Assembly (NCBI RefSeq): GCF_000316665.1 | Contig: NC_019678.1 | Span: 992,001-1,056,000, forward strand | DNA: 64,000 nucleotides | Reading direction: 5' to 3' | Origin: Rivularia sp. PCC 7116 | GTDB lineage: Bacteria > Cyanobacteriota > Cyanobacteriia > Cyanobacteriales > Nostocaceae | In this document: one piece after another, positions 1 to 64,000 of the stretch | Position numbering within the stretch: the first letter of the stretch is position 1 | How the letters are laid out: each line of letters starts with the position of its first letter | The notes under the pieces: model-generated | Seen by the model: the letters and a program-made list of their open reading frames with translations, nothing else | What the model was told of the DNA's origin: nothing | The model's database searches: none | Program-made: the position numbers and the translations under genes

Positions 1-1
1 T

Positions 2-238
2 AGAGCAGAAATTTCTGTAATTGCAATCGAAGAACAAGACACAATAGTGGGCTTGGCAGTTGAAGAAATCGGGGGTATGGATTGGCTTGATGTTCAGCAT
101 CTAAGTGCGCCTACCAACGTGCCGGATACTATGGCTCCTTTTTTGAGGGGAGAGTGGTTGAAAGATGCCGAAGTAGAACGGTGTTTGCGACTGCTTGACC
201 AGATGGCAATTTTACGGAGTGCCCGGTGGGCTGGATAA
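2..238 (+). CDS. CheW-like adaptor, C-terminal part (gene enters from the left edge)
   Basis: The frame is open from the window edge and ends in TAA at 236-238, giving about 78 C-terminal residues. The stretch around EEIGGMDWLDVQ and the downstream helix resemble the end of CheW-like adaptors (PixI/HmpC type), which couple a methyl-accepting receptor to a CheA kinase on the cytoplasmic side. The next gene is an MCP that starts only 17 bases after this stop, and a CheA follows, so an adaptor is what the context predicts. The N-terminal half lies outside the window, so the family is inferred from the tail and the neighbours. Confidence 0.7.
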   Translation, partial: RAEISVIAIEEQDTIVGLAVEEIGGMDWLDVQHLSAPTNVPDTMAPFLRGEWLKDAEVERCLRLLDQMAILRSARWAG

Positions 239-255
239 CCGCAAGGAGGCAACAA

Positions 256-3249
256 ATGGCACCAAGTATAGATTACGAGCAGATGTATAAGCAGGCTTAT
301 AATGCCTACGTCAATCAAAATTACACTGAAGCTGCTACCCTTATTGACCAAGTAGTACAGCATTTAACTAAAGACCCGAATGCTCTTTTATTAAAGGGTC
401 ATGTATATTATGTTTTACAAAAATATAATATAGCTAAAGAAGCATATAATACAGTCTTAAATTTAACTACTGACCAAGAACTTCTTGATTTTGCTCGTAA
501 TGGTTTAGAAAATATTAGTCATTACCAAGCCGAATTAGATGCTCAAAGTTTTGAAGTTGACAATGGAAGCGAGGACATAGATTTACCGGATTCTTCATCC
601 GAAGAAATACAGCCTGCTGAAAATTTGTTTGATGAAAGTGCTAGCAGCAGTAATTCGGATAGCAATAATTTCACTTTTTCTTCTGAAAACGCTTCGGAAG
701 ATGAAGGTAAAGAAGTTACAGATTTACTTAACGAAGCAAAGAGTCCTTTTGATATAGGTGCCGACAGTCAAATATTTGATGCGATACCAAATTTTGAAGA
801 GGAGAATCTGAGTGAGGATAATCCTTTTGCTCAGAGCGAACTAAAACCAGCAGATACAGATGTTCATCAAAACGGGGAAGGAGTTTCTAAACCCGAGCTT
901 GAACTACCTTCTTTTTGGCAAGAAGATATTTCAGCAAGTAATTCAAAGGATTCCGCTGCCGCAGGTGATGATTCATCTTCGTCTGGTGAAGAATATTCTC
1001 CTTTTTCAAAATTAGAAGTTGACGACAACTCGAATCAAAACCAATTTGCACCTTCAGCTGATTTACCACCTACGAGCAGCCTGCAAGAAGAAGATTTATT
1101 TTTCGAGGATAATCCAGGTGAGGATAGTGAAAGCTTTAGTTTACCGAGCAATTTTTTTAGTGAAGACTTTTCGGTAGATGACACCCAAGCAAAAACTTTT
1201 TCATCTTCGGCTCGGGGTTTAGATCGTGTCTCGGATAGTTTTTCTGAAATGTCTTCTGTTGAAGAAGATTTTTCTCGCGAGCAATCTTCAGAATTGTTAG
1301 AATCGTCGCAATTATCTGAAGAATCTACGGCATCTGAGCAAAATAAACCAGGCGATGATAGTTTCGACTTAGATGCATTTGAAGAAGTTTTTGGTGCTGA
1401 AGATTTCGTTACTAATAATGAAGACACCAAGAGTATTGCTAAAGCTGTTAATACCAACAGTAGTACTAACAGCAGTAATATCGAGTATTTAGACGATTTT
1501 GACGAATTTGATGACTTAGGAAATATTTCGGGATTCGATTTATCCAATGGAAATCCAGCATTTTCCGATGTAATACCTGATTCTGGTTCGCTACGAACTA
1601 ATGGAGCTTTGAGCGGTGAGAACATGGAAAGTTCTTTGCCCAGTGAAATTAGTAACAGTATTTCCAACGATGAATTGGGAGACAGTATAGATGATGATGC
1701 TCCCGTAGGCGAAAGGGATGCAGAACTGTTTAGTATCACAAATTCCCAAGAAGCGGTTCCAGTCTTTACTCAGAATGATGACAATAAAGTTGAAGCGCAA
1801 GTAAATGTGGAGCAGGGAGTTTTTGCTGCTTTAGAAAATGCTCCTTTGAAAACCAAACAATGGTTAACTGCTGGAATTGTAGGTGTTGTTTCTTCTGTCG
1901 TAGTAGCTACAGTCAGTTTTGGAGCAACAAGTATATCTCCAGCAAATCAGCGGGAATCCATACGTAATACTGGTTGGATAATGGCATTTGCGGCTGGAAT
2001 TGCCGGTTTTGTAACTACGGGAGCGATGGGGCACCTGACTCTCAAACAAGTTCGTCGCACGACAAAGGATTTAGAAACGCAATTCAACTCTGTACGTAAA
2101 GGTAATTTGAACGCTCAAGCTACAGTTTACTCTGAAGATGAATTCGGACAATTAGCGGCTGGCTTTAATGAAATGGCGCGGGTAATTTTTACCACAACTC
2201 ATGAAGCTACACGTAAGGCTCAAGAACAGGAAGAAGCCAAAGAGAATTTACAGCGTCAGGTAATTCGCTTGCTTGATGATGTGGAAGGAGCAGCCCGAGG
2301 CGATTTAACGGTGCAGGCTGAGGTGACGGCTGACGTATTAGGAGCGGTTGCTGATGCTTTCAACTTAACAATTCAAAACCTGCGGGATATTGTCCAACAG
2401 GTAAAGGTAGCAGCAAGAGAAGTTACTAAGGGAGCGACAAATTCCGAAACTTTTGCTAGAGCCTTATCTAGCGACGCTTTGCGACAAGCGGAAGAATTAG
2501 CGGTGACGCTTAATTCCGTGCAGGTAATGACTGATTCGATTCAAAGGGTAGCTGAAGCTGCAAGGGAAGCTGAAGCAGTAGCCCGCGATGCCAGCGAAAT
2601 CGCTCTTAAAGGTGGTGAAGCGGTGGAAAATACTGTGGCAGGTATTTTGGAAATTAGAGAAACTGTTGCTGAAACAACTCGAAAAGTGAAGCGGTTGGCA
2701 GAATCTTCCCAGGAAATTTCTAAAATCGTTGCTTTGATTTCTCAAATTGCTTCTAGAACAAACTTGTTAGCCCTTAACGCTAGTATTGAGGCTGCTCGCG
2801 CCGGAGAATCTGGACGAGGATTTGCCATTGTTGCCGATGAGGTACGTCAGCTTGCTGATAAATCTGCTAAATCTTTGAAAGAAATCGAACAAATTGTCAT
2901 GCAAATTCAGAGCGAAACAGGCTCTGTAATGACTGCAATGGAAGAAGGTACGCAGCAGGTTATTAAAGGTACAAAGTTAGCTGAAGAAGCAAAGCGTTCT
3001 TTGGAAAACATTATTCAAGTTGCGAATCGTATTGACATACTTGTGCGTTCTATCACTACAGATACTGTGGAACAAACGGAAACGTCTCGTGCTGTTGCTC
3101 ATGTAATGCAGTCGGTAGAATTAACCGCACAGGAAACTTCTCAAGAAGCACAGCGAGTATCTGGAGCTTTACAGCACTTAGTGGGTGTATCCCGCGACTT
3201 GATTTCCTCAGTGGAACGTTTCCGAGTGGAAACAGCTGAATCAAGATAA
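256..3249 (+). CDS. Methyl-accepting chemotaxis protein with N-terminal TPR and long acidic linker (PilJ/HmpD type)
   Basis: Receptor of about 997 residues. I chose ATG 256 because AAGGAGG lies six bases upstream; a GTG at 226 overlaps the cheW end. Residues 5-90 look like TPR helices. Residues 100-520 are a Ser/Asp/Glu-rich low-complexity stretch. Two membrane helices (about 536-556 and 573-594) leave only a tiny outside loop, so there is no classical periplasmic sensor. A HAMP domain (about 596-650), a second HAMP-like block (about 665-713) and an MCP signalling domain follow; the hairpin tip carries NLLALNASIEAARAGE. Proteins of this kind control hormogonium or twitching motility with a CheW and CheA, which flank it here. 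Equivalence to HmpD/PilJ is inference. Confidence 0.9.
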   Translation: MAPSIDYEQMYKQAYNAYVNQNYTEAATLIDQVVQHLTKDPNALLLKGHVYYVLQKYNIAKEAYNTVLNLTTDQELLDFARNGLENISHYQAELDAQSFEVDNGSEDIDLPDSSSEEIQPAENLFDESASSSNSDSNNFTFSSENASEDEGKEVTDLLNEAKSPFDIGADSQIFDAIPNFEEENLSEDNPFAQSELKPADTDVHQNGEGVSKPELELPSFWQEDISASNSKDSAAAGDDSSSSGEEYSPFSKLEVDDNSNQNQFAPSADLPPTSSLQEEDLFFEDNPGEDSESFSLPSNFFSEDFSVDDTQAKTFSSSARGLDRVSDSFSEMSSVEEDFSREQSSELLESSQLSEESTASEQNKPGDDSFDLDAFEEVFGAEDFVTNNEDTKSIAKAVNTNSSTNSSNIEYLDDFDEFDDLGNISGFDLSNGNPAFSDVIPDSGSLRTNGALSGENMESSLPSEISNSISNDELGDSIDDDAPVGERDAELFSITNSQEAVPVFTQNDDNKVEAQVNVEQGVFAALENAPLKTKQWLTAGIVGVVSSVVVATVSFGATSISPANQRESIRNTGWIMAFAAGIAGFVTTGAMGHLTLKQVRRTTKDLETQFNSVRKGNLNAQATVYSEDEFGQLAAGFNEMARVIFTTTHEATRKAQEQEEAKENLQRQVIRLLDDVEGAARGDLTVQAEVTADVLGAVADAFNLTIQNLRDIVQQVKVAAREVTKGATNSETFARALSSDALRQAEELAVTLNSVQVMTDSIQRVAEAAREAEAVARDASEIALKGGEAVENTVAGILEIRETVAETTRKVKRLAESSQEISKIVALISQIASRTNLLALNASIEAARAGESGRGFAIVADEVRQLADKSAKSLKEIEQIVMQIQSETGSVMTAMEEGTQQVIKGTKLAEEAKRSLENIIQVANRIDILVRSITTDTVEQTETSRAVAHVMQSVELTAQETSQEAQRVSGALQHLVGVSRDLISSVERFRVETAESR

Positions 3250-3316
3250 AAAGTTGGCAGTGTTAGCAAAGCGTGTCCGTCAGGACATGGAGTGATGAGT
3301 GAGAAATAAATATTAC

Positions 3317-3370
3317 AACTCATAACTCGTAACTCGTAACTTGTAATTCATAACTCATAACTCACAACTT
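3317..3370 (+). repeat. Heptamer tandem repeat between the MCP and cheA
   Basis: About seven and a half imperfect copies of a 7-bp unit of the type AACTCAT/AACTCGT stand in the gap upstream of cheA. This is the kind of short tandem repeat known from heterocystous cyanobacteria. It ends about 16 bases before the cheA start. Confidence 0.85.
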
Positions 3371-3386
3371 ATAAAGACGGACGATT

Positions 3387-6300
3387 ATGCTACCGGAACA
3401 ACAACAGCGCATTTTAGGATACTTTATTGAAGAAGCAACAGACCACCTGAATACTATCGAACAGGGGTTGTTAAATCTCCAAAGTACTCTTAATGACCCG
3501 GATTTAATCAACGAGGTTTTCCGGGCTGCTCACTCTATTAAGGGAGGAGCGGCAATGCTTGGTTTGAGTAGCATTCAGCGTACCTCTCACCGTCTCGAAG
3601 ACTGCTTTAAAGTTCTTAAAGATAATCCAGTCAAGATTGACCAAAAGCTGGAATCTTTATTTCTAGGCGTTTCCGATACTCTCAAAGCGCTGCTGGAACA
3701 TTTAAGCGGACCTTTCGGTTTGACGGAAGAAACTGCTAATACTTTAATGGCTGAAGCGGAACCGGTTTTTGGTTGGCTGAACGAACATTTGGACAAGCTT
3801 GTTCAAAAATCTCCTGGCGAAAGTGCTGCGAAAGAAAATGGTGAAAAAGTCGCGCAAATTCCATTGAAGAGTGCGGCATCTTCTGGAGATAAAAATAATA
3901 GTCAACTGCAAGCAGAAGTATTGAATAAACTGCGGCAGATATTGCAATTATTTAAACAGCCAGCGACACTTGAAAATCGGCAAAGTCTACAGGAATGTAC
4001 TGATTACTTAGCCGAATTGGGTGACAATCGGAATTTCAGCAGCTGGAGTAATTTATGTCGTTCGGCAACTAGTGCTATTGGATATGAACAAAATACCTAT
4101 TTGACTTTAGCAAAAGTTGTTATTACTGAAATTAAGCAAGCGTTGGAGTTGGTTTTAAAAAATAGAGAAAGTGAAATTGTTATCAGCGAACAATTAGAAG
4201 CTTTATTACCTGCGCCAGAAATAGAGTTGTTGGAAATAGAGAATTTGGAAGATAGCGAATCTGCCGCCACAGAATTGCTTATTGAGTCAGAAGCTAACAA
4301 TTATCATGAAGCTGCCGCTGCTGAAGCTTTGTTTTTAACTGATATAGATGACGATATTCATAATGAAACTCCCAACGTTGAAGCAGAAAATAACATTGCA
4401 GCTTTATTTGAAGTATCCGACCAAATTGATGAGAATGTAGACCGCGATGCAGCAACGGTAATTCACGATTTAGATATTCACGGGCCAGAAGTTGGAATTG
4501 CTGAGTTAAATACTCTTGCTGATTTATTTGAAGGTGAATCTCCGGAACTGGATGAAAATTGGCAACAAGAGGAAATTCTAGATTTAAAAGCGGATAAGGC
4601 ACCAAAAAAAGATGTAGAAGCTAATATTGAAATATCTCAAGATACCGATAGCGATTTTCAAGATTTTCTTCTTGTCGAAGAGGGTAATAGTAAAGATAAC
4701 CAAACAAATGTCAAAGAAGAAATGACAATCATGCAGTTGTTTGGTGAAGATTTTCTGGAAGAAGATTTAGAAAATTTAAAAGATACTGCAAGCCACAAGA
4801 TTAATGATTCGCAACCAGCTAAAGATGAACAAGAAATAAACGATTTACTCGAACTAAATTTAGATGATGATAATAAAAATTTAGATGAAGCCCGGTTAGA
4901 TGCGCTTTTAGATGAAACTGCTTCGACTAACGAGGAATCTAATTATTATAATGCTGGCTTTGAAGATTTAAATCAAACTGGTAATTTTGAACTTTTGTTT
5001 GCTGACGATAAAGTCGAACACGATGCAGAGCAGCAAGAAAAGTTAGATTTACCTAGCTTTGACGAAGTTGGCTTAGATACATTGTTTGGAGAATTAGATA
5101 GCGTCGAATCTGATGATAGTTTCGGCGATTTATTTGATGATTCTTTAGACGTAGCAGTACAAGATTCAGGAAACATCTGGGAAAAAACGCAATTTGTACC
5201 TCATGAGGATGTAGCAAAAGCATTAGAGGAAAATTTAATTGAAGCTACTGCATCAGAAGATATCTTTGCTAATGATGAATCGTCTGAAAATCAAGCTACA
5301 AATAATCAACAAGAAAGTACGGATACTAATTTTGATTCAATCTTTTCTGGGGATGTTGCAGATGATTTATTAGAATCAGCACTAAGTGGAAACGAAAGCA
5401 TTTTTGACGATACGAATGAGGATAGGGATGATCGAGGTCATTCTCAGCAATCATCTGTAGAAGAAGATTTATTTGCTATTTCGGATGAAGCTGATGATGC
5501 ACCAGAATCAAATAATCAAGATTCGCCGCAGCAGTTATCTGTAGAAGAAGATTTATTTGCTATTTCGGATGAAGTTGATGATGCGCCAGAATCAAATAAT
5601 CAAGATTCGCCGCAGCAGTTATCTGTAGAAGAAGATTTATTTGCTATTTCGGATGAAGTTGATGATGCACCAGAATCAAATAATCAAGATTCGCCGCAGC
5701 AGTTATCTGTAGAAGAAGATTTATTTGCTATTTCGGATGAAGTTGATAATGCACAAGAATCAAATAATCAAGATTCACAGCAGCAATCATCTGTAGAAGA
5801 AGACTTATTTGCTATTTCTGATGAAGCTGATAACTTACCCGAATTAACTACAGATGAATCACAGATTGAAAGTCTAGATAATTCTATTTTACAAGAAGCT
5901 TCAGATATTGATTCTATCGATTATTCTCAACCTCCCCAATCTTTAGATTCAGAAGTTATAGAAGAAAGTCGCGAAGACAATATTGAATTATCAGAAAACT
6001 TAGAAAATATAACAGCTAATACCCAAGCGCAATTAATTGATGATTTATTTGCTCAAGATATTCCTTTAGATGAGGAAATTAATTTACAAGCAACATCAAA
6101 AGAAGAAGAAATTACATTTTTACCTTTTGTTGCACAACCACAAAAACAAGTAGCTGATGAAAATATCGCAGTTCCCGAAAACGAATTACAGCAACAACCC
6201 GAAGAAATACTAGATGAATTTTCTCAACTAGAATCTTTGCTTGGCGAAGAACAAGTCATAACAGAAGTTGATGATGAATTTGCCGCACTAGAAGATTTGC

Positions 6301-8417
6301 TTGTTCTCGATAACCCCCAAGAAGAAGCAAGCGATACACCAGCCCCAGTAAATATTGAGACCGAGCCAAGTATAGGTGATGAATTTGGCGATTTAGAAAA
6401 ATTACTAGAGCAAGCAAATACATCTGTACCTCGTAAAAATACTGCTAAAGTAAATTCTCCCAAGACTACTCGCAGCGCTAAAGGCGAGCAGTTGATGAGA
6501 GTTCCGGTAAAACATTTAGATAACTTGAGTAACTTAGTTGGGGAATTAGTTGTAAATCGTAACACCTTAGAACAAGACCAGGAACGGATGCGACAATCCC
6601 TCGATAACCTGCTTCATCAAATACAAAACCTTTCTGATGTAGGTGCGAGGATGCAGGAACTTTACGAGCGTTCGTTGTTAGAAGCTTCTTTATTAGCCAG
6701 CCGTAAAGATAACGGATTCGGAAATTCCAGCTTTAACTCCAATTCCGGTTCCGAAATGGGGTTCAGCGAATTAGAAATGGATAGGTTTACCCCTTTTCAT
6801 ACCCTATCCCAAGAAATGATTGAATTAATTGTACGGGTAAGAGAATCAGCAAGCGATATTGACTTTGTTGTTGAAGAAAACGAACGAGTTGCCCGTCAAT
6901 TTCGTCAGGTTACTTCACAACTGCAAGAAGGCATAACCCGATCGCGGATGGAAGCGTTTTCCCAGGTAACAACTCGTTTGGAACGAGGAGTGCGGGATAA
7001 TTCGATTAAGTGCGGCAAGCAAGTGCAATTGTTTATCGAAGGGCAAGATACTTTAATCGATAAAATGATTCTTCAGCATTTAACTGACCCTTTGAATCAT
7101 ATACTTAATAATGCGATCGCTCACGGTATTGAAACTCCCGAAGAAAGAGAAGCAAGAAGTAAACCCGCTCAAGGAACAATTAAAATTCGTGCTTTCCACC
7201 AAGGTAATCAAACCGTTATTTCTGTAAGCGATGACGGCGCTGGTATCGACGCTGAAAAAGTAAAGAAGAAGGCAGTCAAGGTTGGTTTAATTACACCGGA
7301 GCAAGCACGGGCTATGTCGCGAATAGAAGTCTACGAGCTACTATTCCATTCCGGTTTCAGTACCAAAGATCAAGCAGATCAACTTGCAGGAAGAGGTGTC
7401 GGAATGGACGTAGTTCGCACCTCTATCAGCGAAATCCGAGGAACTATTAATACGGATTCTAGCTTGGGTAAGGGAACTACCTTTACTATCCGCTTACCGC
7501 TTACCTTGAGTATTTGTAAAGCTTTATGTTGCGTTTCGGACAAAGCCAGAATTGCCTTTTCGATGGATGGCGTAGAAGATACCTTAGATATGCCAGTCAA
7601 AGAGATTAAGGAAGATAAAGACGGTAAAAAGTATATATTTTGGCGGGATACAAAACTACCTTTCCGTCCTTTGTCTGAGTTATTAACCTTTAACCGTTTG
7701 CTCAGTCGCGGTAACGTTTATGGCGGCAACAGAGATGATGACATGGTTTCCGTGATTATAGTGCGTTCTGCAAATACTATGATTGCGCTGCAAATTGACC
7801 AAGTACTAAGCGAACAAGAAATCGTAATTAAACAATTTGAAGGTCCCGCACCTAAGCCCATCGGTGTAGCTGGTGCTACCGTCCTTGGTGATGGTCGAAT
7901 TATGCCCATTGTTGACGTATTGGAATTAATCGACATCTTTGAAGGACGTACATCCAGGCAAAGCAGCGTCAGCCTGTGGGACCAAAAAGATACTCTTGTA
8001 CCATCAGAGCCTGCTGAAGCGAAAATTGACCCCACAGTATTAATTGTAGATGACTCAATTACAGTCCGTGAATTACTTTCCCTTACCTTTAGTAAAGCAG
8101 GTTATCGTGTCGAACAAGCCCGCGACGGGCAGGAAGCCTGGGACAAATTGCGTTCCGGTTTACCTTGCGATATCGTCTTCTGTGACATCGAAATGCCCCG
8201 TTGTGATGGTTTAGAATTATTATCGCGCATTCAGAAAAATCCCGATCTAAACGATTTACCCATAGCGATGCTTACTTCCCGTGGTGCGGACAAACACAGA
8301 CAAATGGCAATTCAACTAGGTGCAAGCGGATACTTTACTAAGCCATATTTAGAGGAAGCTTTACTTGAAGCCGCAGTCAGAATGCTTAAAGGTGAAAAAT
8401 TAGTTGCCAGTGCTTAG
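3387..8417 (+). CDS. CheA-type hybrid histidine kinase with C-terminal receiver (PilL/HmpE type)
   Basis: Giant kinase of 1676 residues. An N-terminal Hpt domain carries the phospho-acceptor His49 in AAHSIKGGAAMLG. Residues of about 270 to 1030 form a very acidic low-complexity linker with five 28-residue repeats (687 onward). The kinase core follows: dimerisation region from about 1039, HATPase domain with LNHILNNAIAHG, DDGAGID and GRGVGMDVV, a CheW-like domain (about 1372-1525), then a receiver with acceptor Asp1600 in CDIEMPRCDG. It should phosphorylate its own receiver and separate PatA/CheY-like regulators encoded outside the window. Order cheW-MCP-cheA matches pil/hmp motility loci. Spacing from the MCP is 137 bases. 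Confidence 0.95.
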   Translation: MLPEQQQRILGYFIEEATDHLNTIEQGLLNLQSTLNDPDLINEVFRAAHSIKGGAAMLGLSSIQRTSHRLEDCFKVLKDNPVKIDQKLESLFLGVSDTLKALLEHLSGPFGLTEETANTLMAEAEPVFGWLNEHLDKLVQKSPGESAAKENGEKVAQIPLKSAASSGDKNNSQLQAEVLNKLRQILQLFKQPATLENRQSLQECTDYLAELGDNRNFSSWSNLCRSATSAIGYEQNTYLTLAKVVITEIKQALELVLKNRESEIVISEQLEALLPAPEIELLEIENLEDSESAATELLIESEANNYHEAAAAEALFLTDIDDDIHNETPNVEAENNIAALFEVSDQIDENVDRDAATVIHDLDIHGPEVGIAELNTLADLFEGESPELDENWQQEEILDLKADKAPKKDVEANIEISQDTDSDFQDFLLVEEGNSKDNQTNVKEEMTIMQLFGEDFLEEDLENLKDTASHKINDSQPAKDEQEINDLLELNLDDDNKNLDEARLDALLDETASTNEESNYYNAGFEDLNQTGNFELLFADDKVEHDAEQQEKLDLPSFDEVGLDTLFGELDSVESDDSFGDLFDDSLDVAVQDSGNIWEKTQFVPHEDVAKALEENLIEATASEDIFANDESSENQATNNQQESTDTNFDSIFSGDVADDLLESALSGNESIFDDTNEDRDDRGHSQQSSVEEDLFAISDEADDAPESNNQDSPQQLSVEEDLFAISDEVDDAPESNNQDSPQQLSVEEDLFAISDEVDDAPESNNQDSPQQLSVEEDLFAISDEVDNAQESNNQDSQQQSSVEEDLFAISDEADNLPELTTDESQIESLDNSILQEASDIDSIDYSQPPQSLDSEVIEESREDNIELSENLENITANTQAQLIDDLFAQDIPLDEEINLQATSKEEEITFLPFVAQPQKQVADENIAVPENELQQQPEEILDEFSQLESLLGEEQVITEVDDEFAALEDLLVLDNPQEEASDTPAPVNIETEPSIGDEFGDLEKLLEQANTSVPRKNTAKVNSPKTTRSAKGEQLMRVPVKHLDNLSNLVGELVVNRNTLEQDQERMRQSLDNLLHQIQNLSDVGARMQELYERSLLEASLLASRKDNGFGNSSFNSNSGSEMGFSELEMDRFTPFHTLSQEMIELIVRVRESASDIDFVVEENERVARQFRQVTSQLQEGITRSRMEAFSQVTTRLERGVRDNSIKCGKQVQLFIEGQDTLIDKMILQHLTDPLNHILNNAIAHGIETPEEREARSKPAQGTIKIRAFHQGNQTVISVSDDGAGIDAEKVKKKAVKVGLITPEQARAMSRIEVYELLFHSGFSTKDQADQLAGRGVGMDVVRTSISEIRGTINTDSSLGKGTTFTIRLPLTLSICKALCCVSDKARIAFSMDGVEDTLDMPVKEIKEDKDGKKYIFWRDTKLPFRPLSELLTFNRLLSRGNVYGGNRDDDMVSVIIVRSANTMIALQIDQVLSEQEIVIKQFEGPAPKPIGVAGATVLGDGRIMPIVDVLELIDIFEGRTSRQSSVSLWDQKDTLVPSEPAEAKIDPTVLIVDDSITVRELLSLTFSKAGYRVEQARDGQEAWDKLRSGLPCDIVFCDIEMPRCDGLELLSRIQKNPDLNDLPIAMLTSRGADKHRQMAIQLGASGYFTKPYLEEALLEAAVRMLKGEKLVASA
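5445..5840 (+). repeat. 84-bp in-frame tandem repeat inside cheA
   Basis: Units begin at 5445, 5529, 5613, 5697 and 5781, exactly 84 bases (28 codons) apart; the last is partial. Each encodes an acidic block containing SVEEDLFAISDE. The middle copies are almost identical at the DNA level, which points to recent expansion by slippage or recombination. Confidence 0.95.
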
Positions 8418-8770
8418 AAGCAACTCATAGGGTTCGCGGGGAAAGGAGTAAAATGCTTTCTAACAGCCTTAGTCGGAATTCCTGAGCGAAGGCTCTGCCT
8501 TCAGCAAATGTACTACAAGGTTACTTCACCACATTAATTTTGAGGAGTGATTAATGGTTAGATAGTTGAGCTTGTGCCCTCGGACTAAATATATTCTGTG
8601 CGCTTAAGCGCAACTACAAACCCTGTAAAATTAACGCGATCGAGCAGTAAAAGCTGCGGGTTTTGTATCAAGTAGATATTGATATTTTTACGATAAACAA
8701 CGAAAATATTAGAATTTTCACTCTTATGTATATGATTGAAAAACCTTATGGACGATAGCGTACTATAGGT
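8418..8770. other. Intergenic region between cheA and the prolyl oligopeptidase
   Basis: No gene is supported in these 353 bases. A short hairpin (GAAGGC, loop TCT, GCCTTC at 8488-8502) sits 70 bases after the cheA stop and could be part of a dispersed palindrome or a weak terminator; it has no T-run. No clear ribosome site precedes the next start. Confidence 0.5.
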
Positions 8771-10981
8771 ATGTTTGAAATTCAACGCAATTTCTGGATG
8801 AACAAACTGTTTAAGCGTTTACTTAAATTTATAGTTATCTTCTTGACAACTGTTCTTGCTTGCACATTTTTGTACCATGTAACAGTACCTTCATCTCAAG
8901 AAAACATGAGTACTCAAGCAAAACTAAACTATCCAGTCAGCCGTAAAGTAGAACAAGTTGATAATTATCACGGTACTGAAGTTGTAGATTATTACCGTTG
9001 GTTGGAAAATCCTGATTCTAAAGATACTATTGCTTGGGTAGAAGCGCAAAACAAAATTACTTTCGATTATTTAGAGCAAATCTCGGCTAGAGATGATATA
9101 AAAAAGCGTTTGACAAAATTATGGGATTATGAAAAATACGGCGTTCCTTTTCAAGAAGGAAGTCGTTATTTTTATTTTAAGAATGATGGTTTACAAAATC
9201 AAAGCGTTTTGTATACCTTAAAAAATCTTGAAGACGAGCCAAAAGTTTTATTAAATCCGAATAAGCTTTCTGAAGATGGTACCGTTGCACTTTCTGGAAT
9301 ATCTATCAGCGAAGATGGACAATATTTAGCTTACGGTATATCAATTGCTGGTTCTGATTGGCAAGAGTGGAAGGTAAGAAATATCGAAACAGGCGAAGAT
9401 TTAGAAGACAATTTAAAGTGGATTAAGTTTTCTGGCGCTTCTTGGACTAACGATAGCCAAGGCTTTTTCTACAGTCGCTACGACGAACCAAACGAAAAAA
9501 CGAAGTTAGAAGACGTTAATTACTATCAAAAGCTTTATTATCATCAAATTGGTACATCACAATCACAAGACACTTTAATTTACGAACGTTCTGACGAGAA
9601 AGAATGGGGTTTTAACGGTAATGTTACAGAAGATGGACGTTATTTAATCATTTCAGTTTGGTTGGGTACTGATTCTAAAAACTTAGTTTTTTACAAGGAT
9701 TTAAGCAATCCATCAAGCGAAGTTGTTGAATTGATAAGTGAATTTGAATCAGCTTATAGCTTTATCGATAATGACGAGAATCTATTCTATTTTCAAACCG
9801 ATTTAAATGCTCCACTAGGGAGAGTAATTGGCATAAATATTAAAAAGGCAGAACCGAAAAACTGGCAAGAAATAATTCCTCAAACTCAAGAAACATTGGA
9901 AAGTGTCGGTACGCTTAACAATCAATTTGTCGCCGAATATCTTAAAGATGCTCGCAGTCAAATCAAAATTTTTGAAATCAATGGCAATTTTGTCAGAGAA
10001 GTTGAATTACCAGGTATAGGTTCCGTAGGTGGTTTTAGTGGTAAACGAACCGACACCGAAACATTTTATATATTCACCAGCTATACGACACCAGGAACTA
10101 TCTACCGCTACGATATGGTAACGGGTAAAAGTACCGTATTTCGCGAGCCTCAAGTAGATTTTAACGCCGATAATTACGAAACTAAACAGATATTTTATCA
10201 GAGCAAAGATGGTACTCAAGTACCGATGTTTATCGTCCATAAAAAGGGAATTAAATTAGATGGAAATAACCCTACATTCCTTTACGGTTACGGTGGTTTT
10301 AACGTCTCTTTAACACCTAGCTTCTCAGTCAGCAGCTTAATATGGATGGAAATGGGTGGAGTTTACGTAGTCGCAAATATTCGTGGCGGTGGTGAATACG
10401 GTGAAGAATGGCATCAAGCGGGAATGAAAGATAAAAAACAAAATGTATTTGATGACTTTATTGCAGGGGCAGAATGGTTGATAGATAACGGTTATACCAA
10501 GTCTGAAAAATTAGCGATCGCCGGAGGTAGCAATGGTGGATTATTAGTTGGAGCCTGCATGACACAGCGTCCAGATTTATTCGGTGCAGCGTTACCAGCA
10601 GTTGGGGTACTAGACATGTTACGTTTTCATAAATTTACCATCGGTTGGGCATGGGTTCCCGAATACGGCTCCTCAGAAAACCCCGAAGAATTCAAAACGC
10701 TTTATGCTTATTCACCACTACATAACTTGAAGCCAGGTACAGCTTATCCCGCAACATTAATAACAACAGCAGATCATGACGATAGAGTAGTACCCGCACA
10801 TAGCTTTAAATTTGCCGCAGCATTACAAGCAGCCCATGACGGAGAAGCACCAGTATTAATAAGAATTGAAACAAAAGCTGGACATGGAGCCGGTAAACCT
10901 ACAGCGAAAATTATTGAAGAGGTTGCGGATAAATGGGCATTTTTGGTGAAGACATTGGGGATTGATGAAGTGAAGTTTTAG
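8771..10981 (+). CDS. Prolyl oligopeptidase family serine peptidase (S9A)
   Basis: Protein of 736 residues, the usual length for S9A plus an N-terminal hydrophobic segment. It should cleave short peptides after proline. The N-terminal half is the predicted beta-propeller; the C-terminal half is an alpha/beta hydrolase with Ser587 in GGSNGG, Asp671 in DHDDRVVP and His705 in AGHGAG, the expected triad. Residues 18-35 are hydrophobic and end in VLAC, so it may be exported or even lipid-anchored; this is uncertain. ATG 8798 (residue 10) is an alternative start. It stands alone, with a palindrome after the stop. Confidence 0.93.
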   Translation: MFEIQRNFWMNKLFKRLLKFIVIFLTTVLACTFLYHVTVPSSQENMSTQAKLNYPVSRKVEQVDNYHGTEVVDYYRWLENPDSKDTIAWVEAQNKITFDYLEQISARDDIKKRLTKLWDYEKYGVPFQEGSRYFYFKNDGLQNQSVLYTLKNLEDEPKVLLNPNKLSEDGTVALSGISISEDGQYLAYGISIAGSDWQEWKVRNIETGEDLEDNLKWIKFSGASWTNDSQGFFYSRYDEPNEKTKLEDVNYYQKLYYHQIGTSQSQDTLIYERSDEKEWGFNGNVTEDGRYLIISVWLGTDSKNLVFYKDLSNPSSEVVELISEFESAYSFIDNDENLFYFQTDLNAPLGRVIGINIKKAEPKNWQEIIPQTQETLESVGTLNNQFVAEYLKDARSQIKIFEINGNFVREVELPGIGSVGGFSGKRTDTETFYIFTSYTTPGTIYRYDMVTGKSTVFREPQVDFNADNYETKQIFYQSKDGTQVPMFIVHKKGIKLDGNNPTFLYGYGGFNVSLTPSFSVSSLIWMEMGGVYVVANIRGGGEYGEEWHQAGMKDKKQNVFDDFIAGAEWLIDNGYTKSEKLAIAGGSNGGLLVGACMTQRPDLFGAALPAVGVLDMLRFHKFTIGWAWVPEYGSSENPEEFKTLYAYSPLHNLKPGTAYPATLITTADHDDRVVPAHSFKFAAALQAAHDGEAPVLIRIETKAGHGAGKPTAKIIEEVADKWAFLVKTLGIDEVKF

Positions 10982-10994
10982 TTTGTAGATGTAG

Positions 10995-11025
10995 GGTGCG
11001 TTATTGACATTTGTTATAACGCACC
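10995..11025. terminator. Perfect 10-bp inverted repeat between convergent genes
   Basis: GGTGCGTTAT (10995-11004) pairs with ATAACGCACC (11016-11025) around an 11-base loop. It lies between two convergent genes and may stop transcription from both sides, but its ends match the dispersed GGTGYGTT palindrome family seen elsewhere in the window and it lacks a T-run. Confidence 0.55.
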
Positions 11026-11050
11026 GTAAATCTAAGTGTTATAAAACCAT

Positions 11051-12769
11051 TTATCTTACCCATATCTTGAGAGCTATTTTAGCTAAATCTTCAGCACGAG
11101 TTTTAATAGTTGATTCGTTCCAAGTATCCATTTTATGAAAGTGTCGATTCAAAGTTACATTGCTTTCCCTTAATAGATTAACTTTTTCCTCAAAAGGTTT
11201 ATTCGATAACTCAGGATTGTAACCAGTTAAAGTCAGATTACCCAAAGTATGCAGCCATTTCTTATGGATAGCAGCATGACTTACTCCCAAAGATGTTTTC
11301 CACTCTTTTCTAAGTTTTTGAGGCATGATATGTTCAATCTGTAGCCGATCAAAAACAACTACCTCTTTAGTTTGATGTTCTTCTAAAGTCTCCAAAATCA
11401 ATTTAGCCCGGTCTCTATAAGTGGAAGTTTTCGGGTATATCTCTGTATTAATAATTCCTTCCCGAAAAGCTTCATCATCGGGAAAAATCTTAGTCTTATC
11501 GTAATTTGTGAGTACTTTACGCAAACCTTCTAAAATACTCTTTGATTTTGTTTTATCAACCTCCTTATATAAATTATCAAATACTTTACCTAAAGTTGAA
11601 GGAGAAACTTTAGTAAATAAACGACGTACAAAATAAGATTCGAGGTAGCGTAATATAGCTTCAAATTCTTCTAAAGACAATTCACCATCATCATATTTTT
11701 CGTAAATGCTTAAAATAAAAATCTGACATGTTGAAAAATCCAATCGCTTTAATCTGCGGAATCGTATATTTAACTTATCTTCAGGTTCTACAACATAAAA
11801 ATTCATTCGCTGGTAGTATTCAACAAACTTAAGCAGTTTACTTAATTCAGATTTAAACTCCTGATGATTAGCGCACCTATCAAAACATTTTTTCAACTCT
11901 TGATAAACGCTTTTTTCACTAATTGAATCTCCCTTCCTACGAAAATAAAACCAAATTGCTTTGGTTAACTCATCAGAGGATGATACTTTACTAGCTTTAC
12001 TTTTAGGAGATTGTATTTCTGTATGGAACTGTTCCTCAACAGGTCGCCATTGTTTTTTATATACTTCATCACGTTCATTTTCAGGTAATTTCATAAATAC
12101 ATAATTTCTGATTAAATCTGCTTGTGTAAGTTCTTCTCCCTTATTATTTAAGCTTTCAAAAATCAAATATGGATTGTCACTATCTTCAGTGGTAATATTA
12201 ACCAAAGTTAAACGTTCAAGAATTAAATTATGAAATTGAATATATTCAATTTCTAAATCCATTCCTGGATTCTTTAACTTTTTCTCAAAGAATTTATAGG
12301 CTTCGTAAATTTTTCCTTCTTTTTTCAAATTTTTAATATTCTTATAGGAATCAACTATACTCTGATAAATCTGACAGTCAGATTGTGTAGGTAAAACCTT
12401 ATAATATTTGCTACCCTCTTCGTATTTATTAATTAAATAAAGTTCATGTATTTTCTCAGCTATCTTCGGTTCGTTTTTCTTCAGATGATTTCTAACAACT
12501 GCTAATAAAATAGTTAACGTAGTTAAACGTTGCTGACCATCTATAACTAAGTAAGGAGATATACTTCCAGGAGTTCCATTTACAGCTTGAGTTACGATAG
12601 GTCCCAAGAAATAAGACCCTTCAAACTGCTCCTCATACAGATTAATCAAGTCGTTCCACAGTACTTCCCAATTTTCCTCCTTCCAGGAGTAAGGTCTTTG
12701 GAAAAGCGGTATTTGATACTGTACGCTACAGTCAAGCAAACGACGAAGACTAATCTGATTTACCTGCAT
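11051..12769 (-). CDS. GmrSD-like restriction protein (DUF262 plus DUF1524 HNH)
   Basis: Protein of 572 residues from ATG 12769; a TTG at 12823 would add 18 residues that the family does not need. The N-terminal DUF262 domain shows FQRPYSW (from residue 23) and the nucleotidase/nicking signature DGQQRLTT (Asp77). The C-terminal DUF1524 domain has an HNH-type IEHIMPQ (His480) followed by LGNLTLTGYN and the terminal N-x-x-F-x-x-K pattern. Family members such as GmrSD and BrxU are type IV enzymes that cut modified phage DNA using NTP. Both catalytic motifs are intact here and in one chain. No methylase or partner gene is next to it. It is probably a stand-alone defence gene in an accessory patch. 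Confidence 0.88.
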   Translation of the reverse strand: MQVNQISLRRLLDCSVQYQIPLFQRPYSWKEENWEVLWNDLINLYEEQFEGSYFLGPIVTQAVNGTPGSISPYLVIDGQQRLTTLTILLAVVRNHLKKNEPKIAEKIHELYLINKYEEGSKYYKVLPTQSDCQIYQSIVDSYKNIKNLKKEGKIYEAYKFFEKKLKNPGMDLEIEYIQFHNLILERLTLVNITTEDSDNPYLIFESLNNKGEELTQADLIRNYVFMKLPENERDEVYKKQWRPVEEQFHTEIQSPKSKASKVSSSDELTKAIWFYFRRKGDSISEKSVYQELKKCFDRCANHQEFKSELSKLLKFVEYYQRMNFYVVEPEDKLNIRFRRLKRLDFSTCQIFILSIYEKYDDGELSLEEFEAILRYLESYFVRRLFTKVSPSTLGKVFDNLYKEVDKTKSKSILEGLRKVLTNYDKTKIFPDDEAFREGIINTEIYPKTSTYRDRAKLILETLEEHQTKEVVVFDRLQIEHIMPQKLRKEWKTSLGVSHAAIHKKWLHTLGNLTLTGYNPELSNKPFEEKVNLLRESNVTLNRHFHKMDTWNESTIKTRAEDLAKIALKIWVR

Positions 12770-13131
12770 ATGAATTCTGTTATTATGCTTTGTTCTATAC
12801 GGTGGTATACATTTTTCTGCCAAGTAATAGATATAACATTAATAGCCTATTTATTGATACACCATTTACTTCTTAGTTGCGCGTCTAAGTTATTCTTATC
12901 TAGAATATGACAGTTAGTGGGTTAGGTACTTTGAAAATCATAATTGAGACTAAGTATTGCGCCTGGAGTGCTGTACCCAAAATTTTTATCCGTATATCAC
13001 AAAATTTTGAATTCAAAGCTTATCTACAAACATAAAGTTGGGTTACGACACGATTAACATAGATTTTTTACCCACACAGTTTTTTGTCGTGTCTAACCCA
13101 ACCTACTGAATTCATTAATTTTTATTCAATT
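12770..13131. other. Intergenic region with a palindromic element
   Basis: No gene is supported. The main content is an imperfect inverted repeat: GTTGGGTTACGACACGA at 13037-13053 against TCGTGTCTAACCCAAC at 13087-13102 (one base missing), giving a 66-base palindromic element of the kind scattered through this genome. Confidence 0.6.
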
Positions 13132-13806
13132 TTAAAACCTTTTATCAACAATATTTTGATATATTGCGAAATCTTCTTGCCAAAGTTCAAGCAATTGATT
13201 TATGCATCTTAATTTCTCTACTACTGTATTACCATCTAGTTCATAAGGAAAATTACCACAGAACAGAACACCGGATTGCAGATAACTATCTGAATTCCGT
13301 AACCTAAAATCATCTATTTTCAGGTCAAAATTTTTGCCTTTCAAAGTATAAGCTAAACTCAAAGATGCTCTTAAAGGTTCGTCGCTAACTTCTTTCCAAT
13401 CACTATTAACAAGCAATGTATTTGGGATGTAATGACAAAAAGGATGATTTTCTTTTTCAAAAGTGACAAAACTATTAAAATTAATTTCTGCACCTTGATA
13501 ACTCAGTCTAGATAAGATGTTAACCCATTTACTTGCGAAACCCGGTACTTTGACATCATCAATGTTTGTAGTATCAAGACATTCAGAGAAAGTTACAGTA
13601 CCAACATCGGCTGAAATATAAACTTCATTAGTAAATACAACATTTCCACTTTGAGCATCTATTTCAGGAGGTTTTGCAAATTCCCATTATTCTAGAATAA
13701 TTCGACTTTATCTCAAAAAATTTGATGTCATGAAAGCAGGTAGAATCTCCCCAGCAAAGAAACTAATTGCTAATTGCTGAAATTCGATAATTGGTTTTGG
13801 TTTCAT
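13132..13806 (-). pseudogene. Unrecognised protein gene disrupted by two in-frame TAA codons
   Basis: An ATG at 13804-13806 opens a frame that runs to the stop at 13132, 225 codons in all, interrupted only by TAA at 13708-13710 (codon 33) and 13687-13689 (codon 40). The start MKPKPIIEFQQL and the body (WEFAKPPEIDAQ, NVVFTNEVYISAD, GVLFCGNFPYELDGN) read as one protein, and the frame after the stops has no ATG for a long way. I do not recognise the family. The most economical reading is a recently inactivated gene; a sequencing error at two sites is less likely. It sits beside the GmrSD-like gene. Confidence 0.75.
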
Positions 13807-13902
13807 ATAAGAAAAACTATATTATCACCAAACTTTTATGTGATTGTCATCCTTGTTTGTCGTCCCAATACTTAATGAGAATTGAAAATTACTAAAGTAT
13901 CC

Positions 13903-15279
13903 CTACAACAACCCCGCCGACTCATACAACCGCTTCACCAACGCCACAATTTTCTCTCCATACTGCAAATCTGCTTCCCATCTCCCCGATAAATCAGTCA
14001 CTAATGGCGCTATACCTCTTGTCACAAACCTAAATCTGGGGTCTACATTTTCCTCAGCTAAAGGTTCCAAACTCGCGTAAGCTTTCAAATGCTGAATATG
14101 AGCGCGAACTCCAATCCTAGCGCTAGGGAAAGTAGCTACTTCGTTCCCTCCACCAATTGTTGCTAACCCGGCAAAATTATTCTGCTGTGGTGCGATATCG
14201 TCCCCAAATCGTAAAAATCCGGTTTCCAAACACATCTGACAAAAAGCAATATCGTGATTCACTCCCTCTATAGCTGCTTCTTCGCGATAGAGTTTTGGTA
14301 TATCGGGAAACTTCACCAAAGCATCTTGATTGTTATCTCTTAAAAATATTTGTAGCTGCACTTCTGAAGTTGTACCCCTGGACATAATTTGAGTCATTTG
14401 ACCGGGACAAATTGCTAAGTTTGAACGTAAAACTACGGTTCGTGTCGCAGCATCCCAACCAATTGATACATTAAATTCTCTTAATTCAATAGCTTTGACG
14501 TAAACTATTCTGCGGTAGCTTAAACGACGTACATTCTCAGCTTTTGATAAATCAATTCTTAATCTATCTACCAAATCTATGGGAATATAAGCATTACCGT
14601 TAACTACTATTCCTTGCTCGGGATAGCTTTGACCGTTAATTTTAATATTTACTGAGGGATAACTAGGTTGAGGTGTAGGAGGAGGAGTTTCGGCAGGAGC
14701 AGGGGTAGAACCGGGGTCAATTGCACGCGCCCAAGCTGCTATTCCATCTGCTATGCCCACGGCAAATTCCCGACGACGACTTTGTAGTAAAGCCCGATCG
14801 TCCGGACTGCTCAAGAAAATCACCTGCATTAAAAGAGAGGCGATCGCTACTTCCCGAGTAAACATCAATCGCCCCATGCCAGTAGAAGTGTCCGGCTTCA
14901 CCCCCCGACTATTTATTTGCGGAACTCTTCTTAAAAGCCCCATCAACAACATCTCGGCATTGCCTTTACGAACTTCATTATTAGCAATGTAGTAAACGCT
15001 AGCGCCGTTTACAGCAGGGCTAGCAGCAGCATCGGCATGAATTTCCACCGCCACATCATTACGACGAGCGCGAGAATTAATCCATTGAATACTAGCTCTG
15101 GCGCTCAAAGAATCCGGTACCGAAAGAACCTCAAACCCACGCGCCCTTAATTCCGTTAAAATTAAATCCCGGAGGAAAATCATTTCCTTGGCTTCAGTTG
15201 TGCCCCCAGCAACAGAACCTGGATCAATTCCACCAGCTTCCTTACCTCCGTGCCCTGCCGAAATAAAAATACGTCCCAT
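13903..15279 (-). CDS. N-acetylmuramoyl-L-alanine amidase (Amidase_3) with stalk and glucosaminidase-like domain
   Basis: Protein of 458 residues. Residues 3-185 are an Amidase_3 domain with probable zinc ligands His10 (SAGHGG), Glu29 and His81 (EIHADA). A Pro-rich linker and a copper amine oxidase N-terminal-like stalk (about 210-285) follow. The last 160 residues resemble a glucosaminidase domain (ETGFLRFGDDI, NNFAGLATIGGG). It would cut both the peptide and glycan parts of peptidoglycan. There is no signal peptide, so export needs lysis or another route. The usual catalytic Glu near the domain end is Gln152 (LLMQVIFLSS), which may reduce activity. Start ATG 15279. Confidence 0.88.
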   Translation of the reverse strand: MGRIFISAGHGGKEAGGIDPGSVAGGTTEAKEMIFLRDLILTELRARGFEVLSVPDSLSARASIQWINSRARRNDVAVEIHADAAASPAVNGASVYYIANNEVRKGNAEMLLMGLLRRVPQINSRGVKPDTSTGMGRLMFTREVAIASLLMQVIFLSSPDDRALLQSRRREFAVGIADGIAAWARAIDPGSTPAPAETPPPTPQPSYPSVNIKINGQSYPEQGIVVNGNAYIPIDLVDRLRIDLSKAENVRRLSYRRIVYVKAIELREFNVSIGWDAATRTVVLRSNLAICPGQMTQIMSRGTTSEVQLQIFLRDNNQDALVKFPDIPKLYREEAAIEGVNHDIAFCQMCLETGFLRFGDDIAPQQNNFAGLATIGGGNEVATFPSARIGVRAHIQHLKAYASLEPLAEENVDPRFRFVTRGIAPLVTDLSGRWEADLQYGEKIVALVKRLYESAGLL

Positions 15280-15369
15280 TATAAGTATTTCCTCTGAATA
15301 AAAGTTATCGTAAAAGATTGTTTACAACATTATTGGTCATCGCGACAAGCATATAATAATGTTTTGGGA

Positions 15370-15412
15370 ATTGGGGATTGGTAATTGGTAATTGCGAATT
15401 GGTAATTGGATA
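15370..15412. repeat. AT-rich tandem repeat of GGTAATT type
   Basis: Imperfect copies of a GGTAATT/GGGAATT unit in the gap between the divergent amidase and dnaG genes. The same unit recurs near 17597, 43370 and 57756. Confidence 0.7.
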
Positions 15413-15472
15413 TGAAAAACAAGAAGGGAGTTGTTCGGCTCCCACTACAAATGTTTTTATAGTTATTAGCTC

Positions 15473-15528
15473 TTAACTCCTAACTGCTCACTGCTCACTG
15501 TTCACTGTTCACTGTTCACTGTTCACTG
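15473..15528 (+). repeat. Heptamer tandem repeat directly upstream of dnaG
   Basis: Runs of CACTGTT/CACTGCT heptamers, about seven copies, end three bases before the dnaG ATG. They occupy the place where a ribosome binding site would be expected. Confidence 0.85.
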
Positions 15529-15531
15529 ATT

Positions 15532-17520
15532 ATGCAAATCCCACGCTTGCACCAAGACACTATAGATGAAGTTAAACACAGGGCAGATATTGTTGATGTA
15601 ATTTCGGAACGTGTTGTTTTACGCAAGCGTGGTAAGGATTTTTTGGGTTTGTGTCCTTTCCATAATGAAAAAACCCCTAGTTTCAGCGTCAGCCCTAGCA
15701 AGCAGATGTATTTCTGTTTTGGTTGTCAAGCTGGGGGAAATGTTTTCAAGTTTATGATGGAGTTGGATAAGCGTTCTTTTGCTGATGTTGTATTGGATTT
15801 GGCAAGACGCTATCAGGTACCCGTACAAACTTTAGAACCCGAACAGCGACAGGAATTACAGCGCAAAATATCGGAACGCAATCAAATATATGAAATTCTT
15901 GAGGTGGCTTCGCGTTTTTATCAACATGCTTTATGGCAACCGTCGGGGGAAGCTGCGCTGCTATATCTCCAGCAGCAGCGTCAGTTAAAGGATGAAACTA
16001 TCAAGGAATTTCAGTTAGGTTATGCTCCGGTTGGTTGGGAAATTTTATACCGTTATTTAGTAGAAGATAAACATTATCCGGTACAGTTATTAGAAAAAGC
16101 TGGTTTAACTAAACCTCGCTCTGAAGGTAGGGGTTTTTATGATACTTTTCGCAACCGTTTAATGATTCCCATTCACGATATCACCGGGAAGGTAATTGGT
16201 TTCGGTGGCAGAACTTTAGGGGAAGATAAACCAAAGTATTTAAATTCTCCGGAAACGGAGGTTTTTAATAAGGGCAAAACTTTATTTGGTTTAGATAAAG
16301 CGAAAGATGGTATTTCTCAATTTGACCAAGCTGTTGTTGTTGAGGGATACTTTGATGTTATAGCCCTCCATGCTGTAGGAATTACTAATGTTGTGGCTTC
16401 TTTGGGTACTGCTTTAAGTATTGAACAGGTACGTTTAGCAATGCGTTACAGCGATTCTAAGCAGTTAATTCTCAATTTTGATGCCGATAAAGCTGGCAAT
16501 ATCGCCGCACAAAGAGCAATTGGTGAAGTTGCCGATTTGGCTTATAAAGGAGAAGTTCAGCTGAAGATTTTAAATATTCCTGACGGAAAAGATGCCGATG
16601 AATATTTATTTAATAATAGTTCGGAAGATTATCAGCAACTGTTAGCAAAAGCACCTTTATGGTTGGATTGGCAAATAGAACAAATTACTAAAGATGCCGA
16701 TTTGAGACAAGCTACAGATTTTCAAAAATCCTGTCAGCAAATGGTCAAGTTATTAAAGAATATAGCTAATCCCGATACGCGAAATTATTATGTTTCTCGC
16801 TGTGCAGAAATATTAAGTTTGGGAGATGCTCAACTTATTGCCTTACGAGCAGAAAATTTATTAACTCAAATTTCCCCTGCTAGCAATCGGCAGTGGAAAG
16901 GAAATTCTCAGAATAATAAAAATTATAAAAGTTATAAAAACAATCAAAATAATTATTCATCTTCTAAAGATTATCAAAATCACCAAGAAGATAGTTCGAG
17001 TAACGTTATCAATACGATTGCTAAAACCGAACATAGCCTATTAGAAAAGGCAGAAGGTTTATTATTATTAATTTACCTACATTCTCCAGAATATCGTCAA
17101 ACTATTAGCAATGACTTAGAAGAAAATAATTTACAATTTAGCTTATCTCATCATAGATTTTTATGGCAGCAAATTGTAGATATTTGGGATAATAACTCCT
17201 CAGCAGAATTAATTTCAACCTTACAAGATAGATATTTAGAATTCCCCGAACAAATGGAAATGATTTCCCATTTATTCCATTTGAGTGAAGCAGCCCAAAA
17301 ACAAATAATTCGTACTCCCCAAGTTATTTTAAGAGCAACTTTGAGTATGGAAAGAGTATTGCGAGAAAAACGCTACCGTCATTTTCGCGAACTTTGGGAA
17401 AGAACAGATCCAGAAATTGAACCAGAACAATGGAAATCCTATTATCAAGCTTTTATGGCTGAAAAGCAGCGACTGGGTGAATTAGATAAACAACGATGTT
17501 TTAATGTGGGAGAATTTTAA
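15532..17520 (+). CDS. dnaG: DNA primase
   Basis: Makes RNA primers for DNA replication with the DnaB helicase. The protein has 662 residues, normal for cyanobacteria. The zinc-binding domain shows Cys41, His44, Cys62 and Cys65 (CPFHNEKTPS, YFCFGC). The TOPRIM region carries VVVEGYFDVIALHAVG and the acidic LNFDADKAG motif. Residues of about 455-490 are an Asn/Lys/Ser-rich linker before the C-terminal DnaB-binding helices. No Shine-Dalgarno is visible because a heptamer repeat runs to the start. It is divergent from the amidase. Confidence 0.98.
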   Translation: MQIPRLHQDTIDEVKHRADIVDVISERVVLRKRGKDFLGLCPFHNEKTPSFSVSPSKQMYFCFGCQAGGNVFKFMMELDKRSFADVVLDLARRYQVPVQTLEPEQRQELQRKISERNQIYEILEVASRFYQHALWQPSGEAALLYLQQQRQLKDETIKEFQLGYAPVGWEILYRYLVEDKHYPVQLLEKAGLTKPRSEGRGFYDTFRNRLMIPIHDITGKVIGFGGRTLGEDKPKYLNSPETEVFNKGKTLFGLDKAKDGISQFDQAVVVEGYFDVIALHAVGITNVVASLGTALSIEQVRLAMRYSDSKQLILNFDADKAGNIAAQRAIGEVADLAYKGEVQLKILNIPDGKDADEYLFNNSSEDYQQLLAKAPLWLDWQIEQITKDADLRQATDFQKSCQQMVKLLKNIANPDTRNYYVSRCAEILSLGDAQLIALRAENLLTQISPASNRQWKGNSQNNKNYKSYKNNQNNYSSSKDYQNHQEDSSSNVINTIAKTEHSLLEKAEGLLLLIYLHSPEYRQTISNDLEENNLQFSLSHHRFLWQQIVDIWDNNSSAELISTLQDRYLEFPEQMEMISHLFHLSEAAQKQIIRTPQVILRATLSMERVLREKRYRHFRELWERTDPEIEPEQWKSYYQAFMAEKQRLGELDKQRCFNVGEF

Positions 17521-17937
17521 TTAATTTTGGTGATTTCTTATTTTAGGGGGTGTTATATCGTATTCGGTTAAACAGTTATCATATCTGTGGGGGTTGGTAA
17601 TGGGTAATTGGTAATGGGTAATTGGTAATAAAAAACTATCGAAACCTTCAAGGAATAGTAAGTAATTAGCCGGACTTTATATTACGACTAAAAATCATTC
17701 TGTTGAAGTCAAGTAAATTAACATTACCGTAACGCACCATTTAATGATAATAACAACGATACGCTACTGTAATTTTTCATTTAAAAAACTACTTTGGATT
17801 TTGAATTATTAAATTTAATTGTATTTAGGGTGTGTTATGACACCACAGTAATTTTGATTAAAGTACAAAAAAATTTGGTGCGTTGCGCTTTGCGACAACA
17901 CACCTGACAAACTAAATAAAAGAAGAAATAAAGGCAA
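17521..17937. other. Intergenic region between convergent dnaG and the pentapeptide gene
   Basis: No gene is supported in 417 bases. It contains GGGTAATTGGTAAT repeats (about 17597-17630) and a palindromic element at 17829-17904 whose ends are GGTGTGTT and AACACACC. Confidence 0.6.
17829..17904. repeat. Palindromic GGTGYGTT element
   Basis: Terminal inverted repeats GGTGTGTT (17829-17836) and AACACACC (17897-17904), with internal GGTGCGTTGCG, match the dispersed element family also seen at 10995, 49615, 55746 and 59539. Confidence 0.6.
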
Positions 17938-18441
17938 TTAGGAACAAAATAAAGTATCTCGGGTATCTCTTCCCGTTGTGGGATTAGTACCTTTGGCTAA
18001 TTTACACAATTTGTCTTGTTCGTCAGCACGTAACAATACATCTGTAAAATCAGCACCATCAATTATTGCACCATCAAATCTAGCATTAGATGCAAAGGCA
18101 CCTTCTAGTACCGCATTAGTTAAGTCTGCTTTGACTAAACGTGCGGAATCTAATGTCGCATACCTTAAGTTGGCATTTCTCAAATTCGCTGATTCTAAAT
18201 TAGTCGCAAAAAATCTTACACCTTGCAAATTAGAATTACTAAAGTTGCTATCGCGAAGATTTGCTTTGGTAAAACTCGAATCAGTCAAGTCTTGCCCGGA
18301 GAAATCCGCTTCGATTAATATTTCTTTGTTGTAATCTAGTGCAAAAGCTGGGGGAGTTAAATTTAATGGCATACAAGCCATCCCCCAAAACAATAAGCTA
18401 ACTATAGTTACGATTATCCAGTTGCTTTTAGTCAAAATCAT
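17938..18441 (-). CDS. Thylakoid-lumen pentapeptide repeat protein
   Basis: Protein of 167 residues. An N-terminal hydrophobic signal (about 8-24) ending near AFALD suggests export to the lumen or periplasm. Residues 43-136 are pentapeptide repeats ([27 protein letters not shown]), which fold into a right-handed beta-helix. The C-terminus with [20 protein letters not shown] and two cysteines is typical of the lumenal TL15/TL17-like group shared with plant chloroplasts; these cysteines may form a disulfide. The exact function of the group is not established. It is divergent from yraN with only 16 bases between starts. Confidence 0.88.
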
Positions 18442-18457
18442 GATAAATTAACTGCTC

Positions 18458-18916
18458 ATGGCAAACCATTCTTCCTCACATTATCCCGATATCGGTGCTT
18501 TAGGTGAAGACCTAGTAACGCAATGGCTGGAATCTAATAGTTGGTTAATTCTGCATCGTCGCTGGCGCTGTCGTTGGGGAGAAATCGATATTATTGCACA
18601 AAGGGAAGATGATTCCGGTACCGCTATATTAATTTTTGTGGAAGTAAAAACCCGTTCTGCGGGAAGCTGGGATGCAGGAGGAAGAATGGCGATCGCGCCT
18701 TCAAAGCAAGTTAAGTTATGTCGCACTGCCGCGATGTTTCTAACAAATTTTCCTGAAAAAGCAGACTATCCCTGTCGATTTGATGTAGCTATTGTTTGCT
18801 GTCAGAGAAAAATAACCAGGACAAATGCAATCTTTAGCTTATCGGCATCGGGATACTATTTAACATTGCAAGAATACATTCAAGCAGCATTTGAATATTC
18901 AATTGACAACCAGTAA
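18458..18916 (+). CDS. YraN/UPF0102 family endonuclease-like protein
   Basis: Protein of 152 residues, normal for UPF0102. It shows the family's restriction-endonuclease-like core: GALGEDLVTQWL, RCRWGEIDIIAQ and ILIFVEVKTRS, where Glu, Asp and Glu-x-Lys form the presumed metal site. Members are near universal in bacteria, and their role, probably in DNA processing or repair, is not settled. ATG 18458 lies 16 bases from the divergent pentapeptide gene start, so the two probably share a compact promoter region. Confidence 0.92.
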   Translation: MANHSSSHYPDIGALGEDLVTQWLESNSWLILHRRWRCRWGEIDIIAQREDDSGTAILIFVEVKTRSAGSWDAGGRMAIAPSKQVKLCRTAAMFLTNFPEKADYPCRFDVAIVCCQRKITRTNAIFSLSASGYYLTLQEYIQAAFEYSIDNQ

Positions 18917-19000
18917 TATTAGTGGTATATACAAAAACATTAATTACCGACTATCAATAAATAATTACTCAGTTGTAATAGCAAGGCATAGCAGCAATTA

Positions 19001-19390
19001 TTATGCCAGGGTTTCCGGGCAATAGCCCAATCCTCTGACGAATTGTTGTCGGAAAGCTTCAATTTCTTCTTTGTCGGGGCTGCCATGAGACACAATCGCC
19101 ACTTGGTAGCGTCGCATAACCTCAACTGGATTCTGTTGCGCTTCTAAACTCCACAGTGCCATTTGCACCCGCATTGGAGGTTCGTAGCGGATTCCTAGTT
19201 CGTTTAAGAAAGCCCGAATATCACCATCTTCATTATTGCTAATCGGATAATCGAGCTTGACTCTAACCACCCAACCATCTATTTGATGAATTACGGTGAT
19301 GAAGGAAACAGGTATGCGTGGTCTAGCGTGCAAATATTGAACTACTCTCAAGGTCAAACTGGCATTCGCCAGATAATACAAGTATTCCAT
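19001..19390 (-). CDS. Conserved cyanobacterial protein of unknown function
   Basis: Frame of 129 residues from ATG 19390; a TTG at 19414 is less likely. It begins MEYLYYLANASLTLRVVQYL and looks soluble, with no signal or membrane helix; the middle has VIHQIDGWVVRVKLDYPIS. I recall similar proteins in cyanobacteria but know no function. It is convergent with yraN and 85 bases from it. Confidence 0.75.
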   Translation of the reverse strand: MEYLYYLANASLTLRVVQYLHARPRIPVSFITVIHQIDGWVVRVKLDYPISNNEDGDIRAFLNELGIRYEPPMRVQMALWSLEAQQNPVEVMRRYQVAIVSHGSPDKEEIEAFRQQFVRGLGYCPETLA

Positions 19391-19457
19391 CTTGGTGCTT
19401 AGGATCAAAGCCAATTTTACATCTCTATTATTGATATATAGAGCTATGCATTCGGTA

Positions 19458-19495
19458 GGGTAAAAGCCCCCGTTTTTAGATGGGGAGGTTTACCC
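19458..19495. repeat. Hairpin resembling an IS200/IS605-family end
   Basis: GGGTAAAAGCCCC (19458-19470) and GGGGAGGTTTACCC (19482-19495) form a stem with a small internal bulge. G/C-rich imperfect hairpins of this look mark the ends of IS200/IS605 elements in cyanobacteria. No transposase gene is next to it, so it would be a solo remnant. It could instead be a terminator-like structure. Confidence 0.4.
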
Positions 19496-19648
19496 AATTT
19501 TTATTTTTTGTTTTGCGTATTACTTAAAATTTATTATTATTCAACATGCTCAATCTTACTTAGGGCTAATAGTCTAGATTTCATTTATAAACTACAATCC
19601 CAATTTTTTTTGTTAAGAAACTCTGAATAAATGTAGCGACTACCAATT

Positions 19649-20830
19649 ATGGCAATATCTAATTCTTCCAACCCGCAAAGCAACACATCGCAAAGCGTTT
19701 ACTCTTCCAATCAAGATAGCACACATATTAATTTAGATGTTTCCCTCGACGGATACGACTACCATTTGCCTCCCGAATTCATTGCTCAAAACCCTGCGGT
19801 TCCCAGAGATAGTTCTCGGTTGTTGGTAGTAGATTCTCTAGACACTGGTATAAAAAGTATACCAAGTCATCATGTTTTTCGAGATTTATCGGTAATACTT
19901 CGTCCGCAGGACTTATTAGTGATGAATGATACAAAAGTAATACCGGCGAGACTTTACGGACGTAAATCTACGGGAGCGCAGGTAGAAGTTTTACTATTGG
20001 AAGAAAAACATGTTGATTGTTGGTTGGCTTTAGTGAAGCCGGGAAAGCGGTTTAAAAAAGGTAGCGAAATAATTTTTGAAACGAAAAGAGAAAATTCGCA
20101 ACAGAATTGTAAAAAATTAGTTGCAACGGTTTTGGAGACAGACGAAGCTACTGGAGGAAGATTATTGCAATTTGATGTTCCTGCGGGAATGTCTTTGATA
20201 CAGCTATTAGAAGACTTTGGTGAAGTGCCTTTACCGCCCTACATTAGTGCAAGTGAAGCAGAAAGCGGGCAATACCAGACAGTTTACGCACAAAATCCCG
20301 GAGCAGTTGCAGCACCTACAGCAGGGCTGCATTTTACCCCGGAGTTATTAGAAAAGCTGGAAGAAAAAGGGATTAATCGAACTTTTGTAACGTTGCATGT
20401 GGGAGTAGGGACATTTCGTCCGGTGGAAGTAGAAGATGTAACTACCCATGAAATGCATGGAGAATGGATTGAGATACCGGCGGAAACAGTAGAGAAAATT
20501 CGCGAAACGAAAGCTAAAGGTGGAAGAATTATTGCAGTGGGAACTACAGCAGTAAGAGCATTAGAGGGAGCAGCTAAAGCCGGAGAAGCAGAATTACAGC
20601 CATTTTGTGGCGAAACCGACTTATTTATATATCCAGGATATGAGTGGAAAGTAGTGGATGGTTTAATTACCAACTTTCATTTACCACGTTCGAGTTTATT
20701 GATGCTAGTCAGCGCTTTAATTGGAAGAGAAAGACTGTTAAATATATATCAAGAAGCAATCAAATCCCAATATCGTTTTTATTCCTTCGGCGATGCGATG
20801 TTGATATTGCCCGAAGCAGTTAGTGGTTAG
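19649..20830 (+). CDS. queA: S-adenosylmethionine:tRNA ribosyltransferase-isomerase
   Basis: Transfers the ribosyl part of SAM to preQ1 in tRNA, the step before queuosine. 393 residues. The core begins at [14 protein letters not shown], so the N-terminus carries about 30 extra Ser/Asn-rich residues; there is no other ATG in between. Family blocks include [39 protein letters not shown] and [16 protein letters not shown]. It stands alone, with repeat-rich DNA after it. Confidence 0.97.
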
Positions 20831-21072
20831 TGGTTAGTAGTTGGGAATTGAATATTAGGAATTGGGAGTTGAATTTTCCTGTTCATCAAACAAGCAGGGA
20901 GCAAGATGCTTGCACTACTCCTGACTCCTAAATTATTCGCATTACCTATTACCCATTACCCATTACCACTCCAATAAGGAAAAATTTATTGACAATACTG
21001 CAATTTTCCCCTTCGCCTTGGGCACCCTAACTTAAACGGCATCTAGTAATTAAGTGCGGGGAGAGCCTAAAA

Positions 21073-22185
21073 ATGTCTCAAAATTTTTTAAATATTCAGC
21101 CAAGTATTCAGCGTATGATTCGTGCTTCTGTTCCTTTAATATTTGGCTCCTGTGCTGCGTTGATTGGATTAACTATTGCCGAGTTACCTGCAAGTAGAGT
21201 TTGGGCGCAAACTGCTGTTACTCAAGATTTACAAGCTGCTGGTTTGTTTCAGCAAGGGGTGATGCGTTATAACGATGGCGATTTACAAGCTGCTGAATTA
21301 GCTTTACGTGCTGCTTTGAGTCGCGATTCTAATCTTGCTTCGGCACGCAATTATTTAGGTAATATCTTTTTACAGCAAAATCGTTTGGATGCAGCCGTAC
21401 AGGAATACGGGGAAGCGATTCGTCTTAATCCTAATTTGGCTGAAGCTTACTATAATTTGGGTTTAGCATTGCACAAACAAGGGCAAAATGAAGCTGCAAT
21501 TACTGCTTATCGTCAAGCATTAGTAGTAGAGCCGACAATGGCTAATGCTAACTACAATCTTGGTTTAGCACTGTATCAACAAGGACAAACTGAAGAGGCG
21601 ATCGCCGCTTATCAGCAATCGATTAATCTTGATAGAAATAATGCTAATGCTTATTTTAATTTAGGTTTGGCTTTACAAGAACAAGGAGATGCAGCTAAAG
21701 CAATAATTGCTTATCGCGAAGTTTTGCAGTTGAGTCCTAATAATGCTGCTGCATACAATAACTTAGGTAATTTACTAGTTGCTAGAGGTCAAACTCCTGA
21801 AGCAATTGAAACTTATATTCAGGCAATTCGCAAAGTTCCTAATAATCCTTCTGCTTATTATAAATTAGGAGTAGCTTTTTACAAACAAGGAGAATATAAG
21901 AAAGCACAGCAAGTTCTCAGACGCGCTCACAAACAATATCGCAAGCAAGGCAATGTTGAGCAAACAGAAGTTATTGAGGAGTTGATGCAAGAAATTATTT
22001 CATCTAAGAATAAAAAGCAGCCAGAAGCAGAAACATCAGTCGAAACTTCTCCCGAGTCGGAAGTTGTTATTCCTGATAACAATGAAACCGAAGAAACTTC
22101 AGATAATCGTGAATTTGAGTTTTCTCCTGATTCTGCTCCAGAAACAGAAGAAACACCAACTATAACAGAAGATAGTTTTAATTAA
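21073..22185 (+). CDS. Exported TPR-repeat protein
   Basis: Protein of 370 residues. Residues 17-45 look like a signal peptide ending VWA-Q. About seven 34-residue TPR units follow (AEAYYNLGLALHKQGQNEAA, NANAYFNLGLALQEQGDAAK), then an acidic Glu/Ser/Thr-rich tail from about 315. TPR stacks bind partner proteins; this one is presumably periplasmic or lumenal. No enzyme domain is present and the partner is unknown. It is followed by a good terminator. Confidence 0.88.
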   Translation: MSQNFLNIQPSIQRMIRASVPLIFGSCAALIGLTIAELPASRVWAQTAVTQDLQAAGLFQQGVMRYNDGDLQAAELALRAALSRDSNLASARNYLGNIFLQQNRLDAAVQEYGEAIRLNPNLAEAYYNLGLALHKQGQNEAAITAYRQALVVEPTMANANYNLGLALYQQGQTEEAIAAYQQSINLDRNNANAYFNLGLALQEQGDAAKAIIAYREVLQLSPNNAAAYNNLGNLLVARGQTPEAIETYIQAIRKVPNNPSAYYKLGVAFYKQGEYKKAQQVLRRAHKQYRKQGNVEQTEVIEELMQEIISSKNKKQPEAETSVETSPESEVVIPDNNETEETSDNREFEFSPDSAPETEETPTITEDSFN

Positions 22186-22245
22186 TTCACAAGGATAATC
22201 AAAAAATTATTTTTCGGTTTTCATAACATATATAACAATATCCAT

Positions 22246-22275
22246 AAACCTGGTTTTCGATAAAACCGGGTTTTT
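22246..22275 (+). terminator. Rho-independent terminator after the TPR gene
   Basis: AAACCTGGTTTT, loop CGAT, AAAACCGGG followed by TTTTT. One G-T pair in an otherwise complete stem. It lies 60 bases downstream of the TPR stop. A near-identical hairpin occurs at 61014-61041. Confidence 0.85.
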
Positions 22276-22467
22276 CAATTTAATCTTAATCAAAATTTTT
22301 TTGTATCGCTTTTGCTCGGGAAAATAAAACCGGCGTAGATGTTTATCCCACTTTATTGACGTTGTTTGATACCTGAGAAAAAACAATTAAAAAAAGATAA
22401 TTAAATCATGATTTTATTCAGCTTATTTCCAACATCAATTTACTAAGATATATTCCTTGCTTTTGGT

Positions 22468-22944
22468 TTACTCAATAAATTTGTAATTAGAAAACATAGC
22501 AGCTTGCCCGCAATATTGTTTTTTTGCGTTTAATAAGTTCCATAGGATACCATCTTCTATGTAAAAATGCTTCCCGCTATTAGATATACGAACTCCAGAA
22601 TAATGGCTTAAACCTGTTTCGATAGTTTCAGCTAAAAGTTTGTTACGTTCTTCTTGAAGTGTATCTTGTACAAATTGACGGGAAGGTTTTGAGGTAAATT
22701 CTCCCCAAGAGAATTCCCATAGCTGCAAAGCTTTACGATTACCGTAGTTATAAATCGGGTTATCTTCTATACCGTGAGAGACCAAAACAAAATCCGCTTC
22801 AAATAACGCTTTTGCTATATCTGTATCGGAACCCGTACAGTTTAATAAAGTACGACCAGTCAAACGCTCGAAGCTCGACATCATCAGCTGGCTGTGACGT
22901 ACTATTTTGTCTTGCTCCCAAGGATGAGTATTTTGTGCAATCAT
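22468..22944 (-). CDS. MEKHLA domain protein
   Basis: Protein of 158 residues from ATG 22944; a TTG at 22980 would add 12. The whole chain matches the MEKHLA domain, a PAS-related fold: FVLVSHGIEDNPIYNYGNRK, ALQLWEFSWGEFTSKPSR, SHYSGVRISNSGKHFYIED and WNLLNAKKQYCGQAAMF. The domain may bind a small ligand, but the role of single-domain bacterial members is unknown. It faces away from a REC-GAF-kinase gene across a 405-base gap. Confidence 0.88.
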   Translation of the reverse strand: MIAQNTHPWEQDKIVRHSQLMMSSFERLTGRTLLNCTGSDTDIAKALFEADFVLVSHGIEDNPIYNYGNRKALQLWEFSWGEFTSKPSRQFVQDTLQEERNKLLAETIETGLSHYSGVRISNSGKHFYIEDGILWNLLNAKKQYCGQAAMFSNYKFIE

Positions 22945-23349
22945 TTGAGTTTCTTCTTTTAGTCTTGATTTTATACACAAAACCTATTTGGAAAAGCAAC
23001 TCATTACATCAAATTTAATATAATATAGAAATTATTGATAATTTATTCAAAAATTTGCTTCAATCAGCGAGTTATTGTTTGCACAAGAGTATTGGCGTTT
23101 TGTGGACGGTATGCTCTCAATCTATCTGAGTTTTGAGCTGGCATAGTAATTGAGCCACTGATTTTTTCTTTCTCTTTGAAAAATTCCTTCATAAGAGATT
23201 AGATATAGATTAAATATCTAAATATATTTAATAATAAGCTTCATAGCTTAACGTCTTCAACTCTTCTGCTATGTCATATTTAATTTCTATAATTTTGTTC
23301 AAAGCAGCATTATCGACAACATTCGGAGATGTGCGGCAGTTGATGTGCA
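22945..23349. other. Intergenic region between divergent MEKHLA and sensor kinase genes
   Basis: About 405 AT-rich bases with no supported gene. It must hold both promoters, but I see no clear operator or riboswitch. Confidence 0.5.
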
Positions 23350-25074
23350 ATGAAGACAGTACCTCTAAAATCAGTTATGCGTCAAAATCAGCATCGTATT
23401 GTACTTGTTATAGACGATAGTCTCGAAGACACAGAGATTTATCGACGATACCTTGAACAAGATAACAAATACAGTTACACCATACTCGAAGCCGAAACGG
23501 GAGAAGAAGGATTAGAGCTATCGCAAAAAAAGCCCGATGCAATTTTATTAGATTTCATGCTACCAGACTTTGATGGTTTGGAACTTCTAGTAGAATTAAA
23601 AGCAAAATATTATTTGAAGCATTTACCTATTATCTTACTTACCGGTCATGGAGACGAAACAATAGCTGTAAAAGCTATAAAAGGAGGAGCGCAAGATTAT
23701 CTTGTCAAAGGAAGAATTACTTCTGAAGGTTTGCGATTCGCTGTAGATAATGCAATCAAAACGGCTGCCTTACAGGCTAAAATCGAACAGCAATCCCAGC
23801 GAGAACGTTTAATATTACAAATTACTCAACAAATTCGTCAATCTCTTCAATTAGATCGAATTCTTGATACTACTGTTTCGGAAGTTAGAAAATTTTTGCA
23901 AACTGATAGAGTAGTAATTTTCCGCTTTAATAAAGATTGGAGTGGTGCAGCAATTAGTGAATCTGTAGCTCCCGAATATATTTCTATTTTGTCACAAAAC
24001 ATATACGACCCATGTTTTGGTAAAAATTACGTTCAACATTATAAACAAGGACGTATCAGAATTGTATCAGACCTTGATAGCGGAAAACTAAACAAATGCT
24101 ACGTTAATATGCTGACTCAGTTTCAGGTAAAAGCCAATTTAGTTGTGCCGATTTTGCTCGATGAAGGTTTGTGGGGCTTATTAATTGTTCATCATTGCTC
24201 GACAAAGCGAAAATGGCAGCAAATAGAAGTCGAATTACTCGAACAACTTGCAACTCAAGTTAGTATAGCTATCCACCAAGCAGAATTATACAATCAACTC
24301 GAACAAGAACTTAACGAGCGCAAACGTAAAGAGGCAGCCTTACTTGAAAGTGAAGATAATTTGCGGCAAATCAATTCTCGTTTGCTAAAAATAACCAATC
24401 AATATAAACTGCAAAATCAAGAATTAGACCAGTTTACTTATATAGTTTCTCACGACTTAAAAGCACCGTTGCGAGCAATAGCCAATATATCTACTTGGAT
24501 TGAAGAAGATTTGGGTCAGCAAGTCGAAACAGAAACCAAGAAAAATCTTAGCATGTTGCGATCGCGATTAAATCACATGCAAAGTTTAATCAATGGTTTA
24601 TTAGATTATTCCCGAGTCGGAAGAACTCAGATAGCAATAGAAACTATACCCGTAGCAGATTTGCTTGATGAAATCATTAATTCTCTTCAACCGTCATCTG
24701 ATTTTAATATAGTTATTAGTCCGCAAATGCCTACTTTGCAGGGTAGAAAAATACTTTTACAGCAAGTTTTTGCTAACTTATTGAGTAATGCTATCAAGCA
24801 TCACGATCGCTCTGACGGAAAAATAGAAATTTCAGTTAAAGATTTAGAAACATGTTATGAATTTAGCATCTCAGATGATGGTCCCGGAATTGCCCCAGAA
24901 TATCACAATAAAGTTTTTGCTATTTTTCAAACTCTTGAATCCAAATATAAAAGTGATAGTACTGGAATTGGTTTAGCCATCGTGAAAAAGATTGTTGAAA
25001 ACGAAGGCGGCAAAATTACCTTAGAATCTCAACTAAATCAAGGTACTAAATTCACTTTTACTTGGTTAAAATAA
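23350..25074 (+). CDS. REC-GAF hybrid sensor histidine kinase, possible cyanobacteriochrome-like GAF
   Basis: Protein of 574 residues. The receiver (15-135) has acceptor Asp68 (ILLDFMLPDFDG). The GAF domain (about 150-315) resembles the bilin-binding/cyanobacteriochrome group: ANLVVPILLDEGLWGLLIVH and the spacing around Cys250 (NKCYVNML), where bilin-binding members usually have Cys-His. A coiled coil leads to the kinase core, with His368 in VSHDLKAPLRA, N-box NLLSNAIKH, DDGPGI and STGIGLAI. The N-terminal receiver suggests it is driven by an upstream kinase. Whether the GAF binds a chromophore cannot be told here. Confidence 0.92.
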   Translation: MKTVPLKSVMRQNQHRIVLVIDDSLEDTEIYRRYLEQDNKYSYTILEAETGEEGLELSQKKPDAILLDFMLPDFDGLELLVELKAKYYLKHLPIILLTGHGDETIAVKAIKGGAQDYLVKGRITSEGLRFAVDNAIKTAALQAKIEQQSQRERLILQITQQIRQSLQLDRILDTTVSEVRKFLQTDRVVIFRFNKDWSGAAISESVAPEYISILSQNIYDPCFGKNYVQHYKQGRIRIVSDLDSGKLNKCYVNMLTQFQVKANLVVPILLDEGLWGLLIVHHCSTKRKWQQIEVELLEQLATQVSIAIHQAELYNQLEQELNERKRKEAALLESEDNLRQINSRLLKITNQYKLQNQELDQFTYIVSHDLKAPLRAIANISTWIEEDLGQQVETETKKNLSMLRSRLNHMQSLINGLLDYSRVGRTQIAIETIPVADLLDEIINSLQPSSDFNIVISPQMPTLQGRKILLQQVFANLLSNAIKHHDRSDGKIEISVKDLETCYEFSISDDGPGIAPEYHNKVFAIFQTLESKYKSDSTGIGLAIVKKIVENEGGKITLESQLNQGTKFTFTWLK

Positions 25075-25285
25075 TGAATTGGGTAATAGGTAATAGTAAT
25101 CAAATGAGCGAGCTAAGTATTATTAGTTAACGAGATAATTTCAAACAAAAAAGGTGAGCAAAGCCCACCCTAATAATATATTCGCCAAATCTACTTGTTT
25201 ATAGAATCAACTTAAAATAGACATATTTCGGAAAAACACGAATATTATTTTCTGTCATAAAAACAACATTAATTCCAACTAAACC

Positions 25286-25675
25286 TCAAATCATGGCGAT
25301 ACATTCAATTTCGACTAAAACATCTTTTGGTAAACGAGAAACTTCAACACAAGCTCTTGCTGGAGCAGTTTCTTCATCAAAATATTTTGCATAAACTGCA
25401 TTCACCGCAGCAAAATCACCCATATCTTTTAAAAACACACTCGTCTTAACGACATTTGCAAATGTAGCGCCAGCTTCTGTTAAGATAGCTTCTAAATTAC
25501 TCATTACCCGCTCTGTTTGCTTCGTAACGTCGTCGGTGTAGACAACATTACCAGCCCTTGGATCTATAGCAATTTGTCCCGCGACAAAAAGCATTTGTCC
25601 CGAAGCCACCACAGCTTGATTGTAAGGTCCCACCGGTGCCGGTGCATTATCAGTTTTAATAACTTTACGACTCAT
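25286..25675 (-). CDS. ridA: RidA family enamine/imine deaminase
   Basis: Hydrolyses reactive enamine and imine intermediates from amino acid metabolism. 129 residues from ATG 25675, preceded by AGGTGG at good distance. Family blocks: APAPVGPYNQAVVASGQMLF, VAGQIAIDP, the conserved Arg in APARACVEVSRLPKDVLVEI. The reading frame stays open upstream into a pentapeptide-repeat remnant, but the ribosome site and normal RidA length favour this start. Confidence 0.95.
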   Translation of the reverse strand: MSRKVIKTDNAPAPVGPYNQAVVASGQMLFVAGQIAIDPRAGNVVYTDDVTKQTERVMSNLEAILTEAGATFANVVKTSVFLKDMGDFAAVNAVYAKYFDEETAPARACVEVSRLPKDVLVEIECIAMI

Positions 25676-25891
25676 AGATACCACCTGAGAAAATTCAGTT
25701 TTTCGTTTATGGGATTCTATCTGTGCCTGATATATTTCCCCATCTGGCATTATCGCACCAGTTAGGTCTGCATTTTCAAATGTAGCGCCGTAAATCTTCG
25801 CGTTGGTTAAATCGGCTTTTTTTAAATTTGCACCGTTGAGGTTGGCTTTGGTGAGATTACTTCCTTTCAGACTTGCTCTTTCTAAATTCCC
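25676..25891 (-). pseudogene. Pentapeptide-repeat gene fragment, in frame with ridA
   Basis: The 72 codons upstream of the ridA start, up to a TAA at 25892-25894, encode pentapeptide repeats (GNLERASLKGSNLTKANLNG, ADLTNAKIYGATFEN, ADLTGAIMPDGE) and a 22-residue tail that runs into RidA without a stop. There is no start codon near its 5' end, so it is the truncated 3' part of a pentapeptide-repeat gene. Confidence 0.8.
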
Positions 25892-25918
25892 TTAAGGATT
25901 TAAAATGTATTCCAAGAT

Positions 25919-25945
25919 GTTGGGTTGCACTTCGTTTAACCCAAC
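25919..25945. repeat. Short palindrome GTTGGGTT / AACCCAAC
   Basis: GTTGGGTT (25919-25926) and AACCCAAC (25938-25945) flank an 11-base loop. The arms match those of the larger element at 13037-13102. Confidence 0.6.
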
Positions 25946-26099
25946 CTACTAATAACTTATATGATGTCCGGCAAATCACCCATAATATTATTTATTTAGT
26001 CCATAACACACCCTACAAAGTAAACCACGCAGGTGGGTTGTATTTGTGTCGCAGGGGTTTCAACCGACAGAAAAACTTCACTACAAAAAATCTAAGATC

Positions 26100-26528
26100 T
26101 TAAATTCTTGGTCTTATCCCATAATTCCGATATCGCCAATAATCTCGCAAAATCTCCGAGTGGTCAAAACATAAATTATCTGGCACATTCCAAGATTCAA
26201 AAATTGCTGCATTTTTAGCATCATCACCTGCTTTCGGCTCTCCCTTAGCAGTTGCAATAAATACAATACTTATCGTATGTTTGCGTGCATCCCGTTTGGG
26301 ATCGGAATAAACATGAAATTGTTCTACTAACTCGACTTCCAAATCAATTTCTTCCAAAGCTTCCCTTCTCGCAGCAGTTTCTACAGCTTCACCGTAATCA
26401 ACAAAACCGCCGGGAATAGCCCAACCGAAAGGTTCGTGATGACGTTCGATTAATACTATTGGTCGATGTGGTCTGTCAATTAATTCGATGATGATATCTA
26501 CTGTCGGAGCGGGATTTCGGTAGGTCAT
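26100..26528 (-). CDS. Nudix hydrolase
   Basis: Protein of 142 residues from ATG 26528 (a TTG at 26540 is less likely). It has a complete Nudix box, [22 protein letters not shown] split as G-x5-E-x7-REALEEI, which binds the metal and attacks a nucleoside diphosphate. The early [14 protein letters not shown] and the overall size are like ADP-ribose pyrophosphatases, but the substrate cannot be fixed from sequence. It is divergent from malQ. Confidence 0.92.
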
Positions 26529-26663
26529 AGCAATGGACAATTGGAAATAAGAGAAGGGAAAGAGGGGGGTAGAAAAACTTCGTAATTCTTAACCGCTAAC
26601 AACTAACAACTAACATTGTGATAAATTCGATTGGATACGCTTTTTCTATAGTTTGGATAATTT

Positions 26664-28172
26664 ATGCCTTTTCCTAGAAGTAGCGGTATTTTGCTTCATC
26701 CTACAAGTTTCCCCAGTCGCTTTGGTATTGGCGATTTGGGGCATGAAGCTTACCGTTTTATTGATTTTCTTAAAGATGGTTATCAGCAGTATTGGCAAAT
26801 TCTACCTTTAGGTCCTACTGGTTTTGGTAATTCTCCTTATATGTGCTATTCAGCTTTAGCGGGCAATCCGCTGTTGATTAGCCCGGATAAGTTGCGGGAT
26901 GCAGGTTTACTCAGCGATGATGATTTTAACAATCTACCTGAGTTCCCTTTGGATAACGTTGATTATCACCAAGTAGAATCTACCAAAATTCCTTTGTTGA
27001 AAAAAGCTTGTTCTAATTTTAAAGCTAATCATAACAAGGAGCAGTTACAGGCTTTTGAGGAATTTTGCTATTCAAAAGCTTATTGGCTGGATGATTATAC
27101 TTTATTTATGGCGCTTAAGGATAGTACCGGAGGTGCTAGTTGGAATAGCTGGGATAAGGATATTGCCAAGCGCAAACCGAGAGCGATAGAAAAGGCAAAG
27201 AAAGAATTAGAAAGTGAAGTTTTTTATCACAAGTTTCTGCAATTCCAATTTTATAGTCAGTGGTCGGAATTAAGAAAATACGCCAATGAATCGGGTGTGG
27301 AAATTATTGGCGACATTCCGATTTATGTAGCTCACGATAGCGCCGATGTTTGGGGAAATCCAGAAAATTTTTGCTTGGATAAAGATACTGGAGAAGCTGC
27401 GTTAATGGCTGGGGTACCACCAGATTACTTTAGCGCTACCGGTCAATTGTGGGGTAATCCGGTTTACGATTGGAAGCAGTTGGAAAAGCAAAAGTTTAAG
27501 TGGTGGGTGCATCGTTTTGAGGCGATGCTCGATTATGTTGATATTATTCGTATCGACCATTTTCGAGGATTTGAATCTTACTGGGCTGTACCTTTAGGTG
27601 AAGAAACTGCCGTGAATGGTAAGTGGATAGAAGCACCTGGAAATAAGTTGTTTGAAACTATTAAAAAGCAACTTGGTAGTTTACCCGTATTAGCGGAAGA
27701 TTTGGGAACTATCACCCCAGAAGTTGAAGCTTTACGGGATAAGTTTGAGTTTCCCGGTATGAAGGTTTTGCAGTTCGCTTTTGGTGGAGATGCTGGCAAT
27801 CCTTATTTACCTTTTAACGTTCAAGAAAATAATTGTGTAATTTACACCGGAACTCATGATAACGACACTACCGTAGGTTGGTATGAAAAAGCCAACGATG
27901 ATGAGAAACGTAACTTAAATTTCTATTTAGGTTCTATAAGCCCCGACGGAGTGCATTGGGATCTGATTCGTTTAGCAATGGGTTCGGTTGCTAACGTCGC
28001 GATTTTCCCCCTACAGGATATTTTGGGATTGGGTTCTAATGCGAGAATGAATATTCCCTCGTTAGGTGAAGGTAATTGGGAATGGAGATATCGAACTGAA
28101 GCGATGAATTCCGAATTATCTCAACGGATGAAGGATTTTGTTCAATTCTTTGGAAGAGCGCCAATCAGTTAA
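26664..28172 (+). CDS. malQ: 4-alpha-glucanotransferase (amylomaltase)
   Basis: Moves alpha-1,4-glucan segments between acceptors in glycogen/maltodextrin metabolism. 502 residues, normal for GH77. It opens with PRSSGILLHPTSFPSRFGIG. Active-site blocks are RIDHFRGFESYW (nucleophile Asp), VLAEDLGTITPEV (acid/base Glu) and YTGTHDNDT. A Shine-Dalgarno is not evident. It is followed by heptamer repeats and converges on the rodZ-like gene. Confidence 0.97.
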   Translation: MPFPRSSGILLHPTSFPSRFGIGDLGHEAYRFIDFLKDGYQQYWQILPLGPTGFGNSPYMCYSALAGNPLLISPDKLRDAGLLSDDDFNNLPEFPLDNVDYHQVESTKIPLLKKACSNFKANHNKEQLQAFEEFCYSKAYWLDDYTLFMALKDSTGGASWNSWDKDIAKRKPRAIEKAKKELESEVFYHKFLQFQFYSQWSELRKYANESGVEIIGDIPIYVAHDSADVWGNPENFCLDKDTGEAALMAGVPPDYFSATGQLWGNPVYDWKQLEKQKFKWWVHRFEAMLDYVDIIRIDHFRGFESYWAVPLGEETAVNGKWIEAPGNKLFETIKKQLGSLPVLAEDLGTITPEVEALRDKFEFPGMKVLQFAFGGDAGNPYLPFNVQENNCVIYTGTHDNDTTVGWYEKANDDEKRNLNFYLGSISPDGVHWDLIRLAMGSVANVAIFPLQDILGLGSNARMNIPSLGEGNWEWRYRTEAMNSELSQRMKDFVQFFGRAPIS

Positions 28173-28280
28173 CAGTTGTCAGTGAACAGTTGTCAGTGAA
28201 CAGTTATCAGTGTTTAACGAAGGCGGGTAATACATTGACAAGATGATAGAAACAAGGTTGAGGAAAAAGATAATTAATTC

Positions 28281-28350
28281 CTAGTTACTCATTACTCATT
28301 ACTCATTACTCACTGTTCACTGCTCACTGCTCACTGCTCACTGCTCACTG
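28281..28350. repeat. Heptamer tandem repeats between malQ and the rodZ-like gene
   Basis: About four ATTACTC units followed by five to six CACTGCT/CACTGTT units. A related CAGTTGTCAGTGAA run stands at about 28170-28210. The block reaches into the last codons of the rodZ-like gene on the other strand. Confidence 0.85.
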
Positions 28351-29151
28351 ACTAAGCGCGACTCGGAGTTGTTCAACTTTTCCTGGTTGACCCATTTTTT
28401 TAGCTTCCTGCTGATTAACGCTAACTAAAACTCCTCCAGCGTTTCCAGCCTTGACAGTAAGCTCTTTTTGTGCTTTCCAAGTACGCTTGCTTCCTTCTTT
28501 TAAGGTTCCTTGATAAGTTATTTTGCCGTCGGCTATTACCTGAATCCAAGATTCTTCTTTTAAGGTGACTCCAACTTCAACTTCTTTTTGATTTCTGGAA
28601 AAGGTGTTAGTTTGAGTTTCCGATCCCGGTTTACCTGGAGTAGGCTTGTTGCCATCAGCTAAATTAGCTAAATTATCTGGTTTAACAGAAGGTTTAGTTT
28701 CATTGGCAATCATTGTTGCGCCATTGAGCCAGTTTGATAAACCGCTCACCGAACCTACAGTTATTAATACGTATAACAAATAAAAATGAAAGGGACGCAG
28801 TCTAAAGAATGAGGAATTTTTCCAAACAGGTTTGAGAACTACTCGACTCGTACCTATAGGAAATGTACTGGCAAATTCAGATCCCTTGTAGCCTAGTGCA
28901 TCAGCATACTGCCTAATTAAACCCTGAATATAAACTGGCTCTGGCAAATCATCCAATTTGGCTTCTTCTATACCTTGAACTAATTTTCGAGGGATTTTGG
29001 TGTAGTTGACCACATCCTCAATCGAAAAGCCGTATTGCTGACGTGTAGCGCTCAGTTGTGCGCCCATTTGTGCTAATTTGTCGGCTCTTTGTTCCTCTAT
29101 AGAAGTTGCCGGAGTCACTTTTTCTTCAACATTTCTTCTAAACCACTTCAT
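28345..29151 (-). CDS. RodZ-like HTH membrane protein with DUF4115
   Basis: Protein of 268 residues. ATG 29151 has AAGGAG ten bases upstream; ATG 29184 lies deeper in the preceding gene. Residues of about 30-100 form an HTH_25 cytoplasmic domain (LSATRQQYGFSIEDVVNYTK, IPRKLVQGIEEAKLDDLPEP, YIQGLIRQYADALG). One membrane helix lies at about 125-145, then a periplasmic beta domain of DUF4115 type (SWIQVIADGKITYQG). RodZ links MreB to the wall elongation machine; cyanobacterial members are presumed similar. It overlaps the rluB-like gene by 14 bases, so the two are translationally coupled. Confidence 0.88.
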   Translation of the reverse strand: MKWFRRNVEEKVTPATSIEEQRADKLAQMGAQLSATRQQYGFSIEDVVNYTKIPRKLVQGIEEAKLDDLPEPVYIQGLIRQYADALGYKGSEFASTFPIGTSRVVLKPVWKNSSFFRLRPFHFYLLYVLITVGSVSGLSNWLNGATMIANETKPSVKPDNLANLADGNKPTPGKPGSETQTNTFSRNQKEVEVGVTLKEESWIQVIADGKITYQGTLKEGSKRTWKAQKELTVKAGNAGGVLVSVNQQEAKKMGQPGKVEQLRVALSQ

Positions 29152-29941
29152 CTTTTTCTTTGCTCCTTGAGCCAGCTGAATCATTAATAGGAATTTCCTG
29201 TAATTGTTTGTTTAAATAAGTAATTTCTTTATTTGTAAGGTGACGATAAGTACCTTCTGATAAATATTTCTCCCCTGGTCGCTGTAGTTTGATCGAACCA
29301 ATTGCGGTACGATGGAGCTGAATTACCGGATAACCTAATTGTTCGGCTATACGCCTGATTTGGCGGTTTCTTCCCTCCATCAGAACTATCTCTAAACAAC
29401 TATTTCCGGCTATTTTTTCTATTAATTGCAATGAAGCAGTCCGCGTTTTTCTATTGTCTAAAAAAACACCCTCACGCCACATCTGCAACGTTTCTTCTGG
29501 TGGATGCCCTTTCACTAAAACGCGATAAGTCTTCTTGATGTTGTGACGGGGATGAGTCAGCTTAAATGTCAGATCCCCGTCATTTGTTAATATCAATGCT
29601 CCCGTAGAGTCCGCATCTAAACGACCAACTGGGTGAATACCCTTACCGGAGCGCAAGTCCTTTGGTAGTAAATCTAATACGGTTGCTCTTGCTTGAGGAT
29701 CGTAACATGTGGAAACGACTCCTGGGGGTTTATTAATTAACAAATAGGTAGAAATTGGGCGCTTTTTTGCAGAAATGTTTTTTCCGTCAACTGTAATAGT
29801 GTCTGTTTCAGGATTTACTTTCTGTCCTAAGTGTGCCAATACACCATTGACCCTCACCCTTTCAAGCTTAATCATTTCTTCCGCTTGACGACGTGAGGCA
29901 ATTCCCCATTGTGAAATAATTTTTTGTAACCGAACCCCCAT
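29138..29941 (-). CDS. RluB/RsuA family 23S/16S rRNA pseudouridine synthase
   Basis: Protein of 267 residues with an S4 RNA-binding domain at the start (RLQKIISQWGIASRRQAEEM) and the catalytic GRLDADSTGALILTNDG motif with Asp109. It isomerises a uridine in rRNA; RluB-like by length and motif, the exact site is not provable. The C-terminal block GRNRQIRRIAEQLGYPV is typical. It heads a two-gene unit with the rodZ-like gene, overlapping by 14 bases. Confidence 0.92.
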   Translation of the reverse strand: MGVRLQKIISQWGIASRRQAEEMIKLERVRVNGVLAHLGQKVNPETDTITVDGKNISAKKRPISTYLLINKPPGVVSTCYDPQARATVLDLLPKDLRSGKGIHPVGRLDADSTGALILTNDGDLTFKLTHPRHNIKKTYRVLVKGHPPEETLQMWREGVFLDNRKTRTASLQLIEKIAGNSCLEIVLMEGRNRQIRRIAEQLGYPVIQLHRTAIGSIKLQRPGEKYLSEGTYRHLTNKEITYLNKQLQEIPINDSAGSRSKEKDEVV

Positions 29942-30087
29942 GTATTTTTACTGATATCCCATCAGTTCATATCTAAATAAGAATATAGTATTGATGTTTT
30001 GTAATTGAAAAGTGCTTTTGATACAGTTAGTATTTGTTTCTTTGCTTATCGATTTTTTATTACCCCCACTACCTTTATAGCTATCAG

Positions 30088-30780
30088 ATGCTGAAAAAAA
30101 AGAAGTTTAAACTAGTTACAAATGTCTTAACAGCCGCAATTAAATTGTGGTTAAGAACACAAGTTAGTCATATTGGGCAACTTAAACTTGATATCCAAGC
30201 TGGCGATCGCCAGCTTTTGTCTGGGTGCATACCCAGCGTATCAATTGTTGCAGAAAATGCTATTTATCAAGGTCTTCATTTATCATTTGTCGATTTAATC
30301 GCCAAAAATATTAGCATTAATGTTGGTTCTGTTCTCAAAGGACAACAACTCCAATTGTTGGAAAAAGTACCAGTAATTGGCGAATTAAGCCAACTGCAAG
30401 AAGATTTATCAGCTTCTTTGTCTAGTACATTATTATCAACCGCTTTAAACGATATCCTGTTTAAATTTTTACCAGACTACAGTGCAAATTCCAAATCAAT
30501 TTGTTGGGATCGAGTCGAAATCCAACAGAATCAACTTGTAATAAGTGCGACTATCCACCAGGAAAATAATTCTCAACCTTTAGATATTTGTATAGGCTTA
30601 AATTTACTAAGCCCCCATGAATTACTTGTTGCACCCATTTTGGTTACAAGCAATACAAAAACTCTACTAGAAAGTAGTGATGGTGAGTATTGTAACTTGG
30701 GGTCTGATGTGGAAATTCAAGACCTAAAGTTGCTGCCTGGAAAAGTTATTTTCCGAGGAATGATTAATGTGAATCCATAA
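30088..30780 (+). CDS. DUF2993 (LmeA-like) protein
   Basis: Protein of 230 residues from ATG 30088; an upstream TTG at 30034 would add 18 odd residues. The chain matches DUF2993, a lipid-binding tubular fold shared with mycobacterial LmeA: short basic start, WLRTQVSHIGQLKLDIQAGD, LSGCIPSVSIVAENAIYQGL. Cyanobacteria have several paralogues of unknown role, presumably at a membrane. No signal peptide is clear. It is divergent from the rluB-like gene. Confidence 0.85.
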   Translation: MLKKKKFKLVTNVLTAAIKLWLRTQVSHIGQLKLDIQAGDRQLLSGCIPSVSIVAENAIYQGLHLSFVDLIAKNISINVGSVLKGQQLQLLEKVPVIGELSQLQEDLSASLSSTLLSTALNDILFKFLPDYSANSKSICWDRVEIQQNQLVISATIHQENNSQPLDICIGLNLLSPHELLVAPILVTSNTKTLLESSDGEYCNLGSDVEIQDLKLLPGKVIFRGMINVNP

Positions 30781-30892
30781 TAAACGCTCAACTGATAATA
30801 TGGCGTAGAAAATTATTTATTTTTAACGATAATTTTTTAGTCACCAGTTATGACTAGCGAGTTATATTTCCTTGTCTCCCCATCCCTTCCCT

Positions 30893-31777
30893 TTAGTTAA
30901 GCAATGGCAATAGGAGGGTGACAAAGTAATAAACTAGGGGAGCGGTAAATATATAGCTGTCGGTACGGTCGAGAATGCCTCCGTGCCCAGGGATTAAATC
31001 GCCAGAATCTTTAACTCCTGCATCGCGTTTGAGCATTGATTCGGTTAAGTCTCCTAAAAGACTGGCGATACCGATTAAGGAACCTAATGCTGCACCTGTA
31101 AGATAAAAATCCGGTAAGCTAATGTAGTAAGCAACTGCCACTCCAACTAAAACGCTGGCGGAAATACCAAAAATTGCTCCCTCAACAGTTTTCTTAGGAC
31201 TAATACCGGATAAAGGTGTTTTGCCAAAATATTTACCGACAAAATAAGCCCCGATATCCGCAGCCCATATACATGTAAAAGTAAGTAAGGTTGCGCGCAA
31301 ACCTAAAGGTAAAGCAGAAAAGTTTTCTCTACCGATAAATGCACTCATCGAAGCTGGTAAGTAACCTCCTAAAGGTAAATTACTGAAATTGACAGTATCT
31401 ATCGCTCGCAATCTTACCCAGTAGCTTGGTAAATATCCGGTGTAAAACAAGCCGAGAATTGAAGCGGAAATATCGGCTATTGATGCCATTTTTGGCTGAA
31501 ATAATAGGTAAAAGCAAATAAATGTCCCGGCTAAAGGCATGACAGCGTCGGCTAAGCTGCTATCGAAGGTACAAATTGCTAGCAATACTTGAGAGACAAC
31601 CATTGTAATTTTGGCTGCCGGAGCTATGCCTTTGGCTCGTACTAAATTAAAATATTCTCGTTGCCCTAGAAAGATAATGATTACATAGAAAAATGTAAAA
31701 TACCAGCCTCCGAGCATGGTGCCACCCAAAGCTAAGGCGATCGCTATAATTCCACTTAAAATCCGAGGCAAAGACAT
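30893..31777 (-). CDS. cdsA: Phosphatidate cytidylyltransferase
   Basis: Makes CDP-diacylglycerol, the precursor of phosphatidylglycerol, in the membrane. 294 residues with about seven or eight hydrophobic helices. The C-terminal signature is clear: ISPKKTVEGAIFGI and DAGVKDSGDLIPGHGGILDR with the conserved Asp residues. It is 130 bases downstream of cbiT on the same strand, separated by TTTTAGA-type repeats. Confidence 0.96.
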   Translation of the reverse strand: MSLPRILSGIIAIALALGGTMLGGWYFTFFYVIIIFLGQREYFNLVRAKGIAPAAKITMVVSQVLLAICTFDSSLADAVMPLAGTFICFYLLFQPKMASIADISASILGLFYTGYLPSYWVRLRAIDTVNFSNLPLGGYLPASMSAFIGRENFSALPLGLRATLLTFTCIWAADIGAYFVGKYFGKTPLSGISPKKTVEGAIFGISASVLVGVAVAYYISLPDFYLTGAALGSLIGIASLLGDLTESMLKRDAGVKDSGDLIPGHGGILDRTDSYIFTAPLVYYFVTLLLPLLN

Positions 31778-31787
31778 AGATGATAGA

Positions 31788-31832
31788 AGTTTTAGATTTT
31801 AGATTTTAGACTTTAAACTTTAGACTTTAGTT
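31788..31832. repeat. TTTAGAC-type tandem repeat
   Basis: About six imperfect copies of a 7-9 base unit (TTTTAGA, CTTTAGA) in the gap between cbiT and cdsA. Confidence 0.6.
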
Positions 31833-31909
31833 AAATAATCTTGGATTGTTAGTTGTCAGGATGTTGTTAATAATTGTTTCTTTGTCTTGCACCCTGCAAG
31901 ATGAAGCTA

Positions 31910-32512
31910 TCAATCGAACTTTTCGCCACTAAGAATAAAAATTGGGTTGACTGCTGTAAAGGTTTGACTAAATCCTCGCGTTTCGAGACGATTAACAGCA
32001 GATTGAACAACTTCAACGTTTCTAGCTTGTAAAGTCGCAAAGCTTTGAGAAACAGCATACAGACTTTCTAGATTAGCAGCTGTTGCGACTACACGACCTG
32101 ATGGAGGTAAGTACTTCCAAACAGTTTGTAAAATTTCGCTGACAAAACGTCCTCCTTCAATACAAACCCTTTGGGGTGTATCTTTAAGATGATGCAAGCA
32201 TTCAGGTGCGCTACCTTCAATGACTTCGACGTTGTTGACTTCAAACCGCTGGCAGTTATGACGAATTAGGTTGGCAACTTCTTCGTCTCTTTCTACAGCT
32301 ATAATTCTTCCTTGGGGACATAGTAATCCGACTTCAATGGGAATTGTGCCGGTACCCGCACCAATATCCCATAGTACATCTTTGGGTTGCAGTCGCAGTT
32401 GAGAAATTAGCAATAATCGGATTTCTCGCTTACTCAAGGGAATTCCCGGTAAACGCTCGAATAGTTCATCTGGAATTCCAGGAGTGATGTAAGGCCACAA
32501 TTTATTAGTCAT
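31910..32512 (-). CDS. cbiT: Precorrin-6Y/cobalt-precorrin C15-methyltransferase (decarboxylating), CbiT subunit
   Basis: SAM-dependent methyltransferase of 200 residues in corrin (pseudocobalamin) synthesis. Family markers are LWPYITPGIPDELFERL, LPGIPLSKREIR and the SAM-binding VLWDIGAGTGTIPIEVG. In many bacteria it is fused to CbiE; here it is free-standing. No other corrin gene and no cobalamin riboswitch is seen in the neighbourhood. Confidence 0.93.
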   Translation of the reverse strand: MTNKLWPYITPGIPDELFERLPGIPLSKREIRLLLISQLRLQPKDVLWDIGAGTGTIPIEVGLLCPQGRIIAVERDEEVANLIRHNCQRFEVNNVEVIEGSAPECLHHLKDTPQRVCIEGGRFVSEILQTVWKYLPPSGRVVATAANLESLYAVSQSFATLQARNVEVVQSAVNRLETRGFSQTFTAVNPIFILSGEKFD

Positions 32513-32608
32513 AATAATTAAAGGAAAGTTTGTTTAAGCTAGAGCCTAAAACTTTTTAAACCGTCTATAGCGCATTTATGCTAATGAAACTTCGGAGGGT
32601 GCGTCAAA

Positions 32609-34114
32609 ATGATTGGTGAATTATTGAATAATCGCTATGAAGTAGTTTCTCAATTTGGAAAAAACACCCGACGAAGAACTTTTAAAGCCCGCGATGTAAA
32701 CACCGGGGAACTAGTTGTCGTTAAGTTACTTGCTTTTAATAGCGATTTTGAATGGGATGACCTCAAATTATTTGAACGAGAAGCTCGAACGTTAAAAAAT
32801 TTATCACATCCATCTATTCCGGGCTATGTAGATTATTTTGAAGTTGATAAGCCAATCTCCGGGTTTGCTTTAGTACAAACTTATATCCCCACACAAACTT
32901 TAGAACAATATATAAAATCGGGGCGTATTTTTACCGAATCAGAAGTAAAACAAATAGCTACAAAAGTTTTAGATATTCTAATTTATTTACATTCTCTTTC
33001 CCCGACGGTAATTCATCGCGATATCAAGCCTAGTAATATTTTGTTGGCAAATAGATCGGGGAATCACGTCGGAGATTTGCATTTAATTGATTTCGGTTCC
33101 GTACAAAATGCTGTTGCGAAAGAATTTGGTACCCGTACTATTGTCGGAACTTACGGTTATATGCCTCTCGAACAATTCGGCGATCGCACGGTACCAGCTT
33201 CGGATATTTATAGTTTGGGTGCGACGTTGATTTATCTATTGACGGGAACCCATCCAGCAGATTTACCTCACAAAAATGGCTGCATTCAGTTTGAGGATAT
33301 TACAAGTGTAAGTCCTGAATTTACTCAATGGTTGAAAGCTGTTACCGAACCGACTTTAGAAACTCGGATAAAATCTGCTTCTCAAGCATTGGCAGAATTA
33401 CAACAGCCATTAGATAGCAATTCTGTCTCGAATCCTTTTGCAAAACTTATTCGAGGTGATTGGTATTGGGATGGTAAAAATTGGATTCCTAAGAATCAGC
33501 AGCTATTAGCAAGCAATTTTCACCGTAAATTTAATCCTAATAAAATTAAACTAACTAAGCCATCTGGAAGCAAAGTTACTCTCGATAAAAGTAAAGATAA
33601 TTTACAAATACTAATTCCACCAATTGGCTTTCACTCATCGTTGGTATTCTTCGGCTTATTTACAGTTGCTTGGAATTCACTGACTCTGTTGTGGACTGTT
33701 GGTGCTATAAGCAGCGGCGTTTTCCCTCTCAATTTATTATTTGCCCTTCTTTCTCTACCTTTTTGGGGTTCTGGTTTCTTTTTAATTTACAGTTTTGTAT
33801 TTTCTTGGTTTGGAAAAGTGCGATTGTGTTTGAGTAAAGAGCGGATTACTAAATTTTATGAGATATTAGGATTCCATTTTCAACGCCCCAGTGCATCTAA
33901 TAAAAAAGATATTAAAAAACTGATTTATATTCCCAGACATTTTGTTAAAAACGATTCCGGTGAAAGAACAGAAGTTTTTGCTGAGTTGATTATTAGTACC
34001 GGTGTACGTAAATACAAGCTTCAAGATGGCGGCGCAATTTCTTCCGAATCCGAACTTGAATGGCTGGCTTCGGAGTTAAGCGATTGGTTGAATTTACCAG
34101 TCACTTTGGAATAG
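32609..34114 (+). CDS. Ser/Thr protein kinase with C-terminal membrane region
   Basis: Protein of 501 residues, preceded by GGAGGG. Residues 9-270 form a Hanks-type kinase: Lys39 in VVVKLL, VIHRDIKPSN, LIDFGSV and a GTYGYMPLEQFGD activation segment. The glycine loop is degenerate (QFGKNTRRRTFKA, one Gly). Two long hydrophobic segments (about 344-395) follow, then a soluble tail of about 100 residues. The kinase domain should be cytoplasmic. This layout is common among cyanobacterial kinases; substrate and signal are unknown. Confidence 0.9.
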   Translation: MIGELLNNRYEVVSQFGKNTRRRTFKARDVNTGELVVVKLLAFNSDFEWDDLKLFEREARTLKNLSHPSIPGYVDYFEVDKPISGFALVQTYIPTQTLEQYIKSGRIFTESEVKQIATKVLDILIYLHSLSPTVIHRDIKPSNILLANRSGNHVGDLHLIDFGSVQNAVAKEFGTRTIVGTYGYMPLEQFGDRTVPASDIYSLGATLIYLLTGTHPADLPHKNGCIQFEDITSVSPEFTQWLKAVTEPTLETRIKSASQALAELQQPLDSNSVSNPFAKLIRGDWYWDGKNWIPKNQQLLASNFHRKFNPNKIKLTKPSGSKVTLDKSKDNLQILIPPIGFHSSLVFFGLFTVAWNSLTLLWTVGAISSGVFPLNLLFALLSLPFWGSGFFLIYSFVFSWFGKVRLCLSKERITKFYEILGFHFQRPSASNKKDIKKLIYIPRHFVKNDSGERTEVFAELIISTGVRKYKLQDGGAISSESELEWLASELSDWLNLPVTLE

Positions 34115-34364
34115 TTATTTTATCTATCTTTTAACTATCAAAAGCATTAGTAATAATAAATTTGCTCATAATCAAATCAAATTAGTAGCACGAAAGACTG
34201 GATTTAGAGGATTGCAAAAAATTGAAGCGCAATTTTTAAATAGGATTAAATAAATTGATTTAGATCGAGTGGAGAAGAATACATAAATAGTTAAAGCCGC
34301 ATAAAAATATTCTACTGAAGAACTGATATCGACTCAAAAATATTAAAATACTGATTTGCATCGA

Positions 34365-35288
34365 ATGTTAAAAAAACTTTCTTCTAAACCTTTCCTAATC
34401 ATTGCTATATTTTCACTATTAGCAGCAGTAATTATATATTGGCAATATGAAGGCGATCGCACGATTGCGGAGGTTGGCAGTAAAGCAAATTATCAACTGT
34501 CTCGCAATCTTGTTTATCACAAAGTTAATGACTCTCAACTCAAACTCGACCTTTATCAAAACAAAAATCCTGGTTTACATCCAACACTGATAGTTATTCA
34601 TGGAGGAGGTTGGATTAACCAATCTAAAGAAGGACTAAAACCTTTTTTTGAACCTTATTTAAATTGGGGTTTTTCTGTAGTTAATATTAATTATAGATTG
34701 GCAAGTACTGCTCTGGCTCCAGCAGCAGTACAAGATGCTCGCTGTGCTTTGCATTGGGTAGTTAATAATGCAGAAAAATACAATTTTGATAAAAGCAAAA
34801 TTATCACAAGTGGATTTTCTGCTGGGGGACATTTATCTTTAACTACGGGAATGATACCTCCCCAAGCAGGATTTGATAACCAATGTCCCAGTAACAAAAA
34901 AAATAAACTTGCTGCAATTGTAAATTGGTCTGGAATTACTGATGTAGAGGATTTAATTAAAGGGAAGAACGAGAAGTATTATGCAGTTGAATGGTTGGGT
35001 AATCAAATAAACGATTCTAAAATTGAATTAGCTAAAAATGTTTCTCCGATTAATTACGTTCGTGCCGATTTACCGCCAATTTTAACTATACATGGCGATA
35101 AAGATACTTTTGTACCTTATACTCACGCCGTTAGATTGCATCAAAAACTCGATTTAGCTGGCGTTTCAAATCAACTATATAGCCTCAAAGAAGTCGCTCA
35201 TGGTGGGTTTAATAAAAAACAAAAACAGCAAATTTACGCCACTATCAAAGAGTTTCTAATAAAGCACCAATTATTTCCTTCACGGTAG
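34365..35288 (+). CDS. Alpha/beta hydrolase, acetyl-esterase/BD-FAE-like
   Basis: Protein of 307 residues from ATG 34365 (a TTG at 34356 would add 3). Residues 5-22 are a hydrophobic anchor or signal. The oxyanion motif HGGGWI, nucleophile Ser152 in GFSAGGHLS, Asp in HGDKDTFVP and His in VAHGGF complete the catalytic set of the HSL/BD-FAE group. It probably hydrolyses short acyl esters outside the cytoplasm; the substrate is unknown. Confidence 0.88.
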   Translation: MLKKLSSKPFLIIAIFSLLAAVIIYWQYEGDRTIAEVGSKANYQLSRNLVYHKVNDSQLKLDLYQNKNPGLHPTLIVIHGGGWINQSKEGLKPFFEPYLNWGFSVVNINYRLASTALAPAAVQDARCALHWVVNNAEKYNFDKSKIITSGFSAGGHLSLTTGMIPPQAGFDNQCPSNKKNKLAAIVNWSGITDVEDLIKGKNEKYYAVEWLGNQINDSKIELAKNVSPINYVRADLPPILTIHGDKDTFVPYTHAVRLHQKLDLAGVSNQLYSLKEVAHGGFNKKQKQQIYATIKEFLIKHQLFPSR

Positions 35289-35533
35289 AAGATTACCTAT
35301 TGAATAAAAGAGGGCAGAGGGGGAAGCAAAATGGGATAATATAGCTTTTTTTTCAGGGTGAAGTCATTCTTTGTATCGCACCCAAGTAAAATTCGCTGCA
35401 CTAGGTTGCCACACTACCGCAATAAATCTTAATAATTGCAACCAGAAAATCAGTTAACGATTTAATTTCTTCTACCCGCTACTTACTCCCCCAATCTAAG
35501 ATATATAGAAGATTCTTTATTGAAAGAGGCGTT

Positions 35534-35713
35534 ATGTTTGGATTGGGTTTCCCGGAAATGGCTGTAATTGTTGTTGTGGCGATTTTGATTTTTGGACCTA
35601 AAAAAATTCCTGAGTTAGGCAGCGCTTTAGGAAAAACTTTAAGGGGTTTTAAGGACGAATTGAAAGACGGCGAGCATGAAGCCGATGGCGAAAACGACCA
35701 AGAAAGACGATAA
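35534..35713 (+). CDS. tatA: Twin-arginine translocase subunit TatA/E
   Basis: A 59-residue protein: short membrane helix (MAVIVVVAILIF), FGPKKIPELG hinge, amphipathic helix (ALGKTLRGFKDEL), acidic tail. This is the complete TatA plan, and it forms the pore that exports folded proteins across the thylakoid and plasma membranes. ATG 35534 has GAGGCG just upstream. It is convergent with cphA. Confidence 0.93.
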   Translation: MFGLGFPEMAVIVVVAILIFGPKKIPELGSALGKTLRGFKDELKDGEHEADGENDQERR

Positions 35714-35742
35714 TATTTTGAAAATATTCATTTCTTAGAGGT

Positions 35743-35820
35743 AAAAAGTTGTAAATCCGCATTTATTAAGCGTAAAAGCGTAAAAGCGTAAAAGCGTAAA
35801 AGCGTAATTTACAACTTTTT
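35743..35820. terminator. Bidirectional terminator with an 8-bp tandem repeat in its loop
   Basis: AAAAAGTTGTAAAT (35743-35756) pairs perfectly with ATTTACAACTTTTT (35807-35820). The loop holds five copies of GCGTAAAA starting at 35770 with a period of 8. It lies between convergent tatA and cphA, with A and T runs on the outer side of both arms. Confidence 0.75.
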
Positions 35821-35833
35821 ACTTGTTATCCCT

Positions 35834-38533
35834 TCATAAGCTATTTAACACCGAAGATGGAACTCCGACTTCTTTATCTTTCGGAGTCGGACTATCAATC
35901 TTTTCTGGAACTTCTTCTTCAATAACTCCCCTAGCTTTAATTAACTTAATGGCACGACTGACACTTTCTGGTAAGATAACGACCAAACTATCATCGGTTG
36001 CTAAATCTAAAGCTTTATTGATCGCTTCCGTTTCATCTAAAACTGTTTCGTGTACGCAATCTGGATTTACTTCCCTAATACCTTGAGTAATTAACTCGGC
36101 AGCAGAACCGCGCTTTCTTCCCCTGGTGTCATCATCTTCTTTAATGATGATGCAGTCGAAAATTTCAGACGCTAGTTTACCCAACATGACAAAATCTTCG
36201 TCACGGCGATCGCCCGGGCCACCAACTACACCAATTCGCTGTCCGGATGTCCAGTTACGCACGAATCCACCCAAGGCTTCATAAGATGCTGGGTTGTGAG
36301 CGTAGTCAATTAGAGCGTGGTGTTTACCCAAATTAAATAAATTCATCCGTCCCGGTGTTTGATTCACCGAAGCCCGGAAGGTATTTAAACCAGCCCGAAT
36401 TTCCTCTATGGAAACGTTTTGTACGAAAGCTGCTAAAGATGCTGCCAAAGCATTAGCAATCATAAATGGAGCGCGTCCACCCATTGTCAAAGGAATATTA
36501 TCTACCTTTTCTATGCGGTGAGTCCAATCCCCTTTCAAAATAGATAAAAAGCCATTTTCATAAATCGCTGCTACTCCACCTTTTTCAATATGTCCCCTAA
36601 CTAATTCCGAGTCGGGATTCATGGTGAAGTAAGCAATATTGGCTTTCGTTCTTTCTGCCATTGCCGCAACTCTTTTGTCGTCGGCATTTAATACCGCATA
36701 ACCATCGGGATATACCGCTTCAGCAACCACACTCTTCAAATGCGAAAGTTGATCGATGGTATCAATATCACCCAATCCTAAATGGTCGGCAGCAACATTT
36801 AACACCACACCAACATTAGATGCTTCAAAAGCTAACCCCGAACGTAAAATACCTCCCCGTGCTGTTTCTAACACGGCAACTTCTACCGTCGGGTCTTGCA
36901 ATATCAGCTGGGCGCTTTGCGGCCCGGTATTATCGCCAGCTTCTACTAAATATTCTCCGATATAGGTGCCATCTGTAGTTGTATACCCAATCACTTTTCT
37001 AGTTTGCTTGAAAATATGAGCTAGCAACCTAGTAGTAGTAGTTTTACCATTGGTGCCGGTCACGCTGAGAACAGGTACGCGAGTAGTCTTATCGGCAGGG
37101 AACAGCATATCTATTACTGCCGCAGCAACATTGCGAGGAATTCCTTGACTGGGAGCAACGTGCATCCGGAATCCCGGTGCTGCATTCACCTCTACAAGTA
37201 CTCCATCGGTTTCTCTTAAAGGACGACTAATATCGGTAGTAACAATATCAATCCCGGCGATATCTAAACCAATTATTTTAACTATCCGTTCAGCTAACCA
37301 AGCATTTTGAGGATGAATTTCATCAGTACGGTCTACAGCAATACCACCCGTAGATAAATTCGCCGTTGCTCGTAAATAACAAATTTCATTTTTATCTAAA
37401 ATGGTATCGAGGGTGAAACCCTGTCTTTCCATCAAAGCATAACTATTGCGGTCTAAAATAATTCGGGTTAAAACATTATCGTGACCGTCGCCACGATTTG
37501 GGTCTTTATTAGTTTCTTCAACTAAATCGGCAATAGTTGACCTACCGTCACCAACAACATGAGCAGGTACTCGTTCGGCTACGGCAACAACTTTACCGTC
37601 AACTACCAATACCCGATGGTCGCGTCCGAGATAGAATTTCTCAACAATTACCGAGCGAGAAACAGCCCTAGCAGCATCGTAAGCCGCTTCAGCTTCTTCC
37701 CAACTTCTGATATCAATGGTAATACCGCGTCCGTGGTTGCCATCGAGGGGTTTTAGAACAATAGGAAAGCCACCAACATAATCAACTGCGTCTTCTAAAT
37801 CGTCGAAGAAATTGATTACAGTTCCTTTGGGTACGGGCACCCCTGAAGATTCGAGAACACGCTTAGTCGCTTCCTTGTCACAAGCAAGTTCTACACCTAA
37901 AATGCCGGTATTAGCCGTCATTGTGGCTTGAATCCGCTTTTGCTGTACTCCATAACCCAACTGAATCAAATATCTCGAACCTAAAGGCATCCAAGGGATA
38001 CCCCTTTTTTTAGCTTCATTAACAATTGATTCGGTAGAAGGTCCTAAAGAAGCATCGCGCCAATAGTCCTTGATATCTTGTAAATCTTGCTCTAACTCAG
38101 CCTGGGGATAGCGCCCCCTATCGACAATACTTTGACAAAGCCTGACAGCAGCTCTTGCAGCATAACGTCCGGCTTCCTCATTTAAATACTCGAAAACGAC
38201 CTGATAAATTCCCGGAGTCGAAGTTTCGCGGGTGCGACCGAAGCCCGCACGCATTCCGGCTAATTCCTGAAGTTCTAGCGCCACATGTTCGGCAATATGA
38301 CCCATCATAGTGCCTTCTCGCACCCGCATTAGAAAGCCACCACGACAGCCAGGAGAGCAGTAATGACCTTCCAAAGAAGGTAAAGCTTCTACCAATCCTT
38401 CGTAGAATCCAGGGATTTCATTCGAGGGAGTGTCAGCGAGGTTTTCTAAATCAAGGCGCATGACGATTAACTTGTGGCGTCGAATGCTCCAATAGTTAGG
38501 ACCGCGTAAAGTTTGGATCTTGAGGATTCTCAT
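35834..38533 (-). CDS. cphA: Cyanophycin synthetase
   Basis: Polymerises Asp and Arg into cyanophycin with ATP. 899 residues from ATG 38533, matching the family start MRILKIQTLRGPNYWSIRRH; a TTG at 38563 is not needed. Residues of about 215-470 are an ATP-grasp domain that adds Asp (PIVLKPLDGNHGRGI). The C-terminal half is a Mur-ligase-like domain that adds Arg (VTGTNGKTTTTRLL P-loop, NVAADHLGLGDIDT). It lies downstream of cphB on the same strand with a 179-base gap, the usual cph order. Confidence 0.98.
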   Translation of the reverse strand: MRILKIQTLRGPNYWSIRRHKLIVMRLDLENLADTPSNEIPGFYEGLVEALPSLEGHYCSPGCRGGFLMRVREGTMMGHIAEHVALELQELAGMRAGFGRTRETSTPGIYQVVFEYLNEEAGRYAARAAVRLCQSIVDRGRYPQAELEQDLQDIKDYWRDASLGPSTESIVNEAKKRGIPWMPLGSRYLIQLGYGVQQKRIQATMTANTGILGVELACDKEATKRVLESSGVPVPKGTVINFFDDLEDAVDYVGGFPIVLKPLDGNHGRGITIDIRSWEEAEAAYDAARAVSRSVIVEKFYLGRDHRVLVVDGKVVAVAERVPAHVVGDGRSTIADLVEETNKDPNRGDGHDNVLTRIILDRNSYALMERQGFTLDTILDKNEICYLRATANLSTGGIAVDRTDEIHPQNAWLAERIVKIIGLDIAGIDIVTTDISRPLRETDGVLVEVNAAPGFRMHVAPSQGIPRNVAAAVIDMLFPADKTTRVPVLSVTGTNGKTTTTRLLAHIFKQTRKVIGYTTTDGTYIGEYLVEAGDNTGPQSAQLILQDPTVEVAVLETARGGILRSGLAFEASNVGVVLNVAADHLGLGDIDTIDQLSHLKSVVAEAVYPDGYAVLNADDKRVAAMAERTKANIAYFTMNPDSELVRGHIEKGGVAAIYENGFLSILKGDWTHRIEKVDNIPLTMGGRAPFMIANALAASLAAFVQNVSIEEIRAGLNTFRASVNQTPGRMNLFNLGKHHALIDYAHNPASYEALGGFVRNWTSGQRIGVVGGPGDRRDEDFVMLGKLASEIFDCIIIKEDDDTRGRKRGSAAELITQGIREVNPDCVHETVLDETEAINKALDLATDDSLVVILPESVSRAIKLIKARGVIEEEVPEKIDSPTPKDKEVGVPSSVLNSL

Positions 38534-38712
38534 GATAAAGGGTAGATGGAGATTCGGAACCAAAATTCTAGTTTCTTACTGGAATTGACCGCATAACTGT
38601 TCGTGAATAACAGTTTTTTTATTCCTTATTTGTATGATTTTGACTTTTTATGCTTTTGTGCTGCAACAAAAAATCGCGGTCAACCCAGTGTAACCACACA
38701 TACGTATTCCCG

Positions 38713-39576
38713 TCAGCTGGATATTCGCCCTACAGATGGTATCGCAGTTCGTCCGTATAAATGATAGCGATCGCCATGACCCAGAATATGTACTCTTAAA
38801 TTGTGCAGGCTTAGAGGTTCTGTTGCTCCAACACGGGGTTCGTTAGTATGAGTAAGTTCGCTCGAATCGATAATTGTTACCGCCCCTTTGCCCATAACTT
38901 CAAGCCAACCGTCTTTTTCAAACATGGCACAAGTATCTTCATCAATGCCAATTCCTAAACGGTCGGGATGAGAAGCAATTGCACTCATTAAACGCACCAT
39001 ACGGTTACGATTGTGAAAATGCTGATCGACAATCAACTCCGGAATAAACCCTAAGCCAGTTGCCATGTCAACTAAAGAGCGATTCGGAGACTCTCCACTA
39101 CCGCCTCCAGCAATCATGTGGTGTCCCATTACCGCAGCTCCGGCACTAGTACCGGCTAAAGTCAATTCTCCAGTTTTTACTCGTCCTCGGATAATATCCA
39201 TCACAGGCGTATCAGCCAAGACACCGCAAAGACGCAATTGATCGCCTCCAGTCAAAAAAACACCGCTACATTCTTCCAACGATTCCTTGTAGTAACGGTC
39301 GTGACAATGGTCGCGTTCTCGAATATCTAAAATTTCAACCTTTTTTACTCCCATATCTTCAAAAATATTTACGTAGCGAGCGCCAATAATACTCGGTTCC
39401 CGAGAAGCAGAGGGAATAATAGCAATATGGGCATCTTTCGCACCAGCACGGTCTATAAAAGTTCGCAGAATTTCTCGTCCGTGAACCTTATCTTCTGCGC
39501 CTCCAATAACCAGAACGGCGGTTTTAGTTGCTTGGGATGTGGTCATTTCCAGCCATTTAGCTTTTAGTTGCCGCAT
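38713..39576 (-). CDS. cphB: Cyanophycinase
   Basis: Serine-type peptidase that releases beta-Asp-Arg dipeptides from cyanophycin. 287 residues from ATG 39576, which has AGGAG seven bases upstream; the open frame extends 81 codons further but that part has no family match. The nucleophile is Ser144 in AGTSAGAAVMGHH. Other blocks: VIGGAEDKVHGREILRTF, VFLTGGDQLRLCGVLADTP, VDQHFHNRNRM and GIGIDEDT. It precedes cphA, so synthesis and breakdown are encoded together. Confidence 0.97.
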   Translation of the reverse strand: MRQLKAKWLEMTTSQATKTAVLVIGGAEDKVHGREILRTFIDRAGAKDAHIAIIPSASREPSIIGARYVNIFEDMGVKKVEILDIRERDHCHDRYYKESLEECSGVFLTGGDQLRLCGVLADTPVMDIIRGRVKTGELTLAGTSAGAAVMGHHMIAGGGSGESPNRSLVDMATGLGFIPELIVDQHFHNRNRMVRLMSAIASHPDRLGIGIDEDTCAMFEKDGWLEVMGKGAVTIIDSSELTHTNEPRVGATEPLSLHNLRVHILGHGDRYHLYGRTAIPSVGRISS

Positions 39577-40170
39577 TGTGTATCTCCTGTCAACAACCGG
39601 AAGGTGAATTTTACTTCGCGGACAGTTCGCGGAAGTTTTGCAATTGATCGGACTTTCCTGTTTATTGTTGTGGAAATGTCCATAAAGGCTACTAGGTTTA
39701 TTGCAAGAGTTATAAAGCTTGCTTGCGCCAGGAAAAATATGCCTTTTGCTTTTTAGCTTAAAGTTTGAGTGGCACCCATAAGTCGTCATGTATGAAGCCC
39801 CATTGTCTTTTTCTTTCACCAGCGCAGAACCTATTTCACCTATCCTTGTCTATTCCCCATACCCGTCTACCAAGACGGTAAAGTGCTTGGGATAAAGCAC
39901 AGACAAACGACAAAGCCTGTCGCAATGCAGGATACAATCTTCCTGCGTTGTTGTTAACGCCTTTGTATGAATCTTAATTTAAAGTTAGATGTGACAATAT
40001 TTAAACATAAATTAAGTAATTAGAAAAACTTTCGTTTCCACACAAAACCATCTATCCTAAGTACTTTTATATACTCTAAATAAAGTTTAAATGTAATGTA
40101 GTCAACAACGCGCTATGCCGAATCGCAAGCGAGTTCAATTTAAGAATAGTGTCCTCCAATACGAAATACT
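39577..40170. other. Long intergenic region between divergent cphB and trmD
   Basis: About 594 bases without a supported gene. It contains a small hairpin (GTGCTT / AAGCAC near 39881-39900). No GTA-N8-TAC NtcA site was seen by eye. It could carry a long cphB leader or a small RNA, but nothing proves it. Confidence 0.5.
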
Positions 40171-40884
40171 GTGCGTTTTGATATAGTTACGCTATTTCCC
40201 GATTGTTTTACTTCCGTTCTCAATTCCGGGCTGATTGGTAAGGCTTTAGCCAAGCAAATTGCCAGCGTGCATTTTGTAAATCCGCGAGACTTTACCACCG
40301 ACAAGCACCGGAAAGTTGATGATGAACCTTATGGTGGGGGAGTTGGCATGTTAATGAAGCCCGGACCTATTTTCTCTGCTGTCGAATCGCTGCCGGTTTT
40401 GCCGCGACGAGAGGTGATCATGATGAGTCCCCAGGGAGAAACTATCAATCAGCCATTATTAAGAGAATTGGCTGCCAACTACGACCAATTAGCGATTATT
40501 TGCGGTCATTATGAAGGAGTTGATGAGAGAGTATTAGAATTAGTCACCCGTGAAGTTTCTTTAGGAGATTTTATTCTGACTGGTGGCGAAATACCTTCTA
40601 TGGCTTTAATGAATGGTGTAGTCCGTTTGCTTCCGGGTACCGTAGGTAAAGCTGAATCTTTAAAATTAGAAAGTTTTGAAGAAGGATTGTTAGATTATCC
40701 CCAATACACCCGCCCCGCCATCTTTCGCGATCGCAAAGTACCCGATGTACTATTGTCCGGCAATCATGCAGCAATTGCACGGTGGCGTTACGAGCAACAA
40801 ATTGACAGAACCCGCAAACGTCGTCCCGATTTATTTCAAGCTTGGGAAGAGGAGAAGAGAGGGGGAGAAGGAGTGAGGGAGTGA
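40171..40884 (+). CDS. trmD: tRNA (guanine-N1)-methyltransferase
   Basis: Methylates G37 of tRNAs ending the anticodon in G, preventing frameshifts. 237 residues with a GTG start. Knot motifs are complete: DDEPYGGGVGMLMKPGPIF, IICGHYEGVDERV, GDFILTGGEIPSMALMNGV and LLDYPQYTRP. The last eight codons or so (EEKRGGEGVRE) come from a purine-rich repeat, and the stop TGA itself is inside the first GTGAGGGA unit. Confidence 0.97.
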   Translation: MRFDIVTLFPDCFTSVLNSGLIGKALAKQIASVHFVNPRDFTTDKHRKVDDEPYGGGVGMLMKPGPIFSAVESLPVLPRREVIMMSPQGETINQPLLRELAANYDQLAIICGHYEGVDERVLELVTREVSLGDFILTGGEIPSMALMNGVVRLLPGTVGKAESLKLESFEEGLLDYPQYTRPAIFRDRKVPDVLLSGNHAAIARWRYEQQIDRTRKRRPDLFQAWEEEKRGGEGVRE

Positions 40885-40906
40885 GGGAGTGAGGGAGTGA
40901 GGGAGA
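40875..40906 (+). repeat. GTGAGGGA octamer tandem repeat at the trmD stop
   Basis: About four perfect 8-base units begin within the last codons of trmD and run past its stop codon. Confidence 0.85.
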
Positions 40907-40925
40907 CAAAGAGAAATAATTACTC

Positions 40926-40992
40926 TAGCTCCTAACTCCTAACTCCTAACTCCTAACAGCTAGCAACTAACAACTAACAACTAACAACTAAC
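40926..40992 (+). repeat. Heptamer tandem repeat upstream of ispF
   Basis: CTCCTAA units (about four) pass into AACTAAC units (about five) and end eight bases before the ispF start. Confidence 0.85.
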
Positions 40993-40999
40993 CTTTTTT

Positions 41000-41482
41000 A
41001 TGAACATTCGTATTGGAAATGGTTATGATATCCATCGTTTAGCACAAGAGCGTAAATTAATTTTGGGTGGTGTGGAAATTTCTCATTCTCTAGGATTGCT
41101 GGGACATAGTGATGCCGATGTTTTAACTCATGCCATTATGGACGCGATGTTAGGAGCGCTTTCTTTGGGCGATATCGGTCATTATTTCCCCCCCAGCGAT
41201 GACAAATGGGCTGGTGCTGACAGTTTGATGCTTTTAGATCGAGTTAATAATTTGATTCAAGAGCAAGGTTGGAAAGTAGGAAATATTGATTCTGTGGTAG
41301 TCGCAGAACGTCCTAAACTAAAACCCCACATTCAAAAAATGCGCGAAAAATTAGCTGCTGTTTTGCAAATCGAACCCAATCAAGTTGGTGTCAAAGCCAC
41401 TACCAATGAAAAATTGGGTCCCGTTGGTGAAGAAAAAGGAATATGTGCTTATGCTGTAGTTTTATTAGTTGTTAGTGGTTAG
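41000..41482 (+). CDS. ispF: 2-C-methyl-D-erythritol 2,4-cyclodiphosphate synthase
   Basis: Fifth step of the MEP isoprenoid pathway, feeding carotenoid, phytol and quinone synthesis. 160 residues, normal. Metal ligands Asp10 and His12 (GNGYDIHRL) and the later His in [20 protein letters not shown] are present, as is the C-terminal [12 protein letters not shown] block. It is 116 bases after trmD and could share its transcript. Confidence 0.98.
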
Positions 41483-41518
41483 TTGTTAGTTGTCAGTGGT
41501 TGGTTATTATTTAATAAC

Positions 41519-41564
41519 TGTTCGCTGATAACTTATAACTGTTCACTGTTCACTGTTCACTGAA
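41519..41564 (+). repeat. Heptamer tandem repeat after ispF
   Basis: ACTGTTC-type units, at least four, in the gap before the binding lipoprotein gene. The same unit stands before dnaG. Confidence 0.75.
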
Positions 41565-41585
41565 ATTATTCGTATATCTACCTAA

Positions 41586-43358
41586 ATGCTAAGATTTGTT
41601 TCTTTAATTCCTAAATTTCGGCGTTTGCGTTTACCAATTATTCTGGCAGCCATAACTGCACTTTTTGTTGCCGCCTGTAATCCCAGTAACTTCAGAACTG
41701 AAGCAGCAGAAACAAAGCCATTAATCCTAAGTATTCTCAGCGATCCCAAAACTTTTAACTACGCTCTTTCTCAAGAGTCACCGAATATTTTTCCCTATAC
41801 TTTTGAAGGTTTAACTACTCTAAATCCACTCACTGGAGAAATCGAACCAGGGTTAGCTGAATCTTGGGAAATAGCTGATGATGGTTTGCGGTTTGTTTTT
41901 ACGTTACGAGAAAATTTGAAGTGGTCTGACGCTCAACCTTTAACTGCTGAAGACGTTGTATTTAGCTACAACGATATTTACTTTAATAAAGAAATTCCCA
42001 CTGATGTTAAAGACGGTTTAAAAATGGGTGATAAAGGTATATTACCCAAGGTCAGAAAACTTGACGAGCGGAGGGTCGAATTTGCTTTACCAGAACCTTT
42101 CCGACCTTTCTTACAAAATATGACAACGCCTATTTTACCGAAACATGCTTTACAGGAATCGGTAGAAAAAAAAGATTCCGAAGGGAAGCCATTATTTTTA
42201 CAAAAATGGGGTGTTGATACTCCCGTTAACGAGATTGTGACTAATGGTCCTTATAAGTTGGGACGTTACAATACTACTCAACGGATTGTATTCGAGCGCA
42301 ATCCTTATTACTGGAAAAAAGATAAGCCATTAATTGACAAAGTAAATTGGGAAATTGTTGAATCTCAAGATACTTCTTTACTGCAATTTCGTTCTGGTAG
42401 CTTGGATTATATCGGCGTAACACCAGATTATTTCTCTTTACTGAAACGAGAAGAAAAGCGCGGTAATTTTGATATTAAAAATGGCGGTCCTGCTACTGGT
42501 ACATCTTTTGTATTTTTTAATTTAAACAAAGGCAGCAGAAACGGTAAACCTTTAGTCGATCCAGTAAAATCTAAATGGTTTAATACCAAAGAATTTCGTC
42601 AAGCTGTAGCTTACGCTATCGACCGCGAAACCATGATTAACAATACATTTCGTGGTTTAGGAAAAAAACAAAATTCACCAATTTCCGTACAAAGTCCCTA
42701 TTATCTGCCTCCGGAAAAAGGATTAAAAGTTTACGATTATAATCCAGAAAAAGCGCAAGAATTGCTCAAAAAAGCTGGATTTAAATACAATTCCCAAGGT
42801 CAATTATTAGACAAAGATGGAAATCGCGTCCGCTTCACTTTACTGACTAATTCCGGTAATAAAATCCGCGAGGCAATGGGAGCGCAAATTAAATCGGATT
42901 TGAGTAAAATCGGTATTCAAGTTGATTTTACTCCTCTTGCTTGGAATACTTATTTAGATAAAATTTCCAATAGCTTAGACTTTGAAATGTCATTGATTGG
43001 TTTAACTGGTGGTTTGGAACCAAATGATGGTGCCAACGTATGGAAGCCTGAAGGTGGATTGCATATGTTTAACCAAAAACCTCAAGCCGGACAAAAACCA
43101 ATTGAAGGTTGGGAAGTTGCTCCTTGGGAAAAAGAAATTGCTCGACTTTATGTCAAAGCTACACAAGAATTAGACGAAGAAAAAGTTAAAGAAATATACG
43201 CTGAAACTCAAAAAATAACCCAGGAGAATTTACCTTTTATCTACCTGGTTAATCCTCTTTCATTAGGAGCCATACGCAATAATATTGAAGGCACCAAATT
43301 TAATGCAATCGGTGGTGCTTTCTGGAATATTGAAGAAGTTAAATTAACGAAAGAGTAA
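41586..43358 (+). CDS. ABC transporter substrate-binding lipoprotein, family 5 (peptide/nickel type)
   Basis: Protein of 590 residues. A lipoprotein signal ends at Cys31 (LFVAAC). The mature part is an SBP_bac_5 fold: LNPLTGEIEPGLAESWEI, LRENLKWSDAQPLTAEDVVF, NGPYKLGRYN, FRQAVAYAIDRETMINNTF. Family members bind oligopeptides, dipeptides, haem or nickel complexes and hand them to an inner-membrane permease. No permease or ATPase gene is nearby. larB follows after 98 bases. Confidence 0.9.
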   Translation: MLRFVSLIPKFRRLRLPIILAAITALFVAACNPSNFRTEAAETKPLILSILSDPKTFNYALSQESPNIFPYTFEGLTTLNPLTGEIEPGLAESWEIADDGLRFVFTLRENLKWSDAQPLTAEDVVFSYNDIYFNKEIPTDVKDGLKMGDKGILPKVRKLDERRVEFALPEPFRPFLQNMTTPILPKHALQESVEKKDSEGKPLFLQKWGVDTPVNEIVTNGPYKLGRYNTTQRIVFERNPYYWKKDKPLIDKVNWEIVESQDTSLLQFRSGSLDYIGVTPDYFSLLKREEKRGNFDIKNGGPATGTSFVFFNLNKGSRNGKPLVDPVKSKWFNTKEFRQAVAYAIDRETMINNTFRGLGKKQNSPISVQSPYYLPPEKGLKVYDYNPEKAQELLKKAGFKYNSQGQLLDKDGNRVRFTLLTNSGNKIREAMGAQIKSDLSKIGIQVDFTPLAWNTYLDKISNSLDFEMSLIGLTGGLEPNDGANVWKPEGGLHMFNQKPQAGQKPIEGWEVAPWEKEIARLYVKATQELDEEKVKEIYAETQKITQENLPFIYLVNPLSLGAIRNNIEGTKFNAIGGAFWNIEEVKLTKE

Positions 43359-43363
43359 TAAAT

Positions 43364-43450
43364 TGGGAATTGGTATTTGGTAATTGGTAATTGGGTTTCT
43401 CCCTATTATCCATTACCTATTACCCATTACCTATTTACCTATTACCCAAA
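43364..43450 (+). repeat. Tandem repeats upstream of larB
   Basis: GGTAATT/GGGAATT units followed by TTACCCA/TTACCTA units, ending six bases before the larB start. Confidence 0.8.
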
Positions 43451-43456
43451 TAAACT

Positions 43457-44233
43457 ATGACCGAAGAAAAAGCTCTACAATCTCTTTTAAAAGCAGTTGC
43501 TAACGGAACTATAACTACCGATGCAGCATTTTCTCAACTCAAAGATTTAGCTTACGAACCTGTAGATGATTTTGCTAAAATTGACCATCACCGCTCTTTG
43601 AGAACTGGTTTCCCAGAAGTCATTTGGGGGCAAGATAAAACCCCCGAACAAATCGCTCGGATTATGAATGTGATGCGTTTACGAAATCAAGTTGTGATGG
43701 CAACTCGCATCACTCCTGAAGCTTTCGCAACTCTACAGCCAAAAGTAAGGGATTTACGCTACTACCAATCCGCTCGAATCTGCGCGATCGCACCTCTTCA
43801 AATTGAAGTTCGATATTCCGGTAAAATTGGTATTCTTTCTGCTGGAACAGCCGATTTACCAGTTGCGGAAGAAGCAGCGGTAACGGCAGAACTTTCTGGG
43901 TTTGAGGTAGAAAGATTATGGGATGTAGGAGTAGCGGGAATTCACCGTTTGTTAAATAATCGTCACGTGATTGAATCGGCGACAGTGTTAATTGTTGTGG
44001 CGGGAATGGAAGGAGCTTTACCCAGCGTTGTCGCGGGTTTGGCAGACTCTCCCGTAATTGCCGTACCTACCAGCATCGGTTATGGAGCAAGCTTTGGCGG
44101 ATTAGCTCCCTTACTGACAATGCTGAATTCTTGCGCTGCTGGTATAGGAGTAGTAAATATTGATAATGGATTTGGAGCAGCAGTTTTAGCAGGACAGATA
44201 TTGCGCTCAGCCGAGAAATTACGGATGGCATAA
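43457..44233 (+). CDS. larB: LarB, nickel-pincer cofactor biosynthesis carboxylase
   Basis: Protein of 258 residues with an AIR-carboxylase (PurE)-like core. LarB carboxylates and hydrolyses nicotinate adenine dinucleotide at the start of the nickel-pincer cofactor pathway used by lactate racemase. Markers: RTGFPEVIWGQDKTPEQIA, SAGTADLPVAEEAAVTAEL, VAGMEGALPSVVAGL and VPTSIGYGASFGG. No larC or larE is next to it in this window. Confidence 0.93.
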   Translation: MTEEKALQSLLKAVANGTITTDAAFSQLKDLAYEPVDDFAKIDHHRSLRTGFPEVIWGQDKTPEQIARIMNVMRLRNQVVMATRITPEAFATLQPKVRDLRYYQSARICAIAPLQIEVRYSGKIGILSAGTADLPVAEEAAVTAELSGFEVERLWDVGVAGIHRLLNNRHVIESATVLIVVAGMEGALPSVVAGLADSPVIAVPTSIGYGASFGGLAPLLTMLNSCAAGIGVVNIDNGFGAAVLAGQILRSAEKLRMA

Positions 44234-44283
44234 TTTACATCTTTGAGCTATGACGGTGATGCTAACCAATACACTAGTTAAAA

Positions 44284-44535
44284 ATGAAACTTTGGTCGCT
44301 CTTGGGTGGGTTTACTATCAGTTTGTGGACAACAATTTTATTATCAAATACTGTTAATGCTCAGGGCAAAATACCTGTAAACTGGACAGTATTAGCTCAA
44401 ACTGTCTCCGATCCAGACTTGATGGGTCAAGTTCAAAAAGCTTGGAATAACTTTGTCCAAACAGGTCAAATTTGGGCGCTTTTAATTGGACTAGTAATCG
44501 GTTATTTAATTCGCAATTTAACAAGCTACGGGTAA
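44284..44535 (+). CDS. Small membrane protein, unknown
   Basis: Protein of 83 residues. It has a signal-like start ending VNA-Q (26/27), a short soluble middle (DPDLMGQVQKAWNNFVQTGQ) and a C-terminal helix (IWALLIGLVIGYLIRNL). It would sit in the plasma or thylakoid membrane. I do not recognise a family. It is 50 bases after larB and may share its transcript. Confidence 0.7.
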   Translation: MKLWSLLGGFTISLWTTILLSNTVNAQGKIPVNWTVLAQTVSDPDLMGQVQKAWNNFVQTGQIWALLIGLVIGYLIRNLTSYG

Positions 44536-44621
44536 CAGTTATCAGTTAACAGTCAACAGTGAGCAGTAAGCAATTAGGAGTTAGAAATTAATAATTAAGA
44601 GTTATAAATTATCTCTCTTCC

Positions 44622-44656
44622 TCTTCCCCTCTCCCCATCTCCCCATCTCCCCATCT
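44622..44656 (+). repeat. CCCCATCT octamer repeat next to the argH start
   Basis: Four CCCCATCT/CCCCTCTC-type units run to two or three bases before the argH ATG. No Shine-Dalgarno fits in the gap. Confidence 0.8.
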
Positions 44657-44658
44657 CT

Positions 44659-46050
44659 ATGACACAAACATCAAAACAAACCTGGAGCCAAAGATTTGAA
44701 TCGGCGTTGCATCCTACGATTGCCCGCTTTAATGCCAGCATTGATTTTGATATTGAATTAATTGAATACGATTTAACGGGTTCGGTTGCTCATGCCAAGA
44801 TGTTGGCGAAGTGCGGCATTATTTCTCCGGAAGAAGGGGAACAGTTAGTTACTGGTTTGGAAAAAATCCGTCAGGAATATCATCAAGGTGAATTTTTACC
44901 AGATGTAGACTCGGAAGATGTACATTTTGCTGTCGAACATCGTTTGGTGGAAATTGTCGGCGATGTCGGTAAAAAACTGCATACCGGACGTTCTCGTAAC
45001 GACCAAGTTGGTACGGATACGAGACTTTTTTTAAGAGAAGAAATTCAAATAATTCGTCAACAGTTGCGAGATTTTCAAGCTGTTTTAGTTAGAATCGCCG
45101 AAAACAACGTTGAAACTTTGATTCCCGGTTACACTCATTTACAACGCGCTCAACCTCTAAGCTTAGCTCATCATCTCTTAGCTTATTTTCAAATGGCGGA
45201 ACGAGATTGGGAACGTCTTGGAGATGTTTCTAAACGTGTAAATATTTCACCTTTGGGATGCGGTGCTTTAGCTGGAACTACTTTTCCTATTGATAGACAT
45301 TACAGCGCCAAGTTATTGCATTTTGACAAGGTTTATGATAATAGTCTCGATGGAGTCAGCGACAGAGATTTTGCCATTGAATTTTTGAGTGCTGCGAGTT
45401 TAATAATGGTTCATCTGAGCAGGTTATCGGAAGAAGTAATTTTATGGTCTTCTGAAGAATTCGGCTTTATTACCTTAAAAGATAGCTGCGCTACGGGTTC
45501 GAGTATTATGCCGCAGAAGAAAAATCCCGACGTGCCGGAATTGGTGCGAGGAAAAACTGGCAGAGTATTTGGTCATCTGCAAGCAATGTTGGTAATGATG
45601 AAGGGATTACCGCTCGCTTATAACAAGGATTTACAAGAAGATAAAGAAGGCTTGTTTGATGGAGTTAGTACCGTAAAAGCCTGTTTATCAGCAATGACAA
45701 TTTTGCTGCAAGAAGGTTTAGAGTTTCGCACTCAACGGTTAGCAGAAGCTGTAGCAGAAGATTTTTCTAATGCTACCGATGTCGCAGATTATCTAGCAGC
45801 GCGGGGTGTTCCCTTCCGAGAAGCTTATAATCTCGTGGGTAAGGTCGTAAAAACCAGCATTGGAGCCGGTAAACTTTTGAAAGATTTGAGTTTAGAAGAA
45901 TGGAAACAACTCCATCCTAAATTTGACAAGGATATTTATGAAGCAATATCACCCCGTCAAGTCGTAGCCGCACGCAATAGCTATGGTGGAACGGGTTTCG
46001 AGCAGGTTAAGCAAGCATTACAGGTTGCTCGTTCTATAATTGGGGAATAG
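44659..46050 (+). CDS. argH: Argininosuccinate lyase
   Basis: Last step of arginine synthesis: splits argininosuccinate to arginine and fumarate. 463 residues, normal. The signature [20 protein letters not shown] with Ser281/Ser282 supplies the catalytic serine; [20 protein letters not shown] and [17 protein letters not shown] are also typical. Arginine is a substrate of the cphA product 6 kb away, though they are not one operon. Confidence 0.98.
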
Positions 46051-46180
46051 CTAGTAAAAACCTTTTAGGCGTAACTAACTCGTAACTGATAACTAAAAGA
46101 AACATTTGCGGAGCATCTTAGAAAATACTCCGCAAATCAGGACTTTGAACGATAAAAATTGATATTTTGAAATGAGAAAT

Positions 46181-46360
46181 TTAGTCAGTTGCAGCAGTAC
46201 TGGTATCTTCTGCTGATGAATTATTCTCTTCTTCTTGCTTCGGTGCTCCTTGCTGATACCTTCTTTGATAACGTCCTGTATTAGTTCGTTTACGAAACTT
46301 CCGGGCATATGCCTGGTTCCGTAGCGCCTTTTCTTTCTTCAGGTTACGGCGCTTAGCCAT
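46181..46360 (-). CDS. Small basic cyanobacterial protein
   Basis: Protein of 59 residues from ATG 46360, with GAGG five bases upstream; an ATG at 46381 would add seven. The first 45 residues are strongly basic (MAKRRNLKKEKALRNQAYAR, RTNTGRYQRRYQQ) and the tail is acidic. The composition suggests RNA or ribosome binding, but no function is known to me. Similar short proteins are, as I recall, widespread in cyanobacteria. Confidence 0.75.
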   Translation of the reverse strand: MAKRRNLKKEKALRNQAYARKFRKRTNTGRYQRRYQQGAPKQEEENNSSAEDTSTAATD

Positions 46361-47205
46361 ACTCACCTCATTAATAAACAACGTTTAAGTTACTGGTAGG
46401 CACTCAATAGATAATTTATAGCTATCTATTTTAATTATGTCGATAACATTTTAACCCAAACCAGTTACTAGTATATTTTAAACAGCAATATAGTCTATCT
46501 CATTTATTTTTGTAATGTCAATGGCTTATATCAAGTTTATGGTATCTATTAATTACAAATTTTATATTTTATTAAAGGTTAGATAATAGGTGTAATCTAT
46601 TTAATGCTTTCTAACTTTAATTTACAAGTACGGTCATCTTTCCTTGTATAAACTTTATTTTTTTGTCACCAATCATCACTAAGGCTTCGATATAAATGAT
46701 TAACAATATCAATATGAATTTCAGTTTTTGATTAAAAATCTTTGCCGAAGCACAAAGCTCAGTCAAAAAATAATGCATATAGTATAAATTCAGAATCTCA
46801 AGAAATAACAATCGATAAGTTTTCTTATACAGTTTTAAGCTATTTCAGTCTGTAAAATATCAAGTTAAAAAAATCAATATATTAATAACTATTGTAATTT
46901 CAGCTTAATCTTCATTTTAATTGCTGACATAAAAACAGATTGTATTACTAATAAATATTGTAATCTCTATAACAAATATATCTTTTTTAATCAACCATAA
47001 CCCAGGAAAGTATTGTTATACACAATAGAAATTAAGTCTTTGGATGCTAAAATTAAGCTATTCTAGGGCTATCATTTTAATAAAATGAGAATCGTTAGAA
47101 TATAGTCTGGCGCATACTTTTTTGTATAAAAGCTGTTATTAACAAGCTAGTTGTACAACAGAGATGGCAAGTCAGGGGAAATCAGTAAATATATAAATTT
47201 GAACA
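46361..47205. other. Long AT-rich intergenic region
   Basis: About 845 bases with only short, atypical open frames and no homology that I can recognise. I see no RNA gene. A sequence TGAGAAT near 47086 resembles a Fur half-site, but a second half is lacking. It must contain promoters for both flanking genes. Confidence 0.5.
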
Positions 47206-47700
47206 TTGAACGTTGCTGCTTTATTTGGTGCAGCCGTACAGTCTACGCGGACTTTATGGCGCTATGGACAAACAATTTTAGGTATTATATTTCGTCATCC
47301 GATAATCGGAACAAGTATTATTCCGATATTACCTGATGGTCGGATTGTACTGATTAAACGAAGAGACAACGGTTTGTGGTCTTTACCTGGTGGAATGGTA
47401 GATTGGGGAGAAGATGTTCCCACGACAATTGAACGTGAATTGATGGAAGAAACCGGATTGGAGCTAGTAAAAATTCGCCGCTTAGTTGGAGTTTACTCAG
47501 CACCAGATAGGGACCCCAGAATCCACTCAATTTGTGTTGTTGCAGAAGCGGAAGTCAAAGGGGAAATGGAGATTCAAGACACTTTAGAAGCAAGCGAAAT
47601 TCAAGCTTTTCCTCGCAACTCTTTACCAAAAGAACCCATGTCCCACGACCATTATCGCCAATTACAAGACTATTTAAATAACTTGACAATATTGGCATAA
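47206..47700 (+). CDS. Nudix hydrolase
   Basis: Up to 164 residues with a complete Nudix box: GGMVDWGEDVPTTIERELMEETG. An N-terminal hydrophobic stretch (GQTILGIIFRHPIIG) precedes it. The start is uncertain: TTG 47206 follows a TGA almost immediately, there is no ribosome site, and no ATG occurs before the Nudix box, so the true 5' end could be lost or use a rare start. The substrate is unknown. Confidence 0.8.
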   Translation: MNVAALFGAAVQSTRTLWRYGQTILGIIFRHPIIGTSIIPILPDGRIVLIKRRDNGLWSLPGGMVDWGEDVPTTIERELMEETGLELVKIRRLVGVYSAPDRDPRIHSICVVAEAEVKGEMEIQDTLEASEIQAFPRNSLPKEPMSHDHYRQLQDYLNNLTILA

Positions 47701-47875
47701 AACTATCTACTAATATCCAGCTTTTAGTTGTTGGATTTAGTTCAAAATTTATTACACTTGCTGCAACACGGATAATCTGTATAGCATACTGGATAGTTAA
47801 GCTGATACGGCAAGTGTTTAATCGCAATTCACCGCCCTAAAATTTATTAAATTTAACTACTAAATTAAATTCAAT

Positions 47876-48694
47876 ATGGATACGATGTTATTTCGTAACT
47901 CTCGGAGAAAACTTTCCCAAGGGTTATTATTCTGGCGTGAAGTTGGTAATGGTACACCGGTAGTTTTTTTGCACGGTGCTTGGTGCGATAGCAGCGAGTG
48001 GGTATCGACAATGGAATTAATCTCCCGAAACTTTCATTGTTTTGCTCCCGACTTATTAGGATTTGGCGAGTCAGAGTATCCTGACATTCACCATGCAATT
48101 GATTTACAAGTTGATTGTTTGGTTGAATTTCTACAGGCTTTAAAATTAGAGAAAGTATATTTAGTAGGACATTCTTTAGGAGCATGGATTGCTGCTAGTT
48201 GTGCTTTAAAGTATCCAGAAAGAGTCCAAGGTTTAGTATTAGTATCACCTGAAGGCGTGGAAATAGATGGACAGCAAAAACGTTGGCAAACCATGCGGCG
48301 CTTAATCAAAGGTCCTTCATTAATATTTAGGTTTTTACAAGTATTTCGTCCTTTAGCTAAAATGTTTGGTTGGGAAACAAAAATAGAAGAAGACTTGCAG
48401 CAAAGAAGAATTTTATTAGAAAATCCGACGGCAACTCAATTATTGTATCAACGGCAGTATCCAGAAATTGAAGCTGAATTATTGCAAGAGAAATTGGATT
48501 TGATTCAGATTCCGGTTTTAGTATTGCAAGGTGGAAAAGATACTCCAGATGCTTTAACAAGAAGTAAGATATATGCTCGACTTACTCCTCAAGCTGAGTT
48601 AAAAATGATTGCTCATGGAGAAGATGATTTACCTCAATCTTGTGCTTCAATTGTTGCTGAAGAAATCAGAGGTTTTCTTAATAAAGGTCAGTAA
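47876..48694 (+). CDS. Alpha/beta hydrolase
   Basis: Protein of 272 residues. The oxyanion motif VVFLHGAWCD, nucleophile Ser100 in VGHSLGAWIA, Asp in LQGGKDTPDA and His in MIAHGEDDLP give a full alpha/beta-hydrolase triad. There is no signal peptide. The substrate cannot be told. A strong terminator follows directly. Confidence 0.9.
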   Translation: MDTMLFRNSRRKLSQGLLFWREVGNGTPVVFLHGAWCDSSEWVSTMELISRNFHCFAPDLLGFGESEYPDIHHAIDLQVDCLVEFLQALKLEKVYLVGHSLGAWIAASCALKYPERVQGLVLVSPEGVEIDGQQKRWQTMRRLIKGPSLIFRFLQVFRPLAKMFGWETKIEEDLQQRRILLENPTATQLLYQRQYPEIEAELLQEKLDLIQIPVLVLQGGKDTPDALTRSKIYARLTPQAELKMIAHGEDDLPQSCASIVAEEIRGFLNKGQ

Positions 48695-48699
48695 ATTGA

Positions 48700-48750
48700 G
48701 TTAAGAATAAAGAGTTATTGTCTTTCCCCTTTTGACTCTTTATTCTTAAC
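48700..48750. terminator. Terminator between convergent hydrolase and coaX
   Basis: GTTAAGAATAAAGAGT (48700-48715) pairs perfectly over 16 bases with ACTCTTTATTCTTAAC (48735-48750), and GCTTTTTT follows on the plus strand. The loop has 19 bases. Confidence 0.85.
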
Positions 48751-48797
48751 GCTTTTTTATAAATTATAATATTTTAAAATTAAATATCTAAACGTTT

Positions 48798-49517
48798 CTA
48801 CATTATAGTTTTTTGTATTCCCCATAAAATTAAGTTTTTTTCTACGACTATTTTTGCCGCAATTTCTGGATATTGCGATTTTAAATAATTGAATAATACA
48901 GTGCGATCGCCTCCTGTTATCACAACATTGCTTTCGGGAAAATCTTTTAACCACGCTGCGATAAAATCTTTGATTCCTGCGATTATTGTGTAGATAATTC
49001 CGCTTTGAATTGCTTGTTGAGTATTTACTGCATACCGTAGTGGAAGCTGTTGCGGTAATTCGACGCTTGGTAACTGCCCGGTTTTGTTAGTAAGAGTTGA
49101 AAATTGTAAACCCAATCCTGGTAATATTGCGCCGCCAATTAAATTACGGTTGTTATCGGCACCTGTGAATGTAAGTGCGGTACCTGCATCAATTACTAAT
49201 ATTGGAAAACCCCAGGTTTCACCAGCACCAAGTAAAGATAAGGCGCGATCAATTCCTAATGTGGGATATAGGTTGTTGAGGGGGATTTCGTTTAAGGTTA
49301 TAAATTTTGCGTTTGGGTGATTTTGCCACAGTTTCGTTTGACTGGGGACTACGGAAGCAATTATTAGAAGAGGAGAGGGGGTGGAGGGGGGAGAGGGGGT
49401 AGATAAGTAATTGGTATCCCAGGCTTTTATCAGTTTATTTTGGTTGAATAAACCCCAGTGTAAGCGGGAGTTGCCGATTATTAATGCTAGCCAAGTTTTT
49501 GAGGGATTTGAGAACAC
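48798..49517 (-). CDS. coaX: Type III pantothenate kinase
   Basis: Phosphorylates pantothenate, first step of CoA synthesis. 239 residues. ASKHA-fold blocks: [15 protein letters not shown] at the start, [12 protein letters not shown] and [15 protein letters not shown]. The usual first Asp (DxGN) is Ile13 here; in my recollection this is common in cyanobacterial CoaX. A Pro/Ser-rich insert ([11 protein letters not shown], about 49370-49404) is coded by a purine/pyrimidine-biased repeat. Confidence 0.88.
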
Positions 49518-49614
49518 TTTTTTAAACGCAAAGTTACGCGGAGGTTAACGCGGAGGTGCGCTGAGTAAGATAATAATATTATGGTTTAATCAACTGCGAG
49601 GTTAATAATTGTAG

Positions 49615-49677
49615 GGTGTGCGACGCTTCGACTATTTTTCTAAGATAAAATAACTTTACTTAATAGCGTCACGCACC
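49615..49677. repeat. Palindromic GGTGYGTT-family element
   Basis: GGTGTGCGACGCT (49615-49627) and AGCGTCACGCACC (49665-49677) are inverted repeats matching at 11 of 13 positions. Confidence 0.6.
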
Positions 49678-49726
49678 ATTTTAACATTAGATTTTTTGTA
49701 ATAAAAATATAATTTGTTTTGTTCAA

Positions 49727-51565
49727 ATGCAATCAATCCAAAATTATCAATCTCTTATTTATCAACTTTCTCAATTGAGTGATGAGCAAGTTAAAAGAAA
49801 TTATCTCAATTATCTTGAATGGACGCAACCCATTGCTTCAATATTGACATTGATTGATGATATAGAAGCTTTGCGGTTGGTAAGGTTGGCTTTGGATGTT
49901 GATTTGATGTTGGGTGCTTTTTTAGCTGGTAAGGTTAAGCCGGAGTTGCAAAAAGTAACTGTGGATTGGATTGGTGAGTTAGAAATTTCTGACGAATTGA
50001 AGTTAAAGTTATTAACGAAGACTAAATCAAAAGTAGCAGTTTCTTTTTTGGAAGAATTTATCAAAAATATTTATAACGAACCAGCACATTTATCCTATTG
50101 ATACGAAAAGCTTATTTCGCAAGCACTAAAAGAGTCAGAAATTGTTGATGCGGGGTTATATACGAAGATACTGCAAAACTTATTACAAGATGAGCGTCAA
50201 TGGGTTCGTAGAATGGCGATCGCCGTGTTTGGGGAATATGTTGATAAGTCACAAATCACTATACTTATCAAGTTATTAAAAGATAAAAATATACATATTC
50301 GTTGTAAAGCTATTTCGGCTTTAGGCGAAATAGCAGATGATTCGCTGTTAGAAATTATTATTGAAGCTTTGAATGATGAAGACCATCAAGTTCGTGGTAT
50401 AACCGTTAAAGCTTTAGGACGGATTGGTGGAAAGTTAGCAGAAGAATTAATAATTCATGCTTTTTTAGATCAAAATGACTTCGTTAGTAAAAAAGTATTT
50501 GAAACGCTATTAAAAATAGATAAAAATAAAGCTATTCAATTAATATTCTTAGCTTCTCAATGTTATGATGCTGAAGTTCGTAGAAAAGCTGCTTTATTCT
50601 TAGGAAGAATTGTGAATAAAGCAAATTACGTTTCCGATTTGCCTTTATTAATTAATCTGTTGAATGATGTCAATTCAAAAGTTCGGAAAACAGCAGTTGA
50701 AGAGCTAATGATGCTTAAATATGGGATGGAATCACCAGAGTTTAAAGCCTTAAGGGAGGAATATAATAAATTCTATTGTAAAGCGGAGATAGACATCGAA
50801 AAAATTATTAATGAATCTGATTTGTCTACTTTGCTCCTCAAATCTGTAGGTCATGATTATCATGGTCGTAAAGCAGCGAATAAAGCTATAGATATTGAAA
50901 TAGCGAAGGCTGGAAATGTCGAAGATACCAAAGAAAGTTTTATTACAGCTTTACAACATGAAAATCCTAATATACGTTGTGGAGCGGCTAATTATATAGG
51001 AAAAATAGGCGGTAAGTCGGTTATTCCAAACTTGCTTGAAGCGTTGCAAGATGAAGAACCAAAAGTGCGTTCAAGAACTATTGTCTCATTGATATCAATT
51101 GCAGATAAATCTATAATAATTCCGGCTTTACTTAAATTATTAAAAGATGAAAATTATAGAGTACGTTCTTTGGCAGCCTATGAATTAGGAAATATTGCAG
51201 ATGATTCCACGGCGATACCTTCGGTGAGCTTCGCTAACGCATTAATTGAAACATTGCAAGATAAAGCGATTGATGTTAGACGTTCAGCGATTTGTGCTTT
51301 GAATAAAATTGATAGCGAACAAGCAGCAGAAGTGATTTCAGCATCATTACCTTATAAAGATAATTTTATTGATAATATTGCGGCTTCAATTTTAAGCAAA
51401 CATGGGAAACTAGAATATATTACTCATCTATGGAAAGCTTTAGTACAAGCTAAATATATTAATCAAGCTAAAGAGATTAATTTTCATTCTGCTACTGATA
51501 ACTTATACTCCACAATCGAAAAAATCCAGCAGCAACATCAAATTTATAATCCTAAATTCTGTTAA
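49727..51565 (+). pseudogene. HEAT-repeat protein gene interrupted by an in-frame TGA
   Basis: The frame from ATG 49727 stops at TGA 50099-50101 (HLSY stop), yet the same frame continues at once with YEKLISQALKESEIVDAG and runs through HEAT repeats to 51565. Together they make a 612-residue protein ending QQHQIYNPKFC. The neighbouring paralogue has no stop at this place. Either the gene is inactivated, or the two halves are made separately (the second from ATG 50213 in GGCGATCGCC), or the TGA is read through. A 30-base dispersed repeat at 51211-51240 is also inserted in frame. HEAT proteins are scaffolds; in cyanobacteria some act as phycobilin lyases, but that is not shown here. Confidence 0.8.
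51211..51240 (+). repeat. 30-bp dispersed repeat inserted in frame in a HEAT gene
   Basis: The run begins GGCGATACCTTCGG and ends CTTCGCTAACGC. Sequences of this form are frequent dispersed repeats in Nostocales genomes (from memory). Here it adds ten codons (about AIPSVSFANA) where the HEAT pattern expects IPALIETLQD. Confidence 0.7.
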
Positions 51566-51580
51566 CTACTCTTTATTTAA

Positions 51581-53320
51581 ATGCAGTCAAATAAAAATAA
51601 TCAATCTCTTGTTTCTCAACTTCCCCAATTAAGTGATGAGCAAGTTAAAAGAGATTATTTAAATCATTTTGAGTATACGGAAATTATCGCTGCAATACTT
51701 TCGTTGATTAATGATGTAGAAGCTTTGCGGTTGGTAAGGTTGGCTTTGGATGTTGATTTGATGTTGGGTGCTTTTTTGGCTGGTAAGGTTAAGGCGAAGC
51801 TACAAAAAGTAACTATAGGTTGGATTGAGAATTTAGAAATACTGGATAATTTGAAAATTGAGTTATTAGGTAGAACAAAGTCTGAATTTGCAATTCCTTT
51901 TTTAGCAAGAACATTAAATGAAGAAAAAGAATTAATTAGTGCCAGAGTTGAGATAGATTTATATTTTAAAGGTGAAATCGAAGAAGCACCAGAAGAAGAA
52001 TTATTTTATCAAGCTTACCATTATGAAAATTTAAGTACCCAAACAGCGGATATTTTAGGAAACTTTGGTGGAGAGTCGGCAACAAAGTTGTTAATTACAG
52101 CTTTATCAGATGAGCGTAAATCAGTTCGAGAAAATGCTGTAATAGCTTTGGGAAATATTAAAAATAACTTGGCGATCGCTGCATTAGTTACAGCTTCAAA
52201 AAATGAAGATGATGAAATTAGCTATAGAGCAATTTATGGTTTAGGAGAAATTGGTTCGGATTTAGCTCTAGAAGTTTTAATTAGTGCTTTAGCAGATAAC
52301 AAAAATTATATTGCTGAAGATGCCGCTCGTGCTTTGGGAAAAATTGGTGGAGAAGTCGCGGTAGAAGCGTCAATTCACTTTTTACTTGATGAAGATGACA
52401 GGGTTTGTAAAAGTTGTGCTGCTGCGTTGGTTGAAATTGGAAATGAAAGAGGAATTAGTCTTTTATTTTCATTTCTAAATCGTGATGATGCGAATTTACG
52501 TCAAGCTGCTGTTTATGGATTAAGAGATATCCGCGAAAAGCTTATTTTATCAGCTTTGCTGCCAATGTTGCAGGATAAAAACGTTCGAGTTCGTCGGGAA
52601 GCTGTTTTTGCAGTAGCACATATTATTTCACCACCTGATGCATCTGAAGACGATATCAATCAATTTTCAGAAAACGAAAAAAAATCTGTTGCTGTTGCGT
52701 TGTTAAAAATGCTCGTTGACAAAGATGAAGAAGTACGTCGGAGAGTAGTTTTAGTTTTGGAAAGAATCGCCGATGAATCAATTGCACCTCAATTAATTAA
52801 AGCATTGCAGCATAATAATCCAGAGGTAAGAGCTTGTGCTGCAAGGTTGTTAGGGATTATCGGATATCAAGATGCTGTTAAGAAACTATTTCCACTATTA
52901 CAAGATAAAAACCCTAGCGCTAGAGTAAATGCTGCTCATGCTTTAGCAAAACTAGGTGAAGAATCTGTAATTCCCTTCTTAACTAAAATGCTTGCTGATG
53001 AAAAAAACCCTAGCGCTAGAGAAATTGTGATTCTTGGATTGGGAGAAACTCGAAATCCGATAGTTATTCCAACACTCATCGAAATTCTCAAAGATGAAAC
53101 AAACTCTAGTGCTAGGGAAAATGCAATTCGTGCTTTACAAGATATTGGTGGTGAATCAGCAGAAGCTGCAATAATTGATGTTTTATTGAAAGACGAAGAT
53201 TTTTGCGTTTGCGATAAAGCTGCTTATGCTTTAGGTGCGATAGGTGGAGAAAAATCTGTAATTGCATTGCGTCAAGCTTTATTAAACCGTTACATAAAAC
53301 TTACCCAAAACTACCTATAA
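51581..53320 (+). CDS. HEAT-repeat protein (paralogue of the gene before it), probably lacking its C-terminus
   Basis: Protein of 579 residues built of about 12 HEAT units (ALSDERKSVRENAVIALGNI, NNPEVRACAARLLGIIG). The first 75 residues match the upstream paralogue closely, including EALRLVRLALDVDLMLGAFL encoded by an almost identical DNA block. The last coded residues (RYIKLTQNYL) do not look like a HEAT end, and a C-terminal HEAT tail lies beyond the TnpB element, so the gene seems to have been cut. It starts 15 bases after the previous stop. No catalytic domain; partner unknown. Confidence 0.82.
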   Translation: MQSNKNNQSLVSQLPQLSDEQVKRDYLNHFEYTEIIAAILSLINDVEALRLVRLALDVDLMLGAFLAGKVKAKLQKVTIGWIENLEILDNLKIELLGRTKSEFAIPFLARTLNEEKELISARVEIDLYFKGEIEEAPEEELFYQAYHYENLSTQTADILGNFGGESATKLLITALSDERKSVRENAVIALGNIKNNLAIAALVTASKNEDDEISYRAIYGLGEIGSDLALEVLISALADNKNYIAEDAARALGKIGGEVAVEASIHFLLDEDDRVCKSCAAALVEIGNERGISLLFSFLNRDDANLRQAAVYGLRDIREKLILSALLPMLQDKNVRVRREAVFAVAHIISPPDASEDDINQFSENEKKSVAVALLKMLVDKDEEVRRRVVLVLERIADESIAPQLIKALQHNNPEVRACAARLLGIIGYQDAVKKLFPLLQDKNPSARVNAAHALAKLGEESVIPFLTKMLADEKNPSAREIVILGLGETRNPIVIPTLIEILKDETNSSARENAIRALQDIGGESAEAAIIDVLLKDEDFCVCDKAAYALGAIGGEKSVIALRQALLNRYIKLTQNYL

Positions 53321-53411
53321 CTAGACAAAACTAGACATATATAATTTTGGTGTTTACTTCCTGCTTCAAACTGGGGTAGTCGGCTACTTCCCATCCACAG
53401 GCTGAAACTGT
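53321..53411 (-). ncRNA. Putative omega-RNA / right-end region of the TnpB element
   Basis: The 90 bases downstream of tnpB (minus strand) contain a hairpin at about 53373-53393 (GGGGTAG, TCGG, CTACTTCCC). In IS200/IS605 elements the right end is transcribed with tnpB's 3' part as the guide-bearing omega-RNA. The exact ends are not defined from sequence alone. Confidence 0.45.
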
Positions 53412-54542
53412 CTAACTGACAGCCTTACATAAATTTATTGCAGCGTTTAAATCGCGGTAAGCAGTAAAATTACAGTTCTCACAATCAAAAAGTCTTTCAC
53501 TTAAAGAAAGTATTTCTTTTTTATGACCACAATTAGAACAAGTTTTAGATGATGGAAACCATCTATCTAATACAACTAATTTAGAACCGTACATCTTACA
53601 TTTGTATTCAAGCTGTCTTCTAACTTCATAAAATCCCATATCAGCTATAGCACCGGCTAGTTTATGATTTTTCATCATTCCCGATACATTTAAATCTTCT
53701 ATCACTATCGTTCCGTGGTTCTTGGCTAATAATGAAGTAAATTTATGGATAGTATCTTTTCTGATATTGGCAATTTTTCTATGAAGTCGAGCTATTTTGA
53801 GTTGAGTCTTTCTCGAATTCTTAGAACCAATTATTTTATTGCGATTTAACCACTGCAATCGTGATAATTTCGCCTTAAAAGTACGATATGACTTAGCACC
53901 TTCTATAACTTCTCCTGTTGATAGAGTTGCTAGAACCTTCACTCCTAAATCAATACCTACAACTGTTGTATTATGTAAAGTCTGCGGGACAGAATCCTCT
54001 GTCCCGCGAGCTTTACGGTTTTCTTGGATTTGGGTATCAATTTTAAAACTAATAAACCATCTATCTGCTTGACGAGAAATAGTAACTGATTTTATTTTAT
54101 CTCGTTGAGGTAACTTCTCATATGTTTTTAATTTACCTACTCTGGGAACTTGAATAGTAAAACTATCTATAGTCTTACAAGTTCCCTCTAAAGTAAATGA
54201 ATCATTTTTTCCTTTCTTTTTAAATCTTGGTTGACCGCTAACTTTTTTGAAACATCGTTTCCAAGCAGTAGATAAGTTTCTTAAAGAGTATTGCGGTGCA
54301 GATTTAGAACACTCATAGTACCAAGGATTTTCTGATTTTACTAAAGCTATTAAATATTTATGTAAATCAATCGCACTTGGAAATTTTATTTTAGAATCAG
54401 GATTAATTTTATTATGCTCTAATATTGCGCGGGTTAATGCTAATCCCCAATTCCAAGCATGTCTAGAAACTCCACAATGTTTGAGTAAAACAGTTCTTTG
54501 ATTGTTATTTAATTTTAATTCTGTTTTAAATCCGAGTAACAT
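53412..54542 (-). CDS. tnpB: TnpB RNA-guided endonuclease (IS200/IS605 family, no TnpA)
   Basis: Protein of 376 residues. RuvC catalytic residues are all there: Asp in VVGIDLGVKVLA, Glu in IVIEDLNVSGM and Asp in AYRDLNAAINL. The zinc ribbon is CSNCGHKK with FDCENC. It is a nickase/nuclease guided by the element's own RNA that keeps the element in place. No tnpA is present, so it is a tnpB-only element. A 42-base palindrome (53975-54016) is inserted in frame, adding about 14 residues (KARGTEDSVPQTL) before the first RuvC motif. The element appears to sit in the 3' part of a HEAT gene. Confidence 0.93.
   Translation of the reverse strand: MLLGFKTELKLNNNQRTVLLKHCGVSRHAWNWGLALTRAILEHNKINPDSKIKFPSAIDLHKYLIALVKSENPWYYECSKSAPQYSLRNLSTAWKRCFKKVSGQPRFKKKGKNDSFTLEGTCKTIDSFTIQVPRVGKLKTYEKLPQRDKIKSVTISRQADRWFISFKIDTQIQENRKARGTEDSVPQTLHNTTVVGIDLGVKVLATLSTGEVIEGAKSYRTFKAKLSRLQWLNRNKIIGSKNSRKTQLKIARLHRKIANIRKDTIHKFTSLLAKNHGTIVIEDLNVSGMMKNHKLAGAIADMGFYEVRRQLEYKCKMYGSKLVVLDRWFPSSKTCSNCGHKKEILSLSERLFDCENCNFTAYRDLNAAINLCKAVS
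53975..54016 (-). repeat. 42-bp palindromic repeat inside tnpB
   Basis: GTAAAG-TCT-GCGGGACAGA, loop ATCC, TCTGTCCCGC-GAG-CTTTAC. Its outer ends, GTAAAGTCTGC, equal those of the hairpin at 54736-54776. Length 42 keeps the reading frame. Confidence 0.85.
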
Positions 54543-54852
54543 TGTATATAATTTGCTATTTCAAGTTTTATAAATATAAACCATTTATTTTTATATTATT
54601 AGATATAAACATATCATCCTTCTTACAATTCATTAATAGTGTGAATATTAAAAGTTATTAATTCTTAAAAATTCAATGCGGCATAAAAGGCAATGTTGCT
54701 GGTTCGCCTCAACAACCTTTAAGCATCGCTTTACTGTAAAGTCTGCCGTGGGGAGTATCCCCACGGCAGACTTTACGTAAATATATATTACATACCTAAC
54801 ACCATATCTGGACAAAATGGGTAAATATGTCCATTTATGGGTAGAGATTAGA
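54543..54852. other. Left-end region of the TnpB element and flank
   Basis: About 310 bases upstream of tnpB with no gene. They should contain the element's left end; the exact boundary is not visible. The perfect hairpin at 54736-54776 is here. Confidence 0.45.
54736..54776. repeat. 41-bp perfect hairpin sharing ends with the tnpB palindrome
   Basis: An 18-base arm (54736-54753) starting GTAAAGTCTGCCGTGG is perfectly complementary to 54759-54776 around a 5-base loop AGTAT. It lies upstream of tnpB. Confidence 0.9.
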
Positions 54853-55148
54853 TAACAGTTACCAACCCTAGCGGTGGCTGTGCTTTCGATCCGGTTTTAG
54901 ACACAATCGTTGAAGCTCTGGGAAAAATCGGTAGCGATTCAGCCATAGAAGCGATTTTAGAACCTTTACCAACAGATGCCAGTTTGGATAGCTTCGCAAC
55001 TTTGACATTGTTGAGGTTTGGAAGTTTAAAAATTGTTCCGCAGTTGTGGAACATTCAAATCAAAGCCAAAGATAAAGCTTGTTTTTGCGAAGCTATTGAA
55101 CAAATTCAACAAAGACATCAACATTACAATCCCGAATATTGTCAATAA
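54853..55148 (+). pseudogene. C-terminal remnant of a HEAT-repeat gene
   Basis: After a TAG the frame is open to TAA at 55146 and encodes LDTIVEALGKIGSDSAIEAI, then DKACFCEAIEQIQQRHQHYN and PEYCQ. The end resembles the upstream HEAT paralogue (IEKIQQQHQIYNPKFC). No start codon fits. It is most likely the displaced tail of the HEAT gene at 51581, separated by the TnpB element. Confidence 0.75.
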
Positions 55149-55245
55149 ACCAATCTTTCTCTAAATCTTTTCCTCAGCGCTCTTTGTGTCCTCTGCGGTT
55201 TTTATTCTTTCAAAAAATAATTAGTGCCACTACTCAAGTAAATCA

Positions 55246-55608
55246 ATGATTGAAATTAATAAATGCCAAAATTGTGCAGCTAATCTCGAACATCGAATAA
55301 AAGGTAGTACACAAGGCTTATTCTGCGAAAGATGCGATAAATGGGTTATTGTCACTACTTATATTCCAGCAATTAGGCAGGATGAAACTAAATACAAAAT
55401 TTATTTGCTTTTAGCTGATTCTCAAAATAAACAGCACATCAAAGCTTTAGCTAAGGCAGCAAATATCAATTTCTTGGAAGCGAGAAAAATGATTGAAGAA
55501 GATAAATCTCTAATATTGGAAGATAAAGCTGTTGAAATTGATAGAGTTAGGGAAATTCTTCACGATTTGTCGATAAAGTACGATATAGAACCATTATTTC
55601 CATATTAG
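55246..55608 (+). CDS. Zinc-ribbon protein with L7/L12-like C-terminal region
   Basis: Protein of 120 residues. Two Cys pairs (CQNCAANL and FCERCDKW) form a small zinc ribbon. The rest (IYLLLADSQNKQHIKALAKA, NINFLEARKMIEED, KAVEIDRVREILHDL) has the helix-strand rhythm of the ribosomal L7/L12 C-terminal / ClpS-like fold. Such small proteins may be adaptors, but function is unknown. It starts 97 bases after the HEAT remnant. Confidence 0.7.
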   Translation: MIEINKCQNCAANLEHRIKGSTQGLFCERCDKWVIVTTYIPAIRQDETKYKIYLLLADSQNKQHIKALAKAANINFLEARKMIEEDKSLILEDKAVEIDRVREILHDLSIKYDIEPLFPY

Positions 55609-55646
55609 TAGCGGTTTGTCCCATTAGTTTTTACGTAATGAATGTA

Positions 55647-55668
55647 GAGACGTAAAATTTTACGTCTC
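55647..55668. terminator. 22-bp perfect palindrome after the zinc-ribbon gene
   Basis: GAGACGTAAAA followed directly by TTTTACGTCTC. It is 38 bases past the stop; there is no spacer loop, so four bases must open if it folds. Confidence 0.55.
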
Positions 55669-55745
55669 CCGAAAGTTGCAAGAAAACGAACCCAATCTAC
55701 CAAAGAAATTTTATTAACTATTCTGTTTTCTTCGCAATCACAGAT

Positions 55746-55810
55746 GGTGCGTTAAACCAAATTCACATCGGTATGTTTAGCCCAGTATATAGTCGTGGGT
55801 TTAACACACC
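55746..55810. repeat. Palindromic GGTGYGTT-family element
   Basis: GGTGCGTTAAACC (55746-55758) and GGTTTAACACACC (55798-55810) match at 12 of 13 positions when inverted. Confidence 0.65.
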
Positions 55811-55953
55811 CTACAATTACCAATTCCCAAATCAAATCATTAATCTTCCTAAACTCAGCAATAGAATATTGATAAAAATTTACAATTAACTCATGTCACA
55901 ATAGAATCGAGGCATAAATACTCAGATATAAAAATCTATTAAGGAGAAGAGTT

Positions 55954-57675
55954 ATGGTAGCAGTTACCGATAAAGTAGCGAAAAAACTCACCATGCAGAC
56001 TGCGGAGATTGCTGACGACACAACAGCAATTCGCTCTCTGGATTGGGATAGAGACAGATTTGATATCGAGTTCGGTTTGGAAAATGGTACTACCTATAAC
56101 TCGTTTATCATTCGCGGTGAAAAAACTGCTTTAGTTGATACTTCTCACGAAAAGTTTCGCAAGCTGTATTTTGATACTCTCAACGGATTAATTAATCCAG
56201 CAGAAATCGATTATTTAATTATCAGTCATACCGAACCCGATCACAGTGGTTTGGTTAAAGATTTTTTACAGTTAGCACCGGAAGTTACCGTTGTTGGTTC
56301 AAAAGTTGCGATTCAGTTTTTGGAAAATCTGGTACACCAACCTTTCAAAACTCAACTTGTAAAGAACGGCGATCGCCTAGATTTAGGCAATGGGCACGAA
56401 CTCGAATTTGTGATTGCTCCTAACTTACACTGGCCCGATACAATTTTTACTTACGACCATAAAACTCAAATTCTTTTCACCTGCGATGCTTTCGGGATGC
56501 ATTATTGCTCGGATGCTACTTTCGACGAAGATTTGGATGCAATTAGCGGCGAATACAAATATTACTACGAGTGTTTGATGGCTCCTAACGCTCGCTCTGT
56601 AATGTCTGCTCTCAAACGCATGGGTGAATTGGAAACCGTGGGCATGGTAGCCACAGGGCATGGACCACTTTTATCTCATAATGTAGATGAATTAATCGGA
56701 AGATATCGCAATTGGAGTAAGAATAAAGCCAAAGCTGAGAAAACAGTTGGTATTTTCTATGTTTCTAAATACGGTGATAGCGATAAACTTGCTCAAGCAG
56801 TCGCTAGCGGTGTTTCTAAAACCGAAGTCGCTGTAGAAATGATAGATTTAAGCGAAGATATTGATTTACAAGAATTAAGAGAGCAAACAAGCCGCTTTAC
56901 TGGAATTATATTGGGAATGCCGCCAGCATCCGATGAAAAACTGCAAACTGCTTTAAGTACCATTTTAGGTTCGGTAAATAGTAAGCAAGCAGTAGGATTA
57001 TTTGAAACTGGTGGTGGCGATGATGAGCCAATCGATCCAGTTTTGATTAAATTCCGCGAATTAGGTTTAAAACCAGCTTTTGGTGCAATCAAAATTAAAG
57101 AAACGCCAAACGAGATTACTTATAAGCAGTGCGAAGAAGCAGGAACTGATTTAGGACAATTATTAAATAGAGCCAAAAGCATCAAAAACATGAAGTCTCT
57201 TGATGCTGACTTAGATAAAGCTTTGGGAAGATTGAGTGGTGGTTTGTATATCATTACCGCTCAACAAGGTGACGTAAAAAGCGCGATGTTAGCATCCTGG
57301 GTAAACCAAGCTAGTTTTAAACCTTTGGGATTAACAATTGCAGTTGCTAAAGACAGAGCAATTGAATCTTTGATGCAGGTTGGCGATAAATTCGTTTTAA
57401 ATATTCTCGAAGAAGGAAACTATCAACCCTTGATGAAACATTTCCTTAAGCGTTTCCGCCCTGGAGCCGATCGCTTTGAAGGAGTCAAAACCCAACCAGC
57501 CGAAAACGGTACCCCAATACTTAGCGACGCATTAGCCTACGTAGAATGTGAAGTTGTCAGCAGAATGGATGCGGTTGACCATTGGGTAGTATACAGCACC
57601 GTAGATGCAGGTAAAGTCAGTAAAGCCGACGCATTAACCGCAGTACACCACAGAAAAGTTGGAAATCATTATTAA
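55954..57675 (+). CDS. flv3: Flavodiiron protein, Flv3-type (canonical iron ligands)
   Basis: Protein of 573 residues. Strong ribosome site AAGGAG precedes ATG 55954. The metallo-lactamase-like domain keeps the diiron ligands His92-x-Glu94-x-Asp96-His97 (SHTEPDHSG), NLHWPD, CDAFGMHY and TGHGP. A flavodoxin domain (VGIFYVSKYGDSDKLAQ) and a C-terminal flavin reductase domain (MLASWVNQASFKPLGLTIAV) follow, the cyanobacterial class C layout. It reduces O2 to water with NAD(P)H, probably as a heterodimer with the next gene product. The paired order suggests the heterocyst type flv3B. Confidence 0.93.
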   Translation: MVAVTDKVAKKLTMQTAEIADDTTAIRSLDWDRDRFDIEFGLENGTTYNSFIIRGEKTALVDTSHEKFRKLYFDTLNGLINPAEIDYLIISHTEPDHSGLVKDFLQLAPEVTVVGSKVAIQFLENLVHQPFKTQLVKNGDRLDLGNGHELEFVIAPNLHWPDTIFTYDHKTQILFTCDAFGMHYCSDATFDEDLDAISGEYKYYYECLMAPNARSVMSALKRMGELETVGMVATGHGPLLSHNVDELIGRYRNWSKNKAKAEKTVGIFYVSKYGDSDKLAQAVASGVSKTEVAVEMIDLSEDIDLQELREQTSRFTGIILGMPPASDEKLQTALSTILGSVNSKQAVGLFETGGGDDEPIDPVLIKFRELGLKPAFGAIKIKETPNEITYKQCEEAGTDLGQLLNRAKSIKNMKSLDADLDKALGRLSGGLYIITAQQGDVKSAMLASWVNQASFKPLGLTIAVAKDRAIESLMQVGDKFVLNILEEGNYQPLMKHFLKRFRPGADRFEGVKTQPAENGTPILSDALAYVECEVVSRMDAVDHWVVYSTVDAGKVSKADALTAVHHRKVGNHY

Positions 57676-57755
57676 GTAGTTAGGAGTTGGGAGTGAGGGG
57701 TGAGGAATAATTAGGTCAAAGGTTAAAGGTTAAAGGTTATTCTGCTCCCTCTCCC

Positions 57756-57796
57756 ATTACCAATTACCCATTACCTATTACCCATTACCTATTACC
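57756..57796 (+). repeat. TTACCCA/TTACCTA repeat touching the flv1 start
   Basis: About six heptamer copies (ATTACCC, ATTACCT) end at the flv1 ATG; the CC before the start belongs to the last unit. Confidence 0.85.
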
Positions 57797-57797
57797 C

Positions 57798-59510
57798 ATG
57801 TCAGAAACAAAACCCCGCGACGTTCAAATTCTTCCCATTGCTACAGATACGACTATTATCCGTTCCCGCAGTTGGACTAGATTGCGGTTTGAGATTGAAT
57901 ACGCTTTAAGTAAAGGTACTACTGCTAATTCTTATTTAATCAACGCTGATAAAATTGCTTTAATCGATCCTCCTGGGGAAACTTTTACGGAAAAATATTT
58001 AGATGCTTTAAAAAAAAGATTTGATGTTACCGAGATTGATTACGTAATAATCGGTCACGTTAATCCCAACCGCGCTGCCACTTTAAAAGCTCTATTGGAA
58101 ATTGCTCCTCAAGTAAAATTTGTTTGTTCTAATCCTGGTGCAATAAATTTACGCAAAGCTTTGGAAACCGAAGATTTATCGATAATGGTGATGAAAGGGG
58201 AAGAAAACCTCGATTTAGGTAAAGGACACAATTTAAAATTTATTCCTACTCCTAATCCCCGTTATCCAGACCATCTTTGTACTTACGATTCCCAAACGGA
58301 AATTCTCTACACCGATAAATTATTTGGCGCACATATCTGTGGCGACCAAGTTTTTGATGAAGGTTGGAAAATTTTCGTTGAAGATAGACGTTATTATTAT
58401 GACTGCTTGATGGCTCCCCACGCCCGTCAGGTAGAAACCGCTTTAGAAAAAATTGATGATTTAGCAGTGCGGCTATACGCTCCCAATCACGGTCCTTTGG
58501 TGCGTGAAGGCTTAATTGATTTAACAGATGCTTACCATGAGTGGAGCAAAAATCAGACAAAACAAGATTCGAGCGTGGCATTAATTTATGCTTCCGCTTA
58601 CGGGAATACCGCAACCTTAGCTCAGGCGATCGCTAGGGGAATAACTAAAGCTGGAGTGGCAGTAGAATCGATTAATTGCGAAGCCGTCGAACCAGAAGAT
58701 ATTAAAGCAGCGGTGGAAAAAGCATCTGGTTTTGTAATTGGTTCTCCTACACTTGGTGGTCATGCTCCAACTCAGATTCAAACAGCTTTAGGTATTATCC
58801 TTTCTACCGCAGCCAAAAGTAAACCTGCTGGCGTATTCGGTTCCTTTGGTTGGAGTGGAGAAGCCGTAGATATATTGGAAAGTAAACTCAAAGATGCTGG
58901 ATTCCGCTTTGGTTTTGAACCAATTAGAGTAAAATTCAAACCCGATGAAAAGACTTTGCAAATGTGCGAAGAAGCCGGAGTTGATTTTGCTCAAGCATTG
59001 AAAAAAGCCAAGAAAGTTAAAGCACCAACTCAACCTTCTACCAGCGTAGAGCAAGCAGTGGGAAGAATTATCGGTTCCTTGTGTGTAGTAACGGCAAAAC
59101 AAGGAGATGTTTCTAGTGCAATGTTAGCTTCCTGGGTATCTCAAGCCAGCTTTAATCCACCGGGTTTAACTATTGCCGTAGCTAAAGATAGAGCCTTAGA
59201 ATCCTTGATGCATTCCGGTAGCGGATTTGTATTGAATGTATTAAAAGAAGGCGAACATTTAGGAATGATGAAACATTTCCTTAAACCCTTTAGCCCCGGT
59301 GAAGATAGATTTTCCGGAGTTGAAACAGAAGAGGCAAGTAATGGCTCTCCCGCTCTTACTGATGCTTTAGCTTACGTAGAATGTTCGGTTAATTCACGAA
59401 TGGAATGCGGCGACCACTGGTTAGTTTATGCCACCGTTGATAACGGTAAAGTGTTGAATAACGAAGGAGTGACAGCAGTACATTATCGGAAAACGGGAAC
59501 GCATTATTAA
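57798..59510 (+). CDS. flv1: Flavodiiron protein, Flv1-type (non-canonical iron ligands)
   Basis: Protein of 570 residues with the same three domains as the gene before. The diiron site is altered: residues 87-92 read HVNPNR in place of HxExDH, and PNPRYPD replaces the later His. This loss is the mark of Flv1/Flv4 partners, which work with an intact Flv3/Flv2. Flavodoxin block VALIYASAYGNTATLAQA and reductase block MLASWVSQASFNPPGLTIAV are intact. The gap of 122 bases contains tandem repeats. It probably corresponds to flv1B. Confidence 0.92.
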   Translation: MSETKPRDVQILPIATDTTIIRSRSWTRLRFEIEYALSKGTTANSYLINADKIALIDPPGETFTEKYLDALKKRFDVTEIDYVIIGHVNPNRAATLKALLEIAPQVKFVCSNPGAINLRKALETEDLSIMVMKGEENLDLGKGHNLKFIPTPNPRYPDHLCTYDSQTEILYTDKLFGAHICGDQVFDEGWKIFVEDRRYYYDCLMAPHARQVETALEKIDDLAVRLYAPNHGPLVREGLIDLTDAYHEWSKNQTKQDSSVALIYASAYGNTATLAQAIARGITKAGVAVESINCEAVEPEDIKAAVEKASGFVIGSPTLGGHAPTQIQTALGIILSTAAKSKPAGVFGSFGWSGEAVDILESKLKDAGFRFGFEPIRVKFKPDEKTLQMCEEAGVDFAQALKKAKKVKAPTQPSTSVEQAVGRIIGSLCVVTAKQGDVSSAMLASWVSQASFNPPGLTIAVAKDRALESLMHSGSGFVLNVLKEGEHLGMMKHFLKPFSPGEDRFSGVETEEASNGSPALTDALAYVECSVNSRMECGDHWLVYATVDNGKVLNNEGVTAVHYRKTGTHY

Positions 59511-59538
59511 TTAAGGTTAAAAGGTTAAAGGTTAGTAG

Positions 59539-59602
59539 GGTGTGTTACGGCACGAGCTTATTTCATTGATAGATTATACGTTTGAAAATGCCGTAACGCA
59601 CC
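59539..59602. repeat. Palindromic GGTGYGTT-family element
   Basis: GGTGTGTTACGGCA (59539-59552) and TGCCGTAACGCACC (59589-59602) pair at 13 of 14 positions. Confidence 0.65.
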
Positions 59603-59742
59603 ATTATGTATGGAAAAATTATCGGTTTGTAGGTTCGCTTAAAGTAGCATCTTTATTCATTAACCATCAATTAATTTGTGCGACTTTAACTCAACCTACT
59701 ACTAGTTTGTAGGTTAGGTTAAGGTAGGATTTATATTTTTTG

Positions 59743-60354
59743 TCAAAATTCTCCTGCTTTCTCCAAGCAATTGATCAAAATACCCATTATTTTTCCCAAG
59801 TTATCAATATAATATTCTTGATTGTCAATATAAACGGTTTTCTCTTCTAACTTCAAAAACAACCAAGCAGTTCCAGTTGTGACTACTCCGTAAATTGTGG
59901 ACACATGATTATCTTGCTTTTGATTAAAAATTTGTGCTGCTACCATTTCTGCTACACATTGCCCTATCCCCGAAGTAATTAAATCGTTTTTAGCTTCAAC
60001 TAACGTGACAACGGGAGAGCTGATAGCATACATCTCCTCACTCAATGTAATCAAGAAATCAACGTAACCAGTTAAGCCTAAAGAGATGTCAACATTAAAA
60101 AGACTCCCAGAAAATAAGCTGATTTTTCTGGAAAGAATTTTTCTAATTTCTACTAATATCGGAATTACCAATAACTCAGATTTGGCTTTTTCTGTACTTA
60201 TTGCTCTTGCTAAAGGCAAATACTCTTCTAGTAATTCAACCAAAGTTGCAGAAGGTTCTATGCTGCCGACATCCTTAAACAAATTTTCTGACTCGATTGT
60301 GGATAAATCAAAGTCTTTTTTCGCTTTACTTAAAGTAAAATTATTGTACGCCAT
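59743..60354 (-). CDS. PD-(D/E)XK nuclease-fold protein, unknown
   Basis: Protein of 203 residues. The middle shows the nuclease-like signature: Asp in GYVDFLITLSEE, then VVTLVEAKNDLITSGIGQ with Glu-x-Lys, and AEMVAAQIFNQ. This is the core of many cyanobacterial restriction-endonuclease-like proteins whose role is unknown. No methylase is next to it, so it need not be a restriction enzyme. Confidence 0.72.
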   Translation of the reverse strand: MAYNNFTLSKAKKDFDLSTIESENLFKDVGSIEPSATLVELLEEYLPLARAISTEKAKSELLVIPILVEIRKILSRKISLFSGSLFNVDISLGLTGYVDFLITLSEEMYAISSPVVTLVEAKNDLITSGIGQCVAEMVAAQIFNQKQDNHVSTIYGVVTTGTAWLFLKLEEKTVYIDNQEYYIDNLGKIMGILINCLEKAGEF

Positions 60355-60462
60355 GTTGAATATTAATGTAATTTAAAAATGCGTCGTAAACAGCATAATT
60401 GATGGTTAAAACATGGAGATTTATAAATCATTTAAAGCTAGCTATAGCCGAAGCGAGTATAG

Positions 60463-60534
60463 TCAAAATCCTATGGTACTTCCAGTGATGCTGCCATCAG
60501 CCAAGCTTGCGTTTCTCAAATTAACCCCTTCCAT
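60463..60534 (-). pseudogene. Pentapeptide-repeat remnant
   Basis: A 24-codon frame from an ATG encodes MEGVNLRNASLADGSITG and ends in TGA. It looks like the last scrap of a pentapeptide-repeat gene. Confidence 0.5.
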
Positions 60535-60574
60535 ATTGCAACCTGCAATAATCCCTTTAACTTAAGTGGACGTA

Positions 60575-60967
60575 ATGAATATTGGAGAGTCAGTCAGTGC
60601 AGTAATTTTAGCAAAAGAAAAGTGGAATAATACAGGAATTAATTTAATTGCCAATCAAGAATATCATTTAACAGCATCTGCAAGTGAAAAATGGGTAGAT
60701 TGGTTTATCTTATGTAACGCAGACGGTTTTCCTAGTTCAAACTGGATATTAAAGAATACCGAACGATTAAGACGTGTACCTGATGAAAATTGGTTTGCTC
60801 TTATAGGAGCAATCAACTTCGATTCCGGTAATTTATTTAAAATCGGTACCGATAAAAAATTGCAACCAACTCAAAGCGGTATACTTACTTGCTTTGCCAA
60901 TGATATACCTTTTATGTATTGGAATAATAAGGGTTCAATACAGCTTGTCGTAACTAGAATTAAATAA
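60575..60967 (+). CDS. PA-IL-like lectin domain protein
   Basis: Protein of 130 residues from ATG 60575 (GTG 60566 is possible). The pattern VILAKEKWNNTGINLIANQE, YHLTASASEKWVDW, LIGAINFDSGNLFKIG and FANDIPFMYWNNKGSIQLVV resembles the galactose-binding PA-IL (LecA) domain. It has no signal peptide. Sugar binding is an inference; the ligands are not clear in this chain. Confidence 0.65.
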   Translation: MNIGESVSAVILAKEKWNNTGINLIANQEYHLTASASEKWVDWFILCNADGFPSSNWILKNTERLRRVPDENWFALIGAINFDSGNLFKIGTDKKLQPTQSGILTCFANDIPFMYWNNKGSIQLVVTRIK

Positions 60968-61013
60968 GATTATTAGGACGGTAAATATTTTTGCTTATCT
61001 ATTTAGCAACTAA

Positions 61014-61041
61014 AAACCCGGTTTTTCAAAAAACCGGGTTT
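61014..61041 (+). terminator. Rho-independent terminator after the lectin gene
   Basis: AAACCCGGTTTTT, loop CA, AAAAACCGGGTTT, a 13-base perfect stem. It resembles the terminator at 22246. Confidence 0.85.
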
Positions 61042-61184
61042 CTGCGTGGTTACTGCTAAAAAAAGATGTTTCCAATACAATAGTTGCTTTCTTGGTATTT
61101 GGGCAGTACATCATCGGAAAACGATAATGCACTATTCATTTAACTTTTTCAACTCAGCATAGCAACTGGGTAATTTTTCACGCC

Positions 61185-61631
61185 TTAGTCTAAATTTACT
61201 CTGTTAGGAACGGGAAGACTATTAGGAACAGGTCCGTTAGCAACAGTACCAGTTGTTAAAATTAATATTCTACCTTTACGGTCAAAACCATTTCTTCCAG
61301 GTCTTAATCTGACTCTGGTTAATTTGTATCCACTACCAATAATTCTGTCGAATTTAACTACTGGATGATATACCCTACGGCGACGGAAACAACGACGCAA
61401 ACGACGTATTCCTTTCGCGGGTATGTAAGCTTTTCTTCTGCCGACATTGTAATCAATTCCGCGATTTGTTCTGTTTAAAAGAGTATAGGTGTAGCAGCGT
61501 CTATGTCTTTTTAGAGATGATTTTTGTGCAACCGCGCTATCAGCAAATATCATTCCTCCTAACATCGAAGCTAAAGCTGCACCACCTAACACAACACCGA
61601 CTATACTTCTTCTTTTTGTTTTTAAATTCAT
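61185..61631 (-). CDS. Secreted arginine-rich protein, unknown
   Basis: Protein of 148 residues. ATG 61631 has AAGGTG six bases upstream; ATG at 61697 is less likely. Signal peptide (VGVVLGGAALASMLGGMIFA) ends AVA-Q at 35/36. The mature part is unusually Arg-rich (GIRRLRRCFRRRRVYHPVV) with two Cys and a Pro-rich end. It should be periplasmic or surface-bound and could bind acid polysaccharides. I do not know the family. Confidence 0.72.
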   Translation of the reverse strand: MNLKTKRRSIVGVVLGGAALASMLGGMIFADSAVAQKSSLKRHRRCYTYTLLNRTNRGIDYNVGRRKAYIPAKGIRRLRRCFRRRRVYHPVVKFDRIIGSGYKLTRVRLRPGRNGFDRKGRILILTTGTVANGPVPNSLPVPNRVNLD

Positions 61632-62067
61632 CTGGTTCACCTTATAAACATAGAATTGAAATGAATTAAAGTCAGGTTTAGCTTTCTTACCAAACATTGC
61701 TTTATTTCTTAAACCTAATGTATCCTTTACTTATAAGATTGATTATTAACTATTTATAGGAGTTAAAAGAAAATATAGTTAATTATTTGTAGATGTTGAG
61801 CATTTATATTCGATGACGATTTTTGTGTTATTTGTAAAGTTTATTATCCGAAAAAAGCAGTAATAACTGCTCTCACAATCACTACTGCAATGACTCAAAA
61901 CATCGTCAATTTATCTTATTTACTGTTTTATAATTTGATTTAAAATGGCTTTACACTACTTAATATACTATTATAATAGTCCGAAAAAGCCAGCAGACAA
62001 CAGAAAACGGGTATAGTGTCAGCAATTTGATATTTTTAACTCTATCTATTAGGAATGTTTAGTCCTA
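61632..62067. other. Intergenic region
   Basis: 436 AT-rich bases with no gene, RNA or clear terminator that I can support. Confidence 0.5.
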
Positions 62068-62601
62068 TCAGTTTAATATTTGCTTGTAAGCTACTAATCT
62101 TTGTGTTTCTCTCCAGGCACCGGGAGTATTTTTATAGTAATTACGAAACTGACAGTAGAAATGATTCATATTTTGATAGCCTATATCAAAAGCAATCCGT
62201 TCAATAGAAAGGTCAGTTTCTAAAAGCAAGCGTCTTGCTTCGGCTATTCGACGTTCGATAATCCAATTATTCACAGTTTTCCCGGTAAGTCTTCGCACTA
62301 AGTTCGTTAAGTAAGCCGAGGAATAACCGACTGCTTGGGCTACTTCTTTTAGTCCAATATTTTGATGATAGTTCAGTTCAATAAAATCAAAAACTTGATG
62401 CAGCCGGGGAATAGATGGAAATAAAAATCTAGAAGTATTTGATTTTTTAGTTTCAGTGGTGGTATAAAATTCTCTATCTGCAAACTGAAACCTAATCAGA
62501 CCATTTTGTTTGCTAATAATCTTAAATCCTGCTGTTTCCAAGCACTTGATTAAAAGGTTTTTGGTTTCAGGATTTTCATCTTTAACTAAAACATTAATCA
62601 T
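62068..62601 (-). CDS. AraC-family regulator with a vestigial receiver at the N-terminus
   Basis: Protein of 177 residues from ATG 62601. The C-terminal 105 residues are a double-HTH AraC domain (IGLKEVAQAVGYSSAYLTNL, IERIAFDIGYQNMNHFYCQF). The N-terminus (INVLVKDENPETKNLLIKCL, ETAGFKIISKQNG) looks like the first beta-alpha-beta of a receiver, but the rest, including the phospho-acceptor Asp, is missing. It is therefore unlikely to respond to phosphorylation. Target genes are unknown. Confidence 0.88.
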   Translation of the reverse strand: MINVLVKDENPETKNLLIKCLETAGFKIISKQNGLIRFQFADREFYTTTETKKSNTSRFLFPSIPRLHQVFDFIELNYHQNIGLKEVAQAVGYSSAYLTNLVRRLTGKTVNNWIIERRIAEARRLLLETDLSIERIAFDIGYQNMNHFYCQFRNYYKNTPGAWRETQRLVAYKQILN

Positions 62602-62928
62602 TCTCTTTCCTAATTTACAAGATAAATTCAAGCTTCTTCTAATGTTTACTACTTATGAACAAGCTTATTTATGCAAAATTTGGAAGATTTTTAACAAAAG
62701 TTTATGAAAGTGTTGTAGCTGATGGAGCTATAATATATATTCACTATTTAGCTAAGATACGAACAAATATTTTCTAGTTAGAAATCGAATAGTACTGCAT
62801 TTTTAGGCAGTATTTTTAATTTTCGAGGTGGGAATACGAATGTTAACAATAGTAATATTATCAATAGATCGGGCTACTCTTTGAGTAACCCGACATCATC
62901 ATCACTGTTGAAAAAAGTATATATGCCC
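62602..62928. other. Intergenic region with a terminator-like hairpin
   Basis: 327 bases without a gene. CGGGCTACTC (62870-62879), loop TTT, GAGTAACCCG (62883-62892) forms a hairpin with one mismatch; it lies about 37 bases beyond the stop of the small gene at 62929 on the minus strand. Confidence 0.55.
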
Positions 62929-63141
62929 TTACAAAAATGTTCGTCTTTCTAAAAAGTATTTAGCCTCTACTTGATGCTGTTTCTCCAAAAAACTTTCTTG
63001 CTGTTTTCGATTTACTTTATCTATATTTAATTCATCATCAGGTTTTGACTCTCTTTTTCCATAATCAAATTTGGGGTATTTTGAGAATTCAGATGAACGA
63101 ACGTAGAGAAATAAGATTACAAAGGCTATTTGATTAATCAT
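62929..63141 (-). CDS. Small hypothetical protein
   Basis: Frame of 70 residues from an ATG. A short hydrophobic start (INQIAFVILFLYV) is followed by a charged tail rich in Lys, Glu and Gln. No family is recognised. It may be a real small membrane-anchored protein; the evidence is only the open frame and the hairpin after it. Confidence 0.35.
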   Translation of the reverse strand: MINQIAFVILFLYVRSSEFSKYPKFDYGKRESKPDDELNIDKVNRKQQESFLEKQHQVEAKYFLERRTFL

Positions 63142-63609
63142 TCTCTGACCTTAATAATTTTGAACGAATTGGTAATAAGTAATTTTTCAGCAGAAAATGA
63201 TGTGTTGACTTTCAAGCGATCGCAACACTTACAGCAATTTTTCAGCCCACAATGGTAGAATCTATTTAATGAGCGTCTCTACCTCTATAGGATGCGAGTT
63301 TGATAATTATTAACAAAGGCAAAATTTCCTCCTTCAATCATCTGTGCAGCGGTTAATAAGGTAGAAAATCAGCAACGGTAAACGAGAAAGTCGCCGGTTT
63401 TATCTACCTAATATCTTGAATCCCTGTATATATATAGCAAAATAAACCTAACAGTGCAACACTTTTAGGTTAAATATAGAATATTCAATTGTAAGTAAAT
63501 TTATGTTCGGCGGTTCAATAATTAAAATTAATATAGCCGACAACTTTCTCGTTTCATATATATGATAGACAGGAATTAATTAAATGTCAATATGCGACTT
63601 CGGTTTTTT
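63142..63609. other. Intergenic region with a widely spaced inverted repeat
   Basis: 468 bases without a gene. AACGAGAAAGT (63381-63391) and ACTTTCTCGTT (63543-63553) are exact inverted repeats 173 bases from end to end; a HIP1 site lies near 63218. Confidence 0.5.
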
Positions 63610-63993
63610 TTAACGACGCGATTGATTACGATTGAATTGACGACTGAATGCAATAAAACCAACTCCAAATATAAGTAATGATAAGTTTGTGAGTAGTTGT
63701 AGCAGCATTGAAAACTGAGCGTACTGCTGTGGACTGAAATTTCTCGCTAAAACGAAAGAAAATATTGCAGCAGATGGTATGTAGCAGACTAAAAACATAC
63801 TACTACCAATCAGCAAGCACCAACTGTACCACTTAGACACCCGTCTCACAACGATAAACGAACCTACGATCAATAGGATTCGCACAGCTAAGTTAAATAA
63901 TGTTTGTAAAACAAGAAAGATTAAAATTATCAGAAATGGTGTTGAATTCAAGCTCTCCACAGTGGCAATTTTAGATAGCAACGAACAATACAA
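63610..63993 (-). CDS. Membrane protein, unknown
   Basis: Frame of up to 127 residues with four likely membrane helices (FLIILIFLVLQTLFNLAV, LLIVGSFIVV, LLIGSSMFLVCYI, LLTNLSLLIFGVGFIAF) and a basic tail. No ATG is near the 5' end: TTG 63993 or GTG 63960 could start it. A TAA lies just upstream, so it does not run off the window. No family recognised. Confidence 0.6.
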   Translation of the reverse strand: MYCSLLSKIATVESLNSTPFLIILIFLVLQTLFNLAVRILLIVGSFIVVRRVSKWYSWCLLIGSSMFLVCYIPSAAIFSFVLARNFSPQQYAQFSMLLQLLTNLSLLIFGVGFIAFSRQFNRNQSRR

Positions 63994-64000
63994 ACTTTAA

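What the first reader, a model, noticed from the sequence alone, without database searches (positions are those of the whole stretch)
53975..54776. Palindromic mini-element inserted in frame within tnpB, with a sister copy 720 bases away
The 42-base hairpin in tnpB and the 41-base hairpin upstream share the ends GTAAAGTCTGC but have different inner stems (GGGACAGA versus CGTGGGG). Being a multiple of three without stop, the inner one adds about 14 residues to TnpB before RuvC-I. This recalls palindromic elements of Rickettsia that invade coding sequences. A selfish hairpin inside another selfish gene, with a conserved tip and variable stem, may be an undescribed cyanobacterial family.
Basis: partly seen in the sequence, partly recalled or inferred. 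Interest (0 to 1): 0.7.

Follow-up and report, generated by a model that had tools for sequence, protein, structure and literature searches.

The report
Tiny hairpin element inside transposon genes
A 40-42-letter DNA hairpin that is scattered through genomes of filamentous cyanobacteria has settled, without breaking the reading frame, inside a gene for an RNA-guided DNA-cutting enzyme (TnpB), and relatives of it sit in the same way inside several other protein genes.

Summary
In detail: a 42-nt hairpin (53975-54016) lies in frame in tnpB, and a 41-nt sister (54736-54776) lies upstream inside the same insertion sequence. They belong to a real dispersed family, G(Y)(R)AAG-TCT-GC-[variable stem]-GC-GAG-CTT(Y)(R)C, 40-42 nt, with covarying stems. 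A covariance model finds it in 54 of 217 genomes of the host family (E up to 1e-5) and in 8 of 386 drawn from the phylum (E up to 1e-6; seven of those are of the host family). Of 29 fetched TnpB relatives none carries it: 27 have no insert, two have other inserts at the same linker. Three copies nested in other copies show an inserted unit of 42 nt and no net target duplication. Copies inside long open frames are nearly all 42 nt (21 of 23), although only 41 of 82 sites are: frame is kept. Host genes include TnpB, RRXRR (IscB-like) proteins, DDE transposases, ThyX, AlkB-like enzymes and a phage tape-measure protein. In the own genome 11 of 13 copies are in or at the edge of transposon genes, several multiplied with their transposon. 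It works like a Rickettsia palindromic element but is far shorter. Eight literature searches found no description. The enzyme that moves it is unknown.

The parts
53975..54016 (+). 42-nt palindromic element in canonical form GTAAAG-TCT-GCGGGACAGA-ATCC-TCTGTCCCGC-GAG-CTTTAC, in frame inside tnpB; adds 14 residues (KARGTEDSVPQTLH) before RuvC-I
   Evidence: (63.9 bits, the best match of the model in the genome; the sequence is one of the 24 the model was built from)
54736..54776 (+). 41-nt sister element, perfectly palindromic variant (TCT opposite AGA), in the non-coding left part of the same insertion sequence
   Evidence: (57.9 bits; also one of the 24)
53412..54542 (-). tnpB (376 aa): RNA-guided endonuclease of an IS200/IS605-group element; open, with HTH_OrfB_IS605, OrfB_IS605 and Cas12f1-like_TNB domains; pairwise dN/dS 0.16 against the insert-free relative L016
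53287..54863 (-). the insertion sequence that carries tnpB and both hairpins; right end (ATGTAACGG) shared with L016 and L017, left end shared with L016 only; limits approximate
51581..53320 (+). HEAT-repeat gene that runs up to and just into the insertion sequence; a short open frame beyond it (54861-55145) may be its continuation (by eye, no Pfam hit)

Best explanation
The two hairpins are copies of a non-autonomous mobile palindromic element of 40-42 nt found in filamentous cyanobacteria. SHOWN: the family exists; its stem is maintained by compensatory changes; the unit ends at G(Y)(R)AAG...CTT(Y)(R)C; in nested copies it has gone in without a net target duplication; sites lean towards ATTnnC|GnnAAT; copies inside long open genes are nearly all 42 nt and in frame; copies inside transposons are multiplied with the transposon. 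INFERRED: an enzyme encoded elsewhere recognises the folded single strand, because the mismatched TCT/GAG loop kept in most copies has meaning only in a folded strand, and joins the element at a C|G step. Abutted element ends (CTTYRC|GYRAAG) look like the preferred target (TTnnCGnnAA), so a circular or hairpin intermediate recombining at CG is the likeliest route. A 42-nt copy that lands in a tolerant loop, such as the TnpB linker before RuvC-I, adds 14 residues and survives; the transposon then spreads it.
For: Covariation: 9 of 16 pairs with changes on both sides, score 0.377 against 0.140 shuffled, 0 of 500 (24 mostly intact sequences that I chose). Less selected: of 83 distinct sequences copied from the (partial) listing 32 have at least 6 contiguous inner pairs, against 10.2 mean and 18 maximum for shuffled halves. 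Boundaries: left/right complementarity is 91, 90 and 86 of 100 at the three outermost positions and falls to shuffle level one base outside (36 against 39.7). No net duplication: in three nested insertions (L139, L144, L196) joining the flanks gives back a 36-nt outer core with 12, 11 and 12 of 12 inner pairs, with both complementary terminal triplets in L144 and L196 and one changed terminal base in L139, so 42 nt went in. Empty site: relative L016 is shorter by exactly 42 nt there. Frame: read-through frames of at least 150 aa at 21 of 41 sites with 42-nt copies and 2 of 41 with 40/41-nt copies, Fisher p 3.5e-6; 18 of 38 against 1 of 40, p 2.2e-6, after dropping four doubtful or related sites. 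Hitch-hiking: tnpB2 in 3 copies, a DDE element in 2, tnpB3 in 4, with the hairpin inside the shared stretch. Target: C at -1 in 54 of 83, G at +1 in 54 of 83.
Against: No mobilising enzyme was identified, and no element-like pair of ends around a gene was found in 1.18 Mb of genome G022. The target preference is weak: both C and G at only 31 of 83 sites. The base at the element's second position correlates with the flanks (43 against 27.5 and 41 against 26.0 expected, 0 of 2000), which could mean a target-derived end rather than fixed ends. 10 of the 83 sequences and 8 of the 32 hairpins have the symmetric AGA form, the window's sister among them (some are the two strands of one place), so the mismatched loop is not obligatory; 33 of 83 have fewer than 3 inner pairs. 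Some of the 29 genomes matched hold only matches that are not hairpins by eye (G039, G111, G165, G186, G206), and the reversed-pattern control matched in 12 of 217 genomes. The site sample is biased to high model scores and still holds related sites (L143/L168, L121/L122, L049/L101).
Confidence: 0.8

Rival explanations
1. The hairpin is a working part of this TnpB element (transposon end, guide-RNA structure or regulatory hairpin), not an intruder.
For: Insertion sequences of this group carry functional hairpins near their ends (general knowledge); both copies lie inside one such element.
Against: 0 of 29 fetched TnpB relatives share it. The same kind of hairpin lies in unrelated genes: DDE transposases, ThyX, AlkB-like, RRXRR, tape measure. 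Copy 1 is in mid-gene, not at an end. The 8 Rfam matches in the stretch are all below gathering scores.
Confidence: 0.04
2. The element moves through an RNA copy (reverse transcription of a transcribed hairpin), as was proposed for cyanobacterial small dispersed repeats (recalled).
For: Structure conserved on a single strand with covariation; no net target duplication in nested copies; copies inside open genes.
Against: Ends are exact on both sides, with no sign of one-sided truncation in that alignment of ends; no specific search for reverse-transcription marks was made. Nothing here separates RNA from single-stranded DNA.
Confidence: 0.25
3. It is a REP-type repeat moved by a RAYT/Y1 transposase.
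For: Size and imperfect hairpin fit; REPs in cyanobacteria and REPs inside open frames are on record (PMC3733652, passages seen).
Against: The defining GTAG or CGTC tag beside the hairpin is not in the flank consensus (ATTnnC/GnnAAT). No Y1 transposase search was made.
Confidence: 0.2
4. Copies spread only passively, by recombination between transposons that already carried a hairpin.
For: In the own genome 12 of 13 copies are in or at the edge of insertion sequences (partly by eye), and several are plain copies of one carrier.
Against: Seven separate places in the own genome at different positions in different genes, nested copies, and host-type genes such as ThyX and AlkB-like.
Confidence: 0.05

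Closest known systems
Rickettsia palindromic elements (RPE)
   Same: Palindromic, dispersed, found in frame inside protein genes as well as between genes (PMC2229807, passages seen)
   Different: RPE are 105-146 bp (same passages); these are 40-42 nt, in cyanobacteria, and where the host gene is recognised mostly in mobile-element genes. RPE sequences were not compared.
Small dispersed repeats (SDR) of Nostoc, Elhai et al. 2008
   Same: Very small, structured, with compensatory changes, nested in themselves, in related cyanobacteria (recalled; only the reference was seen)
   Different: SDR are 21-27 nt (recalled); sequences could not be compared because the paper is not held
RUP of Streptococcus pneumoniae
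   Same: Small non-autonomous repeat that appears to target insertion sequences of several families (PMC2229807, passages seen)
   Different: 107 bp, target duplication, TA target, inactivates transposase genes (same passages); here no net duplication in nested copies and often in frame
REP / GTAG- and CGTC-tagged palindromes
   Same: 20-40 bp hairpins in many copies, some inside open frames (PMC3733652, start of abstract, passages)
   Different: No GTAG or CGTC tag in the flank consensus
Palindromic elements of Volvox organelles
   Same: Short selfish palindromes often inserted into one another and into selfish introns (PMC2670323, passages seen)
   Different: In non-coding DNA of algal organelles, other sequence motif (same passages)

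Membership tests
Rickettsia palindromic element | in-frame presence inside conserved protein genes | tested here: met
   21 of 23 long read-through sites have 42-nt copies; Thy1, 2OG-FeII_Oxy_2, OrfB_IS605, RRXRR hits
Rickettsia palindromic element | length 105-146 bp | tested here: not met
   40-42 nt
Rickettsia palindromic element | RPE consensus sequence, in Rickettsia | tested here: inconclusive
   The 13 hairpins with at least 8 inner pairs among 119 genome stretches (a capped list) are all cyanobacterial; the RPE sequence itself was not compared
REP (GTAG/CGTC) | conserved tetranucleotide tag at one end | tested here: not met
   flank consensus ATTnnC/GnnAAT in 83 distinct sites
REP (GTAG/CGTC) | association with a RAYT transposase | not tested
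   no search for Y1 transposases was made
MITE | terminal inverted repeats with target-site duplication | tested here: not met
   three nested sites show no net duplication; terminal inverted repeats are present
Small dispersed repeats (Elhai) | SDR consensus sequences | not testable with these tools
   paper not held
IS200/IS605 end hairpin or PATE | position at the ends of an IS200/IS605 element, or derivation from such an end | tested here: not met
   copy 1 is in mid-gene and other copies are in DDE elements and host-type genes; derivation was not tested by sequence

The most novel reading that the evidence does not exclude
A family of the smallest known protein-invading mobile elements: 42-nt hairpins, most of them free of stops in all six frames, which move as a folded single strand or circle with a CG core and persist by riding in genes of mobile elements, RNA-guided nucleases (TnpB, IscB-like) prominent among them, where they repeatedly insert a 14-residue peptide into loops of an active protein.
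Probability: 0.4. Interest if true: 0.8.

Novelty: new variant of a known kind. Interest (0 to 1): 0.63.

Why it matters
Palindromic elements that enter reading frames are known from Rickettsia, and how such tiny sequences move is an open question. A 42-nt family with exact ends, nested insertions, named carriers and a clean empty site makes the question testable. Repeated in-frame insertions also mark places in TnpB and other proteins that seem to tolerate 14 extra residues, which is useful to those who engineer these enzymes.

Tried and rejected
A loose pattern over genome contigs and viral contigs (both lists capped) returned mostly chance matches: 18 of 119 and 2 of 120 stretches had at least 6 contiguous inner pairs; 4 of the 18 (L156, L186, L229, L260; 6-7 pairs) are from other phyla and taken as chance. 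That rule is strict: true copies with one stem mismatch (for instance L202 Calothrix elsteri, L227 Atlanticothrix, L270 and L285 viral) fall under it but pass the rule. A tighter viral pattern gave 1 contig, another 0. No composite element with a gene between orphan element-like ends was found in 1.18 Mb of G022 (exact end patterns only). Rfam gave nothing above gathering scores. The protein of the four-copy 'tnpB3' has no Pfam or PDB hit; I call it TnpB-like by eye only. The insert seen in L025: 2 copies in G085, none in the 5 other genomes searched, both within coordinates of TnpB matches. The reversed-pattern control was not zero: 12 of 217 genomes, 11 of them of genus g38; none of the genomes with many copies. 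No structure prediction was run. A palindromic target was considered; left and right flanks share composition but do not covary just outside the element.

Full report
OBSERVATION. The window is G000:C1:992001-1056000 of an 8.73-Mb, 3-contig genome. Its size suggests Rivularia PCC 7116 (recalled); a genus mate, G185, has a main contig of 8,952,335 bases, close to the 8,952,435 of Calothrix parasitica NIES-267. The 42-nt hairpin at 53975-54016 and the 41-nt hairpin at 54736-54776 are real. The first lies in tnpB (53412-54542, minus), which is open and has the expected domains. Both lie in one insertion sequence of about 53287-54863; its right end is shared with two relatives and its left end with one.

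EMPTY SITE. Of 29 TnpB relatives fetched (L016-L044, the best ones of 96 of 217 family genomes with a match at E up to 1e-60), none has this insert; 27 have no insert there and two (L025, L040) have other repeat-like inserts in the same linker, between WFISF and VVGxDLG. The nearest, L016 (88% identical protein, same genus), is shorter than the window by exactly 42 nt there. Pairwise dN/dS window to L016 is 0.16, to L017 0.11: tnpB is under purifying selection, though this does not date the selection to after the insertion. The sister has no clean empty site, because that non-coding part does not align well.

A FAMILY. Exact ends give only these two places in the own genome, but 29 of 217 family genomes match, four of one genus (G179-G182) with 41, 20, 41 and 16 matches, both strands counted; the reversed-pattern control matches in 12 of 217, in none of those four, and at least five of the 29 (G039, G111, G165, G186, G206) show only matches that are no hairpins by eye. 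The anatomy: outer stem G(Y)(R)AAG/CTT(Y)(R)C, a three-by-three mismatch TCT/GAG, a GC-anchored inner stem of variable sequence, and a short loop. On 24 chosen sequences the 16 pairs hold in 96.1% of cells, with 9 pairs changed on both sides. On a less selected set of 83, 32 form at least 6 contiguous inner pairs against 10.2 by shuffling; the triplet opposite TCT is GAG in 49, TAG in 11 and AGA in 10, and among the 32 hairpins GAG in 23, AGA in 8, AAG in 1. The TAG group has another right arm (mostly CTGTAGCTTTAC), so arms seem modular. A covariance model finds the family in 54 of 217 family genomes, 20 of 56 genera, at E up to 1e-5 (30 candidates scored per genome, so high counts are floors), and in 8 of 386 genomes drawn from the phylum at E up to 1e-6 (16 candidates scored): seven of the own family, which is part of the draw, and one of another family of the order. 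In 1.18 Mb of G022 the model finds 8 places of at least 40 bits, and one more was cut by the edge of my stretches; the stretches are both smaller contigs and two chromosomal parts, one of them chosen around two known copies, so a density from this is an overestimate. In named genomes the 13 hairpins with at least 8 contiguous inner pairs among 119 pattern stretches (capped list) are all cyanobacterial: Rhizonema, Rivularia sp. MS3, Calothrix parasitica, Scytonema. A viral contig of IMG/VR carries two copies.

EXACT UNIT. Over 100 distinct places, of which 17 without complementary ends include chance matches, left and right bases pair in 91, 90 and 86 at the three outermost positions and at shuffle level one base beyond. 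Three copies sit inside another copy; joining the flanks gives back a 36-nt outer core with 12, 11 and 12 of 12 inner pairs, with complementary terminal triplets in L144 and L196 and one changed terminal base in L139. So 42 nt went in there with no net target duplication. Flanks of 83 distinct sites lean to ATTnnC|GnnAAT: C at -1 in 54, G at +1 in 54, both in 31. The second base of the element correlates with the flanks; I cannot say whether ends follow targets or targets are chosen by ends.

FRAME. At 82 distinct sites (ends complementary and at least 5 inner pairs required) the lengths are 42 nt (41), 40 nt (23) and 41 nt (18). A read-through frame of at least 150 aa with 15 aa on either side exists at 23 sites: 21 with 42-nt and 2 with 41-nt copies (Fisher p 3.5e-6; p 2.2e-6 without L048, L117, L168 and L122). 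In the two 41-nt cases (L121, L122) the frame ends 16 aa after the hairpin; L121 has a DDE_3 hit, L122 was not scanned. 27 of 41 copies of 42 nt are open in all six frames, edge codons not counted. The long frames include OrfB_IS605 TnpB (L001 window, L083, L107, L111, L138, L242), RRXRR (L143, L168; the link of this domain to IscB is recalled), DDE (L045, L128), Thy1 (L144, two insertions), 2OG oxygenase (L123; in L131 the insert lies near the end of such a frame), an integrase Arm domain (L202) and a tape-measure protein (L285); L053, L108, L195 and L244 had no Pfam hit, nor had the doubtful L117; L048 was not scanned. In TnpB the insert is at different places: window linker before RuvC-I, GDAN|GKKSG (L083), SNKA|ENAG (L111), RRVN|KRKRS (L138), near the N-terminus (L107).

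CONTEXT. Pfam was run for 58 of the 82 sites, on the read-through frame or the longest open stretch that touches the hairpin. Not run: 21 sites without a stretch of 60 aa, L048, L122, and one L099 site lost through a key clash in my script. A hit was found at 29 of 58. At 19 it is a transposase, TnpB, RRXRR or integrase family (L049 and L129 below the curated cut-off), at one (L056) HTH domains usual in IS630 proteins (recalled), at 9 something else (two 2OG oxygenases, two in Thy1, tape measure, HTH_Crp_2, two DUF6876, DNA methylase). I have no background rate for transposon genes in these genomes, so this is not a measured enrichment. In the own genome 13 places have E below 0.001 (150 of 1795 first-look candidates scored): eight in TnpB or TnpB-like genes (one window, three tnpB2, four tnpB3, the last named by eye and one of the four a short remnant), two in a DDE_5 transposase frame that the 41-nt insert breaks, one at the edge of a DDE_3 frame, the sister, and one outside any long frame. 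As separate insertions these are seven, five of them in or at transposon genes. Copies of tnpB2 and of the DDE element share sequence for at least 97 bases on either side of the hairpin and then diverge; two tnpB3 copies match a third to the left end of the fetched stretch, and the fourth diverges 153 bases out. So transposons moved, or were duplicated, with their passenger.

MECHANISM. Insertion without net duplication, exact ends and a mismatch kept in most copies point to recognition of a folded strand by a protein acting in trans. Likeness of abutted ends (CTTYRCGYRAAG) to the target (TTnnCGnnAA) points to joining at a CG step. These two steps are inferred. The rest (presence, unit, frame, hitch-hiking) is shown. 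I found no mobiliser and no autonomous relative.

KNOWN KIND. In behaviour it matches Rickettsia palindromic elements. RPE length and in-frame fusions and the RUP comparison are from passages of PMC2229807, REP features from passages of PMC3733652, Volvox palindromes from passages of PMC2670323, IS605-derived palindromic elements (PATE) of an archaeon from passages of PMC3119063. The SDR paper was not held, so SDR statements are recalled. Searches (six 11-mers of the element; 19 papers, none on cyanobacteria by its title) gave no description of this family in the listings that I saw; this covers open-access papers only.

Noticed in passing
L025 (G085) and L040 (G086), tnpB linker: Two other TnpB relatives carry different in-frame repeat-like inserts (about 15 and 33 residues) at the same linker; the hairpin in L025 occurs twice in G085, the second time inside the coordinates of another TnpB match. 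The linker looks tolerant of inserts.
   Followed up: partly
L144 (G179), thyX: A Thy1 (ThyX) frame holds two in-frame element insertions, one of them nested in a further element; the frame is open over 597 aa of the fetched stretch.
   Followed up: partly
G179-G182, listing: Some copies have another right arm (CTGTAGCTTTAC, or AAGAGCGCGAG...) on the common left arm, as if arms were exchanged between subfamilies.
   Followed up: no
L087-L090 (own genome, four places): A variant hairpin GCGAAGTCTGGTGGGGGAAGTTTCCCCCACCGAGCTTCGGC sits near the C-terminus of a multi-copy, TnpB-like gene without Pfam or PDB hits; the frame is 540 aa at three places and 110 aa at one.
   Followed up: partly
L285 and L384 (IMG/VR 3300036390_000001, 74 kb): A viral contig carries two copies, one in frame in a 1972-aa tape-measure frame.
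   Followed up: partly
G022: boundary of L414/L415, L417, L425, L430: Four near-identical copies lie in one context, TGCGCAGCGCC-element-CCCCTTAGGGG (one base different in one), perhaps within another repeat.
   Followed up: no
window 55647-55668: A separate palindrome GAGACGTAAAATTTTACGTCTC to the right of the insertion sequence.
   Followed up: no
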